This document shows positions 1 to 64,000 of a DNA stretch of 64,000 bases, piece by piece (position 1 is the first letter of the stretch; each line of letters starts with the position of its first letter). Both the position numbers and the translations under genes were made by a program. This DNA comes from a virus. The DNA is taken from IMG/VR virus record IMGVR_UViG_3300037963_006186, positions 1 to 64,000 of that record, one strand, 5' to 3'. The notes under the pieces were generated by a model, which ran no database searches, had not been told where the DNA came from, and saw only the letters and a program-made list of their open reading frames with translations.

Positions 1-1
1 C

Positions 2-64
2 GTTCAGGCTGGGATTGCAGCCCGTGAAGCCCTCAAGAACATCAAACAACAAGGAGGTGAGTGA
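2..64 (+). CDS. Partial CDS, C-terminal end only
   Basis: Only the last 20 codons lie in the window, reading VQAGIAAREALKNIKQQGGE then TGA at 62-64. The peptide is helical and charged, and too short to classify. Its last codons (caa gga ggt gag tga) double as the Shine-Dalgarno site of the next gene, whose ATG begins on the A of this stop. The same Gly-Gly-Glu-stop ending closes the gene at 1186-1527, which supports this being a real gene end. Confidence 0.6.
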   Translation, partial: VQAGIAAREALKNIKQQGGE

Positions 65-66
65 TG
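50..66 (+). promoter_or_regulatory. Translational coupling cassette, copy 1
   Basis: The bases caaggaggtgagtgatg hold a near-perfect anti-16S match (AAGGAGGTGA), the upstream stop TGA and the downstream ATG with one base shared. Near-identical 17-base versions occur at 313-329, 1172-1188 and 1513-1529, each placing the ATG at base 15 of the motif. Terminating ribosomes would re-initiate at once. Confidence 0.75.
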
Positions 67-327
67 AGTAAATGCAAGTACGATGTATATGCAGGACCGT
101 TTGAAATCGAAATCGAGGCTTTTGAAGTTGTGGTTACCGCTCAGCGTTCACAGGAATCAGGCGATCGCGCTGCACGTACCATGGTTGCTGCACTAATCGA
201 GGACGCACTTTCGTCTTTGATGGACAAGGGTGTGAATATCTCGGTGTACGATACAAGCGGATACCGGTCACCGGTATCCTTCAAGTCACACCACTTTCAC
301 GCAGCAAAAGTCGAAGAAGGTGAGTGA
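64..327 (+). CDS. Hypothetical early protein, 87 aa
   Basis: Not recognised. An 87-residue acidic protein starting MSKCKYDVYAGPFEIEIEAF; the alternation of hydrophobic and charged residues (residues 4-25) suggests beta strands, followed by a helix rich in Ala near 40-55. The ATG at 64 is preferred over the in-frame GTG at 61 because the ATG overlaps the upstream TGA and sits 7 bases after GGAGG. It ends Glu-Glu-Gly-Glu-stop, and this stop overlaps the next ATG at 327, so it belongs to a tightly coupled string of early genes. Confidence 0.7.
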   Translation: MSKCKYDVYAGPFEIEIEAFEVVVTAQRSQESGDRAARTMVAALIEDALSSLMDKGVNISVYDTSGYRSPVSFKSHHFHAAKVEEGE

Positions 328-329
328 TG
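313..329 (+). promoter_or_regulatory. Translational coupling cassette, copy 2
   Basis: gaagaaggtgagtgatg: one G of the SD is replaced by A relative to the other copies, so the SD is AAGGTGA. Stop TGA 325-327 and ATG 327-329 share one base. Confidence 0.65.
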
Positions 330-827
330 AACATCTTCGTCCTTCACCCTGACCCCGGCATCGCTGCTCGCATGCAGTGTGACCGGCACGTAGTAAAGAT
401 GACGCTGGAGAGCGCACAGATGCTCTCCACTGCCGTCAACGAGTTGGGTGGGCAGGCACCCTACAAGTCCGCCCACGTCAACCACCCGTGCTCTGTGTGG
501 GCTCGTAAGACCACGGGCAACTTCCTGTGGCTGTGGGAGCACGGCATGGCTTTAGCCAACGAGTACACTGAGCGGTACGGCAAGGTCCACAAGTCCGAGG
601 CCGTCATTCGTCACTGCCGCAAAGTAATCAAAGAAGTGGCTTGGCTTGGTGGTCCCGACTTCAAGTCTCGAAAGGTCACAGCACACCCGTTGTGCATGCC
701 TGACGAGTACAAGAGTGACGATGCCGTCGAATCCTATCGGCGGTTCTACATTGGAGAGAAGGCTGGGTTCGCCCAGTGGAACAAAACAACAGAGGCCCCG
801 TCTTGGTGGCCAGGAGAGCAATCATGA
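327..827 (+). CDS. Conserved phage protein, 166 aa
   Basis: The start MNIFVLHPDPGIAARM followed by CDRHVVKMTLESAQMLS matches a compact family I know from many environmental phages; its members are usually left hypothetical, sometimes labelled as a DNA glycosylase/endonuclease, but I see no residues here that prove that. Visible features are a conserved Cys-Asp-x-His-Val near residue 18, a His-Pro-Cys-x-x-Trp motif near 57 (HVNHPCSVWAR) and Trp-rich helices (FLWLWEHG) near 70. The C-terminal third contains HPLCMPDEYK and YRRFYIGEK, also family-typical. The stop overlaps the next gene as ATGA at 824-827. Role unknown. Confidence 0.75.
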   Translation: MNIFVLHPDPGIAARMQCDRHVVKMTLESAQMLSTAVNELGGQAPYKSAHVNHPCSVWARKTTGNFLWLWEHGMALANEYTERYGKVHKSEAVIRHCRKVIKEVAWLGGPDFKSRKVTAHPLCMPDEYKSDDAVESYRRFYIGEKAGFAQWNKTTEAPSWWPGEQS

Positions 828-1159
828 GAGTTTATAGATTAGATCAGAACCTTGGTGACGGGGGCGAGGATGTCCGTGGCGCACTAAACGATGGAACTGG
901 ATACTACCGCTCGCATGTCGAGGCCAGGAAGAAGGCCAATGCAATCATCAAAGCCTTCAGTTCAAGGCAGAAAGAGTACGACCCTGGATTTCGGTTCGCT
1001 GATGTTCAATGGGGAGCCTTCATCACCATCACGGCTTGTGACTTTGACAAGACCGGAAAGGACACTTTGATTCGTCTTCTCAATGGTCGGGGCGGCAACT
1101 TCAAGAAGGAGCAAGTCGTTGAGGGGTGGAACCCTCAAACTAAATGGAGCAAGGAATAA
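824..1159 (+). CDS. Hypothetical early protein, 111 aa
   Basis: Not recognised. Start MRVYRLDQNLGDGGEDVRGA at ATG 824, which overlaps the upstream TGA (ATGA) and is preferred to an in-frame start at 776 inside the upstream gene. The protein is mixed alpha/beta with a basic helix (HVEARKKANAIIKAFSSRQK, residues 27-46). It stops with TAA at 1157-1159. In the same frame, the next 8 codons read Asn-Ile-Asp-Asp-Glu-Gly-Gly-Glu-stop, the ending typical of its neighbours, as if the original C-terminus has been cut off by this TAA. Confidence 0.65.
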   Translation: MRVYRLDQNLGDGGEDVRGALNDGTGYYRSHVEARKKANAIIKAFSSRQKEYDPGFRFADVQWGAFITITACDFDKTGKDTLIRLLNGRGGNFKKEQVVEGWNPQTKWSKE

Positions 1160-1171
1160 AACATCGATGAT

Positions 1172-1188
1172 GAAGGAGGTGAGTGATG
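1172..1188 (+). promoter_or_regulatory. Translational coupling cassette, copy 3
   Basis: gaaggaggtgagtgatg, identical to copy 4. Here the upstream gene has already stopped at 1159, so the TGA at 1184-1186 closes only a vestigial in-frame tail. Confidence 0.7.
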
Positions 1189-1527
1189 ATGTACACAATG
1201 ACAATCGAGCATGAAATGATTGTGCGTGAAGGATACGCAGCCATCAATCCAAGCGTCATACCTCAGTCGAAATGGATCACGGTTTTGACTGCTGAATCAG
1301 ACGACTTGGAAACCCTACATCATGTAGCGAAGTCAATCGACGAAACTCGACTGAAGCGACCATCAGTAACCATCGTGGATGAGAACGGCGTTAGGCAGCG
1401 CTTTAGTTGGGGTGGTCCTCGCGACGAAAACCATCCGATGTCAAAAAAGTTGAGCGATTGGAACAAGAAACTGAAAGAGATTTTTCCGCCAGTAAGTGAA
1501 GACGAGTACAACGAAGGAGGTGAGTGA
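1186..1527 (+). CDS. Hypothetical early protein, 113 aa
   Basis: Not recognised. ATG 1186 is chosen because it stands at the same place in the coupling cassette as in the other copies; GTG 1183 and ATG 1189 are also in frame. The protein begins MMYTMTIEHEMIVREGYAAI and has a predicted beta hairpin with the phrase SVTIVDENGVRQRFSWGG near residues 66-83, then a Lys-rich helix and an acidic C-terminus ending Tyr-Asn-Glu-Gly-Gly-Glu-stop. The last codons encode the SD of the next gene. Confidence 0.65.
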   Translation: MMYTMTIEHEMIVREGYAAINPSVIPQSKWITVLTAESDDLETLHHVAKSIDETRLKRPSVTIVDENGVRQRFSWGGPRDENHPMSKKLSDWNKKLKEIFPPVSEDEYNEGGE

Positions 1528-1529
1528 TG
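1513..1529 (+). promoter_or_regulatory. Translational coupling cassette, copy 4
   Basis: gaaggaggtgagtgatg, identical to the copy at 1172. Stop TGA 1525-1527 and ATG 1527-1529 overlap by one base. Confidence 0.75.
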
Positions 1530-1904
1530 CCATTAATATACGTAGAACCAGAAGTAGCCTTCAAGGTTACCCAACCATCCGAGGATGGACCACAGACCCT
1601 GACGGTGTACCATGTGTATGGTGTAGCCCAAATACAGGCACACCTTAACGGTGGGGATCCTCCGAGGGATGTCAAAGAGATTAGATGGAAGGGCTGGTAC
1701 ACACTCGACAAAGAAGCGAGCGACAGGCGACCCGCACAACAGGGCACAGTGTTTGAAATCCGTGAGCTACCCAACTTCAAAGAGGAGCACTGGGAGTGCG
1801 ATGACGATCACGGTGACCTGATTCAACAGGCGTTGGACAACGGCCTTGTGCGATTCAAGGACAACGAGCTAACAATTATTACAAAAAACAATGCGACACG
1901 TTGA
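1527..1904 (+). CDS. Hypothetical early protein, 125 aa
   Basis: Not recognised. Starts MPLIYVEPEVAFKVTQPSED at the cassette ATG. The first half looks like beta strands (TLTVYHVYGVAQIQAHLNGG), with a Trp/Tyr-rich segment (RWKGWYTLDKEA) in the middle and an acidic stretch (WECDDDHGDL) near residue 90. This is the last member of the coupled string. Unlike the others it ends without the Gly-Gly-Glu tail, and its end overlaps a small membrane ORF. Confidence 0.65.
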   Translation: MPLIYVEPEVAFKVTQPSEDGPQTLTVYHVYGVAQIQAHLNGGDPPRDVKEIRWKGWYTLDKEASDRRPAQQGTVFEIRELPNFKEEHWECDDDHGDLIQQALDNGLVRFKDNELTIITKNNATR

Positions 1905-2013
1905 ATCTTTGCTTCGTGTATTACTTGGATTCACTTCAGCGTTTACGTTTATTCTTTTCGTTGATTGGCTAATACAAAACCAATACTATGTTTTGTCATA
2001 CTTGGCACAGTGA
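1891..2013 (+). CDS. Small single-span membrane protein, 40 aa
   Basis: Not recognised. ATG 1891 overlaps the upstream gene end by 14 bases. The peptide begins MRHVESLLRVLLGFTSAFTF and has one clear hydrophobic span (about residues 7-28), then a polar Gln/Tyr-rich tail ending YLAQ. No good SD is visible, so translation would depend on coupling. It could instead be chance open frame, but it fills the gap to the next gene and has the shape of many phage early membrane peptides. Confidence 0.45.
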   Translation: MRHVESLLRVLLGFTSAFTFILFVDWLIQNQYYVLSYLAQ

Positions 2014-2038
2014 GATTTACTCAACAAGGAGAGAAACA

Positions 2039-2332
2039 ATGAACCTCGATAGTGTGGCCTGGAGCCTTGGATACCGTAAATGTCCTGAGTGTGGCTATGA
2101 GTATCATGAAAGTGGTACTGAGCTTTGTATGTGCAGGCCATGTGAAGTTGCTAATTGCGACACCGTTGTAAACACTGTACACCAAACCATGTGCATTGAT
2201 TGCAGTGAGGGTGTAGAGTGTGAGACCATCGGCTGCAGCAGTGTACTCGTCAACCTGGGGCCGGACACAATATGTCCGACATGTGGAGGCGAAGGGAAAA
2301 TATTTGTCACGGAGGTTATGGTTGAGGAGTGA
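2039..2332 (+). CDS. Cysteine-rich zinc-ribbon-like protein, 97 aa
   Basis: ATG 2039 follows AAGGAGAG (2026-2033) at good spacing. It begins MNLDSVAWSLGYRKCPECGY. It contains about a dozen cysteines in CxxC-type pairs (CPEC near residue 15, CRPC near 35, CIDC near 52, CETIGC near 60, CPTC near 81), so it should bind two or three zinc ions; no catalytic motif is visible. Such ribbons usually mediate protein or nucleic-acid contacts. An in-frame start at 1988 lies inside the upstream ORF and has no SD. Confidence 0.65.
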   Translation: MNLDSVAWSLGYRKCPECGYEYHESGTELCMCRPCEVANCDTVVNTVHQTMCIDCSEGVECETIGCSSVLVNLGPDTICPTCGGEGKIFVTEVMVEE

Positions 2333-2347
2333 TAAACAACCCCACAC

Positions 2348-2376
2348 TTGACACACGGGGGGTTACTGAATAAAGA
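2348..2376 (+). promoter_or_regulatory. Sigma70-like promoter
   Basis: Consensus -35 TTGACA at 2348-2353, 17-base spacer, weak -10 TAAAGA at 2371-2376 with TG two bases upstream. A perfect palindrome follows at 2383-2396, where an operator would be expected. Confidence 0.45.
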
Positions 2377-2382
2377 TGTAAA

Positions 2383-2396
2383 AGGGATTAATCCCT
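2383..2396. promoter_or_regulatory. 14-bp perfect palindrome, operator candidate
   Basis: AGGGATTAATCCCT is perfectly self-complementary and lies just downstream of the predicted transcription start. The related GGGATTGATCCC is at 4779-4790, and TTTAATCCCGTGGATTAAA at 14214-14232 carries similar half-sites. A dimeric regulator such as one of the small HTH proteins could bind it. Confidence 0.4.
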
Positions 2397-2407
2397 GTGG
2401 AGAAAAT

Positions 2408-2683
2408 ATGAGCAACAAAGAAACAAAGAATAGAAAGCAAAGAGCAACCAATCTGGTTCGGTTGATTGATTGGCCAGACTTTGTGCAGGCATGGCAAACG
2501 TCTTCGTCTTGTGGTGAAGTAGCAGAGAAGCTGGGCCGACCTAACAACCAAAAAGAGCGGACATATGTTTCGGTGAAAGCAGGATACGCCAGAAAGCGTG
2601 GAGTTCCTCTCAAGAAGTTTGTCCGAACAAAATCATCAAATGACTGGGATGAGCTTGCCGAACTTGCCAAGAGTCTAAGTTAG
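2408..2683 (+). CDS. Basic DNA-binding-like protein, 91 aa
   Basis: ATG 2408 follows GTGGAG; an in-frame TTG at 2348 coincides with the promoter -35 and is rejected. The protein begins MSNKETKNRKQRATNLVRLI. The segment WPDFVQAWQTSSSCGEVAEK then LGRPNNQKERTYVSVKAGYA (residues 16-55) looks like a helix-turn-helix: the phrase of a test for co-occurrence (SSSCGEVAEKLG) followed by a recognition-type helix (VSVKAGYARKRGVPLK) is typical of small regulators that resemble homeodomain-like or terminase-small-type HTHs. Likely a transcriptional or DNA-binding factor, perhaps acting on the adjoining promoter and palindrome. Confidence 0.65.
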   Translation: MSNKETKNRKQRATNLVRLIDWPDFVQAWQTSSSCGEVAEKLGRPNNQKERTYVSVKAGYARKRGVPLKKFVRTKSSNDWDELAELAKSLS

Positions 2684-2684
2684 G

Positions 2685-2843
2685 ATGTTTACCTACGACC
2701 TGACTTTTTACTACGAGATGAAAGAGGTGATGTTCATTTGGTCACAGCTTATGCCTAAGCTGGCGATTGCTTGGTATGTATTCACGTTTCCAAAACCTGA
2801 ATGTACCGATCAGCAGCACACCTGGAACACGATGAACCACTAA
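2685..2843 (+). CDS. Small hydrophobic protein, 52 aa
   Basis: Not recognised. ATG 2685 comes one base after the upstream TAG. The peptide begins MFTYDLTFYYEMKEVMFIWS and has a hydrophobic stretch (about 15-35) that may span or associate with the membrane, then a polar tail with one Cys. It packs exactly between its neighbours, which supports it despite the lack of a clear SD. Confidence 0.5.
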   Translation: MFTYDLTFYYEMKEVMFIWSQLMPKLAIAWYVFTFPKPECTDQQHTWNTMNH

Positions 2844-2857
2844 AGCAAGGACGGTAA

Positions 2858-3052
2858 ATGAGTTTTGTATACGAGATTGAAAATCTACCTGATGCACCGA
2901 GGGACGGAAAATGCTGGAGGCTAATCATTAGCAAGCCAAGTGAAGCAACATTCCCTTGCTCTCTGAAGGTTTTCGAGGGCAGATATACGGCAAGGATTGG
3001 TGCTGAGAGGGCAGCCAAACGACAGATGAAAATACTTGAGGGAGACCAATAA
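2858..3052 (+). CDS. Hypothetical early protein, 64 aa
   Basis: Not recognised. Starts MSFVYEIENLPDAPRDGKCW; SD-like AAGGACGG ends 4 bases before the ATG. Small alpha/beta protein with a basic C-terminal helix (RIGAERAAKRQMKILEGDQ). Its TAA overlaps the next ATG (TAATG, 3050-3054), so the two are co-translated. Confidence 0.65.
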   Translation: MSFVYEIENLPDAPRDGKCWRLIISKPSEATFPCSLKVFEGRYTARIGAERAAKRQMKILEGDQ

Positions 3053-3255
3053 TGTCTAAGGAAGACCGAGAAACAACAGAGCCTGCAACTAAAGAAGACA
3101 AACATCAATACCTTTGCAACTGTGTTCGATGCACTCAGTCAAGACTCGGTCGCCCACCGCTCAATGAGACCATATCGTCAAAGATTGTGAGGGCTCAAAA
3201 CATGCACCAAAAACATACAAACCAGACACACCTTGACACTCATTATGGAAAATGA
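3052..3255 (+). CDS. Hypothetical small protein with CxxC pair, 67 aa
   Basis: Not recognised. Starts MSKEDRETTEPATKEDKHQY; a Cys-x-Cys-x-x-Cys cluster (LCNCVRCTQSRLGRPPLNE, residues 21-39) may bind metal; the RLGRPPLNE phrase resembles an AT-hook-like Gly-Arg-Pro. The C-terminus is His/Gln-rich. The end of the gene overlaps a promoter-like sequence for the next gene. Confidence 0.6.
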   Translation: MSKEDRETTEPATKEDKHQYLCNCVRCTQSRLGRPPLNETISSKIVRAQNMHQKHTNQTHLDTHYGK

Positions 3256-3261
3256 TAAAAG
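3233..3261 (+). promoter_or_regulatory. Sigma70-like promoter with extended -10
   Basis: TTGACA at 3233-3238, 17-base spacer, TGA then TAAAAG at 3256-3261. Same layout as the promoter at 2348 and placed upstream of the 3294 gene. Confidence 0.4.
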
Positions 3262-3293
3262 TGTTTTAGTAATAACAATAAATGGAGACAACA

Positions 3294-3809
3294 ATGGACG
3301 ACTTAAAATCAAAGATCAGTGAGGCTGACGGGTCGTACAAGGTCTACCTTGCAATCAAAGGCGACCCTAAACTGAACGGCAAGTTCAGATGCACAAAGAA
3401 AGGAACGCTGTATTTTGAAGGCAAGCTGATGAATGACCCAGACTTTTCAGAGATAGCCGTCTACTTGGCTAAAGAATGGAAAGTGGCCGTCAACAATGAA
3501 GACTTAAAGATGGGCTTGATGGCCTGCTCTAAGACAATCGATCCATCAGTTATCTATGGAGTTGACGTAAACAAAGAGTTCAAAAAGAAAGTCATCGAAT
3601 GGCTTCAAGAGCACCCACCATCAGCGCACTACTACAAGATTACGACTGATGCTGTAGCCAAAGATGTAGACCCAAAAGGATTTGAGCACCAAAGGAGGTT
3701 GACAGAAATGAAAGTAGCGAGAGTCCTTCGGGAACAAGGGCTCCAAAAGGCAAGAGTCTCATACGAAGGAGAGCGTCGTGTGAGATGGTTCCCAATCGAC
3801 CAAAAGTAA
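3294..3809 (+). CDS. Protein with C-terminal winged-helix-like module, 171 aa
   Basis: ATG 3294 is preferred to ATG 3282 because GGAGAC lies just before it, while nothing SD-like precedes 3282. Begins MDDLKSKISEADGSYKVYLA. The N-terminal half is unassigned. The C-terminal block (residues about 130-170: EMKVARVLREQGLQKARV, then GERRVRWFPI) matches, position by position, the C-terminal tail of the VapE-like protein in this window (EMRVSDILVELGYEKKRM, then GTRKYVW, ending 7264). Both look like winged-helix DNA-binding modules. The gene may therefore encode a DNA-binding partner of the replication machinery. Confidence 0.7.
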   Translation: MDDLKSKISEADGSYKVYLAIKGDPKLNGKFRCTKKGTLYFEGKLMNDPDFSEIAVYLAKEWKVAVNNEDLKMGLMACSKTIDPSVIYGVDVNKEFKKKVIEWLQEHPPSAHYYKITTDAVAKDVDPKGFEHQRRLTEMKVARVLREQGLQKARVSYEGERRVRWFPIDQK

Positions 3810-3840
3810 ATAGCAACAAACAAAGCATAGGAGGTGTGTC

Positions 3841-4335
3841 ATTTCACTCACATCACAAGAAATCATCGCCATCACAAAGGCGTTCAACACGAAAGCAGTC
3901 TCGCTTGCAAAGCAAGACATCGAAAATAACTCTGAAATCGACGTGAACCTCGTCGTTAAGGTTGCTGGCAAGCTCAAGCGTGCCAAGAAACCAAAGCCAA
4001 CAAAGGGCACCTCCTCAATCCCGTGGAAGGTTGCTATGGCCTTGTTCGCCAAACGTGCAGGGTTCACCAAGGAGCAGACCGCTAAGGTGCTGCTTGAAAC
4101 CCTCACAGCCTCTATCGAGGCTGACTCCGACAAGCAGGCTGAACTGCTCAAGGAGTCTGGGGTGGGCGATGCCTTGGCTATGTTGGACCGCGAGGTGTTC
4201 TCTAAACTTCCACCTATTCAGCGCGATGGCAACATCACGTTCAAGGTGGATGTCATTGAGGCGATTCGCGAGCCAATGTTGGTGGCTGACCAAGACACTC
4301 CATTCCTTGGGGAAGGGGAAGAAGTGGCGAAGTAA
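3841..4335 (+). CDS. Conserved phage protein with probable ATT start, 164 aa
   Basis: The reading frame is open from 3841 and homology-like sequence (ISLTSQEIIAITKAFNTKAV) starts immediately 6 bases after a textbook SD (AGGAGGTG, 3829-3836). No ATG, GTG or TTG is in frame until GTG 3943, which would remove 34 well-formed residues and has no SD. The start codon is therefore probably ATT, as in infC. Proteins opening with LTxQEIIAITKAF are familiar from other phages, where they are unassigned. The middle is basic (KLKRAKKPKPTKG) and the rest helical. A strong terminator follows. A one-base sequencing or assembly change from ATG is the main alternative. Confidence 0.65.
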   Translation: MSLTSQEIIAITKAFNTKAVSLAKQDIENNSEIDVNLVVKVAGKLKRAKKPKPTKGTSSIPWKVAMALFAKRAGFTKEQTAKVLLETLTASIEADSDKQAELLKESGVGDALAMLDREVFSKLPPIQRDGNITFKVDVIEAIREPMLVADQDTPFLGEGEEVAK

Positions 4336-4341
4336 GTCACC

Positions 4342-4379
4342 GGGGTCGCTCCTTAGCGGGGGGGCGGCCCCATTTTTTT
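4342..4379 (+). terminator. Rho-independent terminator
   Basis: Stem GGGGTCGCTCC (4342-4352) pairs with GGGGCGGCCCC (4361-4371), 11 bp with two T.G pairs, followed by A and seven T residues. It closes the first early transcription unit 7 bases after the 4335 stop. Confidence 0.85.
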
Positions 4380-4403
4380 AGCAAACAAAAGGATAAAACA
4401 ATA

Positions 4404-4742
4404 ATGGACAAAGCCGATCAGGTCGAAGACTTTGAGCGTACTGATACGTTCGAGGTTGTTTACAAGATGACCAACATGATGGGCGGACTCAAGAAGGGAA
4501 GGCTTGCAAAAACAGCCCGAATATATGGAACAAGTCGATCTCGATTAGACTCGATCCTCAAACGCAAATCGCCTGCGCCAACACTGGACACACTGTCCAT
4601 TTGGATTGCAAGGCTGTATCGAAAAACCGGAATCAAAGTAGTTCTAACAATCACCCCAGATATGAGGATCTACTACAGTATTCGTAGTGAACGAAATGAA
4701 AAAGTGGATGGTGTCGTCTTAAAAAAACAAACCGCCTTGTAG
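4404..4742 (+). CDS. HTH-type regulator, 112 aa
   Basis: Starts MDKADQVEDFERTDTFEVVY after AAAGGATAAAAC. Residues about 33-70 (GRLAKTARIYGTSRSRLDSI followed by LKRKSPAPTLDTLSIWIARL) form a Cro/XRE-like helix-turn-helix with a recognition helix SRSRLDSILKRK; the TLDTLSIWIARL phrase is the usual last helix of that fold. The C-terminal half has beta-strand-like segments (KVVLTITPD, IYYSIRSERN), perhaps for dimerisation. Standing alone between a terminator and the structured primase leader, it is a good candidate regulator of the replication operon. Confidence 0.7.
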   Translation: MDKADQVEDFERTDTFEVVYKMTNMMGGLKKGRLAKTARIYGTSRSRLDSILKRKSPAPTLDTLSIWIARLYRKTGIKVVLTITPDMRIYYSIRSERNEKVDGVVLKKQTAL

Positions 4743-4866
4743 CTCTGGGGAAACCCGGCTACAGGACATAGCCCACAAGGGATTGATCCCCCTTGTTAAT
4801 GTGGGTTCCTGACTGAGCCCATCGGGAAACCGATGGTGCTCTTTCAGACCCAAATCAGGAGCCTTA
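4738..4866 (+). ncRNA. Structured 5' leader of the primase operon
   Basis: Three hairpins fill the gap. First, TGTAGC (4738-4743) pairs with GCTACA (4758-4763) around GGG-GAAA-CCC. Second, CCCACA (4772-4777) pairs with TGTGGG (4800-4805) around GGGATTGATCCC. Third, CCATCGG-GAAA-CCGATGG (4818-4836) sits inside a 9-bp outer helix, GGTTCCTGA (4804-4812) with TCAGGAGCC (4855-4863). Two loops are GNRA (GAAA). The 3' strand of the outer helix contains the AGGAG SD of the primase gene (ATG 4868), so folding would hide the ribosome site; helix 2 and the outer helix share 4804-4805 and compete at that edge. It may be a translational switch or protein-binding leader. No known riboswitch consensus was recognised. 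Confidence 0.55.
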
Positions 4867-4867
4867 C

Positions 4868-5926
4868 ATGTGGATACAACACGCGAAAACCGCACCGATA
4901 ACACAAGCAGCGATGCTTTTAGAATACAAGCGAGGGAATGGACAGTCCATTTTACCTTGTCCTGCTTGCGGGCTTCTCGAACGAGGCTCGAAAGATAAGA
5001 AGCGAGGACCGGTTGGTTTCTCGAGAACTGAAATATCTTGGAAGTGCCACAAGTGCGGAGCCAAGGGTGACGTAGTAGACTTTGTCGCCTTTCACTTTTT
5101 CCAGCAAAACCTAAAGCACTTGGCTAAAAATGAACAAGCAGTGGTTCGTGATTGGTTTGCAGAGAATGGATACTGCACAGCATCTGGCGTTCCTGCACAT
5201 GTTTTGCCCGACCCATCCAGCAGGCCAAAGGTCAACGCTCCTACGTTTGAAGGCCCACTACGCCCACCCAAAGATGAACTGAACTTTCTTTGGGAGAACA
5301 CACAAACATTTGAGTCAGCGATGGAGGCGGCATCTGTTTGGAGTAGCTCTCTTTGTGAGTGGCTCATAGCGAGACGATTTGCACCAAAGGTGCTTGATGA
5401 TACCGGCTGTGTAAGAGTGCTCCCTCCTCCAGTAGACTTCAACTTTCCAGACTGGTTTCCGCACCAGTGGGCTGGAACGTATCGGATTGCTGCAAAATGT
5501 TACGAGCCTGATGGTGAGTTCGCAAGCATACATTGCCGTAGTGTGATGTATTCAAAAGGCCGCAAGCCGTCTGGAAGCAAAACCCGATGGCCTGTAGGAT
5601 ATGATGCCGCTGGCCTGCTTATGGCTAACGACGCTGCAGTTGATATGATGAAGGGCAAACCAAAAGATGATCTTTATGCATTGATGATTTGCGAGGGCAT
5701 TACGGACTTTATGAGGACATGTGAACAAGCACGTCGAGAGTCTATCAATCTTGCAGTCGTTGCTGGCACATCTGGTAGTTACAAAAACCTAAGCAAAACA
5801 AATATCCCCAAACACCTTAAAATCTTTATTGCTACAGATACGGATGATTCAGGAGATGAATACGCGGCCATAATCTGCGATCAACTACCAGAGCATAAAC
5901 TGTACCGCATGCCACTGGAGGCGTAA
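4868..5926 (+). CDS. DNA primase, zinc-finger plus Toprim
   Basis: Synthesises RNA primers for phage DNA replication. A four-cysteine zinc finger lies near residues 31-63 (CPACG and CHKCGAKGDVVDFV), the CHC2-type primase signature. The C-terminal third has a Toprim fold: the catalytic Glu in MICEGITDF (about 274) and the DxD metal site in ATDTDDSGDEYA (about 322). At 352 aa it is compact, lacks a fused helicase, and ends just after Toprim, so helicase function probably comes from the next genes. The gene is translated from an SD within a structured leader and is separated from the VapE-like gene by 3 bases. Confidence 0.85.
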   Translation: MWIQHAKTAPITQAAMLLEYKRGNGQSILPCPACGLLERGSKDKKRGPVGFSRTEISWKCHKCGAKGDVVDFVAFHFFQQNLKHLAKNEQAVVRDWFAENGYCTASGVPAHVLPDPSSRPKVNAPTFEGPLRPPKDELNFLWENTQTFESAMEAASVWSSSLCEWLIARRFAPKVLDDTGCVRVLPPPVDFNFPDWFPHQWAGTYRIAAKCYEPDGEFASIHCRSVMYSKGRKPSGSKTRWPVGYDAAGLLMANDAAVDMMKGKPKDDLYALMICEGITDFMRTCEQARRESINLAVVAGTSGSYKNLSKTNIPKHLKIFIATDTDDSGDEYAAIICDQLPEHKLYRMPLEA

Positions 5927-5929
5927 ATA

Positions 5930-7264
5930 ATGGCCGATCTTGATGAAGTCCTCTCCGCTGGAGGAACAACGCTTGAAACCTTAATGCAGAGGGCTGAAAA
6001 CGAACACTGTATAAATCAACCAGAACAAGCCCCTGAAGAGCAGGAGATACCTGAAAACCAAGGTGATACCAATATCATTGCCTTGTTGGATCAGTATATA
6101 GGTAGAGATGGGCAACCAAGCGGCAACGTCAAGAAAAACAAAAACAACTTGTATATTATTCTTAGGCGAGATCGTAGATGGAGAAATAGGATTTGGCTCA
6201 ACACGTTCACCAACACGTTGAAAATGGATGATCGTGACTACAAGGATTCAGATGACACGCGAATATCACTTTGGGTTTCCAGGGCTTATGGTTTGGAGTT
6301 TTCTGAAAACTACGTCAGCCATGTTGTTCAGCTTATTGGTGAAGAGAGGGCTCGTAATCCACTTTTGGAATGGTTGGACACTATGGAGTGGGACGGTATT
6401 CCACGGATTCACAACTGGATTACTGAAGCGACAGACTGTGAAAACGATGACCTTAATCGAAAGATGGGAGAAAAGTGGCTCATACAGGCTATCGCAAGAG
6501 CCTACAGCCCCGGCTGTAAGGCAGACTGTGTATTGATCCTTGCCGGTGCGCAGGGTGCCGGTAAGAGCACCTTGTTTCGTGAGCTTGCAACCGACAGGTT
6601 CTTCGCTGACACTCCGTTAGACATCGGCTCTGCCAACTCCTACAGTCAAATTCAACGGGCATGGATTTACGAAGTTGCGGAGCTTGACTCTGTAAGAAGG
6701 TCTGCCAACAGTGCGACTAAGGCATTCTTAAGCGCACAAGAGGACACCTATCGTCCTGCCTATGGTAGACACGCGGTTACCGTGAAAAGACACGTTGTGT
6801 TTGCTGGAACAACAAATGAATCTCAATTCATTAACGATATGACTGGGTCTCGACGGTACTGGCCCATTCGGTGCAATGAAGTAGATTTAGAATATGTCAA
6901 AGAGCACAGAGACCAGCTTTGGGCCGAAGCGATAGTTGCCTTTCACGCTGGTGATACATGGTGGTTGGATAGAGATATGGACAAAAAACGACACAATGAA
7001 AGTCATATTTTCAGACAAGATGACCCATGGATGGGGCCTATTGATTCATTTTTGCGCACACAGGTAGGGGCTGTAACAACGCAAATGATAATGGAAGAGG
7101 GCCTTAAGATTGAGCGTGGCCGAATGAACCGTCGCGATGAGATGCGAGTTTCGGACATTTTGGTTGAGCTTGGGTATGAGAAAAAGCGGATGAGAGTAAA
7201 CGGCACCAGAAAGTATGTCTGGACGAAGCTGGAGATGTTTGAGTTTAAAAATAAGGAAGCATAA
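5930..7264 (+). CDS. VapE-like (VirE family) replication ATPase
   Basis: 444 aa. The central region carries a Walker A motif GAQGAGKST (about 205-213), an acidic strand WIYEVAELDSVRR corresponding to Walker B, and the family hallmark GTTNESQFINDMTGSRRYWP (about 294-313) with sensor and arginine-finger residues. This is the virulence-associated E family, often the helicase partner of a phage or plasmid primase. The N-terminus is Gln/Glu-rich; the C-terminus (EMRVSDILVELGYEKKRM then KYVW) looks like a winged-helix tail shared with the 3294 gene. Its TAA overlaps the next ATG by one base. It likely unwinds DNA with the upstream primase. Confidence 0.85.
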   Translation: MADLDEVLSAGGTTLETLMQRAENEHCINQPEQAPEEQEIPENQGDTNIIALLDQYIGRDGQPSGNVKKNKNNLYIILRRDRRWRNRIWLNTFTNTLKMDDRDYKDSDDTRISLWVSRAYGLEFSENYVSHVVQLIGEERARNPLLEWLDTMEWDGIPRIHNWITEATDCENDDLNRKMGEKWLIQAIARAYSPGCKADCVLILAGAQGAGKSTLFRELATDRFFADTPLDIGSANSYSQIQRAWIYEVAELDSVRRSANSATKAFLSAQEDTYRPAYGRHAVTVKRHVVFAGTTNESQFINDMTGSRRYWPIRCNEVDLEYVKEHRDQLWAEAIVAFHAGDTWWLDRDMDKKRHNESHIFRQDDPWMGPIDSFLRTQVGAVTTQMIMEEGLKIERGRMNRRDEMRVSDILVELGYEKKRMRVNGTRKYVWTKLEMFEFKNKEA

Positions 7265-8640
7265 TGAGTAGATCGATTTCAGTAATAGGAGGTGGCGTTT
7301 TTCTGCCACCAGGACACCCAAGTGAAGATCAAGTATTAGAAAAGTTGAAGCTTTATAATCCAGACTACAAAATGGCCTTGGGTCTAAGAGAGAAGGGAAA
7401 ATATGTCCCAATGCCAGACCAATACATCAATGGCTGTCACAAGATTCCATATGAACACCCATGGGGTGGCGGTATTGCCATTCCCAGAAGAGCAGCGCTC
7501 AACACGGACCTCGGCTCAGTATTAGATCATCGTACTAATCCTGAAGCCTGTCAGGTGAATACAGCAGAAGGCTTTGAGCTTCGTGATTATCAAAAGGAAG
7601 CTTTACAGAAATGGGATGAGAATGCTCATGGTGAAGGAGTGATTGTCGCTCCATGCGGATCAGGCAAAACGGCCATGGGGCTCACTGCTGTAACTATGCG
7701 AAACACAAAAGCCTTGATATTGGTTCACACTAATGATTTAGCTGTACAGTGGATGAATCGTTGTTCAACGATGTTAGATACAGGTGCGACTCAGTATGGT
7801 GCGGGTAAGAAGGATGACTCGGGACGGATTGTGGTCGCGACTTTCCAGACTCTCGAACGAATGTCATTTACGGAGCGGTACACTTTCGGGAAGCAGTTCG
7901 GACTTTGTATCGTTGATGAAGCACACCACGTTCCAGCACATACGTTTTGTTCCGTCATGTTTTGCATGCCAGCCAAATCCAGACTCGGATTGACGGCAAC
8001 ACCCAACAGGCCAGATGGATTAACCAAGATGCTTTGGTGGCATTTAGGCGAGGCCGTATACGAAATCACGAACTCGCAACTTGCGCGGTCGGGTCATGTC
8101 ATTCCACCGAGAATCGAGTGGTTGTTTACGTCTTTTGTCGGAAGTAACAAAACGCTGGATTGGTCAAAGCTGATTACCACCATGACTACAGACGAAGACA
8201 GAAATGATGTCATACGAAATCGAGTCCTGTCGGCATGCAATGAGGATCGCCAAATTTTAGTGCTATCTGATAGGGTAGATCATTGTATTAAAATGGCTGA
8301 AGAGCTTTCTCGATGCGGAATAGTTGCGGAACCATTAGTTGGAAAAATGACGAAGAAACAAAGAATGGGGGTTCTCGAGCGTGCGGATAAACGTGAAATC
8401 CAAGTCGTTTGCGCTACTACTGTGGCGGATGAAGGTCTCGACCTTCCCTCACTTGATACAGTTGTCCTTACGACTCCGACGAAAGCTCTTGGAAGAATTC
8501 AGCAGCGAATTGGAAGAGTCATGCGACCACACCCGCGCAAAAAAGACCCGCTCGTCATTGATTGCGTTGATGATATTGGATCGATGCGCGGACTGGCTCG
8601 AAAAAGAAACAAGCTCTACACAAAAATCGGGTGTCAGTAA
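7264..8640 (+). CDS. SF2 DNA/RNA helicase, UvsW-like
   Basis: 458 aa with full SF2 motifs: Q-like FELRDYQKEAL, motif I PCGSGKTAMG (about 130), motif II DEAH (about 218), motif III LTATPNR (about 244), motif V VADEGLDLP (about 387) and motif VI QQRIGRVMRP (about 413). The short length and lack of extra nuclease domains resemble phage T4 UvsW and other recombination helicases. An N-terminal domain of about 90 residues, including a Gly-rich KIPYEHPWGGGIAIP segment, precedes the helicase core. Overlap with the VapE-like gene and location just before the recombination genes fit a role in fork remodelling or replication initiation control. Confidence 0.85.
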   Translation: MSRSISVIGGGVFLPPGHPSEDQVLEKLKLYNPDYKMALGLREKGKYVPMPDQYINGCHKIPYEHPWGGGIAIPRRAALNTDLGSVLDHRTNPEACQVNTAEGFELRDYQKEALQKWDENAHGEGVIVAPCGSGKTAMGLTAVTMRNTKALILVHTNDLAVQWMNRCSTMLDTGATQYGAGKKDDSGRIVVATFQTLERMSFTERYTFGKQFGLCIVDEAHHVPAHTFCSVMFCMPAKSRLGLTATPNRPDGLTKMLWWHLGEAVYEITNSQLARSGHVIPPRIEWLFTSFVGSNKTLDWSKLITTMTTDEDRNDVIRNRVLSACNEDRQILVLSDRVDHCIKMAEELSRCGIVAEPLVGKMTKKQRMGVLERADKREIQVVCATTVADEGLDLPSLDTVVLTTPTKALGRIQQRIGRVMRPHPRKKDPLVIDCVDDIGSMRGLARKRNKLYTKIGCQ

Positions 8641-8641
8641 T

Positions 8642-8851
8642 ATGATGTCAGTGCTTGAAAGACTGCCTGTTGGATGGTCCCTCGTTGGCGACGGTGATGC
8701 ATGGAAGCTGTTTGATGACGAGGGTGATCTTGTGTGTACGGCAAAAGACACAGAACACCTTCATAGGCTTATCAATGTCGAGTTTGCTTTGGCTCAGCAG
8801 TTTGCTGCGTTTATGTACGCGACCAACAGTCTCAGCCCAGGAGAGTGTTGA
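8642..8851 (+). CDS. Hypothetical small protein, 69 aa
   Basis: Not recognised. Starts MMSVLERLPVGWSLVGDGDA one base after the helicase stop (ATG 8645 is equally possible). Compact acidic protein with Trp-containing beta hairpin (WKLFDDEGDLVCTAKD) and a C-terminal helix (ALAQQFAAFMYA). It ends against the stop of the - strand repressor, so the two transcripts converge here. Confidence 0.6.
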   Translation: MMSVLERLPVGWSLVGDGDAWKLFDDEGDLVCTAKDTEHLHRLINVEFALAQQFAAFMYATNSLSPGEC

Positions 8852-9085
8852 CTATTTGCTTTTGAACAAACCGGCCCAGTCTCTTGTCGTGACTTGATTG
8901 TCGGTGATGTCCTCAATCGCAACAGCCAACGGCAACGAAGGACAAGATCTGCCAGACTCGAGGTCTCTTAAGTAAGAGACTGAAAGACTTAATCCCCGAT
9001 CAGCCAAATCAGCGTTGATCCAAAGACAAAAAGCGTGCCTTGTGTTGTATCTATTTTGAGACTCTCGGTACGTTCTTATGTCCAT
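8852..9085 (-). CDS. Small HTH repressor-like protein, 77 aa
   Basis: Starts MDIRTYRESQNRYNTRHAFC. Residues about 24-60 (NADLADRGLSLSVSYLRDLE followed by SGRSCPSLPLAVAIEDI) form a Cro/CI-type helix-turn-helix: the YLRDLESGRSCPSLPLA phrase matches the recognition helix and following loop of XRE regulators. It is the only - strand gene in this stretch and is divergent from the YqaJ-RecT operon. A perfect inverted repeat sits 13 bases upstream of its start codon, so it probably represses its own and/or the recombination promoter. There is no oligomerisation or protease-cleavage domain, hence a Cro-like rather than CI-like form. Confidence 0.75.
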   Translation of the reverse strand: MDIRTYRESQNRYNTRHAFCLWINADLADRGLSLSVSYLRDLESGRSCPSLPLAVAIEDITDNQVTTRDWAGLFKSK

Positions 9086-9097
9086 TTGAACTCCAAG

Positions 9098-9114
9098 CGG
9101 ACATTTTCTGTCCG
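9098..9114. promoter_or_regulatory. Inverted repeat, operator candidate
   Basis: CGGACA (9098-9103), spacer TTTTC, TGTCCG (9109-9114): perfect 6-bp arms, 17 bp overall, a common length for Cro/CI operators. It lies in the 116-base divergent region between the repressor and YqaJ genes. Confidence 0.55.
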
Positions 9115-9147
9115 GTTCTTTTTTGAAAATATATTAGATTGATGGTG

Positions 9148-9176
9148 TTGACATCACTTGTCAGCACACTTACCAT
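9148..9176 (+). promoter_or_regulatory. Sigma70-like promoter of recombination operon
   Basis: Consensus -35 TTGACA (9148-9153), 17-base spacer, -10 TACCAT (9171-9176, four of six). Start site about 9183 gives a short leader before ATG 9202, preceded by AAGGTAAC. Confidence 0.55.
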
Positions 9177-9201
9177 ACACAAGCAGACAGCAAGGTAACA
9201 A

Positions 9202-10116
9202 ATGAATACACAATCGCCAACAATAGGAAGCAGCAGCATTTCCTCAATACTGGGTCTTTCACCTTGGTCGAGCCCCTGGGATGTCTGGGCAAGAATGCAT
9301 GGACTTACAGAGTCCTCTTCCACTGCAGCAACAGCGAGGGGCCATATTCTCGAACCAGCAATAGGTGCCCACTATGCCCACCTCAACAACGTTAAAATAT
9401 CAAAAGGCCCAGAATACGAGGCCGCTCCAATCATTGGACCTGAGCCCTGGATGCACGCTCGACCCGATTTTTTTGTTTCGATAGAGGATGCTAAGTGGCT
9501 ATTGGAGATTAAATCGACTCGAAAGTTTGACCAAAAATGGGGACGATCGGGAACAAGCAATGTTCCGCCACATTATGCGGCACAATGTATTTGGCAGATG
9601 GCTGTGACTAATGATGACCGATGTGATCTCGCAGCCTTTGCAACGATCTCTGACGAGTACAGATCATACAAAATTTATAGAGACGACAGAATCGAGGAAA
9701 AGATCATTTCGTTTGCCAGAGATTGGTACAAAAAGCACATAGAAAAAGGGATCCCACCAGAGGTGGATGGGTCCTCTGCATGCTCAAAATCATTGGCCAA
9801 ACTTTTCAGGCAAGAAAACAAAGACTTCATTGAGCCTCAAGAATCCCACATTGCTTTAGCAGATGAACTGAAACAGATCAGAGCACAATATGCTGAGCTT
9901 GAGAAAAGAAAAAAGCATCTTGAAAACCAAATCAAGGAATGCATTGGGACTTCATACGGCATCGCAGGCATAGCGACTTGGTCAGAATCAAAACCAAGAA
10001 GAACATTTGACAGGTCTAATTTTGAGCAACAACACCCGGAACTCGCTAAGCAGTACATTGTTGAAGGCGATCCAACAAGAACCTTTAGGTTTCAATACAC
10101 AGGAGAGAGCAAATGA
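9202..10116 (+). CDS. YqaJ-type viral recombinase exonuclease
   Basis: 304 aa. The N-terminal half carries the PD-(D/E)xK nuclease core: Glu in GHILEP (about 48), Asp in HARPDFF (about 86), the ExK pair in LLEIKS (about 100), and the Gln in YAAQCIWQM (about 126), all in the order expected of lambda-exonuclease/YqaJ enzymes. The C-terminal third contains a coiled-coil (LADELKQIRAQYAELEKRKK). Its stop overlaps the ATG of the RecT gene, the classic exonuclease/annealing-protein pair: this enzyme resects a double-strand end 5' to 3' and hands the single strand to RecT. Confidence 0.88.
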   Translation: MNTQSPTIGSSSISSILGLSPWSSPWDVWARMHGLTESSSTAATARGHILEPAIGAHYAHLNNVKISKGPEYEAAPIIGPEPWMHARPDFFVSIEDAKWLLEIKSTRKFDQKWGRSGTSNVPPHYAAQCIWQMAVTNDDRCDLAAFATISDEYRSYKIYRDDRIEEKIISFARDWYKKHIEKGIPPEVDGSSACSKSLAKLFRQENKDFIEPQESHIALADELKQIRAQYAELEKRKKHLENQIKECIGTSYGIAGIATWSESKPRRTFDRSNFEQQHPELAKQYIVEGDPTRTFRFQYTGESK

Positions 10117-10967
10117 GCAAAAACGCACTTCACCCAGCACATCAATTTAGAAGCGTAGTAGAATCTAAGGCTTCTGACTTCCTTCAGGCAATGGTTGGAA
10201 CAGAAGGTGGATCACAGGCCGCAGGCCGCGTTGCGCTAGCTTTTCGTCAAGCAGCGCAAACAAACGACAGGCTGTATAGCTGTGACCCGGCATCGGTGGC
10301 ACAGGCTGTAGCATTATCAGCAATGACTGGGCTTATGCCTGGGGGTCCTCTTCCAGACGTGTACCTTTTACCTAGAGGAAAGAACCTACAGTGGCAGGTT
10401 TCACACAGAGGCTTTTCTAAGCTGGCAGCAAACAACGGAGTGAGGCTTAGAACCAAGGCCGTTTTTGAAAGCGATACATTCAATGTAATTGAAGGTACAG
10501 AGCCAAGTCTGGAACACATTCCAGATCTAAACGCAGAGCAGTCGTGGGACACCTTGAAGGCGGTTTATGTCGTAGCTTTCTACCAAGATGGATCAAAAGA
10601 TTTTGTAGTGATAAGGAAAGCAGACATAGAAAAACGACGAGCCAACTCAGACGCCTACAAGCGCGACAAGAATCGATCACCTTGGGGTCAGTGGCCGATT
10701 GAGATGGCCTTGAAAACTGGACTTAGGTACGCTTTTGCGCGTGGGATTGTCCCAATGAACGACAACATGCAAAATGCTTATGACCATGATGGAAAGCAAG
10801 ATGCTCATACTGAAGATTTAAAGGTTGTAAATATGAATCAAGAGTATGATGAGACTGATACCATGGAAGTTTTGTCAGAACAGATAGATGTTTTGATGGA
10901 TGATAGTAAAGACATCGTTCAATCAAAAGAAGTTAAGGATACAAAATCTTTGCTCGAGGATGATTGA
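10113..10967 (+). CDS. recT: RecT-family single-strand annealing protein
   Basis: 284 aa. The conserved core is visible: VALAFRQAAQTNDRLYSCDP, then SVAQAVALSAMTGLMPGGPL (residues about 50-75), then LPRGKNLQWQVSHRGFSKLA (residues about 85-110), matching the RecT signature (ala-rich helix, then G-L-x-P, then the W-x-x-x-x-x-G-x-x-K-L block). The C-terminus is acidic and variable. It anneals complementary single strands produced by the upstream YqaJ exonuclease. Overlap ATGA with that gene (10113-10116) implies coupled synthesis. Confidence 0.88.
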   Translation: MSKNALHPAHQFRSVVESKASDFLQAMVGTEGGSQAAGRVALAFRQAAQTNDRLYSCDPASVAQAVALSAMTGLMPGGPLPDVYLLPRGKNLQWQVSHRGFSKLAANNGVRLRTKAVFESDTFNVIEGTEPSLEHIPDLNAEQSWDTLKAVYVVAFYQDGSKDFVVIRKADIEKRRANSDAYKRDKNRSPWGQWPIEMALKTGLRYAFARGIVPMNDNMQNAYDHDGKQDAHTEDLKVVNMNQEYDETDTMEVLSEQIDVLMDDSKDIVQSKEVKDTKSLLEDD

Positions 10968-10981
10968 GAAAGGAGGGCATC

Positions 10982-11203
10982 TTGGCTCGTAACTATAAAG
11001 CAGAGTATGAAAACTACCATAGTAAGCCTGAACAAAAGAAAAGACGCGCAGGCAGGAATACTGCACGACGAATCATGACAATGTTAAAGCGTGTCAAAAA
11101 GGGTGACGGTAAAGATGTCCACCACAAAGATGGCAATCCCAGAAACAATTCAACAAAAAACCTACGGGTTGAAAGTCAGAAAAAAAATCGTTCTAGAAAG
11201 TAA
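10982..11203 (+). CDS. Small HNH protein with TTG start, 73 aa
   Basis: The strong SD GGAGGG (10972-10977) points to TTG 10982, not to the in-frame TTG 10964 that overlaps the recT stop. Protein reads ARNYKAEYENYHSKPEQKKR and later VHHKDGNPRNNSTKNLRV (about residues 45-63), the minimal HNH motif (His-His-x-Asp-Gly-Asn, Asn, Asn-Leu). It is very basic and far shorter than homing endonucleases of this family, so it could be a recombination-associated nicking nuclease rather than a selfish element. No insertion scar is seen around it. Confidence 0.75.
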   Translation: MARNYKAEYENYHSKPEQKKRRAGRNTARRIMTMLKRVKKGDGKDVHHKDGNPRNNSTKNLRVESQKKNRSRK

Positions 11204-11215
11204 TAGGAGATCGAG

Positions 11216-11875
11216 ATGAGTCTGTTTGAAGAAGTAGAGCGTGCGAAAAACCCATTCAGCACAAAACAAGAAACAAAAGAAAATTCAGGTAAAAAGTCCT
11301 ACGTGAATCAGACATCTTTGCTTATGAAGGTGTTGAATGAAGTTGCATCATCGCAAAAAATCCCAAGCAAAAAGGCAAAGGAATGCAGCAACTTCAGATC
11401 AAAGCTTGGAGACTGCTCTTGGCCTCTTCACCAGCTTCAAGGAAAAGTTACCGAAGAAGGCTGGAATCTAATCGTTCAAAACTCCATCAACGGTATGTTG
11501 AAAACAATCCGAAACTCTCAACCGAATGGTGAGTGGAAGGTTATGGACTATGAGGTCAAAATTGACCACGCGGTAGATGGCGTCGAGCGTTTATTTTTCG
11601 TAGTCAAATTTGTAGATGTTGATAACAACGATGAGCTTGTGTATCGAAACGGCGTGCCTATCAGCACAACAGTGAACGTAAACACCAGCCCAATAGCTCC
11701 AGAAATCGTCGAAGCGCTGACAAGTAAAAGCACAGATGACGGTGAATTAAAAGACCTGATCAAGCAGTTGGTTGTTGCGATGTCTGCTGGTGCTATCCAA
11801 AACAACACACAGATCACTAAAGAAGTGGAAACGTTGCCGGATCCAGAACCTGAGCCGGTTGTTTTCAACGATTAG
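11216..11875 (+). CDS. Unknown protein in recombination operon, 219 aa
   Basis: Not recognised. Starts MSLFEEVERAKNPFSTKQET; SD AGGAGATCG precedes. The middle holds a helical segment (SKLGDCSWPLHQLQGKVTEE) and a beta region (VERLFFVVKFVDVDNNDELV). The C-terminus is acidic with a Pro-Glu tail (DPEPEPVVFND), reminiscent of SSB-type or protein-recruiting tails. Placement after YqaJ, RecT and HNH suggests an accessory recombination or replication factor. Confidence 0.65.
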   Translation: MSLFEEVERAKNPFSTKQETKENSGKKSYVNQTSLLMKVLNEVASSQKIPSKKAKECSNFRSKLGDCSWPLHQLQGKVTEEGWNLIVQNSINGMLKTIRNSQPNGEWKVMDYEVKIDHAVDGVERLFFVVKFVDVDNNDELVYRNGVPISTTVNVNTSPIAPEIVEALTSKSTDDGELKDLIKQLVVAMSAGAIQNNTQITKEVETLPDPEPEPVVFND

Positions 11876-11879
11876 ATCG

Positions 11880-12092
11880 ATGCCTCTGTATCTATTTGTT
11901 TGTCCAAATTGCAAGCAAAGAAGTGAAGTCTTGCAGGCATTCGGAGACCCAAGCCCCCATTGTGGGGCTTGTGCTATCGACCGTGGAACATCAGTTGAAA
12001 TGGAGCGAAAGATCTGTGCGACCAACTTTACCCTTAAGGGTAGTGGGTGGGCTAAGGACAACTACGGATTGAAGAATGGGAAAGGTGATTGA
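11880..12092 (+). CDS. FmdB-type zinc ribbon protein, 70 aa
   Basis: Begins MPLYLFVCPNCKQRSEVLQA with a second Cys pair at CGAC (about 28), then MERKICATNFTLKGSGWAKD. The start with an aromatic strand before CPNC, and the closing F-x-L-K-G-x-G-W phrase, match FmdB family zinc ribbons common in phage genomes, role usually unknown. ATG 11880 sits 4 bases after the upstream TAG. Another, larger FmdB-like protein lies next to the portal gene. Confidence 0.75.
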   Translation: MPLYLFVCPNCKQRSEVLQAFGDPSPHCGACAIDRGTSVEMERKICATNFTLKGSGWAKDNYGLKNGKGD

Positions 12093-12201
12093 ACTTTTTA
12101 GGCGTTGTTGTATTGAGTGTGGACATATTTGGTTTGGTAAATTGAACTGTCCGAAGTGTGAAGGCCCAGGCGAACCAATCACCTCATTGAATCAATCTTG
12201 A
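12076..12201 (+). CDS. Small zinc-ribbon peptide, 41 aa
   Basis: MGKVIELFRRCCIECGHIWF then GKLNCPKCEGPG: two CxxC knuckles 13 residues apart, the minimum for one zinc ribbon. Overlaps the FmdB-like gene by 17 bases at the start and the - strand 12179 gene at the end. The SD is weak (TTGAAGA), so it would depend on coupling. The paired cysteines make chance unlikely. Confidence 0.55.
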   Translation: MGKVIELFRRCCIECGHIWFGKLNCPKCEGPGEPITSLNQS

Positions 12202-12484
12202 GTTTGAGTATTTCATTTTCACGTTTGAGATACTCAACCTCTACCTTCATGGCAGACATGGCCGACATCATCTCCATGATCTTGGTCAGGTTTTCCTCAC
12301 GCTCTTCTTCAAGCTTTTCAACGCGTTTGATTAAGTCATCCCTATACAAAGCTTGTTCAGCTTTCTCTTCTTGTTGAACCTCTCGCTTTTGCTTCAACAT
12401 GAACTCGTAGAACTTGAATGCACCAGCACTAAACACGCCTGTAACGGCAGCGACAATCGCAGCAGTAGTAGTTGGTTTATCCAC
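12179..12484 (-). CDS. Membrane-anchored coiled-coil protein, 101 aa
   Basis: GTG start at 12484 with SD AAGGA five bases upstream (reading the - strand). One N-terminal hydrophobic segment (TTTAAIVAAVTGVFSAGAFK, about residues 5-24) followed by a long charged coiled coil (RDDLIKRVEKLEEEREENLT and onward to residue 100). The same architecture recurs in several genes near 15-17 kb. It resembles small phage holin-associated or i-spanin-like proteins, but no signature is diagnostic. It overlaps the membrane protein gene at 12477-12896 and forms a two-gene - strand cassette within + strand genes. Confidence 0.65.
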   Translation of the reverse strand: MDKPTTTAAIVAAVTGVFSAGAFKFYEFMLKQKREVQQEEKAEQALYRDDLIKRVEKLEEEREENLTKIMEMMSAMSAMKVEVEYLKRENEILKLKIDSMR

Positions 12485-12896
12485 GAATATCCTTATGCAT
12501 TATTTCAATACGCATTTTAACGTATATCCATACCCACAGCGTAAAGTAGACGCCCGTCACAACAAGCGCTCTACCCACTTCGCCTGCCGCAAACTCATCA
12601 TCACTCAATACACTCACAACGAACTTGGTGGTGGAGAAAATATACAACAGCAGATACGCTCCAACAAAACGAGAGCAGGATCTGATATTAGGCAAGCTAA
12701 ACAACATACCCAACGCCACAACAAAATAAAGCGCGTATTGAAGGTAGGCCCACTCCATCCCGCTGTCTATGGCCTCGCCATAGCTCATCCAAAGCACTCT
12801 ATTGTTGGCCAAGTCCGCTACGTTCCAAAACAAAAGCAATGGACCATAGTCATGGTAGACCAAGATGTCTTTGTACGATTGGAAAAAACGTTTCAT
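12477..12896 (-). CDS. Polytopic membrane protein, 139 aa
   Basis: Not recognised. Start chosen at the ATG at 12896 (MKRFFQSYKDILVYHDYGPL); a longer in-frame start at 12944 would run into the divergent + gene. Three or four hydrophobic segments are visible, for example YLQYALYFVVALGMLFSLP, FVGAYLLLYIFSTTKFVVSV and ALVVTGVYFTLWVWIYVKM, with a short cytoplasmic tail. Could be a holin or superinfection-exclusion-type membrane protein. It overlaps the coiled-coil gene by 8 bases and is transcribed against the surrounding early genes. Confidence 0.6.
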   Translation of the reverse strand: MKRFFQSYKDILVYHDYGPLLLFWNVADLANNRVLWMSYGEAIDSGMEWAYLQYALYFVVALGMLFSLPNIRSCSRFVGAYLLLYIFSTTKFVVSVLSDDEFAAGEVGRALVVTGVYFTLWVWIYVKMRIEIMHKDIRG

Positions 12897-12932
12897 TGAT
12901 CGCCTACGTTTAAGTAATAACTCGGAGAATAT

Positions 12933-13427
12933 ATGCCTGATCATTCTTTAGATGACATTGTACATTCCATTCAATCAGCGGTTATAGCGGCCACCGATAT
13001 TGCAGAGCGACATGAGCTTGACTCGATTACAAGCGAAGAATTTTGGGAGCGTAAAGTTGATGCGAATGGAGAGCCGGTCACAGATGACGACGGAAGACAC
13101 ATATATGCACCTCGTATGGTCGTCATGGAGATCCCAACATGGGAAGATGGAGTACTGGTACAAAAAAGAGTGCCGGTCCCGCTACAATCGCTCACGACGG
13201 GTCAAAGCTTGCGTGTTGATACGCTTGAAGTGGAGATGTCTGTTGAGATATCTGGGCTTACTGCTGACAAGAAGAAGGGCAAGCTAATGGTCCGGCCATG
13301 CTCAAATGCGCCATCATGGTTCAAAAAAGAGAACAATGCTGCTAAACTCAAGCTGATCTTCAAGGGCAGTGAGCCCCCAGAAGGTTATGCAAGAATCGAC
13401 GACCAGCTAATCAAACTGCTTCCGTAG
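12933..13427 (+). CDS. DUF2589-like protein A, 164 aa
   Basis: Starts MPDHSLDDIVHSIQSAVIAA with SD CGGAG before. The block VPVPLQSLTTGQSLRVDTLE then VEMSVEISGL (residues about 88-118) matches the conserved strand-rich core of the DUF2589 family, and the N-terminal helix (ATDIAERHEL) also fits. Function in that family is unknown. It sits 9 bases upstream of a second, longer member, so the two are probably expressed together and may form a heteromer. Predicted cytoplasmic; no signal peptide. Confidence 0.7.
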   Translation: MPDHSLDDIVHSIQSAVIAATDIAERHELDSITSEEFWERKVDANGEPVTDDDGRHIYAPRMVVMEIPTWEDGVLVQKRVPVPLQSLTTGQSLRVDTLEVEMSVEISGLTADKKKGKLMVRPCSNAPSWFKKENNAAKLKLIFKGSEPPEGYARIDDQLIKLLP

Positions 13428-13436
13428 GAGAACATC

Positions 13437-14045
13437 ATGGCAGATTCCGGCCTCGTACAAATGTCATCACAGTTTGGTGGACTTCCAATGGAGCAACTCA
13501 TTGGTGGGCCACTTAAAGCTGCGTGTAACGCTCAGACACTGCTTGCAAAGGCATCAAGCGATTTTATTCAAGATGTCGGGCTTGATACGGATGCCACAGG
13601 CAAGATTATGTCTGCTCGCACCGTGGACTTTAGCTTCAACAAGCCGGTTCAAGACGCTGCCGGAAACACAACGATGGAAAAAGTGGACCTTCAGGTTCCA
13701 CTGCTCGCCATTATCAACACCCCTTCTTTGTCAGTCAAAGAAGCGGAAGTTCGATTCACTATGGAGGTCAAGTCTTCGACCTCGAGCAAGACCACCTCAG
13801 ATAGCAAAGCTGACCTTACAGCCAAGGCTAAATACAACGCCGGTCTGTTTTCTTGCGAGGTCACTGTTCATGGCTCTGTGGCTAACCACAGCGAAAACAG
13901 CCGTAAGAGCGACAACAGCGCCAAGTACGACGTGAAGGTAGTGGCTCGTGACGATGGCCCTCCAGAAGGCCTCATGAAGGTATTAGATATGCTTAATGAT
14001 GCGATTGCACCGACTCAGGGCGTTGCCGCTCCAAAGAAGGCATAA
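13437..14045 (+). CDS. DUF2589-like protein B, 202 aa
   Basis: Starts MADSGLVQMSSQFGGLPMEQ with a strong SD TAGGAGAACATC. The phrase LPMEQLIGGPLKAACNAQTL (about 16-35), DFIQDVGL, then VDLQVPLLAIINTPSLSVKE and VRFTMEVKSSTSS (about 80-120) are hallmarks of DUF2589. The C-terminal half is Ser/Thr/Lys-rich, then ends with PPEGLMKVLDMLNDAIAPT, a helix also typical of the family. Second of two tandem members; usually found in bacterial chromosomes, so its presence in a phage is noteworthy. Biochemical role unknown. Confidence 0.75.
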   Translation: MADSGLVQMSSQFGGLPMEQLIGGPLKAACNAQTLLAKASSDFIQDVGLDTDATGKIMSARTVDFSFNKPVQDAAGNTTMEKVDLQVPLLAIINTPSLSVKEAEVRFTMEVKSSTSSKTTSDSKADLTAKAKYNAGLFSCEVTVHGSVANHSENSRKSDNSAKYDVKVVARDDGPPEGLMKVLDMLNDAIAPTQGVAAPKKA

Positions 14046-14057
14046 AATCTCCTATGT

Positions 14058-14232
14058 CCCCCCACCCACATCGCTTGTTCCCATACTCTCGGGGGACGGA
14101 GCATGGGCGATTCCTACCGGGTGGGGGGGCAGTAGGCAAAAAACACGTTTAGGTATTAATCCATTTTTTGGTGGTGGTTTAGACATTTTTGATCTCAGAT
14201 AGGCTGAGATCAATTTAATCCCGTGGATTAAA
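14058..14232 (+). ncRNA. Structured intergenic RNA region
   Basis: After the DUF2589 gene, CCCCCCACCC (14058-14067) pairs with GGGTGGGGGG (14119-14128) around an internal loop carrying CCCAT/ATGGG. Then TTGATCTCAG (14189-14198) pairs with CTGAGATCAA (14204-14213), 10 bp, loop ATAGG. Then TTTAATCC pairs with GGATTAAA (14214-14232), loop CGT. None has a T-run behind it, so these are not terminators themselves. Could be a small RNA or a 3' stabiliser. Confidence 0.45.
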
Positions 14233-14238
14233 ACCTGA

Positions 14239-14276
14239 CCCCACTTGAGTGTCACGACTCAGGTGGGGTATTTTTT
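14239..14276 (+). terminator. Strong Rho-independent terminator
   Basis: CCCCACTTGAGT (14239-14250) pairs with ACTCAGGTGGGG (14257-14268), 12 bp with one T.G, then TATTTTTT. Ends the early + operon. On the - strand the stem is followed by TCAGGTTTTA, so it may also stop late transcription arriving from the right. Confidence 0.9.
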
Positions 14277-14280
14277 ACTT

Positions 14281-14574
14281 ATGGCAAGATGCGGACGATG
14301 TGGCTTTTTCAAGCCTTACAATCAAACTAGCAAACAGGCAGGCGCCTGTTTAATGTATCGTGGCTTGCAGATTCCTGAAGACGCTCTTTGGGAACATCGG
14401 ACTTGTCCTGAGTACATTCAGAAGATTCCTGATTGGACTCCTGAAGATCACTTCGACTTTGAATTGAAGCGACATGGTGTTGAGCGCAGTTGGCGTGCCA
14501 ATAGACGAGCCCTGGTCTTTTCTTGTGCGGCATTGGTTGTATCCGTTGTTGGTCTTGTACTAAAAATGATCTAA
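14281..14574 (+). CDS. Zinc-knuckle protein with C-terminal TM, 97 aa
   Basis: Starts MARCGRCGFFKPYNQTSKQA; CxxC pair near residue 4 plus later Cys (GACLMYRG, RTCPEY) make a likely zinc or Fe site. The C-terminus is a single hydrophobic span (LVFSCAALVVSVVGLVLKM), so it is probably anchored in the membrane by its tail. The ATG lies only 5 bases after the terminator T-run and has no SD; it may be leaderless or expressed by read-through. It is the last + strand gene before the convergent - strand genes. Confidence 0.5.
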   Translation: MARCGRCGFFKPYNQTSKQAGACLMYRGLQIPEDALWEHRTCPEYIQKIPDWTPEDHFDFELKRHGVERSWRANRRALVFSCAALVVSVVGLVLKMI

Positions 14575-14579
14575 GGCAA

Positions 14580-14980
<401 letters not shown>

Positions 14981-14984
<4 letters not shown>

Positions 14985-15595
14985 TTTTGTTCAGAGATCT
15001 CGAACAACTCATCGATTCGTTTTTTCATGCGCTTGATTTGACGCTCAACATCTTCTCCGTCAAAGTCAGCCGAAATCATCGACGTTTTCTTTTCAATGGA
15101 GCCGATCTTCGACTTGAGTGCATCTACTTCAGCTTGCATCTTCGCGTTTGCTGCTTGACAAGGTGGAGGCTGTTGACCCTCCATGCCTTGCGACTGAGCT
15201 TCCATTTTAAGCTTCTGCATTTCCTGTTCGTGCTTTTGTTCTGCACGCTCACGATAGAAGCTCCAGGCTTTCGACCCGCCAGCTACAGCCATACCAGCAA
15301 GAGCAATGGCAACCATGGGTGCGTAGTCTCCACCCAATGACTTGGCTGCATCTGCAGCAGCGGTGATGTCTTGAGATACACCCACCGACTCAACAAGGTC
15401 AGGAACAGCGGGTGCTGCAACAGTTTCAACTGGAGTTGGGGCCGGTTCGGGCTCAGGTGGAGGAATAGGGTCTGGTTTTTTAGTTTCTTGTGCCACGGGT
15501 TTGGCCTCCTTTTTAGCGGGTGTCTCGTCGTATATACGAATTGATTGGCCTAATTTAAGCTCACAATCTTTTCCCGATCCGACAACACAATCCAT
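14981..15595 (-). CDS. Proline-rich, TM and coiled-coil protein, 204 aa
   Basis: Not recognised. Starts MDCVVGSGKDCELKLGQSIR with SD AGGTTGAA. Layout: short N-terminal domain with two Cys, a Pro/Glu linker (PDPIPPPEPEPAPTPVETVA), a hydrophobic segment (PMVAIALAGMAVAGGSKAW, about residues 92-110), then a charged coiled coil to the end. It could be a membrane-spanning partner of the Glu-Pro protein that follows. The linker resembles that of its neighbour, suggesting common origin. Confidence 0.6.
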
Positions 15596-15601
15596 TTCAA
15601 C

Positions 15602-15910
15602 CTACTTTGACCGAGCAGTCAACACGTCAAGTTTCGAGACGATTTGCTCTTGGATCTTATTTCTAACATTAAGAAAATCTTTCGCTTGAGCAGCAGTTTC
15701 AGCACGAGCCTCTTTGATTACGGCATCGTAACGCTCTCGCATTTTTTCAATGCGGCCATCGTACTCGTCGTTAATCTCTTTGAGTTGCTTCTGAAAGCCC
15801 TCTACAAGAGCGTCCAGCCGCTTTTGCATGGTAACAAACTGATAGATCAAGAAAGCAGCGAAGACTCCAAGATGACCATCGGCCAACAGTGATTCCAGCA
15901 CTGCTTCCAC
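15602..15910 (-). CDS. TM plus coiled-coil protein, 102 aa
   Basis: GTG start at 15910 with SD GGAG six bases upstream. A short hydrophobic segment (GHLGVFAAFLIYQFVTM, residues about 12-28) then a long basic/acidic coiled coil (KRLDALVEGFQKQLKEINDE and on). Same design as the genes at 12179 and 16486; possible holin/spanin accessory. Starts after the stop of the YkuD-like gene. Confidence 0.65.
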   Translation of the reverse strand: MEAVLESLLADGHLGVFAAFLIYQFVTMQKRLDALVEGFQKQLKEINDEYDGRIEKMRERYDAVIKEARAETAAQAKDFLNVRNKIQEQIVSKLDVLTARSK

Positions 15911-16486
15911 TTAGAACTCCGGTTCATCAATCAGCGTATATGTAAAGCTGTTACCCCACTTATCTCTTGCTGCGTAACAAATAGACATAAACTCTTCGAA
16001 GTCAGCGCTGTGGCTAAATACCTGACATCCAGCAGACCACTTGTCTACCTGCGTCGAGGCTGACCCGGCTTTGTGGATATTGATGCCATACATCCCTTCA
16101 GTAATTGAGTCCACATCAAGATCAATAACGTCGTCTTTATTGTCGTCCCGATAAACCTTGACTGTACCGTTCCTCTGACAGAGCGCATCATATCTTCCCT
16201 GGTGCTTGTCGATCTTCCAAACAGATCGATACTGCCCAGGTACAAGAATAGCAGTTCCATTTACGTTGCCGGGATTTTCAAGCCAATATCTACCCGGTTC
16301 GGTGGTGCATTCCCAGGTCCGAACTATCCATCCATTCTCATCTCTAAAGACTACACAGATTCGATCATCAAAGCTGTTTGCCTGATGATCTTTACTTCGA
16401 ATACCAATGATATTCAGATTGTATTCACCTGTTTCAAACACGGCGTGGCCGAGAGATTCTACATAGTCAAGTATAAGCGGCTTCAT
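15911..16486 (-). CDS. YkuD-like L,D-transpeptidase-type enzyme, 191 aa
   Basis: Belongs to a family common in phages that have a YkuD-type active site. The His in GINIHKAG (about 134-141) and the Ser/Cys in KWSAGCQVFSH (about 147-157, nucleophile Cys) match the HxxG...SxGC catalytic pattern. The N-terminal part has the conserved YNLNIIGIRSKDHQANSF and GTAILVPGQYRSVWKIDKHQ segments. It is predicted to act on peptidoglycan; no other endolysin was recognised outside the virion proteins, so this is the best candidate for the cell-wall enzyme of the lysis cluster. No signal peptide visible. Confidence 0.72.
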   Translation of the reverse strand: MKPLILDYVESLGHAVFETGEYNLNIIGIRSKDHQANSFDDRICVVFRDENGWIVRTWECTTEPGRYWLENPGNVNGTAILVPGQYRSVWKIDKHQGRYDALCQRNGTVKVYRDDNKDDVIDLDVDSITEGMYGINIHKAGSASTQVDKWSAGCQVFSHSADFEEFMSICYAARDKWGNSFTYTLIDEPEF

Positions 16487-16773
16487 TAGTTACAACTCGC
16501 ATTAGTGGCGGCACAAATTTTAGCTTGATTGATGGCTTGCTGCTGCTGAACTTCGAGCATCTTGCCCATGAGTTCTTCCATTTTGTCGAGGCGCTTTTCG
16601 ACGCCTTCAATTTTTAGGTCTACAACTTCTTGTTTTCCTTCTTTGGACTCAATGACTGTGACTCTTCTCTCAAGCTCTTCTGTGTCTTGAGCAGCCGACT
16701 CAAATGAGGCAAAAGCAGCGCCAGCAGCAAACAAAATAGTGCCGCAGGGAATGGCTATGTCTTTGATGTTCAT
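16486..16773 (-). CDS. Signal/TM plus coiled-coil protein, 95 aa
   Basis: Starts MNIKDIAIPCGTILFAAGAA, a hydrophobic anchor (residues 8-24), then a coiled coil (ELERRVTVIESKEGKQEVVD) and a Cys-containing tail (AKICAATNASCN). Could be an i-spanin or holin-associated protein. Its stop overlaps the ATG of the YkuD-like gene and its own start overlaps the next upstream gene. Confidence 0.65.
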   Translation of the reverse strand: MNIKDIAIPCGTILFAAGAAFASFESAAQDTEELERRVTVIESKEGKQEVVDLKIEGVEKRLDKMEELMGKMLEVQQQQAINQAKICAATNASCN

Positions 16774-17207
16774 TTTCCTGCTCCAGACGTGTAGTAGTAA
16801 GTAGCGCCTAACCCAGCGGTAACAACTCCTACGATTACAATTGTTTCTATTCTACCAAGCCAACGCTGTGTTGCCGGTCTTTCTAACCATGGTTTAGGTT
16901 TTAGCGCATCATTTAATTGATTTTTGTACCAATCTCGTTCCATTTGTAATTGTGATATTTCAATTGATGAAATTTTATATGTGCTATTTCCCCATTTTTC
17001 TAAAGATAATAGATCGGCGTAATCAGAAAGCGGGACAGCCACTGCAGAGCAAGAAGCGGAGGATAAATCAATAGACAGTTCAACAGGCAGCGGCTGCCCC
17101 TTATTGATTGGAAAAACCTTTGCACACTGCCCAGGAATAATATCTGGTGGAGATGGCTTGGCTGGCAACTCAGCCCAGGCAAGTGATGATAGTAAAGCGA
17201 AAATCAA
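16770..17207 (-). CDS. Exported protein with C-terminal TM, 145 aa
   Basis: N-terminal signal peptide (MIFALLSSLAWA, cleaved before ELPAKP), a periplasmic domain with Cys pair (GQCAKVFP, SASCSAV), then a helix (QMERDWYKNQLNDALKPKPW), a conserved LERPATQRWLGRIETI stretch and a C-terminal TM (VIVGVVTAGLGATYYYTSG). This layout with a Trp-Leu-Glu-Arg-Pro motif before the TM is familiar from phage lysis regions, function unassigned. Overlaps both neighbours. Confidence 0.7.
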   Translation of the reverse strand: MIFALLSSLAWAELPAKPSPPDIIPGQCAKVFPINKGQPLPVELSIDLSSASCSAVAVPLSDYADLLSLEKWGNSTYKISSIEISQLQMERDWYKNQLNDALKPKPWLERPATQRWLGRIETIVIVGVVTAGLGATYYYTSGAGK

Positions 17208-17446
17208 TCGCGTCTCCTCGCGTTACCTAAATCAGATAACGAATCTGCGGGAGAGTCATCATTGAGTGCAGAGTCAATCTTTTTCAGATTGTCTTGAAGA
17301 GTTTGAGCCTCTTGAGCCTTAGCTTGATCAGCGGCAATATTTTTTGGAACTTCAGGTTGAAGTTTAGTTTTTTTAGCTTTTTTGCTGAAAAAAAACGCAA
17401 AAATCCCAACAAAAAGAGCGCTTATCAAAGCAGCTAAATTAGCCAC
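17204..17446 (-). CDS. Small TM protein, alternative frame over repeat
   Basis: GTG 17446 (or GTG 17458) starts a protein with one hydrophobic span (LAALISALFVGIFAFFF), then a basic patch (SKKAKKTK) and an acidic Ala/Gln-rich tail ending NARRRD; 80-84 aa. The frame stays open upstream to ATG 17560 through the AAKKP repeat of the neighbouring gene, giving Pro-Gln-Pro-Arg-Ser repeats, but that part looks like an overprint. No clear SD. Its end overlaps the start of the 16770 gene. Confidence 0.5.
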   Translation of the reverse strand: MANLAALISALFVGIFAFFFSKKAKKTKLQPEVPKNIAADQAKAQEAQTLQDNLKKIDSALNDDSPADSLSDLGNARRRD

Positions 17447-17660
17447 GTTTTTTAGCACTGGACTTCTTAGCTGCAGGCTTCTTGGCTGCGGGCTTCTTGG
17501 CTGCGGGCTTCTTGGCTGCGGGCTTCTTGGCTGCAAGCTTTGATTCTTCAAGCTGAGCAATCAAGTCGCTTACAACAGATAAAAGAGCTAAGCCTGCTGC
17601 TTTATGATTACCAAACTTAGAATTTAGCTGTGTTGTCGCCCATTTAATTTTTTGATCCAT
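17439..17660 (-). CDS. Histone-like protein with AAKKP repeats, 73 aa
   Basis: Starts MDQKIKWATTQLNSKFGNHK with a strong SD TAGGAGAAAACATA. The N-terminal half is a small helical domain; the C-terminal third is four to five repeats of Ala-Ala-Lys-Lys-Pro and Ser-Ala-Lys-Lys, the H1/HU-tail type that binds DNA non-specifically. Possible role in DNA condensation or as a linker to nucleic acid. Encoded next to lysis-type genes. Confidence 0.65.
   Translation of the reverse strand: MDQKIKWATTQLNSKFGNHKAAGLALLSVVSDLIAQLEESKLAAKKPAAKKPAAKKPAAKKPAAKKSSAKKRG
17461..17535. repeat. 15-bp tandem repeat coding AAKKP
   Basis: Unit ggcttcttggctgcg: three exact units at 17476-17520, one ending in a at 17521-17535, and a degenerate one at 17461-17475. 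Confidence 0.85.
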
Positions 17661-17671
17661 TATGTTTTCTC

Positions 17672-18064
17672 CTAAGAACTAAGTATCGTTACTTTAACAT
17701 CTGACGTTGGAGAGGTATCTCCAGCCACTGCTGCTGTTGTGACAGCCCAAAAGCTCAATCCGCTCGTGAAGGCCCAGCCACCATCAATGACGTAAGTGGT
17801 AACTTCACCAATCGGTGCATATAAAACCAAATCGGGAGTGGAGCTACTGCCCCCACCACCAGTAACACCTGTATTTGCGTCGATAATTTTTACGTAACAA
17901 GCAGGCTCATCTGTTGTAGGAACACCAGCAGTAGCGTCAATTTCAATAACATAAGCTGATCCCGTGCCAGCAGTCACATGCTCTTCAGCAGTTGTGTCCG
18001 CATCTTCGTCAATTACTAAAACTCCAGCTAAATCACCGAGTACGCTTGTTCTTATTGTAGCCAT
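17672..18064 (-). CDS. Beta-rich virion-type protein, paralogue 1, 130 aa
   Basis: Not recognised. Strand-rich, Gly/Ser/Thr-rich with the core phrases AYVIEIDATAG, CYVKIIDANTG, TPDLVLYAPIGEVTTYVIDG, GLSFWAVTTA and VKVTILSS. The same order of blocks is found in the genes at 18066, 60143 and 60548, so these four form a paralogous family. Likely small structural or decoration proteins exposed on the particle. Adjacent to paralogue 2 with 1 base between. Confidence 0.65.
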   Translation of the reverse strand: MATIRTSVLGDLAGVLVIDEDADTTAEEHVTAGTGSAYVIEIDATAGVPTTDEPACYVKIIDANTGVTGGGGSSSTPDLVLYAPIGEVTTYVIDGGWAFTSGLSFWAVTTAAVAGDTSPTSDVKVTILSS

Positions 18065-18065
18065 A

Positions 18066-18437
18066 TCAACCTGTTAACAAAGTAACTTTCACTGCTTCTT
18101 GTCCACTTACACTGGGTGTTGTGTTGTCGCTTTCAGCAGCGTTTTCATTTGCCCAAACAGATAACGCTTTGAAAGCAACACCGTTTGGTATTTGATAAGT
18201 GTACGTCACAGCAGCAGGACATGAAAAAACCCAGTCTGGTGCAGTAGAGCCAGAAGTCGCTGTAAATGCATTTGCTATTTTTATATAAACAGCGGCATCG
18301 TTTGAGTTCTCAATCTTCACTGAATACAAACGTCCGCTGCCACCCGTCAAATTAGAGGTAACAGCGTTTGTTATTTGAGAATGATAAGCAATCTTAAAAG
18401 ATGTAGCATCATCAAATTTTGTAGTTACAAAAGCCAT
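18066..18437 (-). CDS. Beta-rich virion-type protein, paralogue 2, 123 aa
   Basis: Starts MAFVTTKFDDATSFKIAYHS. Core blocks RLYSVKIENSNDAAVYIKIA, TAPDWVFSCPAAVTYTYQIP, FKALSVWANENAAESDNTTP and AVKVTLLTG align with paralogues 1, 3 and 4. No hydrophobic signal. Predicted as a small particle-associated beta protein. Confidence 0.65.
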   Translation of the reverse strand: MAFVTTKFDDATSFKIAYHSQITNAVTSNLTGGSGRLYSVKIENSNDAAVYIKIANAFTATSGSTAPDWVFSCPAAVTYTYQIPNGVAFKALSVWANENAAESDNTTPSVSGQEAVKVTLLTG

Positions 18438-18440
18438 TTA

Positions 18441-18638
18441 CTACTTCTTTGTAAGACCAATAGCTGCCATTGCTTTTTCAGCCGAGTCACCAGCAATGTA
18501 GGCAAGGCCGAGATACAGCCACTCTTGTGACCCCAGACGATCTAAAAGAAGCAGCCCAGTGCCAAGCATCAAAACAGCAAGTCGGCGCCAAGAGATTCGC
18601 TTTTGAGAGCAAAACAGAGAGTTGATAAAGTTTTTCAT
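18441..18638 (-). CDS. Small two-TM protein, holin-like, 65 aa
   Basis: Starts MKNFINSLFCSQKRISWRRL. Two hydrophobic segments (LAVLMLGTGLLLL and EWLYLGLAYIAGDSAEKAM) separated by a short loop with Asp-Arg; basic N-terminus. Size, topology and place near lysis genes fit a class II holin, but no family signature is certain. It could instead be a membrane anchor. Confidence 0.55.
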   Translation of the reverse strand: MKNFINSLFCSQKRISWRRLAVLMLGTGLLLLDRLGSQEWLYLGLAYIAGDSAEKAMAAIGLTKK

Positions 18639-18647
18639 AAGTCAATC

Positions 18648-19760
18648 CTATACGGGTAAGAATACATTACCGATCATAGCAACACATTTAAGTGTTGCTC
18701 CGGCGCCAGGGTCGCCGCCTTGTTTTGAAAAGCTATCTGCGTTGTCTGTACTCTTTAAGATGTCACCGTCCGTACAACCAACAATAAACGTACCCGACCC
18801 ATCAGTACCGACGCAGGTCGCGTTTCCGTGCGTGTCAGAACTTAAGTCAGCGTTGTTGTGCTCAAGCGTTATTGTTTTTCCGTTTACATCGGCTGCCCAG
18901 AACTTCTGAGACAACACAAGAACTACTCGGCCTCCACCACTAGCCATGTGAGTATTCAAACTAATTGACCCGGCAGAAGTTAATGCTGTTTCTGTACTCC
19001 AGTCTGTGTCATCAGACAACGAACAAGAGAACAGTTCTCCAGCACTTTTAATAAAAGCAACTAGCGAACTATTAGTTACTTGAAGGGCGCGTATGTCACC
19101 GGGATCACTGCCTCCTGAGTCTAGAAGAGTGTGAGCTAATGCCCAAGATGCCCCAGAGTTGGTGCTCTTATAAATTCTGTTTTGTTGAGAGAAGTAAAAG
19201 GTGGTTCCGCCCGCATAGCAGATTGCATAACAACTTGTGTTTGCTATATTTGTAGCGCCAGAGACATCTACTTTACTCCAATTAGAGCCCCCATCTGTGG
19301 ATCTAAATACGTGGTTTCCCTTGCTGCTGCTCATCTGTCCGATAGCAACCCAAACATCGTTTCCGTAGGCAATATCAAACAAACGAAAGTCACTTTGTAT
19401 TGCTGTCCAAGTAGTTGAAGAGTCTGCTGCATTGGGGGCACGCATCATTTCGCCATTGTCGGTAGCGTTAGTAATTACGTACAAAGGATTACTGCTATTA
19501 TCTTGACCGTACCCGATTGATAGTGGGTTTACTGACGCTCCTGGTGGGTTGATGCCTGCATCGTAGTTAGTCCAAGAAGTTGTGTCAGAACTAGCAGCAT
19601 ATGCAATGTCTCGAGCATTCATTGCGGTTACCCAATACGTAGCGCCCGACGAAGGAGTAGTCATATCATTGATCTTCTCAATACTGCTCTTCGCAATATC
19701 GTTGATCTTTTCAATGCTGCCTGCGGCAACATCGTTGACTTTCTCATAGTCCGCCATCAA
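18648..19760 (-). CDS. BNR/Asp-box tail fibre protein, 370 aa
   Basis: A receptor-binding type protein. The N-terminus carries a repeated SIEKINDIA/SIEKINDM motif (residues about 14-36), probably a trimer stalk. Residues about 40-365 contain several Asp-box turns (STDGGSNWSK, KSTNSGASW, KSTDNADSF) separated by beta strands, the signature of a sialidase-type beta propeller. No catalytic sialidase residues can be claimed. Overlaps the start of nothing else but follows the 886-aa fibre with 4 shared bases, suggesting co-translation as a distal fibre or side protein. Confidence 0.75.
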   Translation of the reverse strand: MMADYEKVNDVAAGSIEKINDIAKSSIEKINDMTTPSSGATYWVTAMNARDIAYAASSDTTSWTNYDAGINPPGASVNPLSIGYGQDNSSNPLYVITNATDNGEMMRAPNAADSSTTWTAIQSDFRLFDIAYGNDVWVAIGQMSSSKGNHVFRSTDGGSNWSKVDVSGATNIANTSCYAICYAGGTTFYFSQQNRIYKSTNSGASWALAHTLLDSGGSDPGDIRALQVTNSSLVAFIKSAGELFSCSLSDDTDWSTETALTSAGSISLNTHMASGGGRVVLVLSQKFWAADVNGKTITLEHNNADLSSDTHGNATCVGTDGSGTFIVGCTDGDILKSTDNADSFSKQGGDPGAGATLKCVAMIGNVFLPV

Positions 19761-22417
19761 GCAACCTCAATGAAGTCTGGGCTCGGATTGAAGTAGATTT
19801 TATCGGCTGTGACAGCCCAGCCAATTACTTGGACTAGGTCTCCGTCTGTCGATGGGGCAGTTTGAGTTGGTGGTCCCTCTGCTTCGGGCGCGTAGAGCCT
19901 TCCAGCTACCGTGTAGCTTGGGAATGTTCCCGCATCGTGGATGAATCCTTGAAGAAGAAACTTGCCTGCTGCATCTGCTGAAATATCTTCTGCTGCCAAA
20001 GCCACGGCGGGAATAGCTTCGGAGCTTCCGGCGGTCATGTTTACTTTGTGCATTTTAGAATCAGACGCTTTGAAGTAAACCACGTCTCCTCGATTCAAAG
20101 CTTCACCCGCAGTAAAGACAGACGTAATCCCGCAAACGCTGTTGTCTGGAATAGCTGAATCAAGATTGATCGCACGAAAGACATCAATGTTCTGAGAGGA
20201 GTCAACTGTTAAGGCAGGGGTTGTGCCGTGGGCAGTGCCAACACCAATCTCAAGGTTGTCGGTGCCATCGTCCAGGCCGATGCGGTAGTCTTGCGCGTTA
20301 CCATCAAACACCAACATGGTGTCTTCTGCGCCAGCATCACCGATCGTAATTTTCGGGTTTGTTCCAGCAACAACAACGTCACCAGAAAAAGTAGTCAGTT
20401 GCGTATCATCGATACTCATTGCCAACTGCATACCTGACCCATTGTTAGTCGAGACTTTAAACTGACCCTTAGCGTCATCTGAGGCACCAGAATGAGCCCC
20501 CTCAATCTGACCCAACGCGTTACCGTCATGATCAGCGAAAAGAACCTTAGACTCTGCGCCACCATCAGTATGCTCATTCGTTGTGTTTTGAACCACAACA
20601 ATTGGGGCAGCATCAGATACCTGAAGAATTTGGGCCGGAGCAGCAGTTCCAATACCGACGTTACCACCGTTAAACAAAGCCGCAATGTTGGTGTCAGCAC
20701 CGCTTACGTTAACATCAACACCAACGTTAGTTTGTGTCCCTGAAGTCCCACCAGTTAGGTCGATGTCTAAGCCAATGTTATTGACTGTGCCTACCATCGT
20801 CGGACTGTCAGAGTTGATATCGACATTGAGACCAACATTGTTTCCGGTTTGACCAGAGGCAACAATTCCAGTAGCGTCAAAGTCAATGTGTGCGCCGATA
20901 GTCGTGTGGTTCGTCGTTGCTGTTACGTCTGAATCCACTAAAAGCGTCGTACCATCAAAGGTAAGCTTTGACTCTGAAGTAACCGTGCCGTCGCCGTCAT
21001 CAGTCAGGATCTGGTTGTTTGCGCCGTCAACCCCTACAGGGTGTAGGTCGCTTACACTGAGGACTCCTGAGCTAGCTGACAAGCCGGTAGAAGAAGCGGT
21101 TCCAGCCACTGCTGTGACCAAGTCAGCAATAGACTCAGCCTTCGGTGTGCCTGTGGCCCCACCGTTAAAAAACATGATGTGATCGTCGGCAACAGCAACG
21201 CTATCAGCAGCGACCTTTAGCGTAGTGATTTCAGCCGAGCCGTTGTAAGTTAGGGCTGCAGTTCCGCCTGCTTCCTTAAGCGACCCGCCATCGTCGATGA
21301 TAATATCGCCCTTGACTGTGACGTTATCCTCAAAGGTGGCCGACTTATCGTCGCTGATTGTAAGCGCTGTTGCAAGAGCGTTAAGGGTGCTTCCGGAGCT
21401 TCCCGCGTTAGCGGTTTTGAAGATAATGTCTCCACCAGCACCAGAGCCTTTACCTTGGCCGCCAGAGATAGTAACCGAGCCGCCAGCTTGGTTGTTGCTT
21501 GTGCCCGCAGTAGTAGATCCACCAGAAATACTGAGTGTGGCTCCCGCAGCATCATGGGCTGTAGCCCCGACAGAAAGCGTAGAGTTTGTTGCTCCGTAAG
21601 CAATGTCACCACCCGTAACCGTAAGATCAGTACCAACAGTAACGGCAGCGTTAAACGATGCGGCACCAGCTTCTGACATATCAAGGGTCAGCGCAGTAAT
21701 GTCACTGGTATCGTCTGTGCCCTTGAAGATGATGTCAGCATCGCCTGCTTGAGCGTCAAGCGTAATGTTTCCAGACGTAGTTGCTATAGTGACGGCGGCG
21801 TCACCCGTACTAATATCATCTGCAGCACTCGATCCAGTAGCAACGGCATCAGAAACCCACTTTGCGCCATCATATTTCAAAAACTCACCAGTACTCGGAG
21901 AGTCTTGACCAATCTTGGTGACGTTTCCAGAAGCGTCAATAGTGATTGCAGCAGTGCCGCCCGCTTCTTTAATTGAACCACCATCGTCGAGAATGATGTC
22001 ACCAGTGACCTGAACATCGCCAGCCGCCGTTACTTTTTGGGCCTCATTGATAGTGATTGCAGCGGTAAGAGATGAGCCCGTATGAGTGGACAAAATCATT
22101 TTGCCCTTAGTGTCATCGGACGCGCCGCTATGGCTTACTTCAATCTGGCCAAGAGAAACGTTAGCATGGTCTTCAAAAATAAGCTTTGACTCACAACCGC
22201 CGTCTGAGTTTTCAGAGGTGTCGTTCTTCAGTGTGACGTAAGGAGTGTTGCTTTCAACTTGAAGCTGTGTTCCTGGGGACGTCGTGCCCATACCAACACG
22301 ATTATTAGTCTCATCAATAGACAGCGTTCCGCTATCGATCTCAAGATCATCGGCGGTAATCGTCGTGGCTCTTACGGCTCCGCCACCACCTGAAAACTTT
22401 GAATTAAAGCTTGGCAT
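19757..22417 (-). CDS. Long tail fibre protein with internal duplication, 886 aa
   Basis: Gly/Ala/Thr/Asp-rich, beta-repeat protein. Starts MPSFNSKFSGGGGAVRATTI, a flexible attachment head. Two long blocks are duplicates: one near residues 40-120 (VGMGTTSPGTQLQVESNTPY, LGQIEVSHSGASDDTKGKM) and another near residues 585-670 (VGIGTAAPAQILQVSDAAPI, LGQIEGAHSGASDDAKGQF). A further short repeat, DDGGSIKEAGGTAAITIDAS, occurs twice. The C-terminal 120 residues form a different domain. These are the features of a trimeric phage fibre; receptor unknown. Confidence 0.8.
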   Translation of the reverse strand: MPSFNSKFSGGGGAVRATTITADDLEIDSGTLSIDETNNRVGMGTTSPGTQLQVESNTPYVTLKNDTSENSDGGCESKLIFEDHANVSLGQIEVSHSGASDDTKGKMILSTHTGSSLTAAITINEAQKVTAAGDVQVTGDIILDDGGSIKEAGGTAAITIDASGNVTKIGQDSPSTGEFLKYDGAKWVSDAVATGSSAADDISTGDAAVTIATTSGNITLDAQAGDADIIFKGTDDTSDITALTLDMSEAGAASFNAAVTVGTDLTVTGGDIAYGATNSTLSVGATAHDAAGATLSISGGSTTAGTSNNQAGGSVTISGGQGKGSGAGGDIIFKTANAGSSGSTLNALATALTISDDKSATFEDNVTVKGDIIIDDGGSLKEAGGTAALTYNGSAEITTLKVAADSVAVADDHIMFFNGGATGTPKAESIADLVTAVAGTASSTGLSASSGVLSVSDLHPVGVDGANNQILTDDGDGTVTSESKLTFDGTTLLVDSDVTATTNHTTIGAHIDFDATGIVASGQTGNNVGLNVDINSDSPTMVGTVNNIGLDIDLTGGTSGTQTNVGVDVNVSGADTNIAALFNGGNVGIGTAAPAQILQVSDAAPIVVVQNTTNEHTDGGAESKVLFADHDGNALGQIEGAHSGASDDAKGQFKVSTNNGSGMQLAMSIDDTQLTTFSGDVVVAGTNPKITIGDAGAEDTMLVFDGNAQDYRIGLDDGTDNLEIGVGTAHGTTPALTVDSSQNIDVFRAINLDSAIPDNSVCGITSVFTAGEALNRGDVVYFKASDSKMHKVNMTAGSSEAIPAVALAAEDISADAAGKFLLQGFIHDAGTFPSYTVAGRLYAPEAEGPPTQTAPSTDGDLVQVIGWAVTADKIYFNPSPDFIEVA

Positions 22418-22426
22418 GAGGCCCCC

Positions 22427-22852
22427 TTATGTTTTGTCGTGCCAGTGAAGTCGAGCTTTATCTAAAACACACGCCTCACCCGGCTTGATCCACAAGTAGC
22501 ACTTTCCAGTTGTTGTTTGTCCAGATGGGGCAGTAATAAACAACTTATCAAGCGATATGACGGTATGAACCGTACCTGATGATCCGCCAGCAGTAACCGA
22601 GACGGACTCTGCCTTTGAAGTCAGAGGATCATCACCGGTAGAATCCCATGTCAAGTAAACATCGAAAGTAAGGGTTGCATCAGCCCAGGACGTAAAGACG
22701 AGATCAAGTTGAGAAAACGAGCAGGACCCCGGCAACGCTCGCGAACGAGCGTCACTGGGTGATCCTGAAGTTTGCTCAGCGAGCAGCGTCGATGTGAAGC
22801 TGCCCGTACTGAGAGACGTTTGAGTCGTGTTTGTAACGAAACTTGAAGCCAT
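22427..22852 (-). CDS. Hypothetical beta-sandwich particle protein, 141 aa
   Basis: Not recognised. SD GGAGGCTC, starts MASSFVTNTTQTSLSTGSFT. Ser/Thr-rich with strands LTFDVYLTWDSTGDD and TVHTVISLDKLFITAPSG and an end WIKPGEACVLDKARLHWHDK. Lies between a fibre gene and the 22883 gene, so it is probably a fibre adaptor or side protein. Confidence 0.65.
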   Translation of the reverse strand: MASSFVTNTTQTSLSTGSFTSTLLAEQTSGSPSDARSRALPGSCSFSQLDLVFTSWADATLTFDVYLTWDSTGDDPLTSKAESVSVTAGGSSGTVHTVISLDKLFITAPSGQTTTGKCYLWIKPGEACVLDKARLHWHDKT

Positions 22853-22882
22853 AAGAGCCTCCAGCTAGCTAGAGGTTCTATA

Positions 22883-23332
22883 TCAAGTGTTTCCGCCAAC
22901 AAGACCGCGCCAAGTAGTTCCATCACAGAACAGCACAGCGCCTTCATTTTGTCCTACAGTGACAATAGTTGCAGGCTCATCGCTTCTTACCACTAGACCC
23001 TCATCATTATCGGCAGCGTTGAACAAGAACAACAAGAGACCAGTGCTGCTTGCTTCTGCGGGCAAAGTAATGTTTCGGCCAGCGCCACCGGGATCCATAA
23101 TAATCACGTTAGACTTGATCACTGTTTGGTTAGCAGCAGCCGTTCCGCTGACCAAAAGAGTGTGGTCTCCAGCGCATGTGATTGCTTCGCTTTTATGGGC
23201 GAGCAGGTTGGTTGCACCACTTAGACTGGACAATAAAGCCGCTTGGCCTTTTACGGAAATACCTTTGCCAGCCTCGAATGCAAGGTTGTGAACAAGTGCG
23301 CGACCACCGGTAAGTTCAGGGATTGAGGACAT
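22883..23332 (-). CDS. Hypothetical particle protein, 149 aa
   Basis: Not recognised. SD GGAG before ATG 23332; begins MSSIPELTGGRALVHNLAFE. The C-terminal half resembles a small beta-barrel with phrases VIIMDPGGAGRNITLPAEAS and IVTVGQNEGAVLFCDGTTWR; such ends are seen in head-fibre or decoration-type proteins that I cannot name. It begins a fresh gene group after a 78-base gap with a palindrome. Confidence 0.6.
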   Translation of the reverse strand: MSSIPELTGGRALVHNLAFEAGKGISVKGQAALLSSLSGATNLLAHKSEAITCAGDHTLLVSGTAAANQTVIKSNVIIMDPGGAGRNITLPAEASSTGLLLFLFNAADNDEGLVVRSDEPATIVTVGQNEGAVLFCDGTTWRGLVGGNT

Positions 23333-23387
23333 GATTTACTCCATTTGGGGAAGGGGAAGCAGTATTTGTGTTCAAGGATAACATGAT

Positions 23388-23403
23388 CGAATAAATTTAT
23401 TCG
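23388..23403. promoter_or_regulatory. 16-bp perfect palindrome between late genes
   Basis: CGAATAAATTTATTCG, AT-rich and self-complementary, located in the 78-base gap between the giant gene and the fibre group. It could be a weak terminator stem, an operator or part of a promoter. No T-run follows on either side. Confidence 0.35.
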
Positions 23404-23410
23404 TCGTTCT

Positions 23411-26400
23411 TTATTTTTGTGGTTGTTTTTTTACTCGATCGTTTAGATATCTAATTTGTTCTCTCAGCTTTCTATTTACTTGTTCTTCATAAGTTCTGGG
23501 AGTCAAATATCCAAAACCGAATGCTTTTAATATTTCTAATGGCTGATACTGATCATACTCAAGGGTGTATGATGACCCATCGGGTGCAACATATTGTTCA
23601 TCAGCCCTCATAAAAATTCTACCAGTAGCAGTATCAAGATTGTCAGGCCCAAAATTAACTGGCCTTCTCATGTAGCTGCGTCTTCTTTCTTTTACGAAGC
23701 CGGGAGATGTAGCAAACGGGATATTGGCAAGCAAAGGCTTTTCACGGTCAGCTTGAAAGTATAAGTCTGAAGCCTTTACTAACGCCTCTGTAAAACCAAT
23801 ATTGGATCTATCAAGGGCCTCCAAAACTCTACCCATACGGCCCGTTACTGGAGTCTGCAAAAAGTTCATCAGCATGCTGTAAGTGTATGGGTTTTGAGCA
23901 ATGTATATGCCCCTTGCAGGCATTTCTAAGTTGTTTGGGTTGACTCTTCTGCCTGTGTTGGCATCGAACCCCCAGTCTTTTTTCATATCGTCATATGGAA
24001 TGAACTTAATGTTCAAATAATCCCACAAAGCACCGCCAAAAATGTCGTAGTCAAGCTGAACAAGCAAGGCTGGGACTTGATTGGTAGCTCTCTCTAAGGC
24101 AAATCCCCTACCAGGATCAACACCAACAAGCTGTCGAATACCTTCGACTAAGAACGGACTACCTCTGCCCGCTATAGCTTGCATGCTTTCTCTCATGTCT
24201 GGAGAGTCAAGATCTCCTGACACTGTTCCTGGGATACTGGAAGCTAATTTTATAAAATCAACCAGCAACTGCATGGTGTCCGAAACGCTTGTGTAAGGCA
24301 AGCGAACGAAAGTTCCGTTGATTTCGAACGGCAAAAATATTCTCGATTTGTCCCAAGAAGCCAACATTAAATCGGGGTCTTCACCTTTTGTTGCAGCTAT
24401 TTGAGTTGATCTTGCTAATTTCAACTGAGCCACAATCCGGTCTGGGTTTTCAATCAAAGAACGCATGAACAAACCAGACGCTTGTGCAAAGTATGTCCAA
24501 AAAGCAAACGCTTTTGCCAAATAAGACGCTTCAATGTCCGTCATTCGACCGTAATCAAGCTTAATGTCCAAAGTTCTTTGTGCTGCATCAGAAAAGTCGA
24601 CGCCGTTTTCAAGTTCACGTACGAAGACTTTAAGTCGTTGATACATATCGATTGATGTAAACGCTTCTCTATAAAATCGGTGAGCTTTATCTAAAGCGTT
24701 GCCCCTTGTAAGAAGCCAGCCTAAAGTAAGTCCCGCACCAGCACCTGTAGCAGTGCCAGCAACAACACCGGATGCGCCAGTCAACAAAGAAGCGACCAAC
24801 CCTCCAATGGCCCCAGCTTGCGCACCGGTAATCTTAACGCTCGATTTTTTAAATGTGTCTTCTATTCGGTTGTGAATATTAGGGTCAGCAATCATGTCAG
24901 CAAATGCAGTATGAAAACCAAAAGCCTCCATATTGTTTGCGACAAAATCAGCAGTCAAAATCCTGCCGTCACGTAAAACGAGCGGCTTAGTGTTTGGTCT
25001 ATAAGAGCCATCGCCAGAAATTCTAGCCATCACACCAGCAACAAAATTTACGTTCGTTCCTGTAGTTTTATTTAAAGCACGAGAAAATGGACCTTTTACA
25101 AAATCAGGAATTGTTGCAAAAGCTGCTCTTGCACCTTGTCCAAGGTGTATTTCACTTAATCCGCCAACAAATAAGCTGACCGCATAAGGAACCATTGGCA
25201 ATCCACCAACACCAATCAACAACCTTCTGTAGTAATGGCGTGGATTTATGAGAAGATCGGAGGCTCTTTCGGCTGCGGTTAATATGTCTTTCCATTTTTG
25301 AATGCCCCATGGAATCTTATTGTCTGGATTTAAAGAGTACTCAACGGTGCCTTTCGGGCCATAATTTCTTCCAAATGTTCCTGATGCAGCGCCAGAGGTG
25401 TATATGCTGCTAAGTGCATCCTCTAATCCCTCAATCATCGTCTCAGGTAACAAAAAGTACCTATCGCCAATCATGACTTTGGAAAATTGACCAAGCTCCC
25501 TTTTCACTCCCATGGAATCTAATATTCGAGACGCTTCTGCTCTTGCGTCTCGATCTATGGCTCCGATTGATTTTGCGTCTTGATGCTCGCGATATGGACT
25601 ATCAAGAGGTCCATATTTTTCTGGAGGTGGCCTTAAAGGTTGATCGAGCACCTGTCCTTCAGTGGTTAAAATTACACTTTCCTGCCATTGCATTTCATCA
25701 TTGATGAACTGAGCAATTCTGTCGATGTATTTTTGCCTGTCTAATCCTGGGGCCTCTCCAGGCTCACGCACTTTAGTTAAGCCACGAGTAGAGGTATCGT
25801 AGCCAAGTTCAGCCATTCTTTTAGCGAGGCCGAATCGGACCTCATCTAACTTCATGTAGATCAAAACGTTTGTGAGCATCACCTCGCTTTCACCGTAAGG
25901 TTTCTCCAACGCTTCTTTGGATTGTTTTTTGATTATTTGTTTGATTATTCCGTCTACTTCCCCGTACTCGTATAAACCACCCAGGCGCTTTGTTGTTGCC
26001 ACATCCTTTATATGTTGAATATCTCCAACATAAAAAGCCTTATAAAGCCCCTTTATTTGTTTGTCTGTAAAGTTCCAATCTATTTTGTTTTGCTGATGAC
26101 CTATTGCTCTTTTGAATGTTTGTTTTGCAAAATCAACAACGTATTCTTTCTTCTCTCTGAGTCCTATTTCTAATATTTGAATTGAATCAGCAACAATGTT
26201 TGCTTCTGACTCAGAAAGATTTCGAATACTACCGGTGTTGTTATCAAAAACCCCGGCACCTTTTTCTTTTAAGGTTCTCAAATTGTTAAGCGCATGTCGC
26301 TCGGCGCGAGTCATGCCATAAAATCCGTCAAGTAAGTCTTGGATTTGATTCAGTTTTCCGTAAATGTAATTTAAATCAAACGGTTCTACTGGAGGAAAAC

Positions 26401-29400
26401 TTACAGGAGGTGGCTGTCCTTGTCTTTGTGCGTCTCTTATTTGAGCTAATGCATCGGCATCAATTTTGTTTTTTGTTTCAGAAAAACTGCTTACGATGTC
26501 GAACAAAGCACTGACATTTGCAAGCTGAACACGAGGCACTAAAAGATCGACTTGATTCTTATAAAAATCAAGAAAACTATCTAATCCCGACTTTTCAGCA
26601 GCGGTAGCAAGCTTGTCTGGTATCGAGGCAATTTCACGAGTCCACTTTTGCCACTCTGAAACAAGCGCTGGGTCTGCATTTTTCTTGTTGAATCGGGGGG
26701 GGTTCACCTCAAACAATTCAGCAATTTTTTCGAATGCTGCTTTCATTGGCAACAAAACGCTTCTGTTCGAAAATTTTTGTATAAATAGTTGCGTGTAACC
26801 AGGGTGAATAGAGTTTCGATCCACTCTATTCAGCGGGTTGGCTTCTATGTCCTGAGCCACTTGAAGCACCCGCATATATTCGTTGTGAGACAATATTTTA
26901 AGGTTTGCGTCTGGGTCTAACAAAGCCAATGGTAAATCATTGCTTTGCGGGCTTGCAGCAAGCTCTTGAAGCAACGTCTTGAGTCCAGCACGCTCACGAT
27001 CATTCAATATCAAAAATTCAGTCGTATAAAGCAATTCATCAATTGCTTCATCAAATCGAGTGCCTACTGGCATTTGTGTGCTGGCCTTGATTCTTTCTCG
27101 AAAAGCACTGATGTCAGCATCGGTGACGTCTGATATGCCATCGAGATCGTATAAGGCGGTATATCCTTGTTCAGATTTTTGATAGTTCCTTTGATTAAGT
27201 CGATCAGCAAGTTGATCTGGAGTCGACCCCAAAGCGTCTGTCAGCCGTCTCTTGGCTGCCTCTACAATCGGCGCCACTCTATAGTTAGGCACAATATATT
27301 TGCCTCCAGTGCCTACAGAGGCTTGGTTTTTTGCACCAAACGGATACGTCAATGAGCTTTCAGCACCAGCAATTCTTTTGCGGAATGGTTGAACCTGAAT
27401 CAAGCTCAGCAGCTTACGACCAACTTCGAGTGGATCATAGTAAAAGTCGGCGTATACCTGCCTTGGAATGCGCGTGCGCTCACCAGTACGAGGATCGACT
27501 TGAATCTCAACTCTAGTTTGAGTTTTTTGCCCCAAAAAAGCCCGCAAAGTTTGCTCGTCCATGTTCATTTCTTGAGCACCCTCTGCTTGTTTGGTTTTCT
27601 TTGGTCGAGCTTCGGTGGCACGCTCTAAAGCATCACTTGATACAAATATTGCTTCGGCTCTCCGCCTTCTTGCTTTTTCAGTGAATCCTTCAACAAAACG
27701 CCTATCCGATGGTAGTTCTCCAAACTCAACGTCCCAAAACTGACGGACTTGTTTGGGTAAAACACCCGGTTGCTTACGAAGCCGTGAGTAAAACTGGTGA
27801 AGCTTCATCCAAAGTTGGTCTATGAGTTTTGCTACGTACCCGTTTGGTGAGTCTTTTGTTCTCCGGTAATACTGCCAAGCATCGCTGAGTTGTGTCGAAC
27901 CTTCAGATGTCAAAGTGCGGACGCCATTTTCATCCACATTATGATCAAACATGCGGATGAGTTTTTGAGAAAATTCAGGACCCATAAGAGAAACCATAAA
28001 GTCTGCATTTGCAGACCAAAGGTCGCCCATATCACCCGATCTAAAAAGGGTAATTATTCGCTTACCTGTGTTCTCATCGTATTCAAACGCTGACCTTCTC
28101 ACACCATCACGAGCAGTAAATCGAGTGTCACCATCAGGCTCGTCTAATCGCAGCCGAACCAATCCGTCCGTAGTATCAAGACGAACTTCTAAATTTTCTA
28201 TGACTTCTTGAGCGTTAAAAAATCGGGTGTTTGGTGATGAAGCAGCAGTAAATGCTTGAGATTCTATTTGAGCCAAAAACAAAGATGAGTCATTAGGTGA
28301 TATCAAACCCTCTTCAACCATTCTGTTCAAATTAGACTGGATGGTTTTGTAGGCTTTTGATGACTTGAAAGTGCGAACGGTGTTTGTTCCGAATTTTCTT
28401 ACTATTTTTTCAGCTTCTTTGCTTAGCTCAATGCTGTCATCAGTAGACTTTGCAAACGCCAAAAAAATGGCATCAGGATCCAATCCGGCCTGTAGTGCAA
28501 GTCTTCGAAAAAGACGAGTTTCTGCTGCAGTCATTTTTTCGAGTGGGTTCAAACCCTTGTTCAACATTCGAACTGCTGCTTCTTCGTGTAGCTTTTGTCG
28601 GGCCACAACCGGGTCTACATTTACATCCTCTACAACGCCAGCGAGCAACTCTTGCTTAGCTATCTTACGGCCTACTCCCGACCCTCTTGCTACAAAGCCG
28701 GCATACGCCGCATACGGAGAGTTGCCAGCCAGACGTAAACCTTTACCAAGTACTTTAAATATTGGCCTTTCTACGTTTATATTTTCAGTCAAAAACCCGG
28801 CTGTAGACAAAATGTTGTACTCAACGTCTCCTGGTTGATAACCATAAACTCTGGCAATTTCTTGGGCGGCTATGTGTGGGCCACCCAAACCGCTTTTCAT
28901 GCGAGCATCAATTTTTACCAACAGGGGCAAACCCGGCTCTCTAATACCTCTATCGAAAGCTCTATCTGCCCTTGACTCGCCATATATTTCATTTGGAACA
29001 CCGTAATTAATGACTAAGTCTTGAAGCTTTTCACCGACATGGAATGCAGTTTCGGTCAAACCTGTCATGATCCAGTTTGCCCAGTTCATTATTTCGGCGC
29101 CCTCGGCCCTTTTGTACAAAGTGCCGTGACCCTCTACATACACAGGAGTCTGTGTAAGATCGAAACCCTCTCTTTCTAAAATACGAGTTGCTCTACCTCC
29201 GGTTTTTTCATCAATAAATGTAATAGTATCTTCTGCCCAATCTTTGATTGTTTCAAACTTAGGCATCGTAGATTCAACAATGACATCAAATCCGGGTGAG
29301 TTTTTAAATAAACCAAGTTGAACCGCGTTGATAGAGTTTTGAATTTCAGTGTCTGATCTTTGCTCATGCACAGCCAAAACAGCGTCCGCAAAATTTGGCG

Positions 29401-30853
29401 GAATCGTTGAGTTAGACATCATGGGGCCGTTGGGATCTATTGTGCGAGCTAAAGTTTTGAACTTTTGCAGATCAGGCATCTCTCCTCGTATTGAGGGGTG
29501 CAACTGGTTGTACGATAGGTTTTGTACAAGGTTCAGAACTTGAGGTTTGATTTCTTCCTCTGTAGATATTTTGTCTTTTACTTGAATGAATTTATCCAAG
29601 GCCAACCAATCCGAATCTGTTGGTTTTTGCGCACGAGAAAGAAGGTCTTGCTCTTCTTTCTTTTGGTACATCATTTCTTTTCGAACTTGCGACCGCATGG
29701 CCTTGTATTCATCGGTACGGCCAATCTCATCTTGGATTTCTCGCAGCCCCAAAAAAAACTCATCTCCAATATTGTTGACAACATTTCGAACGGTTTCGTC
29801 GCCCGCAATGAGAGGTATAAAGGCTTCGGGGCCAATTATATCTTGGCTTTCAAGCTCTTCTTCGACCTTACGAATATATTCAGACCCCTTGTTTGAAATG
29901 TCTTTCAATTCGTTTATTTTATTTTTCTCTCTCCACTCATATGATTTTTCCACACCTAAATATTCTGCCAAAGAAACGACGTTAGTAACGATCAAGTCTC
30001 TCGCTTCAGGTGAGTTTACGATTAAAAAAGAAGCCAAATCATCTGGGATACCCATCACAGTCCAAGTTCTACGAACGAGGTCCATTCCGTAATCAAGCTC
30101 GTTATAATCTTCTGGTAAAGACGCAGCGCCAGCAACGCCTATTGTAGCAGCGGTGCCGATACCTCCAGCAGCCGCTCCCCCCAGCACTCCGCCCAACAAC
30201 ACCCCACCTACGCCTCCAGGGGATCCAGCAAGCCCGCCAAACACAGCACCGGCTCCAGCAAGGTACTTTGTTGCCTCTTTGAGCGTTTCATTGTCGGGAA
30301 CAAAATATGGCCTTTCACCAACATTAGGAGGCCTTACAAGTTCGCCTTCTGTAGTAATAATTTTTTGTTCAATCAGTTCAGATTGCTTCGGCAGAGTTCC
30401 TGGGTCTGGGTCAGATGTAAATAAACCTCTCACCTGATCGATATAGCTCACGCCCTCTGCAGCTTTTTTAGATGCCTGCTCCTGCAGCTTATACGCTGGA
30501 ATAGTTCCTTCGTTACCGGACCTTTTTACCATTCTACCTATGGATGGTGAAAAAAATCCGCCTGAGTCGTAAGCCCCTGAAAAGACACCCGCTTTGTCGA
30601 GAACTGTTCCGTACTCTTTGCCTTTCTCGTAATCAGTGCCCAACATGGTCGCGAAAGTGCGTTGATTTAGCTCTTCTACTTCGGCCTCGGGATAATCTTC
30701 AGCAAGGCCACTAAAAACCATTTCGAAGTATGTATCTGCGAGTTCGTCCCGCTTTTCTAACAATACATCGGTAGGCTCATTTAAATTAAATACGTCTTCT
30801 GGGGTTGATCCTGGCGGTATAGACATGCCGTCGTTTTCGTTTTCTTCGGCCAT
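23411..30853 (-). CDS. Giant internal virion/ejection protein, 2480 aa
   Basis: The longest gene. Two Gly/Ala-rich hydrophobic segments (about residues 194-241 and 2007-2054) look like membrane-insertion helices. Near residue 2100 the stretch KLDYGRMTDIEASYLAKAFA, followed by FWTYFAQASGLF and a Pro-Asp-Arg-rich phrase, matches a domain I know from very large phage virion proteins (polyvalent proteins). No RNA polymerase, transglycosylase or peptidase motif was found. It has long coiled-coil stretches. Likely an internal core protein ejected with the DNA, as T7 gp16. It is followed in transcription by the 23332 gene and preceded by the M23 protein. Confidence 0.75.
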   Translation of the reverse strand: MAEENENDGMSIPPGSTPEDVFNLNEPTDVLLEKRDELADTYFEMVFSGLAEDYPEAEVEELNQRTFATMLGTDYEKGKEYGTVLDKAGVFSGAYDSGGFFSPSIGRMVKRSGNEGTIPAYKLQEQASKKAAEGVSYIDQVRGLFTSDPDPGTLPKQSELIEQKIITTEGELVRPPNVGERPYFVPDNETLKEATKYLAGAGAVFGGLAGSPGGVGGVLLGGVLGGAAAGGIGTAATIGVAGAASLPEDYNELDYGMDLVRRTWTVMGIPDDLASFLIVNSPEARDLIVTNVVSLAEYLGVEKSYEWREKNKINELKDISNKGSEYIRKVEEELESQDIIGPEAFIPLIAGDETVRNVVNNIGDEFFLGLREIQDEIGRTDEYKAMRSQVRKEMMYQKKEEQDLLSRAQKPTDSDWLALDKFIQVKDKISTEEEIKPQVLNLVQNLSYNQLHPSIRGEMPDLQKFKTLARTIDPNGPMMSNSTIPPNFADAVLAVHEQRSDTEIQNSINAVQLGLFKNSPGFDVIVESTMPKFETIKDWAEDTITFIDEKTGGRATRILEREGFDLTQTPVYVEGHGTLYKRAEGAEIMNWANWIMTGLTETAFHVGEKLQDLVINYGVPNEIYGESRADRAFDRGIREPGLPLLVKIDARMKSGLGGPHIAAQEIARVYGYQPGDVEYNILSTAGFLTENINVERPIFKVLGKGLRLAGNSPYAAYAGFVARGSGVGRKIAKQELLAGVVEDVNVDPVVARQKLHEEAAVRMLNKGLNPLEKMTAAETRLFRRLALQAGLDPDAIFLAFAKSTDDSIELSKEAEKIVRKFGTNTVRTFKSSKAYKTIQSNLNRMVEEGLISPNDSSLFLAQIESQAFTAASSPNTRFFNAQEVIENLEVRLDTTDGLVRLRLDEPDGDTRFTARDGVRRSAFEYDENTGKRIITLFRSGDMGDLWSANADFMVSLMGPEFSQKLIRMFDHNVDENGVRTLTSEGSTQLSDAWQYYRRTKDSPNGYVAKLIDQLWMKLHQFYSRLRKQPGVLPKQVRQFWDVEFGELPSDRRFVEGFTEKARRRRAEAIFVSSDALERATEARPKKTKQAEGAQEMNMDEQTLRAFLGQKTQTRVEIQVDPRTGERTRIPRQVYADFYYDPLEVGRKLLSLIQVQPFRKRIAGAESSLTYPFGAKNQASVGTGGKYIVPNYRVAPIVEAAKRRLTDALGSTPDQLADRLNQRNYQKSEQGYTALYDLDGISDVTDADISAFRERIKASTQMPVGTRFDEAIDELLYTTEFLILNDRERAGLKTLLQELAASPQSNDLPLALLDPDANLKILSHNEYMRVLQVAQDIEANPLNRVDRNSIHPGYTQLFIQKFSNRSVLLPMKAAFEKIAELFEVNPPRFNKKNADPALVSEWQKWTREIASIPDKLATAAEKSGLDSFLDFYKNQVDLLVPRVQLANVSALFDIVSSFSETKNKIDADALAQIRDAQRQGQPPPVSFPPVEPFDLNYIYGKLNQIQDLLDGFYGMTRAERHALNNLRTLKEKGAGVFDNNTGSIRNLSESEANIVADSIQILEIGLREKKEYVVDFAKQTFKRAIGHQQNKIDWNFTDKQIKGLYKAFYVGDIQHIKDVATTKRLGGLYEYGEVDGIIKQIIKKQSKEALEKPYGESEVMLTNVLIYMKLDEVRFGLAKRMAELGYDTSTRGLTKVREPGEAPGLDRQKYIDRIAQFINDEMQWQESVILTTEGQVLDQPLRPPPEKYGPLDSPYREHQDAKSIGAIDRDARAEASRILDSMGVKRELGQFSKVMIGDRYFLLPETMIEGLEDALSSIYTSGAASGTFGRNYGPKGTVEYSLNPDNKIPWGIQKWKDILTAAERASDLLINPRHYYRRLLIGVGGLPMVPYAVSLFVGGLSEIHLGQGARAAFATIPDFVKGPFSRALNKTTGTNVNFVAGVMARISGDGSYRPNTKPLVLRDGRILTADFVANNMEAFGFHTAFADMIADPNIHNRIEDTFKKSSVKITGAQAGAIGGLVASLLTGASGVVAGTATGAGAGLTLGWLLTRGNALDKAHRFYREAFTSIDMYQRLKVFVRELENGVDFSDAAQRTLDIKLDYGRMTDIEASYLAKAFAFWTYFAQASGLFMRSLIENPDRIVAQLKLARSTQIAATKGEDPDLMLASWDKSRIFLPFEINGTFVRLPYTSVSDTMQLLVDFIKLASSIPGTVSGDLDSPDMRESMQAIAGRGSPFLVEGIRQLVGVDPGRGFALERATNQVPALLVQLDYDIFGGALWDYLNIKFIPYDDMKKDWGFDANTGRRVNPNNLEMPARGIYIAQNPYTYSMLMNFLQTPVTGRMGRVLEALDRSNIGFTEALVKASDLYFQADREKPLLANIPFATSPGFVKERRRSYMRRPVNFGPDNLDTATGRIFMRADEQYVAPDGSSYTLEYDQYQPLEILKAFGFGYLTPRTYEEQVNRKLREQIRYLNDRVKKQPQK

Positions 30854-30865
30854 TTTAAACCCATT

Positions 30866-33800
30866 TTAGAATGTTGATTTTAATAAAAGATCATCGCTCA
30901 GGCTATATTTTTCAAAAACATCTGGCAACGCTTTCATAGGGTCCATCGGTTGAAACTTACCATTAGACATAGTTCCAATTTCGAAATGCAGGTGTGGGCC
31001 TGTTGAGCGTCCGCTGGATCCAGCAAACATTATTACGTCACCTGCTTTTACTTTTGTCCCTATGTTTATTTTTTGAGGGATTGATTCACCGTGATAGTAT
31101 TTTGATATTCTGCCATCGTCGTGCATTATCTCAACAAATCTACCACGACTATCGACAGAATCTTTTTGAACCATAATTACGGTGCCGTCCATAACAGACA
31201 TAACCTCAGTGTTGTCGTCTGCTTTTCTTGCACGCAAGTCTATCCCCTGGTGATCTCCTCCTCTTGATTCATACACGTCAGTGATCACCAAACGACCCTC
31301 TCTGTCCGGTCTTGTGGGCGGCACAGCGTAAGGCTCCATTAAGTCTTGTTCTGCACCCTCCGCCATGATGTTGATAAGTTCGTCCTGGCTTTTTGGAGCA
31401 TTGGGGTTGCCATTCTCTCCGGTGTTGACATTCTCTACGGTTTTGGGTTTTCTCAAATCAACAGGAGTATTTGATCCACCGGCGCGCTTAAATCCACCAG
31501 CCGTCGATACATCTGGCTCTATTGACTCTGTAGCGGTTCGTTTTTGCAAAACGCTATTTTCTACCCGTCTAGCCAATTCGTCAGGTAAGTCTAAGTTGCT
31601 TTGTAATATTTTTAGCCTTGCAGTTACATCGTCGCTAAATTGAACTTTACCTCCGCTTAGCTCTGCTCTTGCGTCTGTAACATCAAAAATATTATTCAAC
31701 GCCTGGGTATAGATTTGAATATTTCTGCCCATTCTCTCATCTGAAATATTAGAAGGGGGTTGCGGAGGCGGTGCTGCAGCAACTTTCGGAGGCGGTGCTG
31801 CACGGCGTTTCGGGGGCGGTGGTGCTGTAGCAACTTTCGGAGGCGGTGCTACAGGGGGTTCCGAAGTTGTCTCGTCTTCAAGACTTGCAACCACTTGTGG
31901 TGGTCTCTTTGTACGAGATTGAGCAGTAGCTGCTGGTGTACCAGACAACGTTTTTCCAATATTTTCTCCAGCGTTTGGATCGAATCTGGTAGCGATAGAT
32001 GTACCTAAAAAATCTTTATAATCTGACGGTAAATCAGGAGGCGGTTCGCCTCTTGTCCCTATTCGATTTGTAGCTACTAGAGTGCCCTTTGGGGTTGTTT
32101 CGGCTGGAGACCCTGTTGGGGCTGGGTCTGTTTTGATTTCCAAATCATAACGACCATATCTCTTATCAAAATCGTAACCACTTGGGCTTTCAGTTCGTTC
32201 AATATTCAAAGAGGCCAATTTCGCCTGATTAAGAATATCATTTATTGTGTCCTCAAGATTGTCGGATTCACTTTGCACCAAAAGCTGGGATCCAGAAAAA
32301 CCTAAAACTCGTTCCCGAATATTGTCGGCATCTTTTTCGCTCCGAACGTTATCTTCTCCCAACGAATCTGGGTGACTCAGAAAGTTCATAAGCTCAATGT
32401 TTTTAGCCAACAAATCAGGATCTTCTAAATTTATGTCCTGAACATACTCAGACACACGTCTACCATCAAATCCGATTCGTCCTTTGGTTGCGAGCAACAG
32501 GTTTTTTAGCCTCTGTTTTCTAATGGCTGGAAAATTGGTTTTGGCGGCGTTTTCGGTTTCTTTTATCGCGACCAATCCTAGAATAAAATCTTTTGGGAAT
32601 TTTCGACGAACCTCTTCCGGCAAACTATTAAAGCTTTCGACTAATTCAATAGGGTCTATTTTAGATTCATTGTTTGATGCTTGCTCAAACCTTCTTACTA
32701 TGGCCCTTATTACAGGCACTCCAGGGTTACCGAAAGATTCAGCAGGCTTACCGGGGGTGAGTCCACTTGCCGCTATTTGTCTACCCAGACCTATATCATC
32801 CAGGTCATCTTCCTCTTCATTCGCTAACTCGAGATCAAGTCTGTTTTGTTTAAACTCAATGTCAGGATCTGCCTGGGATTCATCTACTACAATTTGATCC
32901 GCAGCAGGTGAAAACTGAATGTCTGATGCCTGTTCTTTACGCTCTGGCATCTCAGGAATAAAATCAGCAAAAGACCCCGTGAAACCTATTGCTCCACGAA
33001 ACCCCGGTGAGGGATAGATTGGGTGATTGAGCAAAGCCAACATCGATTGACTTGTTCGCTCTGGCAATGATCTCAGGAGTAATTTTTGTTGTTCTTCGAC
33101 CTTTTTCAGCTCACCTTTAATGGCTTCAATACGTTTTGTGTCAGCATCACTTAAGGTTGTTGTTGCAGAAACCCCACCATACAACTCGGGGAAAGCTTTT
33201 TGTTCAGCAATTTGAAAAAGTTTATCTTCCTTTGTTGCTTTGGGCCGCGCTTTTGTTTTTGGTAACAACAAGCCTAAACGGTCTGCATCAGAAGGAATCG
33301 TTTTTACTTGATCAGTGGTGTAAGGGTAAAAATATGATATAAATTCATCTATGTTATAATCGTCAGTTATTTGTTGAGACTGATCTGGAAAAAACTCTCT
33401 AGCTTTTTCAACAAACCTGTTTTGTATTTTATTTAAAATATTTGATTTTAAATTATCACTAATTTCAGTATTATCATTTATCTCATCAATAAAGTTTTTA
33501 TATGCAAAAAATAAACCAGAATCTGTTGGCGCTTTTTTAGCTGTTTTTCCTAAAAAATTAAGATTAGCAAGATTGCTGTCCATTTTTTTTACAAACTGTT
33601 CAGCTCTTCCTTCTTCTGAAATTTGTTTGTTTCTTAAGTTTGCAAAAGCACCGGTCATATCCTCAGTAACATTCGCTGCAGAATTTCTTGTCTTATTGTT
33701 TTTGGTTAGCAATAGTGTCAAATCAGAGGTTAATTTTTCGTTCCAGTTATCTAATTTTGTTTTATTTTTTTGTTTCTCACTGCGAAGCCGCATGTACGCT

Positions 33801-34009
33801 CTTTTGTCTGCCTCAGAGCCCGTAGATGATCTACCATAGGATCTCGATTGAGCAGAAATCAACAACCTTTGTAGCGTTCTTTTTTCACTGTCCAAGGCAT
33901 TAAAACGAGTCATTGCCTCTCTATATCTGGCCTCACTTTGACTATAAGAAGCTTGTGCGGTTCCTCGAGAGAGTTCGCTAATTTTTGTATATGCATCTCG
34001 GCCAGACAT
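30866..34009 (-). CDS. Virion protein with C-terminal M23 peptidase, 1047 aa
   Basis: The first 150 residues are a charged coiled coil; the middle is low-complexity Pro/Ala (APPPKVATAPPPPKRRAAPP). The C-terminal 130 residues form an M23/lysostaphin-type metallopeptidase: His and Asp in DHQGIDLRA (about 920), a conserved KYYHGESI strand and the metal-binding HLHFEIG (about 1005). The active-site triad His-Asp-HxH is complete. It should cut peptide cross-bridges of peptidoglycan during DNA entry; no signal peptide, so it acts from the particle. It lies beside other internal virion genes. Confidence 0.82.
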   Translation of the reverse strand: MSGRDAYTKISELSRGTAQASYSQSEARYREAMTRFNALDSEKRTLQRLLISAQSRSYGRSSTGSEADKRAYMRLRSEKQKNKTKLDNWNEKLTSDLTLLLTKNNKTRNSAANVTEDMTGAFANLRNKQISEEGRAEQFVKKMDSNLANLNFLGKTAKKAPTDSGLFFAYKNFIDEINDNTEISDNLKSNILNKIQNRFVEKAREFFPDQSQQITDDYNIDEFISYFYPYTTDQVKTIPSDADRLGLLLPKTKARPKATKEDKLFQIAEQKAFPELYGGVSATTTLSDADTKRIEAIKGELKKVEEQQKLLLRSLPERTSQSMLALLNHPIYPSPGFRGAIGFTGSFADFIPEMPERKEQASDIQFSPAADQIVVDESQADPDIEFKQNRLDLELANEEEDDLDDIGLGRQIAASGLTPGKPAESFGNPGVPVIRAIVRRFEQASNNESKIDPIELVESFNSLPEEVRRKFPKDFILGLVAIKETENAAKTNFPAIRKQRLKNLLLATKGRIGFDGRRVSEYVQDINLEDPDLLAKNIELMNFLSHPDSLGEDNVRSEKDADNIRERVLGFSGSQLLVQSESDNLEDTINDILNQAKLASLNIERTESPSGYDFDKRYGRYDLEIKTDPAPTGSPAETTPKGTLVATNRIGTRGEPPPDLPSDYKDFLGTSIATRFDPNAGENIGKTLSGTPAATAQSRTKRPPQVVASLEDETTSEPPVAPPPKVATAPPPPKRRAAPPPKVAAAPPPQPPSNISDERMGRNIQIYTQALNNIFDVTDARAELSGGKVQFSDDVTARLKILQSNLDLPDELARRVENSVLQKRTATESIEPDVSTAGGFKRAGGSNTPVDLRKPKTVENVNTGENGNPNAPKSQDELINIMAEGAEQDLMEPYAVPPTRPDREGRLVITDVYESRGGDHQGIDLRARKADDNTEVMSVMDGTVIMVQKDSVDSRGRFVEIMHDDGRISKYYHGESIPQKINIGTKVKAGDVIMFAGSSGRSTGPHLHFEIGTMSNGKFQPMDPMKALPDVFEKYSLSDDLLLKSTF

Positions 34010-34018
34010 TATAAACCT

Positions 34019-34564
34019 CTATTTGCTTAGATAAAAAACAAGTAACTTGTCGCCACTTGTAGCGGTGCCGCCAGTGTTAGATATTGTATCTGCTTTTTTA
34101 ATTGAAAACTCAGATGTCAGGTCAGTTAACAGGCCAGAAGTGCCATTTTGTTCAAAAACACATATGAGTTCATCAATTGGTTTGATGCCTGAGACTGTAT
34201 GATTCCCAGCACTGCCACCATTTATTAAAGACGCTTTGATCGCGTTTGTGATTTTTGATCCCGTTATTGAATTGTCTGCAATCATTTCAGAACTGACAAA
34301 GCCGGGAGAAAAAAGACTTCTCAGTCCGCTTTTCACAGAAAAAACAGCGTCCGGTATTACTGACCTTAAAAACGAAGCAGAAAACGATTCTGCGGCAAAA
34401 ATTCTTTGGATGAACGTTTCTGTGAATGAAGAATCGTTGATTTCGTTAATATTTAAACGGCTTTCTACCTGGATTCGTCTGGTTTGTCGTTCAACTTTAG
34501 CGGGCTCTGGCCTTAGCCTGGGAACATAACGACCATTTTTCCATGGCATTTTATTAGATTTCAT
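34019..34564 (-). CDS. Unknown virion-type protein, 181 aa
   Basis: Not recognised. Start at ATG 34564 (a later ATG 34549 is possible; neither has an SD). The first 40 residues are basic (MPWKNGRYVPRLRPEPAKVE); the centre carries NINEINDSSFTETFIQRIFA, a pattern like the N-terminal motifs of the three genes between 35901 and 39000. The second half is beta-like. It overlaps the 34554 gene by 11 bases. Confidence 0.6.
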   Translation of the reverse strand: MKSNKMPWKNGRYVPRLRPEPAKVERQTRRIQVESRLNINEINDSSFTETFIQRIFAAESFSASFLRSVIPDAVFSVKSGLRSLFSPGFVSSEMIADNSITGSKITNAIKASLINGGSAGNHTVSGIKPIDELICVFEQNGTSGLLTDLTSEFSIKKADTISNTGGTATSGDKLLVFYLSK

Positions 34565-35441
34565 CCAAAGGTGGAGTACGAATTACATCCAAAGGCTTAA
34601 CACCAATCTTTGGTGAAAATGGTGTTGTTGGTTGGGCAGCACCAGTAAGTTGAGCGAGTTCGGACCCAAAAGTTTGTGATGGCATCCCCAGTTGTTGAGC
34701 CCTTTTTCTGGCCTGTTGTTCTTTGAATGCGTTTAAACTTTTGGCTCGCTTTTGGGCTTTTTCGATTGCCGAAGCAACCCTTTCTTCCCCTCTGCCTGTT
34801 TTTTCAAATCTCTCAGACAAGCGTCTTGCTCGCTTTGTGGACCTCAACGCTTTGTCTTCGAGCTTTCTTTCTGTCGTCTTGGGCTGTATAAAGCTTGCTA
34901 CGCCTTCCGCTGCAGTGAAAGCAATATCGAATGGCTTTCTCGCTGCTAATATTTTTTTCTCTGACTCAGCCTGTTGTTTAGCTCTTTCAATCTCAAATTT
35001 TGTAGGCAATAACTCGGCAGTTCTCATCGCATCGGTCTTCATTGCTTCTGTTAATCCCTCGGTTCGAGGTTGCTCTACAGACTGTTCATAAGCCCGTTGT
35101 ACGTTTTGCAGTAATTGAGCAGCATCTTCTGGACTTTGAACAGTTGCAGCCAGTGTGCGACCAGTGTCAGTAACAGCCTGTGATGCACCAAAATTTTGAG
35201 ATGGCAACTCAATCTTTTTATCCATTGCTTGTGATATTTGAGACAACTGGTCTTTACTTAAGTTTACAGTGTCTGTCAGTTGTTGCTCTTTAGCTGAATA
35301 ATCTGACAAAACATTAAAAAATTCCTTACCAAGACCAAGGAGGCTTTTGCCTAAAAACATAGCCTCTTGACCCCTTTGGCCCCGTTTCTCTGCGTCAAAT
35401 GATTCAAATAGCGCTTGATCGTCTGGGTTAGTAATAGACAT
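34554..35441 (-). CDS. Helical basic virion-type protein, 295 aa
   Basis: Not recognised. Almost wholly helical, rich in Gln, Ala, Lys and Arg, with a strongly basic block (RSTKRARRLSERFEKTGRGE) near residue 205. It begins MSITNPDDQALFESFDAEKR. Position between the small Gly-rich protein and the M23 protein suggests an internal core protein similar in role to T7 gp14/gp15. Confidence 0.65.
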   Translation of the reverse strand: MSITNPDDQALFESFDAEKRGQRGQEAMFLGKSLLGLGKEFFNVLSDYSAKEQQLTDTVNLSKDQLSQISQAMDKKIELPSQNFGASQAVTDTGRTLAATVQSPEDAAQLLQNVQRAYEQSVEQPRTEGLTEAMKTDAMRTAELLPTKFEIERAKQQAESEKKILAARKPFDIAFTAAEGVASFIQPKTTERKLEDKALRSTKRARRLSERFEKTGRGEERVASAIEKAQKRAKSLNAFKEQQARKRAQQLGMPSQTFGSELAQLTGAAQPTTPFSPKIGVKPLDVIRTPPLDEI

Positions 35442-35450
35442 TTTAAACTC

Positions 35451-35879
35451 CTATAGAAACGTTTTTCTGCCGTACGTAACGGCTAAGTAGTTGTCGTACG
35501 GCGTTCCTGGTCCTGCTGCCATAGCTCCACTGAGGAGAGTGTCGTCTATAGCGACCATGGGTGGAGGCAGGTCTCCTTGGTCTTTAGCTGCTCTTGCGGC
35601 TATTCTTTTGTTTTCAGCAAGTTCTCTTCTTTGCGCCTTGTCTACGGCGGCTTGCGCATTTTTCGCTTCTACTTCCTGTTTTTTACGGAGCTTTTCAGCT
35701 TCTTTTTCTGCATCTTTTTGAGCTTTTTGTTGAGCTTTGGCTCCAAAAAAGCCCGCAGCCCCACCAGCTATACCTCCAATCAGGGCTGTTATTGGCGCGG
35801 CAGGGCCACCAACCGCAGCGCCAATCCCCGCTCCAGCGGCAGCACCACTTACTGTGCCTCCAACTACTTCAGTATCCAT
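35451..35879 (-). CDS. Gly-rich membrane-type virion protein, 142 aa
   Basis: N-terminal half is Gly/Ala-rich and hydrophobic (AAAGAGIGAAVGGPAAPITA, then LIGGIAGGAAGFFG, residues about 13-48), followed by a Lys/Glu/Gln coiled coil (KAQQKAQKDAEKEAEKLRKK). This is the common layout of small podovirus internal proteins (T7 gp14-like) that insert into the membrane at DNA ejection. Homology not provable by eye. Confidence 0.7.
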   Translation of the reverse strand: MDTEVVGGTVSGAAAGAGIGAAVGGPAAPITALIGGIAGGAAGFFGAKAQQKAQKDAEKEAEKLRKKQEVEAKNAQAAVDKAQRRELAENKRIAARAAKDQGDLPPPMVAIDDTLLSGAMAAGPGTPYDNYLAVTYGRKTFL

Positions 35880-35900
35880 GAAAACCTCATATTTATCATA

Positions 35901-36719
35901 TCACTTGTGGTGGCAATCAACTATGAAGTTGCGCTCATCAAACACGACATGTCTAACATTTACGTCGTCTTCACCCTTCAGCCTGTAACAAAAACGGTAA
36001 GAAATTTTATTTTCTCCAACATTTAAATCTATAAGTCGAGCAAAAGAGTGTTGTTGTCGTCTAAAATTATATGCTTGTTGGCCTCGAGAGTATATTCTTC
36101 TCCGGGTCTGCTCGACAGGCTCACCATTCAAGAAAAGCATAGTTTCGCCTATTACTCTGCCAGTTAACAGCACCCTGGTCTGCGCAGCGTATTGACGATC
36201 ATGGAACCAAACTGAATTATCTCTCTCGTTATATCCAAAATCATCAAACTTCATTCTTCGAACATTTTGAAAGCCGTCAGCGCCTTCTTGGTCCATTACA
36301 TAAAAACTGCCAATGACATGAGCAGTAGCATTTGAACGCTCATTAAAAACGGTTGCAGACATTCCCTCTATCGGCTGCCAAGCAGTTGTTTTCTTTTTTG
36401 CTGCTTCATGGCTATACGATCCAGGTAAATTTACGCTGCCGGAAGATTCGTGTCGATAATACCGATCAAGCATGTTTCCGCGTCTAGACCGATAAGTGGT
36501 GTTCGAGGACACCGCCTCAATTCGAGGGTTTGGTGATCCGTAAAATTCAGGTTTTTCGATGTGCTCAGATGTAATAAATTCTCTTTCCTCGAAATCTTCT
36601 TCTGGATCAATGCCGCCATTAACGAATCTTTGAAGCTCCTCGAATCGCTTTCTAAACTCGGAAGCATCAACAAATTCACCCGGTGAAACATCTTTAAAAA
36701 TGGTTGGATCTATTGGCAT
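35901..36719 (-). CDS. Virion appendage protein, family member 3, 272 aa
   Basis: Starts MPIDPTIFKDVSPGEFVDAS then EFRKRFEELQRFVNGGIDPE; a short N-terminal alpha motif followed by beta domains. The N-terminal scheme (pro/asp-rich lead, then an aliphatic-Asn/Phe helix and Asn-Gly-x-Ile) recurs in the next two genes. The C-terminus ends in YRLKGEDDVNVRHVVFDERN. Likely a tail-appendage or neck protein. Follows its neighbour with 2 bases between. Confidence 0.65.
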   Translation of the reverse strand: MPIDPTIFKDVSPGEFVDASEFRKRFEELQRFVNGGIDPEEDFEEREFITSEHIEKPEFYGSPNPRIEAVSSNTTYRSRRGNMLDRYYRHESSGSVNLPGSYSHEAAKKKTTAWQPIEGMSATVFNERSNATAHVIGSFYVMDQEGADGFQNVRRMKFDDFGYNERDNSVWFHDRQYAAQTRVLLTGRVIGETMLFLNGEPVEQTRRRIYSRGQQAYNFRRQQHSFARLIDLNVGENKISYRFCYRLKGEDDVNVRHVVFDERNFIVDCHHK

Positions 36720-36721
36720 GT

Positions 36722-37882
36722 CTACCTTTTTATTTGATATCCATTGAGATTGAAGTCGGTCAAAGAAAAATCTATAAATTTAGGTGGTAGACACCCACCT
36801 GCCCACTCTGCCCTTGTGCCTTTTTGTTCTGTTCCAGAAAATCCTGAATCAAAACCCCACGCCTGACACCAAACAGCGTATTGCACAGATTTAAAACCAT
36901 GAACATCATGAGATGCTTCAGATCGAGTAAATTCATGAAAAAAAGCAGTTGTGTATGAAACATCATTGATCATAGAAAGGGTCTCTTTGCGATCATATCG
37001 AGTTTCGATATCTACCTCACCAAACAGGGTTGTGTTGTCTCTATATGGGAAAGGGTTCGTGTAAAGCTTCTCTCCTTCGTATGCAGGTGGAGGGGGCGGT
37101 GGTCCATAAGTGCTTCCTTCAATCATAGAGCCCGTGTGTCCCTTGTGAAGGGTGTTTAGCGTATTGATGGCGTTAGCGTCATCTGTTTCAACAAATGGTT
37201 CCTCTAAGAACACCCTAAATGCACCAGCATTAAAACCCAATTCGAATGTGGTTGATGAACCACTCGAGTCACTAGGAACTTTATCACTAAACGCTAATTT
37301 AAATTCTTGAAGGGTAGATGGAATCGCTTTCCACCCAGTCGACAAATCGGCGTTATTGGGATCAGGTTCAAACTCAAAATTGTATCGATAAGCTAAAAAA
37401 ACTCTAATACATGGGTTGTTGCCGCCCCAAAAAGTTCGAGCACCAACATCGGGCACTCTAATTCGACAGCTAGCTCTTAAGAAAATACCGAATTTATCTC
37501 CGCTTTTTTCATCGTAATGAGATGGATTTTCTATATTACTAAAACCAAAGTCAGAAGACCAAGCGTCATCAGTTGTTGAAAAGCTCGTGCCAAAAACAAT
37601 GCTATTTTTTTCGGGCCAATGCACCTTAGTTGGTACCTCAAAAATTGATTCGTAGGGTCTCCTAATATCAGTACCGGGTGTAGGAACAGTTATGTTCGAA
37701 TATCTAATGCTTGCTGTTTTTCCGAAAACAGAGTTTTCTTTTATATGTAAATTGTTTATTGCCTCTTCAGATAAATTTTCTTCATTTATTTTTAAAGATC
37801 TAAATGAATTTTGCATTTCATTAAAGCTTTCACTTGTGATTTCATCACCAGATTTAAATTCATTTATTTTTAATGTGGACAT
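36722..37882 (-). CDS. Virion appendage protein, family member 2, 386 aa
   Basis: The start is ATG 37882 (MSTLKINEFKSGDEITSESF), which overlaps the upstream TAA and has a good SD AGGAAAG; a longer frame to 37930 overlaps the neighbour. Residues about 1-40 (SGDEITSESFNEMQNSFRSL) follow the shared N-terminal scheme. The rest is beta-rich with a Pro-Gly loop (STYGPPPPPPAYEGE) near residue 270. Function by position: tail appendage, possibly attached to the tube proteins. Confidence 0.65.
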   Translation of the reverse strand: MSTLKINEFKSGDEITSESFNEMQNSFRSLKINEENLSEEAINNLHIKENSVFGKTASIRYSNITVPTPGTDIRRPYESIFEVPTKVHWPEKNSIVFGTSFSTTDDAWSSDFGFSNIENPSHYDEKSGDKFGIFLRASCRIRVPDVGARTFWGGNNPCIRVFLAYRYNFEFEPDPNNADLSTGWKAIPSTLQEFKLAFSDKVPSDSSGSSTTFELGFNAGAFRVFLEEPFVETDDANAINTLNTLHKGHTGSMIEGSTYGPPPPPPAYEGEKLYTNPFPYRDNTTLFGEVDIETRYDRKETLSMINDVSYTTAFFHEFTRSEASHDVHGFKSVQYAVWCQAWGFDSGFSGTEQKGTRAEWAGGCLPPKFIDFSLTDFNLNGYQIKR

Positions 37883-39000
37883 TATGCTTTCCTGTATTGA
37901 ACAACAAGGTTGGAGTTTGTAATCGTGCAACCTATGCCACTTTGAAATGTGATTCTTTTACTTCCGCCGGGGTCTTGGTAATGGTCAGCAGCTACAGAGA
38001 CCTTAAAATTTCGAAACTCAGGAATCGGAGATAATCCATCTTCTCCAGCTATAGCGATGTTGCCTGAAAATTTCGCAGCATGATCTCCATCGAATGGTTC
38101 CGGCGGCGATTCACCCTCGGTAAGCAACCCTGCACCTAATCCGATTCTACTAGACTTAGTCGACTTTACTGTAGCGGCCCGAACAGAGGAGGAAATCGTA
38201 TTTTTACCAGCAACTATCGGTATGGCCCCGCACAAATGTATTCCATGTCTTTCATTGCCATTGAATAACCATCCGCTTGTACAAATATCAATACCGTTGA
38301 CTTCTACTTTAAATGCGACACCATGAACATCTATAGGCTCAGGATGCCATCGACCTTGAGGAAAATTCCCATAGTTCATCAGCAGTCCTCCAGTGTAGTA
38401 GTTCACTATTTTGAAGTGTGGACGTGGATGTTCTCTGAGTAAAAGCACTCTACCCGGCGGAAAGGCTGGGCCTCCAGAAACGGCACTCCATCCACCGAAC
38501 GGCTTTTCAAGATTAAAAACTTGCGGCCTTTGGTAGTAACCATCGTAAGGATCCTGAAAAGGGTAGTAGTATTTTTCCTCCATAGACATCATGCGACTTA
38601 TGTCTGTGTAATCTCGAGCGCCGTTGCCTTCCCAAACAAATGCAACACTAAAGTCGACTATTGCCCAGCCATCCGCTTCGGCTCTGAATTCAACAGAGGG
38701 CATTTTGTTTCCGTCGTCGTCCTCCTTGATGTAACCAGTCGTTGAGTGGCTAACAGAAAGACCAGAAACGGAACCTTCTAAAGTTCCAACGTCATCAAAA
38801 TTAGATTGAAAAACTTCATTGAAACACTGATCAGATAGAAACCTTTTATCAACTTTTCCGTCAGCAGAACTGGCCTTAATATTATCCGAGTCGATGTTTC
38901 CGTTTATTTCATCAACAAATTCTTTGAGGTTCTCGTTCAAATCATCAGGATGAACGATTTCTAAGCCGTCAGGTCGTCTTCTTGGAAATTTTATTGCCAC
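37882..39000 (-). CDS. Virion appendage protein, family member 1, 372 aa
   Basis: Starts MAIKFPRRRPDGLEIVHPDD then LNENLKEFVDEINGNIDSDN. The next residues (IKASSADGKVDKRFLSD) are stalk-like, and the C-terminus has a beta-sandwich appearance (RIGLGAGLLTEGES). Shares N-terminal scheme with the two following genes. Gene is 2 bases downstream of the tail tube B gene. Confidence 0.65.
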   Translation of the reverse strand: MAIKFPRRRPDGLEIVHPDDLNENLKEFVDEINGNIDSDNIKASSADGKVDKRFLSDQCFNEVFQSNFDDVGTLEGSVSGLSVSHSTTGYIKEDDDGNKMPSVEFRAEADGWAIVDFSVAFVWEGNGARDYTDISRMMSMEEKYYYPFQDPYDGYYQRPQVFNLEKPFGGWSAVSGGPAFPPGRVLLLREHPRPHFKIVNYYTGGLLMNYGNFPQGRWHPEPIDVHGVAFKVEVNGIDICTSGWLFNGNERHGIHLCGAIPIVAGKNTISSSVRAATVKSTKSSRIGLGAGLLTEGESPPEPFDGDHAAKFSGNIAIAGEDGLSPIPEFRNFKVSVAADHYQDPGGSKRITFQSGIGCTITNSNLVVQYRKA

Positions 39001-39002
39001 AA

Positions 39003-41360
39003 TTAAACCCTGTTGCTCTTTAAAGCGTCTGTAAGGCTTCTAATTTTTCGTTGTTCTCCAACCTTCAGGTCCACGCTGTAACCAACAATAGCCAATCGAT
39101 TTGAAAACAAATTAGAATCATCTTGAGTAAATTGTATTGAAAACTCATTTGTCAAAGCCTTATGCATGTGGCTAACATCGAAGCGTATTACCACAGGCCT
39201 ATAAAATCCAAATTTGTCGCCATTGTCGAATTTAGCAAAATTGGAAAATGTTTGGCCATCAACCGATGGACTTAAGGTTACATCACCAGTAAAGCCAGAG
39301 CCCTTAAAGGGGTAAATTTCGTCTATCCCACCATAATATGTGCTTAGGTGCTCAGATTGATCATGGTGCTGTTGGATCATTCCCTTATTTTTATCTAAGG
39401 AGACAAGTTCAGATCTATTTACCTTGAAGTTAAGTTTTATCTCGTTGTCCCCATAAGCAACAGCATATACATTTATATAACCAACCTGAACCGCTGAATA
39501 TACTTCATTGAATGAAAATGGAGCAGTTTCATATAGTGGAAAATCTAAAACAGAACTATACTTTGGAATAATTTCAGTTCTACCTGAGTACCCAGACTCA
39601 GAACCTTTTTCATTTTTTATCCTAAAGTAATCGCTTAAAACATGAATCCCATATTTGGTTTCATCGTGAGAACCAAAAAATACAAATGGAGTTCTACCGC
39701 GAACCTCAGTGGCACAAGATATTGGATAATTTTCTCTTATACTCCAAGATCCGATTTCATAGTGCCAAACCAACAATAAGTTATTTAACTTACCTAAAGT
39801 TGGAACACATAGTAAATATTCTTTATTTTGTTTATTCAGTGCGCCTACAGAAAATTCAGAAGATGTAGTGCAAACACTACTTAAAAGTTCTTTGATTGGA
39901 GTGCTCAAATCAACGATTTGAGTTGGTGCATTGGTATCTTCAAGCATACCCTTGATGACGAAGACGCCAGAAGCACTCAAAAACATTAACCCCGTGCCAG
40001 GGACATCTTTAACAGAGTTTGGTGCAATACAGCCGACATCTCGAGTTAAAGTCTGTAAAACAAATCCTGTTTGAGGAGATCCTTTAACAAAATAAACGCC
40101 GTTCTCTTTGAAAACAATCAAGGCATTTGTTGATGCATACAAGCCTGTAATTTGTCCAGCCTCCGCATCCCCAATGTCAAAAAGATTGTCTTTAGGAAAT
40201 ATTTCCGGCATCCCTGGAGCGCTAAATCGAAGAATATTGTCACTCATTCCAGCAACAAATACAGTATTTTTAAAGCTGGCTATATATTTGGCGCCAGTAG
40301 GAAACTCTCCAAAATCTTCAGGATCTCTAATGGAGCCTAAGTTGTCATCACTGAGCCCGTCTTCAATAACTGTCGTTTCGTTGTCTTGTATTTCTTTAAC
40401 AAAATGAAAGTTTGTCGCATTGCCAACACTTAAGGCGTTGCCGTAGTCATCCAACAGATCCATCGTTCGATAAAGCCTACGTGCAACTACGTTTTCATCT
40501 CCAATCGGAAGAGTCACACTTACAAATCGTCGCATGCCCGCAGCACATTCGAACCTGCAAACTTGGCTTGGCTCTGACATGGGGCTTTCTTGTCCACGAC
40601 TATTCACAAAAGTAACTTTGTATTGATATCCACAAGGCTTTGCATCCAAATACAAACGCCTATTGATGTTGTCTTTGTTTTGTTTTTTAGCCGTTTCATT
40701 TAGAATTGCGCCTTTGGGACTCAAGCTTCCCAGGCCTTGACCCTTTATTTTTGTTCCTAAGAAATATGGTTTTTCAGGTTCTTCATTATAAAGAGCAATG
40801 TCGTAATGTGCTCTAAATACGACTGTGGGTGATGGAGCACTTGGCGCCCCACCAAAGCCCGCTCTGTACACTCTTTTTCCATCAAAAACTATCGGGTCAT
40901 CATGACCATTGACCATATACAGTCGACTGCCAAACGCAACGCTTTGAGTTCCTACTGATGCAGATTTTGGAACAAATCTTTTAATACCAAGTACTGTGTT
41001 GCCATTGTAAATCCTTCCATCGATGTATTTGAGAAACCTAAAGGGATCAACTGTGTCAATCCTGTCCCATGTGTGTGGAGTAATTACATTAAGCTGCCCC
41101 AACTGATTTTCAAAAACGATAAATCGTTGAGCACCGTTATGTCTAGTGAAGTAATGTATCGAAGTTACATTGCCATTAGGAAGGTCCCCTGGAGACCAAT
41201 CATACGTAGATCCAGTGATCAGGTCATAGGAGCCAGCGACTTTCCACCCATCACTGCCGCTCCATGTCATTTCTTTTATGAGTGCGGCTGAATCTGCGGT
41301 GGTTCTCCATCGCTGGTCCATACCTCGAAGGCGGGCCACCTCAAAGCGTTGTGTTTTCAT
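39003..41360 (-). CDS. Tail tubular protein B / nozzle (gp12-like), 785 aa
   Basis: Starts MKTQRFEVARLRGMDQRWRT. Long beta-rich protein with propeller-type repeats (RLYMVNGHDDPIVFDGKRVY, VAGMSDNILRFSAPGMPEIF, GLYASTNALIVFKENGVYFV) typical of podovirus nozzle/tail tubular B proteins. The order gp11-like then gp12-like fits T7-type podoviruses. It overlaps the tube A gene by 4 bases. Not confirmed by profile. Confidence 0.72.
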   Translation of the reverse strand: MKTQRFEVARLRGMDQRWRTTADSAALIKEMTWSGSDGWKVAGSYDLITGSTYDWSPGDLPNGNVTSIHYFTRHNGAQRFIVFENQLGQLNVITPHTWDRIDTVDPFRFLKYIDGRIYNGNTVLGIKRFVPKSASVGTQSVAFGSRLYMVNGHDDPIVFDGKRVYRAGFGGAPSAPSPTVVFRAHYDIALYNEEPEKPYFLGTKIKGQGLGSLSPKGAILNETAKKQNKDNINRRLYLDAKPCGYQYKVTFVNSRGQESPMSEPSQVCRFECAAGMRRFVSVTLPIGDENVVARRLYRTMDLLDDYGNALSVGNATNFHFVKEIQDNETTVIEDGLSDDNLGSIRDPEDFGEFPTGAKYIASFKNTVFVAGMSDNILRFSAPGMPEIFPKDNLFDIGDAEAGQITGLYASTNALIVFKENGVYFVKGSPQTGFVLQTLTRDVGCIAPNSVKDVPGTGLMFLSASGVFVIKGMLEDTNAPTQIVDLSTPIKELLSSVCTTSSEFSVGALNKQNKEYLLCVPTLGKLNNLLLVWHYEIGSWSIRENYPISCATEVRGRTPFVFFGSHDETKYGIHVLSDYFRIKNEKGSESGYSGRTEIIPKYSSVLDFPLYETAPFSFNEVYSAVQVGYINVYAVAYGDNEIKLNFKVNRSELVSLDKNKGMIQQHHDQSEHLSTYYGGIDEIYPFKGSGFTGDVTLSPSVDGQTFSNFAKFDNGDKFGFYRPVVIRFDVSHMHKALTNEFSIQFTQDDSNLFSNRLAIVGYSVDLKVGEQRKIRSLTDALKSNRV

Positions 41361-42868
41361 GATTTACTCGGTATGCCAAAACGTTCACGATCTGCCATGG
41401 CTCGGTCAAAACCTCGCCTAATGTACATCCTGTCTGTACGAGACAGGTACTTACTTTTCATTCTTTCAAGCAAATCCTTAGCGCGAGCCTCATAAATCTG
41501 ACTGTAGGCTGCCATGCCATTTTGTAGGGCTATGTCTTTCAATGCAGCATAGACTAAGTAGTGATGATATTGCACGGGCCACTGAGGGGCATCAGCCTCA
41601 GTAACAAGCCTGAAAGGTCTACGATGATACCTCACCTCAACGGCATAGTCACTTGATGGGGTATACCAAAACCGCAAATGCTGACGAGGTCCTGTTTCGA
41701 ACAGCCGATCATGCTTGTATACATCCCCATCTGGATCTACAAATTCTCTCAAAACGCTCGAAGTAGACGTTGCCGATGGATGCCCAGCAACCGTTCTCGC
41801 GGTAGTAGACAACTCCTCTCTTCTATCGAAAAACTGTTCCTCATAATCTTCAAGCGTGGCTATGTGTCTCCAGTCTCCTTCTTCTTTGCTTCTGAATGAG
41901 GCTGACATGTCTTTGGGATTAGTTTTTGGAGTAATGATTCGTCGATAAAGCTTTTTGATACGACCAGTCATTCTCGTAATAGTTTCCTCGTCCCCAGGAA
42001 GTCTACTTCCTGCAGTATTGATAAGGTCGCTTACCTTGATGATGGCCTTACTGACGCCCACAGTGGTGACTGAAACTGGAGACGGTGCGCTTTCTTGTCC
42101 ACCATACAAATACGTATAGCAATACTCAACCGTTTGGTTTTGTGCAAATAAAGCTCTATTTGATGTAGGGTCATCTTCTTCGCTTTGAACGGTGAGCAAA
42201 GGCGCATAGCTTGGGGCTCGAATAGAGAAATGCATTTCCTCTATACTTACAAAAGGCTCGCCTGTATCTGAATCATCAAGGTAAAGGTTTTCTTCTTTAC
42301 GGGCATCTAAGAACATAAACCGACCACGATTTGGTGCGGTTGTTACTGAAGTTGTAGATCGATCTACAGGGGTTTCTCCATCAAGCTCTGTGTGCGGTAC
42401 AGTTTCGGAGTGTACCAGCCCTCGATCCATGATTCCCAAAACCTCTACGCAGTCTTTCGGCATCGGATAGCTGATGTATTTAATTTCCCAGGAAGTATAG
42501 TTTCCCGTGCCCAGCGCGTTGTCTAAAACGATTGTTCGAGCATCAATTCGTCGAGTGATCAAGTAGTTCACGTTACTGATAACAAGGGTCTGACCCTCTA
42601 CATCAAACGGCAGGTTTTTGATTCCTGATCCAGATGGAAGTGTAGCTACCCTTGATCCATCCCCGGACAAAATATCTGTTGCGCTTCCTTTGATTGGAGC
42701 ACGCAACATCAGCTTTCCTCTTTCCTGCATAAACAGCCACTGATATTGACTCGAAACCTGAAGGTAGTGCCTATTGACAATACGAGTCACGCTATCGCTG
42801 TATTGTTTCAAATCTGGGTTGTAGTCCAACGCAGAGTTGATTTCTTCGCGGATTTCTTTAAGATTCAC
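41357..42868 (-). CDS. Tail tubular protein A (gp11-like adaptor), 503 aa
   Basis: The start is taken as GTG 42868 (GTG AAT CTT AAA GAA), because GGAG stands 6 bases before it; an in-frame TTG at 42880 lies in a terminator T-run. Helices at both ends, for example EIREEINSALDYNPDLKQYS and YHHYLVYAALKDIALQNGMA (about residue 445), enclose beta-rich middle domains; the C-terminal helix phrase with RMKSKY is typical of head-tail adaptors of podoviruses. It directly follows the terminator at 42879-42921. Confidence 0.7.
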   Translation of the reverse strand: MNLKEIREEINSALDYNPDLKQYSDSVTRIVNRHYLQVSSQYQWLFMQERGKLMLRAPIKGSATDILSGDGSRVATLPSGSGIKNLPFDVEGQTLVISNVNYLITRRIDARTIVLDNALGTGNYTSWEIKYISYPMPKDCVEVLGIMDRGLVHSETVPHTELDGETPVDRSTTSVTTAPNRGRFMFLDARKEENLYLDDSDTGEPFVSIEEMHFSIRAPSYAPLLTVQSEEDDPTSNRALFAQNQTVEYCYTYLYGGQESAPSPVSVTTVGVSKAIIKVSDLINTAGSRLPGDEETITRMTGRIKKLYRRIITPKTNPKDMSASFRSKEEGDWRHIATLEDYEEQFFDRREELSTTARTVAGHPSATSTSSVLREFVDPDGDVYKHDRLFETGPRQHLRFWYTPSSDYAVEVRYHRRPFRLVTEADAPQWPVQYHHYLVYAALKDIALQNGMAAYSQIYEARAKDLLERMKSKYLSRTDRMYIRRGFDRAMADRERFGIPSKS

Positions 42869-42878
42869 GTTGGGCTCC

Positions 42879-42921
42879 AAAAAAGAAAACGGCTGCTGAG
42901 ACAGTATACCCCAGCAGCCGT
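42879..42921 (-). terminator. Rho-independent terminator before tube A
   Basis: ACGGCTGCTG (42889-42898) pairs with CAGCAGCCGT (42912-42921), 10 bp perfect; on the - strand TTTTCTTTTTT follows. It closes the head module. The T-run abuts the SD of the tube A gene. Confidence 0.85.
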
Positions 42922-42952
42922 AAATGGACCGAGGTCCGGTAGCGAATATGGC

Positions 42953-43396
42953 TTAGAAGTAGCCTTGGTCTGCAATAATCACACGATTTGTAGCAGCATC
43001 TACGCTGGCGCTAGATCCGTCGCTTGTGATGTAAATTCCACATGGCGAACTGGCATCACCACCAGCAGCAGCAGATGCTTTTCCTGCGGTTGTATCACAC
43101 GCAAGAGCCGCACCAGCAGCAACACTGCCGGTCATGTTAGCAAAATCACAGAGTCCAGCAGTCTGAACAACAAGGTTGCCAGCAGCCGTCTTTGTTTCGG
43201 TAGCGATACCAAACGCTGTAGCGTCAAGACTACTTCCTGCGTATTGCTTTACAGATGCACCGCGACCATTTGTGGTGTCTGCAAGGTCAATTACAACCCA
43301 ATCACCCTTGGTAACTGCACCAGTGCAGTACAAAGTTACAAACTTCTTCGGAAAATTGTTGTCGCCATCGACACCATCGATTTTATGAATTGCCAT
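42953..43396 (-). CDS. Capsid decoration-like protein, 147 aa
   Basis: SD GGGAGGACAAC; begins MAIHKIDGVDGDNNFPKKFV. Small strand-rich protein with Ala/Gly/Thr repeats and phrases GAVTKGDWVVIDLADTTNGR and FGIATETKTAAGNLVVQTAG, the fold scheme of small capsid proteins of the DUF2190/decoration type. Directly follows the major capsid gene and is flanked by two terminators, as expected for a protein made in stoichiometric excess. Confidence 0.65.
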   Translation of the reverse strand: MAIHKIDGVDGDNNFPKKFVTLYCTGAVTKGDWVVIDLADTTNGRGASVKQYAGSSLDATAFGIATETKTAAGNLVVQTAGLCDFANMTGSVAAGAALACDTTAGKASAAAGGDASSPCGIYITSDGSSASVDAATNRVIIADQGYF

Positions 43397-43424
43397 GTTG
43401 TCCTCCCTCTTTTGACTAAATGGC

Positions 43425-43460
43425 TATAAAATAGGGTGGGGATCACCGCGACCCCCACCC
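43425..43460 (-). terminator. Rho-independent terminator after capsid gene
   Basis: GGGTGGGG (43434-43441) pairs with CCCCACCC (43453-43460), 8 bp; - strand follows with TATTTTATAG. The T-run is imperfect, so leakage to the decoration gene is expected. Confidence 0.65.
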
Positions 43461-43472
43461 AATCAGGATGAC

Positions 43473-44525
43473 TTAGAAAGTTTCCAAGTCGAATGCTACA
43501 CCGCTTGAACCAAGGTGCTTGGCGATCAACTGACCACGGCACCGAAGCTTAGCAGCACGAACATCGTACTCACCCGACACAGTCTCGAAGTCCGAGAGGT
43601 CGAAGTAGCCCTTTGGATCCCAAAGAGTGTAGATGTCGTTCATGTTCAAGAAGTAGAAGCTAATGGGGTCTCCACTTGTTGTTCCACCACTGTTTGGCAT
43701 GTTGAACTCAACGTTGATTGGCACACCGTCGAACATTTCAACCATGCGTCCACCATCAATTTGAGATTGGTCCACATAGCGCTCGTGAGCCTGAAGAGCA
43801 CGCTTCAAGTTCTTGAATCCAGCGCGAGACGCAAGAATCACGTTAGGCGGGCCAGAAGGTGAAACAGCGTTGATTTCAACCTTAAGGTCGTAAAGACCAG
43901 CAAGGCCGTTGGAGTTGAAAGATGCTGAACCATCGAAGGCTTGGTTTTGCCAACCAGTCTTTGTCAGGTAGTCACCCTTATCAACACCACCAACTGCGTT
44001 GACCTGTGTTCCTGCTGCGCCGATTTCAAGGAATCCTTGGTGGTCCCCTGTAGTGACATCAGCACCATTCAAGGTATTCCAGTCTTCCCAGCCAGTTTGG
44101 CCACCAGCAACGATTTGCTTGACGAACTCACGCTTCATGGCGTTAGCGGTCATCATGACGCGGCTTTCAAGGATTGAAAGAACAGCAGCATCACCCTGGT
44201 TGACCATTTCTTCTTCAGAGGAAATAGCGACGGGGCGAACAACGTGACCAAAATCGTATTGTGCAGGCACGAACACGTCTTCGACACTCAGGTCGATGCG
44301 CTCAAAACCGGTTTGCATACGAGTTGTGGAAGAGTGCTCTCCAAAGCCAAGAGGAACTACAATACGGGATCCACCAGACTGAACTGGTTTACCGGCACCG
44401 TGAATGCGCTCTTGAGCATCGAGGAAGGCCACTGATTCGTGAACGTTGTCACGAAAGTCCTTCATCAGGATATGCATGGTGGTGGAAAGCAATTCGTTTC
44501 CAATAGTAAGTTGTGTAGTTGCCAT
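43473..44525 (-). CDS. Major capsid protein, 350 aa
   Basis: Strong SD TAGGAGCC before ATG 44525. Starts MATTQLTIGNELLSTTMHIL, with the N-terminal arm (MKDFRDNVHESVAFLDAQER), a beta/alpha core (QSGGSRIVVPLGFGEHSSTT) and the P-domain phrases VFVPAQYDFGHVVRPVAISS and MMTANAMKREFVKQIVAGGQ, in line with phage major capsid proteins of the HK97 fold used by some podoviruses. Order scaffold, capsid, then terminator and decoration. The C-terminus has YDVRAAKLRCRGQLIAKHLG, a typical phrase in this group. Confidence 0.82.
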   Translation of the reverse strand: MATTQLTIGNELLSTTMHILMKDFRDNVHESVAFLDAQERIHGAGKPVQSGGSRIVVPLGFGEHSSTTRMQTGFERIDLSVEDVFVPAQYDFGHVVRPVAISSEEEMVNQGDAAVLSILESRVMMTANAMKREFVKQIVAGGQTGWEDWNTLNGADVTTGDHQGFLEIGAAGTQVNAVGGVDKGDYLTKTGWQNQAFDGSASFNSNGLAGLYDLKVEINAVSPSGPPNVILASRAGFKNLKRALQAHERYVDQSQIDGGRMVEMFDGVPINVEFNMPNSGGTTSGDPISFYFLNMNDIYTLWDPKGYFDLSDFETVSGEYDVRAAKLRCRGQLIAKHLGSSGVAFDLETF

Positions 44526-44537
44526 TTTTGGCTCCTA

Positions 44538-45512
44538 TTAGCGGTTGTTAGAGAAGGCTTTTGCAGCTTCGGGGTTTGACTGTAGCCAAGCAGCAATCGA
44601 AGCTGCACCTTGCTTCTTGACATCAGGGGGAATCTCAGCAGAGTCGGGTGACCCGCTTACAGAACTACGTTGAACACGACGAGCGGCGTCTGCGCGAGCG
44701 CGACGTTCCGTTTCAGCGCGTTTTCTTTGCTCATTGACAACTTTCCTTGCCCGAACAATTTCGTATGCATCTTGGGTCGAAATAGGAGCGCCAACGCTTT
44801 TGCGGTCTCCAACCATTTTTGCCACTTCCCGCTTGAAAGACGGGTCCTTCATTTCTGGATGTGATTCCAAAAAGTCCAAATAAGCGCTTTCTTGTCTACG
44901 CTGAGATGAGACCTCTTGCATGGGTTGGAAAACATTGCGAACAGCTTCAGCAACACCGCGATTGATTCGAGCCTGAATGCCTTCTTCAGACATTATTTCT
45001 GGCAATTCAGACTCTTCTAATTTCAAAGACTCTTGAATTCTGGGATCATCAATGATTGATGCAAACTCAGCCTGACGACGAGCAAAGTCTCGCTCCAGGC
45101 TATTGATTTGTTGTTCTCTCTGTGAGTACTTCTCAACTCGCCTTGCATGTGACGCATCCAATTCGGCTTGCTTTTGCTTATAAGCAAGCCGAAAGTTGTG
45201 AAGCATTCGACGAGCAACTGTTGGAAGCTCCTTTATGTCTTGCTCGTTGATATTGGAGTAAAAATCATCCGTTTTTAATTCTTCATCATCAATAGAAGAA
45301 AAAAGAGGGTCGAAAGATTTTTCGTCTACTAATCGGCTAGCCTCAACTTCTGGCTCATCTGAGCTTGAAAATTGGACTGAATCATCTTCAACGGGTTCCG
45401 AATCAACGGATACGGACTGGTCCGATTCAAGGCTACTTTCTTGATCGTCCAATAGTCCAGTAGTGCCTGCTGAAACATCAGGCTCTACATCACTTGTAAT
45501 CTGTTCTTGCAC
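44538..45512 (-). CDS. Scaffolding protein, 324 aa
   Basis: Between portal and capsid genes. Acidic N-terminus, then long coiled coils (RLAYKQKQAELDASHARRVE and onward), a basic stretch near residue 265 (RKRAETERRARADAARRVQR) and a C-terminal helix SIAAWLQSNPEAAKAFSNNR. This fits a scaffolding protein. The AAAGGAG SD touches ATG 45518, so GTG 45512 (six bases later) is more likely to be the start. Confidence 0.75.
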   Translation of the reverse strand: MQEQITSDVEPDVSAGTTGLLDDQESSLESDQSVSVDSEPVEDDSVQFSSSDEPEVEASRLVDEKSFDPLFSSIDDEELKTDDFYSNINEQDIKELPTVARRMLHNFRLAYKQKQAELDASHARRVEKYSQREQQINSLERDFARRQAEFASIIDDPRIQESLKLEESELPEIMSEEGIQARINRGVAEAVRNVFQPMQEVSSQRRQESAYLDFLESHPEMKDPSFKREVAKMVGDRKSVGAPISTQDAYEIVRARKVVNEQRKRAETERRARADAARRVQRSSVSGSPDSAEIPPDVKKQGAASIAAWLQSNPEAAKAFSNNR

Positions 45513-45578
45513 AAACATCTCCTTTGATTTTTAAAATCTACCACTCTCTAAGTTATTTGTTCAATAAAATACAAATAT

Positions 45579-46160
45579 TTACTTCATTTCTGAAGCTAAC
45601 ATTGCATCTTCATCAGTCATATCACTTGGCGGAGGCGCCATTCCTGCATCTTGAGGACCCTCGTCTCCAGGCATTTGTTGCTCACCTTGGAGATTAGATA
45701 CAGCTTCAATAAACTTTTTGTCTTTTGCCATCATTTTAATTTGAGCAGCCGCCTTTCGAAGGTCAGTATCGGTCACCAAAGTAAAAGGATCAAAGCCAAA
45801 TTTACCCGAAAACTCGCCACCACCAACCATGGTAATCAACTGAGATATGGCAACCAGCGTAAGAAAGATATCAGCCGGTAATGGGGAGTTGAGCTTACCG
45901 CCATCTACACCAGAATCATCAAATGAAATTTCTGGAATCTCTACATCAGAAATTTTAGATAAAGAATCGTTGATGATATCGACCAAAGACTGAATTGCCT
46001 TGGCGCTAAATGGCTTTGTTGGCTCAGGAGCAGACCGTGCAAGCTCATCAAGCTGGGCATCGATGTCCTCTTCGGGCGGTGCTGCCATTTGCTGCTCTTG
46101 AGCAGGTGGCGGTGCCATGTCCTGTGCCTCGTTGGGCTGTCCGTATTCTTTGCCGTACAT
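45579..46160 (-). CDS. Portal-proximal protein, 193 aa
   Basis: Not recognised by family. ATG 46160 has the SD AGGAGA; the longer frame to 46193 lacks one. Begins MYGKEYGQPNEAQDMAPPPA. Gln/Pro-rich ends like the portal C-terminus, with a central helical domain (AKAIQSLVDIINDSLSKISD and LTLVAISQLITMVGGG). Perhaps a scaffold-like or head-assembly chaperone. Confidence 0.65.
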   Translation of the reverse strand: MYGKEYGQPNEAQDMAPPPAQEQQMAAPPEEDIDAQLDELARSAPEPTKPFSAKAIQSLVDIINDSLSKISDVEIPEISFDDSGVDGGKLNSPLPADIFLTLVAISQLITMVGGGEFSGKFGFDPFTLVTDTDLRKAAAQIKMMAKDKKFIEAVSNLQGEQQMPGDEGPQDAGMAPPPSDMTDEDAMLASEMK

Positions 46161-46161
46161 G

Positions 46162-46761
46162 TTATCTCCTGTCTTCCCTGTCGAGGGCTTCACGATGCTG
46201 CCTAAAGGCTGGGTGATTATCTAACCGATCACAGTAATCTTCATACTCTTTTATTTCTTTTTCCATTCTGTCATCCCACTTACTGTATTCTTTTTCAATA
46301 TTCCAGTCACCATCAACAGGCGTTAAACCGCGCTGTTTACAGATATCTCTTCGGTGTTGTTTACTTCTCAACATTACACCAAGACCACGATCGTAGTATG
46401 GAAACTGTTCGCTAAATCTATCTATTCGGGCCATAGGAACCCATTTAGAATTCATAGAAGAGCATTTAGGACACTTTTGTTTATCTTCAAAATGTTGCCC
46501 TTTACTAAAATCAATAATTTCATCGAACTTGTGATTACAGTCTTTGCACATATATAAGTGCATTACAAGTCCGTTTGTTTTTGTAGATTTTTTTTCTGTT
46601 TGATTGTACGGATCGTTTGATTGGGCAACCGAAACACGAAAGACTCGTTTCGAGGTTTTGCCACACTTCGAGCACTCTAAGGTGTCGGGCCTGTTTGAGA
46701 AGCGACACGAGTGATCTTGTTCATGATTACAGGACTCACATTGATAACTATACGTTGGCAC
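46162..46761 (-). CDS. Double zinc-ribbon protein, FmdB-like, 199 aa
   Basis: GTG 46761 with SD GGAGGCGGCGA. Two ribbons: CESCNHE...CSKCGK (about residues 8-36) starting MPTYSYQCESCNHEQDHSCR, an FmdB-type opening, and CKDCNHKFDEIIDF...CPKCSS (about 72-103). Then a conserved phrase, FPYYDRGLGVMLRSKQHRRD, and a charged helix. It overlaps the portal end. In environmental phages such proteins often sit next to portal or terminase, role unknown. Confidence 0.72.
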   Translation of the reverse strand: MPTYSYQCESCNHEQDHSCRFSNRPDTLECSKCGKTSKRVFRVSVAQSNDPYNQTEKKSTKTNGLVMHLYMCKDCNHKFDEIIDFSKGQHFEDKQKCPKCSSMNSKWVPMARIDRFSEQFPYYDRGLGVMLRSKQHRRDICKQRGLTPVDGDWNIEKEYSKWDDRMEKEIKEYEDYCDRLDNHPAFRQHREALDREDRR

Positions 46762-49150
46762 TCGCCGCCTCCAATATTTGTTGAATAGCTGGACCCTGCT
46801 GATCTGGGGGCAGTGTTGCTATTTGGTCGAGTAACTCTATTACTTGGGGTTGCTCTGCGAAGATTTGCCTCATGGACTCAATTGCTTGATCGGGAGGCAT
46901 TTGAGATATCTGAGCAATTATTTCTTCAGGTGAGCCTTGAGCCGCTACTTCTTGTGGTGGAGCTTCCTGTGGAGCTTCCTGTGGAGCTTGCTGTGGGGCT
47001 TGCTGTTGAGCCTGCTGTGGAGCTTGCTGTGGGGGCTTGCTCTCTTCTTGCTCACTTAACTCAGTTTCTAATTCTTCAGGATGAAGGTCTTTTGGTAAGT
47101 CGAATCTATCAGCAAGAACCTGCATATAGTTTTTGGCGATTACTCCTTGTGGTCCACCTTTTGTCGCGGCATCCCAAAGCGCCATGTAAGGTTGCATGAG
47201 AGCAACAAGGTTTTGCTGCATGGCAGCGTCACTGAGTGGCGTCCTCCCGCCCTCGACAAAGCTGATTTCAAAATTGGCATCCAAATCTTCGACCGTAACG
47301 ACCATTTGTTCGTTGCGTTCTCGCAAGATGATTCGTTCTTGTTTGACGACATACTCTTCGCCTTCAGTGCTGACGCCAAGGTCAGATACAACTTCTTCGT
47401 CAACGAACGGCTCTTGAAGTGCTGCAGTGTTGCGAACAAGGGCCATGTTCACCTGTTCTTCTTCACGCTCTGTTTCGGCTTTCTCAATGTCTGCAGTTCT
47501 GCCTGCAAGAGTGGAACCGAGCAGGTTCAACTCCTGCTCTGTCATATCATCGAGTTCTCGTTTATCCGTGATTTGAGAAGCCAAATCTTTGAAGTCATTC
47601 GAATCAACGTCGATTCCTGCAACTTCTGCAAGACTTTTGATTCTAGCTTTATCAAAGACCTCCATCTCTTGTTCAGGTTTTTGTTCCTGCTGATCAGCTT
47701 CTAAAGAATCTTCGTCTTGGGGCGTGGCTCCAACCTCTGATACGCTGACCTGTTGAGCTTCGTAAGCGCCAGCGCTATCGCCATCATCCTGCATACAAGA
47801 GATCAACGCACGAAGCATCAACTCCGTGAGGTTTGCTAACCACTGGTCTTTAATCGCCGCATGAAGACCAAACTCTGACTCTGTATACTGCTGAACCGTT
47901 TCAATTTCAAAAGCAGTCGCCTTAGTAACTATGCCCCTTGAGGCTGGACTGGTGCCGATTACACGCTCTATATCAATCTCAACATCACGAACATACGCCT
48001 GTATGTTGCTTGAGATGGGAGCGTTTGGTATTGGCAAAATAGCGTCACTCAGCGGCCTTTCATAGGCAGAGTCAACCTCAAGTATCAAGCCATCATGACC
48101 CTCTGTTAGTTGAGTCATTTCTTCAGCGTTAAAGGTTCCCTTTCGAGTCACGTATTGGCGGGTGTCTTTACGTGTAGACATGGCCATGTACGACCGATAC
48201 GCATTCAATTCTTTGAACTGTGGCATCAATCGACGAACGTGAGCTATCCCGCGAAGTGGAAACTCGGGCTCATAATTGAATATAAGCGGGACAATATGCG
48301 CCATTGGATCGCCATCATGACGAACAAAAGGCAAGGGTCCAACATAAACGGGCTTTTTCGAGTCATTGCCCTGACCTAAAACATATATCTCTAATCTACC
48401 TTCATACTGGATATCTGGGTTTTTAGGATCTTCATAGTGATCAACAAGATTACAAAACTCTAAAACACGAACAAAGTTGTTGTCTTGTTCAGCAACTTCA
48501 TACCGTTTTCTGTTTTTGTAATCATCACTCACAGAGTCAGACGAAGATAAAAAATCGACCCTTCTGGTACCAGACAAGTCAGATAGTCCGTACTCATCTT
48601 CAACCTCTTGCTTTGGCCGATAGTAAAGATGGCCTCTAAATCTTTCGTCATCAACATCAGAGACTTCAGTATCAAGGAGCATCTCCCAAACGGGAATGAC
48701 TCTCATCCAGACACGATCTAAGGCGCTGCCTCTACCATGGTGGTATCCGACCTTGATTCCCGACCCAGGGTACAAGATAGCTTGCCTCAATGCGGTCATG
48801 ACTCGCTCATGAATCTTGCGACTAGAAAGCATTCTGTTGACTGCAAGTTCAGCCTTTTCAGGATTACCCTTGCCTGCCGGATCCGACCCTAAGATGACTC
48901 TGCTTGCCCTTGGATACAACGCGGACAAATATGATGTAACAACACCCCAAAGCCGGTTGACCTCTATTTCAACCTCGCGCAAACGGCGGTTTCGTTTGGG
49001 TGCATCATCGCCAGTTACGTATTCCCAATACTTAGTAAGATACGTATGTTTATACAGAGACCAATCCTTGCGATTGTTTCTTGCGTAACGATCATGCGCT
49101 CGAACAAACTCATGAATTAACTTCGGACTAATTTGATCTTTTTTCTTCAC
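46748..49150 (-). CDS. Portal protein, 800 aa
   Basis: Forms the dodecameric channel for DNA packaging. GTG start at 49150 overlapping the TerL stop. Contains the stem-like region MTALRQAILYPGSGIKVGYH (about 120), KTELVDHYED-like strand RVLEFCNLVDHYEDPKN and the wing region with REVEIEVNRLWGVVTSYLSA (about residue 60). The C-terminal 100 residues are Gln/Pro/Ala repeats (QQAPQQAQQQAPQQAPQEAP), an unusual tail for a portal. Order TerL then portal then capsid is canonical. Confidence 0.82.
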   Translation of the reverse strand: MKKKDQISPKLIHEFVRAHDRYARNNRKDWSLYKHTYLTKYWEYVTGDDAPKRNRRLREVEIEVNRLWGVVTSYLSALYPRASRVILGSDPAGKGNPEKAELAVNRMLSSRKIHERVMTALRQAILYPGSGIKVGYHHGRGSALDRVWMRVIPVWEMLLDTEVSDVDDERFRGHLYYRPKQEVEDEYGLSDLSGTRRVDFLSSSDSVSDDYKNRKRYEVAEQDNNFVRVLEFCNLVDHYEDPKNPDIQYEGRLEIYVLGQGNDSKKPVYVGPLPFVRHDGDPMAHIVPLIFNYEPEFPLRGIAHVRRLMPQFKELNAYRSYMAMSTRKDTRQYVTRKGTFNAEEMTQLTEGHDGLILEVDSAYERPLSDAILPIPNAPISSNIQAYVRDVEIDIERVIGTSPASRGIVTKATAFEIETVQQYTESEFGLHAAIKDQWLANLTELMLRALISCMQDDGDSAGAYEAQQVSVSEVGATPQDEDSLEADQQEQKPEQEMEVFDKARIKSLAEVAGIDVDSNDFKDLASQITDKRELDDMTEQELNLLGSTLAGRTADIEKAETEREEEQVNMALVRNTAALQEPFVDEEVVSDLGVSTEGEEYVVKQERIILRERNEQMVVTVEDLDANFEISFVEGGRTPLSDAAMQQNLVALMQPYMALWDAATKGGPQGVIAKNYMQVLADRFDLPKDLHPEELETELSEQEESKPPQQAPQQAQQQAPQQAPQEAPQEAPPQEVAAQGSPEEIIAQISQMPPDQAIESMRQIFAEQPQVIELLDQIATLPPDQQGPAIQQILEAASANV

Positions 49151-50715
49151 GAGACCTTCGCTCCGCTCATGACATTAAATGGATTGGTGCGAGCATAATA
49201 TCGCTTCCTGCCTCTCTGGGGAATCTCTTTAGACTGCGGCATTTTTCTTCGATTCCATTCAGCAAGCATCAGAGCATCACAATGATCATCATGGTATCCA
49301 TCTTGTCCTTCGATTTTACCGTTATGCTCTCTTATATGCATCAATTCTTGTACTGTAGACAAATCATTTAAAGTTAAAGAATCACTATTAACCATTTGTC
49401 TTAGATGGGCATATGCTTCTTCTTTGTTACCGCGAGTCGTAGTCCAAAACTTAGGAACCTTGCTGGCCGCTTGACCAGGGGCCGGAGGCTTATGCCATAG
49501 GGGAAGTCCAGCTTTTTGAAACTCACGAATCACAACAGGCCCCGCTCCACCAGTATTGGCTTCAATTAATGAACGTGCTTTGTTGTAATGCATTGCAAGC
49601 TCTACTGCCTTTTGAGCGAAAAGTATCTCTCCGCCCTGGTTCATGGACAATGTAGCAACTTGACGACCATCAGCACTTAAAACCTGGGCTACAGCATAAT
49701 CTCCACCATTACACCAAGACGGGTCCACTCCAACAGAGTAGTTCATGCCTGGATATGGTCTCTCGTAAATCCGAAGCTCACCCTCAACAGGCTTTAGAGA
49801 AGATAAAATCAAATTTAAATAGTCTGTATCAAACCAACTTCCGTCGTGAATAGCAAAGCCGTCTTCAATCGTGAGCGGGTACTCTCTGCGGAATCGACGG
49901 ATACCAATTCCATTCACGCCATGTATTTTATCGTGTCTCCAATACAACTGGCGCATCGTAAGATTATGTTGCTGAGAAAGCTCCCACTCTTCTTGGTCTG
50001 GCTCCCAATTGTCAGGAACGTCAGCCTGATAAGCCAAGTGATCCGACCACTTGAAAAAACGAAAGCGAACAGAGCGATCCCCACGTCTTTTTGCTTCAAT
50101 TGCGCTCAAAACTTTGGAGTGGAAGAGATTGCCGGGTCCGTCAGCAGTAGAAATAATAATGATCTTCTTGTGTGGCCCCTCGTGAAGTGTGGATGTAACA
50201 GACGCCCACACGTCCTCTGCATTGGGCCAGAACGCCAACTCGTCGGCATGTAGACGCTGATACGTCCAACCACGAGCATCACTCTTACCACCAGCAGTCA
50301 TGCATCGGAAACCGGCCATGCTGTCTTTGAAGATCAACTCTCGCTTGTTTGATCTTTCAATCGGTTTCTTCAACATTTGAGGCAATGAACGGTAGTAGTG
50401 GCGAACACGACCAAAAATAGCGTCAGTAGAATCATACGAGTCAGCAACAACCAAACAACGAGCAGGGTCTTGTGTCCAATACAAGTAGTTAAAGTTGTAG
50501 GCTGTGGCTACGGTGGTGTCTCCTATCTGACGCGGCTTGTAGTGGATCACAGTCTCTGCATCAGAACAAAAATCTTCCAGCGCCATCACTTGCTCAGCAA
50601 AGGGTGTATTGAACATCCTCTCTTGCCCTTTTTCATCCACGATCTTCAAGCGACCGATAAACTCACCAGGGCTTTGAGCTAATTGAGCAAGAATCTTTTT
50701 GTCATGTGCATTCAC
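49147..50715 (-). CDS. terL: Terminase large subunit (TerL), 522 aa
   Basis: ATPase and nuclease of DNA packaging. GTG start at 50715 overlapping the upstream stop (TAGTG). Walker A region HYKPRQIGDTTVA (about 57-65, the classical K/R-x-R-Q-x-G-x-T-T type), Walker B HADELAFWP (about 158), coupling motif IIIISTADG, and nuclease acidic residues in SVGVDPSWCNGGDYA (about 325) and the C-terminal YHDDHCDALMLA (about 471). All expected motifs are present and in order, with the usual length. Confidence 0.9.
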   Translation of the reverse strand: MNAHDKKILAQLAQSPGEFIGRLKIVDEKGQERMFNTPFAEQVMALEDFCSDAETVIHYKPRQIGDTTVATAYNFNYLYWTQDPARCLVVADSYDSTDAIFGRVRHYYRSLPQMLKKPIERSNKRELIFKDSMAGFRCMTAGGKSDARGWTYQRLHADELAFWPNAEDVWASVTSTLHEGPHKKIIIISTADGPGNLFHSKVLSAIEAKRRGDRSVRFRFFKWSDHLAYQADVPDNWEPDQEEWELSQQHNLTMRQLYWRHDKIHGVNGIGIRRFRREYPLTIEDGFAIHDGSWFDTDYLNLILSSLKPVEGELRIYERPYPGMNYSVGVDPSWCNGGDYAVAQVLSADGRQVATLSMNQGGEILFAQKAVELAMHYNKARSLIEANTGGAGPVVIREFQKAGLPLWHKPPAPGQAASKVPKFWTTTRGNKEEAYAHLRQMVNSDSLTLNDLSTVQELMHIREHNGKIEGQDGYHDDHCDALMLAEWNRRKMPQSKEIPQRGRKRYYARTNPFNVMSGAKVS

Positions 50716-51278
50716 TACGCCTCACCGGGCTTCATTTTCCAAGAGTCACCGCTTCCACCACTGAAGTAACTTCTCAGTTCCGTCATGGCTTCACTATCGG
50801 CTTGGTCCTTTTTCGCAGCAGCAGAATCAAATCGACTCTTCGCATACTGCCTATATGCCCACTCTTCACCTTCAGTCATCGCATCACGAACACCAGTCCA
50901 ATATTGCGAATCCATCATTCTAAACTCTTCTTCTGAAAGCTCTTTAGTTTCAGGAAACTCAGAGTAAAACCACTCACGAAACCGGCTGTTTTCCTCACAC
51001 CAACGATTCCATATTCGTTCATTGATTCTTGCGCCCTGATACCCTTTCTGGCGAGTAGCCTCGAACCACTCAGACCTGAAAAATCGGTTACGCTTTGCCA
51101 TGCGATAGGCTATTTCTCTAAATTTTTCTTGCTGAACTGATGGCTTGAAGTCATCATCACCGGGCTTCAGCCAATCCTCTACTTCAGGATGGTCAACGTG
51201 ATTGGTCTCATCACTGACCTTTACGTTACACAACCGGCTGAAAAAAACGATGTCCTCGTCTTTAGTATCGTCAGACAT
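50715..51278 (-). CDS. Terminase small subunit-like protein, 187 aa
   Basis: Start ATG 51278 with perfect SD AAAGGAGAAC. Helical and acidic, with Trp/Arg-rich phrases (NRFFRSEWFEATRQKGYQGA, RIWNRWCEENSRFREWFYSE). Located immediately before TerL and overlapping it, the usual place of TerS, but no clear HTH can be shown; the function is inferred from place. Confidence 0.55.
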   Translation of the reverse strand: MSDDTKDEDIVFFSRLCNVKVSDETNHVDHPEVEDWLKPGDDDFKPSVQQEKFREIAYRMAKRNRFFRSEWFEATRQKGYQGARINERIWNRWCEENSRFREWFYSEFPETKELSEEEFRMMDSQYWTGVRDAMTEGEEWAYRQYAKSRFDSAAAKKDQADSEAMTELRSYFSGGSGDSWKMKPGEA

Positions 51279-51296
51279 TTGTTCTCCTTTCAATGC

Positions 51297-51316
51297 ATTA
51301 TCACATACAGAAGGCT
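51297..51316 (-). promoter_or_regulatory. Possible extended -10 promoter
   Basis: On the - strand TGTGATAAT (TG, then GATAAT) lies about 20 bases before the packaging operon ATG at 51278. No good -35. It is a tentative start for the TerS-TerL-portal unit. Confidence 0.3.
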
Positions 51317-51323
51317 TGCCACT

Positions 51324-51494
51324 ATGTCTAAAAAACAAAACAAATCATTTCATGAATTTAATAAAGTTCTTCAACAACTAAAAGAAGAGGGCAAGATTAG
51401 CGATGCTCCGCCCTCTTCAGAACGAGAAGAGCGGAGAGAATACATAACCAAACTAACAAAATTGTTTAAGGAACGTATATATTCCAACGATTAA
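51324..51494 (+). CDS. Small + strand protein inside late block, 56 aa
   Basis: Not recognised. Begins MSKKQNKSFHEFNKVLQQLK, with a helical, basic composition (TKLTKLFKERIYSND at the end). Lies between two - strand genes; its TAA (51492-51494) is interleaved with the SSB stop in the palindrome TTAA. SD weak (AAGG). It could be a small regulatory or DNA-binding peptide transcribed against the late genes, or a chance ORF; composition looks genuine. Confidence 0.5.
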   Translation: MSKKQNKSFHEFNKVLQQLKEEGKISDAPPSSEREERREYITKLTKLFKERIYSND

Positions 51495-51901
51495 AATGGG
51501 ATTCCATTGTCGTCAGTTGGATACGAGCCTTGGTTTGGCGCTCTCGATTGCTGGACACTATCGCCTTGCTGGTCAGATTTAGAACCTAAAAAGCGAATGT
51601 TGTCAGCTACTATTTCTGTTGAGTAGCGATCAGCGCCAGACTTGTCTGTGTACTTGCGCGTTTGAATGCGGCCTTCCACAAACAACTCTTTTCCTTTAGA
51701 GCAAAATTTAGCTACGTTTTCTGCTGATCGGCCCCAAACGGTAATGTTGTGCCACTCTGTATGGTCAATCCACTGATCTCCCTCTTTGCGTCGATCACTG
51801 GTCGCTAACCTCATATTTACGACAGAGGTTCCTCCGCCTGTTGTGCGAAGCTCAGGATCAGCACCTAAACGACCAACCAAGATTGCCTTATTTACACTCA
51901 T
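51491..51901 (-). CDS. ssb: Single-stranded DNA-binding protein, 136 aa
   Basis: Bacterial-type OB fold: MSVNKAILVGRLGADPELRT opening, then DHTEWHNITVWGRSAENVAK (about 46-65) and GKELFVEGRIQTRKYTDKSG, and the acidic tip DDNGIPF that recruits partner proteins. Length is slightly below host SSB (about 178 aa). Surprisingly it is encoded in the late strand among unknown small genes, not in the replication operon. It should coat single strands for replication and RecT recombination. ATG overlaps the upstream stop (ATGA). Confidence 0.9.
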   Translation of the reverse strand: MSVNKAILVGRLGADPELRTTGGGTSVVNMRLATSDRRKEGDQWIDHTEWHNITVWGRSAENVAKFCSKGKELFVEGRIQTRKYTDKSGADRYSTEIVADNIRFLGSKSDQQGDSVQQSRAPNQGSYPTDDNGIPF

Positions 51902-52293
51902 TTTTTCTTCCTATTTTCATATTTGTTGTACCCAATCGCCAACTCACGCTTACGCTCTGCATCAGTCATGTTGGGTTTCTTTTTGTATTGCATCCGCATG
52001 TGTTTCGCCAGAAACTTATCCTCTGACGGATTGCCTTTTTCTTTGTCTGTTTTGACGTAGGTGGGCTTACCCCCGACACCTTGCTTCTTTGAGCGCTTCC
52101 TGCTGCATGCGCTGCTCCTCTCCTCCTTGGTCATGGAGTTTGCTTTGGAGCGTGGGACACACTTTGGGTAGCCGCGCTTTGACTTCTTGGCGGACTTTCT
52201 GCCGCAGGACTGAAACTTACCGCCAGACTTAGGAGCACAGATGTCGACCCAGTCGCCCTTCTTGCCCTTACCAAACCACTCAGTGAGAGACAT
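51898..52293 (-). CDS. Basic phage protein, 131 aa
   Basis: Starts MSLTEWFGKGKKGDWVDICA; the phrase GKFQSCGRKSAKKSKRGYPK with Cys, then CSRKRSKKQG, matches a family found in marine viruses (GDWVDICxPKxxGKxxxCGR). Very Lys-rich, two or three Cys; could be nucleic-acid-binding and packaged. Function unknown. Confidence 0.6.
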   Translation of the reverse strand: MSLTEWFGKGKKGDWVDICAPKSGGKFQSCGRKSAKKSKRGYPKCVPRSKANSMTKEERSSACSRKRSKKQGVGGKPTYVKTDKEKGNPSEDKFLAKHMRMQYKKKPNMTDAERKRELAIGYNKYENRKKK

Positions 52294-52295
52294 GA

Positions 52296-52841
52296 CTAGC
52301 CCTTCCGGTATCCACCGCCACGCTTTTTATAGGTACGAACCAGCCAAGCGTTTGCATATGCACTCGGGTACACATCAAACTTGCGCTTCGCTTCGGCTTT
52401 TACTCGAGCGTACAGTTTTGGGTTGGTGGGGATGTTGCGACTCTTCTTTTTCTTTTTTGGTCCACCGATTTCATCGCCGTAAAAAGGCTGATCGGAAAAC
52501 TTTAAGTCTTCACCAGAGAAGGTGATCAAAAAGCTGGACGGAAGGTCAGATTTAGTTTGATCAGTAAAAAATGTTCTGTCTTTAATCATCTGCTCGACTT
52601 CACGCTTTAGCGCGTCCGATATGAATCCTTCGGCGCAAAGCTGCATAAAAGCAGACGGAGCAGTAGAAAGCTCCTCTTTTACATCCTGGCTAATGTCCAT
52701 TGGCTGTAACGGTCCAGGGCTTCGCTTAAACAAGGCCATGGCTCGTAAACCATCCATCATGTCTATCTCACCCATGGGCTCGCGCTCCTGTAGGTCTTCC
52801 ATCATGAACTCATCCGACATCGCATGATCATAAAAAAACAT
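52296..52841 (-). CDS. Phage protein with PSAYANAW motif, 181 aa
   Basis: ATG 52841 overlaps the upstream stop (TAATG). The C-terminal 45 residues (ARVKAEAKRKFDVYPSAYAN, then AWLVRTYKKRGGGYRKG) match a short domain I recognise in several viral and phage proteins without assigned function. The first half is acidic and Met-rich. Basic end could bind nucleic acid. Confidence 0.65.
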   Translation of the reverse strand: MFFYDHAMSDEFMMEDLQEREPMGEIDMMDGLRAMALFKRSPGPLQPMDISQDVKEELSTAPSAFMQLCAEGFISDALKREVEQMIKDRTFFTDQTKSDLPSSFLITFSGEDLKFSDQPFYGDEIGGPKKKKKSRNIPTNPKLYARVKAEAKRKFDVYPSAYANAWLVRTYKKRGGGYRKG

Positions 52842-53254
52842 TAGTTCACCCTACCTGCCCAAACCTTACAAACTCGGGCTGAAGCACATTTAAAATCAAG
52901 AGCCTGACAATACCCAAGCTCACCAGCCTCAACAGCCATTTCTGGGTCACCTTGATTACCGATTCCCTTTTCAATGCAATCAAGCATTTGAGGAGATCGA
53001 TCAAAAAAAGAACAGTTACCGCAACGCATCTGCATAACGTTTTCAATAGTATCATTGAACAAGTCTGCGTATTGCTGCCAAAACTGTCGATTACCACCCG
53101 TTTCATCAAGTTGAGGATTCGCTGGACCGTACATCTTTGTATCAATCGCATTCTGACGATTCTCAAGGTTCAACTCAAGGTCCTGAGTCGCACGAGGGCA
53201 AGCCTCCGGTTGTCCGGTTTCTCGCATGTTTCGCATGAGCATTGAGTTGAACAT
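52841..53254 (-). CDS. Conserved Cys-rich phage protein, 137 aa
   Basis: Starts MFNSMLMRNMRETGQPEACP. The phrases EACPRATQDLELNLENRQNA, RCGNCSFFDRSPQM and EAGELGYCQALDFKCASARV are typical of a conserved environmental-phage family, with at least six Cys that may bind metal (CGNC, CQ, CASARVC). Unknown function. Separated from the 53257 gene by 2 bases. Confidence 0.68.
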   Translation of the reverse strand: MFNSMLMRNMRETGQPEACPRATQDLELNLENRQNAIDTKMYGPANPQLDETGGNRQFWQQYADLFNDTIENVMQMRCGNCSFFDRSPQMLDCIEKGIGNQGDPEMAVEAGELGYCQALDFKCASARVCKVWAGRVN

Positions 53255-53256
53255 GT

Positions 53257-53829
53257 CTATCGGTACCTTTTTTCTGGTGGTTTAAGTCGAATCACATCAC
53301 CCGGTCGTAGATCATCCAAATCTGCACCGTCATCCACATAAAACTCTGACCCGTCTCCAACTACAATCACTTGTATATTTGTGCCATCGTTCAGCGTTCT
53401 ATTTTCTGTGCTCATAGAAATATCTGAGTTCAATTTGTTCGTAAAAGACTTCGCAGAAGCTGCCTCTGAAAAATCAATTTGAGCGTCTAAATCGTCTTCA
53501 AAATCTCTAAAGTCGGTTTTACTCAAAACCTTTTTTGCGACAGGGACGTATTCTTTGACTTGTTTGTTGTAGAAATCATCCAGACTGTCGAGTTTTGGTG
53601 GCGGCGGTGTTGGACCCACTGTAGTGGTCTTCGATGATGGAGGACGAAGAACACGCTGTGAAGTAGATTTTTTTCCAGTCGACATGGAATCAAGCAACAA
53701 CTCATCGTCAGACGGCGTGACTTTCTCATCAGACGGCATGGCGCTTTCAGGCGAAGAAATACCCATAGGGTTCATGGCGACACCTCCGCCATACACCCGC
53801 TTTGCCTCCGATGTGTCCCGAATCGACAT
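53257..53829 (-). CDS. Unknown protein, 190 aa
   Basis: Not recognised. Start ATG 53829 overlaps the stop of the previous gene by one base and has SD AAGGTGAAGGG; a longer frame to 53859 is less likely. The N-terminal half is Ser/Pro-rich and disordered (VLRPPSSKTTTVGPTPPPPK); the C-terminus is acidic with a beta-strand block (NIQVIVVGDGSEFYVDDGAD) and ends RLKPPEKRYR. Perhaps a structural linker. Confidence 0.6.
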   Translation of the reverse strand: MSIRDTSEAKRVYGGGVAMNPMGISSPESAMPSDEKVTPSDDELLLDSMSTGKKSTSQRVLRPPSSKTTTVGPTPPPPKLDSLDDFYNKQVKEYVPVAKKVLSKTDFRDFEDDLDAQIDFSEAASAKSFTNKLNSDISMSTENRTLNDGTNIQVIVVGDGSEFYVDDGADLDDLRPGDVIRLKPPEKRYR

Positions 53830-54128
53830 CAGCCCTTCACCTTCGATCCCGCCCGCCATTGGAAACAGGACCAGTATTTTGCAGTCAGCTTGTTTTTAGC
53901 AGCAGGCTTGTCGCATCCATGACGTGACCTAAAGTTCTTTCGAGCCTTGGGGTTGTCACGTCTAATCGCCATCTTGGCATCGCCAAAGCGAATGACTTTC
54001 TTCTTGCCACCAGAGCTAGCGACAACCACAAACTTTTTCTTACCATACCCAGGCTCGCCTTTGCGGATGCGTCTAGGCTTGTTGGTTTTCATGCCACCTT
54101 TTAACAATGAATCCGCTGACTGGGCCAT
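53829..54128 (-). CDS. Basic conserved phage protein, 99 aa
   Basis: Starts MAQSADSLLKGGMKTNKPRR. The phrase KKFVVVASSGGKKKVIRFGD then AKMAIRRDNPKARKNFRSRH and CDKPAAKNKLTAKYWSC matches a marine phage family (RFGDxxMxIRRDxPxRRxxFRxRHxCD). Highly basic with two Cys and a His; may be nucleic-acid-binding or head-associated. Function unknown. Confidence 0.68.
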   Translation of the reverse strand: MAQSADSLLKGGMKTNKPRRIRKGEPGYGKKKFVVVASSGGKKKVIRFGDAKMAIRRDNPKARKNFRSRHGCDKPAAKNKLTAKYWSCFQWRAGSKVKG

Positions 54129-54129
54129 C

Positions 54130-54555
54130 TTACATTCCGTACTTGGACTTGCCGCGCTTCATGTATGGGTTTCCTGATTCACCCTTCATGCCTTTTGCAA
54201 TGTCTGCAACGCGCTTAGATTGGTTTCCATGAAGCTTGGATGCCTTGCCCAGTTGCGCGGAGACCTCTTCAAGGTCTTCTTTCGGTCCACCCACCTCATT
54301 ATACTTCATTTTATGGCCGCCCCTTTCGCTCAACCGTGGCAAACCTTGAAGACCGCTTCGGTTCAAAAAATTTCCCAAAGACTCTTTTGCTTTCTTGCGA
54401 TCCTCTTCCGTAGGCGCAGCGGGTGAACCTAATTCCGACTCGACATTTTCTTTTAAGCTTTTGTTGGCCATTGGTGGATTTCGATATCGTTTCTCGAGAA
54501 CGTATCGACCTTCCGCTAAGGCTTTTTCCATTTTTCTTTTTTTGTCAGGATCCAT
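54130..54555 (-). CDS. Hypothetical Lys-rich protein, 141 aa
   Basis: Not recognised. Starts MDPDKKRKMEKALAEGRYVL; charged helices (EDRKKAKESLGNFLNRSGLQ) and a Gly/Lys tail (MKGESGNPYMKRGKSKYGM). The tail motif resembles those of particle-bound DNA-packaging proteins. One base separates it from the 53829 gene. Confidence 0.6.
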   Translation of the reverse strand: MDPDKKRKMEKALAEGRYVLEKRYRNPPMANKSLKENVESELGSPAAPTEEDRKKAKESLGNFLNRSGLQGLPRLSERGGHKMKYNEVGGPKEDLEEVSAQLGKASKLHGNQSKRVADIAKGMKGESGNPYMKRGKSKYGM

Positions 54556-54580
54556 GTTTTATTCCTATGTCTAAAATCGC

Positions 54581-55768
54581 TTAACGGGGCATCTCATAAA
54601 TAGGATCACCTTCAATTAAAATCCCTTGTTGAAGCACGTCCCTTTCCACATCTTCTTTTTCTCGCTTTGCAAACTCCATGGCTTCTGCATGACCGAGAAG
54701 AAAAATTAATCCAGGGTCATCAACCTGTGCAGCGCCCATGCCACTATAATTTTTTACAATGTCTCGTCGAACTGCGTCTGCATCGTACGATAAGTTCATC
54801 AAATCATCAGCAAGGTTTGGTTTTTCGCCTCGCAAATTAAGACCAGCCCTAAAGCCTTGATCATATGATGGAGTGCTTCGTATATCTGCCAACAAAGAAG
54901 ATTCTGTCATCGTATCGAAAGGAGGCCTTCCTTCTAAGTCTTTCAATTCAGATGAGGCACGAAAGTTTGTCTCTGTTTCAGCATCTTTAGCTGCTTGCTG
55001 ATCCAGCAATGATTGTTGATATCTTGATGCCGCAGTTGGGTCTCTTGGAAGCCTGTAAGTTTGACCGCCAATAGAAACCTCAGAACCGGGAACTGCTTCT
55101 TGTTCAACAATCGGCATCGATGGTTTCATGTCGATTTCTGCATCCATAATGTCGTCACGATCGCTGAAGTTCATAACTTCAGCATCGTTAGATCTTTTGG
55201 TTGGACGGGATGCCAAAAGTTTTCGCATATCAGCCCTCATCCGCTGTTTCATACTTTCAGAGGGGCTAAAAAAGCCATTAAGCGCTTCGGTTACTTCAGC
55301 TTCAGAGGGTTGGTCTTTGGTTGGACGGGATACCAGCGGTGATGACCCGAAACTTTCAAAGTTGCTCATGTCCATCAAAAACCCAAGTAGAGACAACTTT
55401 TGGTTTTCATCCAAATCGGAGGAGTAAATATTTTTAGCAACCTGAGAAGCGGTAACACGACTTTCAGAGGGGCTAAAAAAGTCATTAAGCGCTCGTTTTC
55501 TCATACGACTCATTAGCGGTTCGGTTACTTCAGCTTCAGAGGGTTGGTATTTGGTTGGAGACACGTCTAAATCATCTTCATAAATAATACGGAAGCGTTC
55601 CTTTAAATTCTCAAGACGGGGGTTTCTGGATAGAGCACCCTTCGCCCTTTCAAGCTCCTCATACCCTCGCGTGCTAAGTTCACCTTCTGCCGCCTTGCGG
55701 CTCAGGAAAAAGTACCGACCCAAAAGCTCTGCTTCACCAACCGATACTCGATCTGTTCCTCTACTCAT
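54581..55768 (-). CDS. Unknown protein with internal repeats, 395 aa
   Basis: Not recognised. Strong SD AAGGAGTTAAGACAC. Contains two full copies and one partial copy of a motif (SPTKYQPSEAEVTEPL then FFSPSES; SRPTKDQPSEAEVTEAL then FFSPSES; SRPTKRSNDAEV) between residues about 70 and 205. The C-terminal half has helices (LLDQQAAKDAETETNFRASS). No membrane segment. Likely a structural or virion-cargo protein near the 1449-aa polyvalent protein. Confidence 0.6.
   Translation of the reverse strand: MSRGTDRVSVGEAELLGRYFFLSRKAAEGELSTRGYEELERAKGALSRNPRLENLKERFRIIYEDDLDVSPTKYQPSEAEVTEPLMSRMRKRALNDFFSPSESRVTASQVAKNIYSSDLDENQKLSLLGFLMDMSNFESFGSSPLVSRPTKDQPSEAEVTEALNGFFSPSESMKQRMRADMRKLLASRPTKRSNDAEVMNFSDRDDIMDAEIDMKPSMPIVEQEAVPGSEVSIGGQTYRLPRDPTAASRYQQSLLDQQAAKDAETETNFRASSELKDLEGRPPFDTMTESSLLADIRSTPSYDQGFRAGLNLRGEKPNLADDLMNLSYDADAVRRDIVKNYSGMGAAQVDDPGLIFLLGHAEAMEFAKREKEDVERDVLQQGILIEGDPIYEMPR
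55255..55559. repeat. Duplicated coding blocks within the 54581 gene
   Basis: A 40-nt block (55286-55325) recurs at 55520-55559 with one mismatch, and a 31-nt block (55255-55285) recurs at 55462-55492 with one mismatch. A shorter third copy lies near 55195-55215. These encode the FFSPSES/EAEVTE repeats. Confidence 0.85.
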
Positions 55769-55788
55769 GTGTCTTAACTCCTTAGAAC

Positions 55789-58700
55789 CTAAAGCAACTC
55801 AACATCGCCAATCAGCTCTTTGTATAACAAGAATGATATCAAACCAGCTTCATGTAAATCATGAACATTAGAAATATTTCTTTTTAAATTTATTTTTTCT
55901 GAGGTGGTTAACTGGACACTTTGAACAGGATGTTTAAAAAATTTAGCCTTATTAAAAACATACCGATTTATTGATCCAAACTCACCAAACATATCGACCA
56001 ATGGTGCGCCCAACTCAATAGTATCATTTAAGCGAGACCTCTGTTCGTTCTCTTGTAATTCTCTAATGGCAATGTCCATGACTATCTTCGGACCCTTGGC
56101 GCCGATTACTGTAAATGCACGAACATCATCATACCGCTGAACACCAGGAAAACGGGTTTCATTGTAAATATCAGAACCCATCAAGTATCTTTGGTAGTCA
56201 GTATTAGAGTAGTCTTGCTCGGCCACAGCAAATTGATCTGCAGTCTGCAAGTACCAGTCATTCAACATCTGGCCACGCTTAGATTGTTTTTGGTCCTCAG
56301 AAAGACTGTCGTACTCAGCTTCAATCATTAAGAGCGTTGAATATAAACGGTCAGCAGAGATTCTTTTGTTGGTGACATCGTGAATCATTTCAATAACGGG
56401 GCCGATGTCAATCGATTGGTTGTATCCCCCCTCCATTGGATCTCCTGACTCTTGCGGCTTGTCAATTCCGACTCTCGAGTCAGAAGTGGTGCTGAAGCCA
56501 AACTCTGACATCATCGCATCAATGTCGCTAAACCGACTAAACAACGAACCGGAATCATTTAAGGCTGGATTGCCTTGTTCCTCTGCGGTCTTGGCTCCGG
56601 CTGTGGCTACGTCTGGGGCGGGGGGCTTGGGTACGTCGGCAGTCTTCACCGCTACGTGAATCTCATCGTCAAAAGCATCGTCCAGGCGAACATTGGCTGG
56701 GTCTACACGCACCTCAACCACTTCAGAGCCATAGCCCTCAGCTTGACCCGTAGGCTTGCTTGAAAAGAAAACCTCGTCAGTGTTCTCTTTGGAAACAAAC
56801 TTTCCTGTTCTGCGAATCTCAGCAGCAGCCTCGGGAGTCGTCCGATGGTACAAAGTTATCGTGCCATCGTCGTTCAGCTTGGGAGTGTTGCCCTTTAAAT
56901 CAGTCAGACCCTCAAGCTTCGCAGCACGAGCACCCTTCATACCCTTATACAGGGCCATGCCGCCCAGCCCAATCGCTCCCAGAGCGGCAGCCGCTGAAAG
57001 CTCCTCTTCCTCTGCTGCGGCGGCTCCTATGGCGATTCCAGGCAATGCAACGCTGTACAGCTTCTGGGGCTTGATGACCTTGTCTTTGACTTTGTCGGTG
57101 AGTTCGAAGAAGGGGACTTCGATGGATCGTTGCATCAATTCACCATCGACATCAAATTTTTCACCCACGCCAATGTTGGCTATATCATGCTTCGCCTTCC
57201 TCGCAGCCTTGACCCGTGATTGGTATTCCTTTGTGGTCTCGTCCGGTAGGCGGTCAGGGGGTACAAAGGACTCTTTCTTGGCGATGCTGGGAATCAGGGT
57301 GTCGTAGTAGTACTGGTTGCCCTTGAAAATCCTTTCGGCTTCTTCTGCGCCCTCTGCCTGTTGACCACCGAACTCTTTAATCTCTTCAAGACGCTTCAGA
57401 AACGTTTCTGGTTTGCCCACCAAAGCAACAGCCTCACTTCGCGGCAAAGTCACCACAGGCGTGATCATGTCTGCACGGCTGAACGCTACGCCGTCGTAGC
57501 CTCCGTCTGCGGCCTCGCGAAAGATGCGCTTGATGGCAAGGGCCGTCCACTCCTTGGTGTCTTTCAGGGGGGCGTCGGGGACCTCGTCTCCACCTTGAGA
57601 GATATATCTTGGTGAATATTCGCGAATTGCACTTACTTCAATTTCACCGGACATGGGAGTATCGAAAACGATCTTCCCAGAATCATCCATTCGATTGGAA
57701 CCAACACCGATATCTAAGTTTGATTTCTGAGCTTGACGAATCAATCCATCCGCTGCTTCACTGGCTTTCACTCGTAAATTTACAAGCTCAGGTCGTTGAT
57801 CTGTAATGGATACATTGGGATTTTCTGCCATCCAATCGAGCAAGTTTTTTTGAGCGTCTTCCAGTTTTTTTAGTGCTTGGTCAACTTCACCTTTTAAAAT
57901 ATATTTACCTTCATACCCTCTTTTCCGTCCGGCTTGATGCCAGTCAGACTGAATCTCCTCAACAAACAGGATCTTGCGGCCCCTGCTATCAATCCGGGTC
58001 TTGAACCGGATGTGGACCATGACGTTGGGGATTTCGCTGTGGTGGGAGTCGGTGAAGACTTTTGAAGTGTCATGAACGGTACCGTAATCAGGAAGGCGTT
58101 CTGCCTCATCGTATGCGTCTACAAGCTCTTGCTCTAAAGGGGTCAAATCATCCCTTCCCCTCAAGATGGATACGTTCAACCGCTGGTCTGCTTCTCTAGC
58201 TCGATCAGCGACTTCACGATATTTTTGGATTGCGACAGCACGCTTACTTGATTCGGGCACCGGAACCGTCAGCAGAATCTCTTGGTAGTCATCGCCGCCT
58301 GGGACGGTGTATTCCTTCCACTTGGGCAGCAATTTTTGGGAATCAAGCTGGAATGCCTTATACTTTTGTTCGTAATCTCTGCTTGCTTGGACATAGATCT
58401 TGTAGTCTTCAGAACTCTCAAACTTACGCAAAGCAGCCAACCGAGTCTCGACCTCGGGCATCTCGTTCAAAATACGGGCGATTGTGCTCAGGTTTTGATG
58501 CTTCTCAATATTTCTATTTGCCTGCTTCAGGAAATCTGGATCAACACCAGAGGCAGGCACTACACTAAAATCAATGTACTGCTGTTCAACAAAGTCTTTA
58601 TACTCAGGATCAGCCAGCTTCGCGTTAATCGTGTTGCGTGCCTCGGTGATCCGTGCGGCGTCTGTAGGCATCCAATTTGAAATCGCAACATTGCGATTTA

Positions 58701-60138
58701 AATCAATCACTCCATTCACAACGTCTTGAACGTCTGGTGGCACATTCTCGAAACTTTTGATCCTCTCTAAGCCGCTAACATAATCAATGTACAAATTGAG
58801 GAAGTAAAACGGATTGTCGGAAAAACGATGCATTTGGTCCGAAACGCTCTTACCAGGAGCAAGAATCCGAAAAAGATCGTTTGCGTCGTCCTCTAAAAGA
58901 TCAAAGTATTGCGACCTAACCATTGCAAGGTCTTTGATTTCTTTTGGAGTGTCTTGTTCACCAAGCCGAACCTCTTCGATCTGGACCTTGTTGTCATTCA
59001 AGTGCTGGATCAACTCGTCCTTGGTGACGCTCTTTTTGCCCGATGCCTTTGCCGCATTGATGAAGTCGTCAAACTTTGTGTCGTTCCACTCGCTCTCCGA
59101 GATGTCCTTGTAGATGAACTCAGGATGACGAATCTCTTCCCCAGAGGGTGTGAGCTTCTTGTCGCCCTTCTTGTGGATGATTTCCCCAGTATCCTTGTCC
59201 TTCACATCCTTCGTGTATCGAACAACTTCACCCGATTTCGGGTGCTTTTTGCGACCCAAAGTGCTTTCAAGCGCCTGAACACCAACTTTATCGGGCAAGC
59301 CTGCCACTATCTTCTCTGATGCGGCCTCGAATACGGGTGCTGGTGCATCAGGTGCTGCCTTTGCTGCGTCAGACAAATCATCAGGAGCACCACGAAGAAT
59401 CTGCTTTGCAAAGCCGGATCCAACTAAAGGAATAGCCGCCGCTAAACCCGATATCGCCGTGTCAGTCAAATGATCGTAGCGCTCGTCAGGACGATCATAC
59501 GCCAAGCGTGCAGACGAAATCGCCGAAACTAAATCCGAAGCACCCGTCGGATCCTTGAAACTCGCTATGTCAGCTAAATTACGGGCAGACTCAGGATCAT
59601 CCTCCAAAATGGCCTTCTGTGCCATCTCGTCAATAGCAACCTTTGCTTTCTCAGCAGTGCCAATAGGATCCTCAATCAAATCCAAACCAACCTGACGCAA
59701 AGTAGAACCACGAACGTCCTTCACAAACTCAGGCTCGCCAACCACAGGATCAAAACCAAACTTCTCCTGAAGCCTGCGCTCCTCCTCCGGGTCAGAATGC
59801 TCGCCAAACAAATAGCGACCGCCCTCCGCCAACGCACGCTCACCACGGTACATCAACGATTCCTGACGCTCACGCTCGTCCTCACGCGCATCAATAGACG
59901 CAAACCAAGCATCCGTTTGGTCCTGATCCATGCCAGCAGGAACCTCAAAGCCCCGATACTCAGGACGAATGTCGCTACCACGAAGACTCTTATACCTTTC
60001 CCGAAGATCACCAATCGATTCCTTAGCTTCAAACTCAGGTATCGAAGAGGCCCTCAATCCAGGCTCGTCAAGCGGCTGACCCGTCTCTCGAACAGGACCA
60101 CGGAAGCTGCCCAACAATACGTCATCAAATGACGCCAT
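55789..60138 (-). CDS. Polyvalent giant protein with ART-like domain, 1449 aa
   Basis: ATG 60138 (MASFDDVLLGSF) follows the upstream stop by 4 bases. Several modules known from large phage ejected proteins: residues about 270-330 (KVGVQALESTLGRKKHPKSG), about 700-735 (HIRFKTRIDSRGRKILFVEE then IQSDWHQAGRKRGYEG), and about 880-900 (YDGVAFSRADMITPVVTLPR). A hydrophobic Ala/Gly stretch lies about 1030-1066. Residues about 1090-1180 (TITLYHRTTPEAAAEIRRTG, VFFSSKPTGQAEGYGSEVVE, DDEIHVAV) resemble an ADP-ribosyltransferase fold with His, Tyr/Phe-Ser and Glu positions. It may act in the host after ejection; the ART is a hypothesis. Confidence 0.68.
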   Translation of the reverse strand: MASFDDVLLGSFRGPVRETGQPLDEPGLRASSIPEFEAKESIGDLRERYKSLRGSDIRPEYRGFEVPAGMDQDQTDAWFASIDAREDERERQESLMYRGERALAEGGRYLFGEHSDPEEERRLQEKFGFDPVVGEPEFVKDVRGSTLRQVGLDLIEDPIGTAEKAKVAIDEMAQKAILEDDPESARNLADIASFKDPTGASDLVSAISSARLAYDRPDERYDHLTDTAISGLAAAIPLVGSGFAKQILRGAPDDLSDAAKAAPDAPAPVFEAASEKIVAGLPDKVGVQALESTLGRKKHPKSGEVVRYTKDVKDKDTGEIIHKKGDKKLTPSGEEIRHPEFIYKDISESEWNDTKFDDFINAAKASGKKSVTKDELIQHLNDNKVQIEEVRLGEQDTPKEIKDLAMVRSQYFDLLEDDANDLFRILAPGKSVSDQMHRFSDNPFYFLNLYIDYVSGLERIKSFENVPPDVQDVVNGVIDLNRNVAISNWMPTDAARITEARNTINAKLADPEYKDFVEQQYIDFSVVPASGVDPDFLKQANRNIEKHQNLSTIARILNEMPEVETRLAALRKFESSEDYKIYVQASRDYEQKYKAFQLDSQKLLPKWKEYTVPGGDDYQEILLTVPVPESSKRAVAIQKYREVADRAREADQRLNVSILRGRDDLTPLEQELVDAYDEAERLPDYGTVHDTSKVFTDSHHSEIPNVMVHIRFKTRIDSRGRKILFVEEIQSDWHQAGRKRGYEGKYILKGEVDQALKKLEDAQKNLLDWMAENPNVSITDQRPELVNLRVKASEAADGLIRQAQKSNLDIGVGSNRMDDSGKIVFDTPMSGEIEVSAIREYSPRYISQGGDEVPDAPLKDTKEWTALAIKRIFREAADGGYDGVAFSRADMITPVVTLPRSEAVALVGKPETFLKRLEEIKEFGGQQAEGAEEAERIFKGNQYYYDTLIPSIAKKESFVPPDRLPDETTKEYQSRVKAARKAKHDIANIGVGEKFDVDGELMQRSIEVPFFELTDKVKDKVIKPQKLYSVALPGIAIGAAAAEEEELSAAAALGAIGLGGMALYKGMKGARAAKLEGLTDLKGNTPKLNDDGTITLYHRTTPEAAAEIRRTGKFVSKENTDEVFFSSKPTGQAEGYGSEVVEVRVDPANVRLDDAFDDEIHVAVKTADVPKPPAPDVATAGAKTAEEQGNPALNDSGSLFSRFSDIDAMMSEFGFSTTSDSRVGIDKPQESGDPMEGGYNQSIDIGPVIEMIHDVTNKRISADRLYSTLLMIEAEYDSLSEDQKQSKRGQMLNDWYLQTADQFAVAEQDYSNTDYQRYLMGSDIYNETRFPGVQRYDDVRAFTVIGAKGPKIVMDIAIRELQENEQRSRLNDTIELGAPLVDMFGEFGSINRYVFNKAKFFKHPVQSVQLTTSEKINLKRNISNVHDLHEAGLISFLLYKELIGDVELL

Positions 60139-60142
60139 AAAA

Positions 60143-60538
60143 CTAAGCCCCAATCAATGTGACCGCGACAGTCCCCGTAGGATCAGTCGTGCCCGCAACA
60201 CCCGCTGTGGTAGTGACCGCCATATGAATATAAACGCTGTTACCAACAGTGATCCCGCCAGGAACATACATCTCAACACTGCCGCCAGCAATGCACTTGT
60301 AAACCAAGAATGGATTGCTTGTGCCCACCGTCACATTGTTCGATGAAGTGGTGCTCGTATGCGTGTACAACTTCAAATAAACATCTTCAGTTGTGTTCGA
60401 TGTCGCATCAATCTTTAAACCGTAAAGCTTCGCAGCATTCTTTTGAAAAACATTGTCAACCAATGTTGCGTTTGCGGCAGACTCGGTGAAAACCAAGGTT
60501 CCATGAGGATTTTGAAGAGTAGCAAGAAGGTCAGCCAT
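60143..60538 (-). CDS. Beta-rich virion-type protein, paralogue 3, 131 aa
   Basis: Starts MADLLATLQNPHGTLVFTES. Shows the shared blocks AAKLYGLKIDATSNTTEDVY, LKLYTHTST, NPFLVYKCIAGGSVEMYVPG, VYIHMAVTT and GTVAVTLIGA. Homologous to the genes at 17672, 18066 and 60548, with which it would form a set of small particle proteins. It is followed directly by the giant polyvalent gene. Confidence 0.65.
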   Translation of the reverse strand: MADLLATLQNPHGTLVFTESAANATLVDNVFQKNAAKLYGLKIDATSNTTEDVYLKLYTHTSTTSSNNVTVGTSNPFLVYKCIAGGSVEMYVPGGITVGNSVYIHMAVTTTAGVAGTTDPTGTVAVTLIGA

Positions 60539-60547
60539 TTTAAAACC

Positions 60548-60925
60548 TCAAGAGTAAACAACAGTTACAGTAACGTTGCTGCCAGGATCACTCGTGTCAT
60601 TCGTCTGACCACTGGCAACACAACGCATCGAAAGACCATTCACAACAGAAAGACCAGAAGGAAAGTTGAACGTAATGTTCTTTCCGCCATCAATCTGCAA
60701 AATATAATCAGGCTCAGTACTCGCAGCCACAATACCACCGTCTGGAACACTGTCGTACAACTTCAAAAACGAAGGAGTCGATGAGTTCTGACCCGTGTTG
60801 TCCACCGTTATAGAATAAACAACCGATGTTCCATTCGTAAAGTTCTGAACCGTGGAACTGCCAAGATCTGTATCAACCAAAAACTTGTATGTGCAGTAAG
60901 AAGTATCGAGTGTGGTAATCGCCAT
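60548..60925 (-). CDS. Beta-rich virion-type protein, paralogue 4, 125 aa
   Basis: Starts MAITTLDTSYCTYKFLVDTD. Blocks VVYSITVDNTGQNSSTPSFL, KLYDSVPDGG, EPDYILQIDGGKNITFNFPS and VTVTVVYS align with its three relatives. It is first in its transcription unit and its upstream region has an inverted repeat and a terminator of the previous unit. Confidence 0.65.
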   Translation of the reverse strand: MAITTLDTSYCTYKFLVDTDLGSSTVQNFTNGTSVVYSITVDNTGQNSSTPSFLKLYDSVPDGGIVAASTEPDYILQIDGGKNITFNFPSGLSVVNGLSMRCVASGQTNDTSDPGSNVTVTVVYS

Positions 60926-60942
60926 ATCTGATAGCCCTCAAA

Positions 60943-60963
60943 GTAAAGTCAAAACAACTTTAC
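60943..60963. promoter_or_regulatory. Inverted repeat upstream of paralogue 4
   Basis: GTAAAGT (60943-60949), 7-base spacer, ACTTTAC (60957-60963), perfect arms. It lies about 20 bases before the ATG at 60925, downstream of any promoter in the gap, in a good place for an operator. Confidence 0.4.
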
Positions 60964-60984
60964 CTTATATCAACAATATAGCAA

Positions 60985-61020
60985 ACAAAGAAAAGACCCC
61001 GCCGAGCAAGCGAGGTCTTT
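60985..61020 (-). terminator. Rho-independent terminator after RusA operon
   Basis: AAAGACCCCGC (60992-61002) pairs with GCGAGGTCTTT (61010-61020), 11 bp with one G.T, and on the - strand TTTTCTTTG follows. It ends the unit starting at 62897. Confidence 0.9.
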
Positions 61021-61091
61021 ATAGCAAGCAAACAATGCATAGGAGAGAGCTTCTCCAAAAAAAGAGTAACCAAACCAGACAAGCCTGTCAA

Positions 61092-61625
61092 TCACCAGGG
61101 TACGTCATGAAGGAAACCATCCTCCTCACGAGTAAAATGGGCCAACGCAGACGCTGTTCTTCGCGTTGCCGAGTCCCACCAGCCCTCTAATGGCTCTGGT
61201 TGCGCAGGACGCATGCGTAAACACAGCCTCGGACCACGATCACGCTCTGCATAGAAGTCCTGTATCGTTACCTTGACCGCTAATGAGTCATCTCGCAAAA
61301 CGCCTGCCATGACCAGCGCATCCAACGCACATTTACAAATGTTGTCTGCATCTGGCTTAGATCGCTTCCAAATCACGTGATCTGGGTCTTTTCGGCGCAA
61401 TAATCGCTTCGGACGGTGCGAAAATGCCGCTATTTCGACCTCAACAGGCTCATCAAGTGGCGCTTTTCGCCAAACACTGGTCATCACCATCGCTGCAGAA
61501 CGCTCCCAATCTGCAGTCTTTTTCGGCGTATATAGCCTGACTTTGCCGCCAATCGACGCCCCTCTCGGACGACCCTTGCCTATCGGATCGCCAGGAACTT
61601 CTACCATGTATAGCCACTCACTCAT
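61092..61625 (-). CDS. rusA: RusA-type Holliday junction resolvase, 177 aa
   Basis: Cuts four-way junctions left by recombination and replication. ATG 61625 overlaps the preceding gene by 8 bases. N-terminal VPGDPIGKGRPRG and the catalytic acidic cluster KPDADNICKCALDALVMAGV (about residue 85-105; Asp-x-Asp-Asn) followed by LRDDSLAVKVTIQDFY are the RusA signature. Length is above the 120-aa norm because of a C-terminal extension with Trp-rich ends (EGWWDSATRR). Only resolvase seen, matching the RecT/YqaJ system. Confidence 0.85.
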   Translation of the reverse strand: MSEWLYMVEVPGDPIGKGRPRGASIGGKVRLYTPKKTADWERSAAMVMTSVWRKAPLDEPVEVEIAAFSHRPKRLLRRKDPDHVIWKRSKPDADNICKCALDALVMAGVLRDDSLAVKVTIQDFYAERDRGPRLCLRMRPAQPEPLEGWWDSATRRTASALAHFTREEDGFLHDVPW

Positions 61626-61932
61626 ATTCCGCCTCGTGCCACTCAAGCAGATGGCTTCTTAGCTTATCGATAGACGGAACGTTCTCCATCTCTTCACAAG
61701 CCATATATATTTCATCAATAACTACAAATAACGCCCTTATTAGCTGCCTCTTATTTAAGTTAGACTCCAATTCATAAAGCGCCCACGGTATGTCCAGCCT
61801 CGATGGTATTTGCTTGCACCAATGAGGAACTGCTCTCCATTCGTCGCCATAGGTGGCCTTGTCTGCAAGCCAAGCATGCCACTCTTTGATCATGACCCTC
61901 AAGTTTCTCGAAACGAACGCATGATCAAGCAT
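61618..61932 (-). CDS. Hypothetical late-strand protein, 104 aa
   Basis: Not recognised. ATG 61932 overlaps the upstream stop (TAATG). Helical, Trp-rich: MLDHAFVSRNLRVMIKEWHA then WRAVPHWCKQIPSRLDIPWA. Ends HLLEWHEAEYE. Acidic; sits between the 321-aa gene and the resolvase and may be a partner of either. Confidence 0.6.
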   Translation of the reverse strand: MLDHAFVSRNLRVMIKEWHAWLADKATYGDEWRAVPHWCKQIPSRLDIPWALYELESNLNKRQLIRALFVVIDEIYMACEEMENVPSIDKLRSHLLEWHEAEYE

Positions 61933-62897
61933 TAGTTCCACCTACTGGAAGAAGAACCTCTTGGATTCGTATTGGAAAAGTGCAAAGGATCGTCTATTTC
62001 ATCCCACTCGTCCCACTCTACAAAGTTCAAAATGTCCTCTACCTCGTCATTGTCTACTCGAGCCCATCTGACAACACGCTTAGAGGCAACAAACGCTAAG
62101 GTCTCAGGTAAAGAGCCTGGATCGTTCAAATACTCCACGCGGACCCTACGCCAAAAGTCTTGAGACCGTTTTCTTGTTCTTCTGGTATGAAGCCGAAGCT
62201 TGTTGCCAATCTCAAGCTTTGGAACGTTTTGGACAGCCTTTTGGTGCGTTTTAATCTTCTTCTTGAAGCTGTAGAAAAGAGCACTGTCAACTACAGGGCC
62301 GTGTTTCAAAATATAGAAGTGTATGAATCTCATCGTACACCAAGCAAGCCTTTGCTTCTCCATTACCGTTTGGCGCCTGTCCAAGAAAGGGTCTGCAGAA
62401 ACAAGCTTTTTATCGTGATCGGTTTCCTGCAAAATAGAATAGGCCAACGAAAAAAGCCTCCTTGGTGTGCCCTTCTTTCCTCGCAAAACAGCAAGATTTC
62501 CATCAGGATCGCATATTGCCACCTGAAACCCGTCAGAGCTTGCCTCCCACTGTTGCGTTTCAATGGATACCCGTCTAACGTTTTCAGCGTGATCCCAGTC
62601 GATTTCACCGGCCTTGTACTTACTGAGAAAGTAAGCAGTCTTGATTGGCCGCAAAACGTCCAAAAACTTTTCACTCAAACCAGCAAACTTGATCACCACA
62701 TCGCCAACCTTCAGGTGGTTTTTTGCATGATCAGGTATTGATGTCAGACGAACAAAGTGAATGACTTGATTAGGTATTACACCCATCATGTACTTCTTAT
62801 ATTCGTTAATTTCGTCCTGATTTTGAACGGTTACGCCAAGAACACCATCTATACCCGCCGCTGGAAAGCGATGAGCTAAACACACATATTTTGTCAT
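61932..62897 (-). CDS. Unknown first gene of late strand, 321 aa
   Basis: Not recognised. Starts MTKYVCLAHRFPAAGIDGVL with SD GAGG. The N-terminal 150 residues look like an alpha/beta domain (LKVGDVVIKFAGLSEKFLDV, RLFSLAYSILQE), then a basic region (RTRKRSQDFWRRVRVEYLND) and an acidic Trp/Asp tail (NFVEWDEWDEIDDPL). Its place at the start of the whole - strand block, just after a promoter, suggests a late regulator or DNA-handling protein. Function unknown. Confidence 0.65.
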   Translation of the reverse strand: MTKYVCLAHRFPAAGIDGVLGVTVQNQDEINEYKKYMMGVIPNQVIHFVRLTSIPDHAKNHLKVGDVVIKFAGLSEKFLDVLRPIKTAYFLSKYKAGEIDWDHAENVRRVSIETQQWEASSDGFQVAICDPDGNLAVLRGKKGTPRRLFSLAYSILQETDHDKKLVSADPFLDRRQTVMEKQRLAWCTMRFIHFYILKHGPVVDSALFYSFKKKIKTHQKAVQNVPKLEIGNKLRLHTRRTRKRSQDFWRRVRVEYLNDPGSLPETLAFVASKRVVRWARVDNDEVEDILNFVEWDEWDEIDDPLHFSNTNPRGSSSSRWN

Positions 62898-62914
62898 TTA
62901 TACCTCGGACAGCG

Positions 62915-62943
62915 AGTCTATGTCAGCGAAAGGTCTCAGTCAA
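62915..62943 (-). promoter_or_regulatory. Putative late-strand promoter
   Basis: On the - strand TTGACT (62943-62938), 17-base spacer, TAGACT (62920-62915, four of six). Start near 62908 gives a short leader before ATG 62897 with GAGG SD. Leading promoter of the resolvase unit. Confidence 0.45.
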
Positions 62944-63640
62944 CAGCCGATTATCGCTATTTGTCGCAAAATCCAGGGGGGCAATCGTGGCCGCCAAAAA
63001 AAACAAAAAAAACGAAACGAACCAGGGGGGGCATCAGTCGACGAAAAAACGCGAAAAAAAGACGCACCACACCACCCCCCCCACCGGGGGTCATCGAAAC
63101 GGCGCCAAAAAACAACCACCACCACCGGGGGCATGCGTTCAGCTATGGCTCAAAGCGTCACACGTCACACCCCCCACGATTGAACCAGCGACAAACGCGG
63201 GCGATGATAGTTTTCGATACAGCCGCAACCGTGGCCACTGCTGAACTAACAACAGAGGAAACCACAGGGGGGACACTCGAAACAAAAGAACGAAAAGAGC
63301 AAAGAGCGGAAACCGCCACGGCGCAAACTTCACAAGGTGAAGAAACAGGCGAAGCCGGCCCAGCATTTACAGGGGGGCGCTCGATTGAATCGGACACCAC
63401 CACAACACGGGGGGCACCGGGAACTCTCAACGCTTGAGCTTTGCTCCAAGATATGAAGCGGCCCGAAACAGTACACCGCGCCCGTTGACGGGGGGCGTCT
63501 GCTGATAGGCTGGAGAATGCAAGCGTTGCTGTCATACCTGGAAAACTAAGCACACGTATATAAGGGGCAATAGGTAAAGCTTAAAAAAGCCATAAACGAA
63601 AAAAGTTTATTTTTTTTTGTTCGTCGATATTCAAGCTTCA
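62944..63640. other. Non-coding region with recurrent G6-7 runs
   Basis: No convincing gene. Runs of six or seven G on the + strand at 62976, 63025, 63267, 63372, 63409 and 63490 are mostly followed by C, with a shorter G5 run at 63127. C-runs are at 63075-63082 and 63160-63165, the former forming CCCCC-ACC-GGGGG. Flanks are A/C-rich low complexity. An ORF at 62961-63437 is low-complexity Lys/Thr and unlikely to be real. The segment separates the late promoter from the right-edge hairpin block and may hold an origin or packaging signal. Confidence 0.45.
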
Positions 63641-63714
63641 AAGCGGGTTTTCGCAAAATGAAGAAAAGTAATTTCAATCTTTCTTTGTTTACCCCACTTG
63701 TCATACCTGACACC

Positions 63715-64000
63715 GTGCCAAGATTCAAAATGTCGGCGGAAACACCGGCACAGAGAAAAGCGCCAGCCACCCCAGCGGAACCGTAGAAGGTGGCCAAAAT
63801 CTCACCCGCTCTTTTAAATCTCCATAAGAATAGACAGGCAACCCGGAAACGGGTGGACCCTGACAAGCGGCGCGGGAAAGATGAACCCCGCGCAATCGGC
63901 CACCGCTGAAATGCAGCAAGCGCAAAGTAGGAGAGACGCTCCCCACCGGGGGGCGCCATCCGAAACGGACTGACAACCCGGAGCCCCCAAACCTTAAGGA
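63715..64000. ncRNA. Structured RNA candidate at right edge, incomplete
   Basis: A chain of hairpins: GTGCC/GGCAC (63715-63751), GCCACC/GGTGGC (63766-63794), ACCCG-GAAA-CGGGT (63841-63854), GCGCGGG/CCCGCGC (63870-63893), GCTG/CAGC (63905-63917), CGCTCCCC-ACC-GGGGGGCG (63937-63955) and TCCG-AAA-CGGA (63959-63969). No coding capacity. No class of ribozyme or riboswitch was matched. The sequence reaches the window end at 64000, so the element may be cut. Strand assigned unclear; + is arbitrary. Confidence 0.5.

Follow-up and report, generated by a model that had tools for sequence, protein, structure and literature searches.

At its right-hand edge, the phage DNA analyzed here carries the 5' part of a large structured RNA, and we hold it probable, though well short of certain, that this RNA belongs to a new family of large phage noncoding RNAs, made by antiterminated transcription, separated from the downstream mRNA, and acting in trans. 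As far as comparison of sequences can show such things, the RNA has a conserved fold, a fixed place in the genome, a boxA-like element at its start and, in relatives of this phage, hammerhead cores at its end.

A structured RNA at the edge of the window

The window, bases 1-64000 of a 65,381-base IMG/VR virus record (G000 in the comparisons), ends inside the RNA. The sequence beyond 64000 can be read from the record, and in its coordinates the core RNA, bounded by homology with relatives, runs from boxA at 63808 to ~64377, a length of ~570 nt, about two-thirds of which falls outside the window (Table 1). A leader hairpin from 63731 and an extra structured element at 64453-64525 of the record lie outside the core. 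An initial extent of 63700-64860 (z -4.7) was dropped in favor of these bounds, which follow boxA and the 3' elements of the relatives, and a second RNA considered at 62900-63553 was rejected, this stretch being mostly a minus-strand protein gene.

Table 1. Features of the RNA locus; positions beyond 64000 are those of the full virus record
Feature	Position	Strand	Remarks
Small protein gene (MTATLAFSSLSADAPRQRARC...)	63158..63538	-	left neighbor, limits the noncoding region
Leader hairpin TGTCGG-CGGAAACA-CCGGCA, 6 bp	63731..63750	+	upstream of boxA
5' part of large structured RNA	63808..64000	+	fold conservation z -6.8 with L064 (two sequences), -7.5 with L064 and L068 (three sequences)
boxA-like antitermination element GCTCTTTTAAATC	63808..63820	+	common to all classes
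Long-range closing stem, 5' strand AATAGACAGG	63829..63838	+	partner CCTGTCTATT at 64155-64164 of the record
Hairpin ACCCG-GAAA-CGGGT	63841-63854	+	seen in sequence
Long-range helix, 5' strand	63864..63870	+	pairs with 64054-64060, 7 bp
Hairpin GCGCGGG-AAAGATGAAC-CCCGCGC, 7 bp	63870..63893	+	found in L064 too
Helix, 5' strand	63893..63899	+	pairs with 64043-64049, 7 bp, identical in L064
ACC-loop hairpin	63935..63956	+	8-bp stem at 63938-63956; retained in L064 with a longer loop
Hairpin	63959-63969	+	seen in sequence
Motif A	~64286-64377 (beyond window)	+	conserved 3' element
Motif B	64453-64525 (beyond window)	+	covarying hairpin after motif A

A sequence-only reading of this DNA had proposed an undescribed structured RNA at 63715-64000, formed of hairpins that include a GAAA loop and an 8-bp stem with an ACC loop, and continuing past 64000. 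The hairpins are there, 64000 is merely the edge of the window, and the RNA itself is now supported by its conserved position, by conserved and covarying helices in relatives, and by the lack of a counterpart in Rfam. That reading did not include the boxA leader, the ribozyme of the relatives or the portion of the RNA outside the window.

The RNA sits in the gap between two divergent gene blocks of a tailed phage. To its left lies a minus-strand block encoding RusA (61092-61646), a 107-aa protein, a 321-aa protein and a small protein whose N-terminal 45 aa are 60-76% identical in ten relatives, where its gene stands beside the same RNA. The next conserved ORF on the rightward side starts near 65.3 kb, and the ~1.77 kb in between holds no gene common to the relatives. 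The proposed lack of coding capacity is correct for 63539-65306, with the small conserved gene adjoining on the left. The plus strand is A-rich and poor in U (0.12).

Several other features of the surrounding DNA were observed. Between 62970 and 63500, inside and next to the small minus-strand gene, the plus strand has many runs of five to seven G, often followed by C. The sequence AAGGGGGG immediately precedes the start codon of the small gene in L061, L063 and L064, while TGTCATACCTG occurs twice in the window, at 63529-63545, at the start codon of that gene, and at 63698-63714, just upstream of the RNA leader. The latter copy is in inverted form, as TGTCATACCTGACA. Similar sequence is present in L061, L063, L064 and L068, and the repeat is possibly an operator. 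Beyond the window, GAACGCC-N3-TATCGCG at record positions 64728-64744 (L002 4729) recurs in L062, L063 and L083, and could belong to a short reading frame or serve as a DNA site; the surrounding patch, 64717-64765, resembled an RNA hairpin, but its variation across several phages is also compatible with a short reading frame. Upstream of the rightward gene, a patch containing GGTTCAGGACAGTTAGGACATTC at 65009-65192 of the record is conserved in L061 and L063 (70-74% identity), and might be a promoter, an operator or an origin.

Conservation of the fold in related phages

A single sequence is not sufficient as proof of structure here, because the stability of the 63715-64000 piece is unremarkable: folded alone it gives z -1.4, and 7 of 100 shuffles are as stable. 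The core RNA is only mildly better than its shuffles (z -1.8). Proof has to come from relatives. With the capsid protein (43473-44525, minus strand) as query, we identified 49 related loci in IMG/VR. When the RNA was compared by BLASTN with 43 of these records, seven yielded a match. In six of them the match falls where expected, ~20 kb from the capsid gene and on the strand opposite to it; the remaining one (G033, E 0.003) covers only initial bases of the query, falls outside the RNA and was judged to be chance. The flanks in relatives encode the same neighbors, namely the 321-aa and 107-aa proteins, RusA and two more. Searches with RusA and the small protein added L083, L205 and L206, and reading the same place in other phages added L066-L067 and L069-L073; the 321-aa protein as sole query for close relatives found none.

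Altogether, a large RNA occupies the same place in 15 related records and in G000, with L066 closely resembling L067, and L070 closely resembling L071. The sequences fall into at least five classes: class I (G000, L064 and L068), class II (L061, L063 and L065), class III (L062, L083 and L066/L067) and class IV (L071/L070, L073 and L069), with L205/L206 outside these four. Between classes almost nothing can be aligned by sequence except boxA and the two elements that we call motif A and motif B. A low U content (0.11-0.15) is found in all 12 of 12 RNAs.

The fold was tested in classes I-IV, L205/L206 being left out, by shuffling alignment columns and folding with RNAalifold, with only two to four sequences available per class. 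Alongside the class I values in Table 1, z-scores were -3.9 for class II, -7.7 for class III, and -6.2 and -4.9 for class IV. Reverse strands gave -2.4 to -4.9, and the plus strand was the stronger in every set tested. The covarying helices that the sequence-only reading had suggested looking for in relatives do exist: the comparison with L064, which is 76% identical to G000 over ~565 nt, contains 14 double compensatory changes versus 5.4 +/- 1.6 after shuffling. Class II contains 21 versus 4.0, and the pair L071 and L069 has 28 versus 17.4 +/- 3.5. Two sets, the class III pair and class IV with three sequences, rest on energy, because their excess of double changes is small or within noise. 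At the level of individual helices, the stem that closes the main domain covaries, reading ATAGACGGG/CCCGTCTAT in L064, AATGGACAGG/CCTGTCCATT in L068 and CATGGATAG/CTATCCATG in L071, and the helix that begins at 63864 differs from that of L064 by two double and one single compensatory change.

These comparisons bear directly on two explanations in which there is no functional RNA. That the hairpins arose by chance in a GC-rich spacer would fit the 7% of shuffles that fold as well as the 63715-64000 piece, and is refuted by a fold conserved in four classes together with the covariation of motif B described below; we give this idea virtually no credence. Nor do we see much prospect for an element that acts as DNA, for instance an origin of replication or a packaging site, and has hairpins only incidentally. 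A gap between divergent gene blocks is a usual place for origins, and three phages share conserved patches at 65009-65192 of the record, but compensatory changes, the favored plus strand, the U-poor composition, boxA and the adjacent ribozyme all speak for RNA, which leaves a DNA element very improbable.

The RNA matched no known family in the Rfam covariance search, which included GOLLD and ROOL, and BLASTN against phage and plasmid records returned no match to it. With the small protein as query, no relative turned up in a bacterial genome, and cultured phages offer only remote relatives of the capsid protein (21-25% identity). For these reasons the host remains unidentified, and with it the host's boxA consensus is unavailable.

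A boxA-like element and leader

The 13-nt boxA-like element lies ~10-130 nt ahead of the main domain, with variants GTTCTTTGACATC, GCTCTTTGACATC and GCTCTTTCAAATC in other phages. Scored with a matrix derived from the other classes only, it ranks first among the sites within 400 nt in 12 of 12 RNAs, and its score is reached by 0 to 7 of 300 shuffles. Positions 63808-63818 fit 10 of the 11 positions of the rRNA operon consensus GYTCTTTAANA (PMC5725501), and GYTCTTTNANATC occurs just once in the whole window, at 63808 (0.12 expected). The copies of L064 and class IV are weaker, and L205 and L206 have two each. In L061, L063, L064, L066, L205 and L206, boxA follows a hairpin that is similar to this leader hairpin and has GGGAAACACCCC-like sequence. 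No clear sigma-70 promoter was seen 5' of the RNA.

In E. coli rRNA operons, the leader presents a boxB hairpin, then boxA, then a leader-trailer helix around the 16S RNA (PMC10250234). By analogy, and as an inference only, the phage RNA resembles such a boxB-boxA-boxC leader in its layout, with a hairpin, boxA and a long-range stem enclosing a structured RNA (PMC5725501, PMC10250234). It differs in that the enclosed RNA is not rRNA, and Nus factor binding is only inferred.

A further possibility is that the RNA acts as a decoy, binding the Nus factor complex of the host (NusB/S10/SuhB) and lowering rRNA transcription. In its favor, boxA is the only 13-nt element conserved across all classes, and is doubled in L205 and L206; yet a decoy requires neither a single boxA per 570 nt nor a large conserved body downstream, and we rate its chances as very slim.

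The 3' end: hammerheads in relatives, motif A in this phage

A type III hammerhead core forms the end of the RNA in seven distinct relatives (L062, L083, L066, L067, L071/L070, L073 and L069), as in this example from L062: AATCGTC^CGGTGC-TGATGCT-GCACCG-CTGATGA-G-GGCCC-ACAGCA-GGGCC-GAAAC-GATT. A motif scan with core, UH cleavage site and all three stems as requirements was passed by L062, L066, L067, L070, L073 and L083, and by L092 at another junction, with no matches in 7.1 Mb of shuffled sequence. L069 has the core and narrowly fails, with a stem III of only 3 bp. The Rfam Hammerhead_3 model gave E 0.0094 for L198 (the L073 locus) and E 0.15 for L203 (the L069 locus), both below gathering. 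Hammerhead activity is only inferred, because 1-24 extra nucleotides separate the core and stem II in all of these hammerheads except that of L092. In L071 and L073 the next gene starts immediately after the hammerhead, and in L062 motif B does. Elsewhere in L062, at 11104-11148, a second hammerhead core lies directly upstream of another gene, and the L092 hammerhead, at a gene junction, has a fully standard core. No hammerhead was found in the window or L002 when the core CUGANGA/GAAA with three stems was sought.

Phage hammerheads between or flanking genes were reported in 2011 (PMC3088659). Those of the seven relatives agree with the type III examples in having a CUGANGA...GAAA core, stems I-III and a UH cleavage site, here at the 3' end of the RNA; they differ in the insert between core and stem II and in bounding a large structured RNA, and the phage studied here has none. 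We found no paper linking a phage hammerhead to a large structured RNA.

In classes I and II, which lack a hammerhead, motif A stands at the 3' end instead. It comprises a CGTG-loop hairpin, then CGC-CC-CGGYGA-GCG and, after a spacer that varies, TCRCCGCC followed by a T-rich tail. A single compensatory exchange, seen in both classes, occurs in the stem CGGYGA/TCRCCG. Additional CGC/GCG pairing would make motif A a pseudoknot (CGC-CC-CGGYGA-GCG-N-UCRCCG), which remains a proposal because that pairing is invariant. Searching motif A against Rfam with permissive settings gave only chance-level matches to unrelated families and no known ribozyme family, and a pattern scan of IMG/VR returned 32 stretches, of which just five, none of them new, carry the RNA. 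The data do not decide whether motif A is a processing site, a terminator-like end (a T-run after a C spacer) or a ribozyme. That it is an undescribed self-cleaving RNA, such that one RNA family swapped its ribozyme, is a distinctly doubtful idea at present.

Motif B is present in 12 of 28 relatives scanned, once per genome, and missing from L065, L205, L206 and L092. In its alignment 91.7% of cells pair, and there are 21 double changes versus 6.8 in shuffles; the model having been built on the same sequences, the test lies in the slid and shuffled controls and not in E-values. In L068 and L073 motif B is separated by a few tens of nucleotides from the start of a gene, so it may belong functionally to the mRNA that follows and not to the RNA.

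The 3' elements also bear on whether the RNA is merely a cis-acting leader, one that modifies RNA polymerase or controls the early operon downstream by nut- or put-like antitermination or riboregulation, the free RNA having no function. The RNA does head the rightward gene block and begin with boxA, and in some relatives motif B and the hammerheads lie close upstream of genes. In seven relatives, however, a hammerhead separates the RNA from the downstream gene or element, and a conserved, multi-branched domain of 500-800 nt far exceeds the known nut or put sites, which are much smaller. We cannot dismiss a cis-acting leader, though we consider it unlikely.

Discussion

We return to a noncoding RNA that functions in trans, with the caveat that transcription, antitermination, cleavage and action in trans are all inferred, there being no transcript data. 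In the model that we propose, an RNA with a core of ~570 nt would be transcribed rightwards from the gap between the divergent gene blocks. The host NusB/S10 complex would bind boxA and keep RNA polymerase from stopping within the long untranslated RNA, as it does for rRNA. The 3' element would then be the point at which the RNA and the downstream mRNA part, through self-cleavage where a hammerhead is present and, in the phage studied here, by another route at motif A. Once freed, it might act in trans as a structural or regulatory RNA in infection, comparable to GOLLD and ROOL.

GOLLD, a large RNA of phages and prophages that exceeds 800 nt in many members, is likewise a large, ornate phage noncoding RNA with conserved and variable regions (PMC12286853). 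The RNA described here is set apart from it by the lack of an Rfam match, the boxA leader, the hammerhead 3' end in relatives and a 3' element that varies by class. With ROOL it shares being a large phage-encoded RNA of unknown function, and differs in having neither an Rfam match nor sequence likeness, and in its context. Homo-oligomeric cages are a further feature of GOLLD and ROOL. Both often lie close to tRNA islands, which does not hold here: no tRNA genes were found in the window, in L002 or in 11 of the 12 relatives' loci. The sole tRNA in those loci is a predicted tRNA-Thr (TGT) on the minus strand of L063 (4455-4533), ~3.5 kb from the RNA; a tRNA-like match in L061 (E 0.086) was not confirmed by ARAGORN. 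Processing of phage RNA by small ribozymes has a parallel in the theta ribozymes that process tRNAs in gut phages, which have an HDV-like fold and a tRNA substrate (PMC10879173).

If the model is correct, the phage RNA would on paper combine an rRNA-style transcript with a product of the GOLLD/ROOL type, while belonging to neither family by the tests made. To our knowledge, the function of large phage RNAs such as GOLLD and ROOL is not known, and such families are few. The hammerhead of the relatives offers a testable 3' end, and motif A is a candidate for a new processing element. A further large phage RNA with an rRNA-style antitermination leader would point to a way in which phages produce a long untranslated RNA despite Rho, and a 3' end defined by a ribozyme, as in the relatives, would suggest how such an RNA is freed from a polycistronic transcript.
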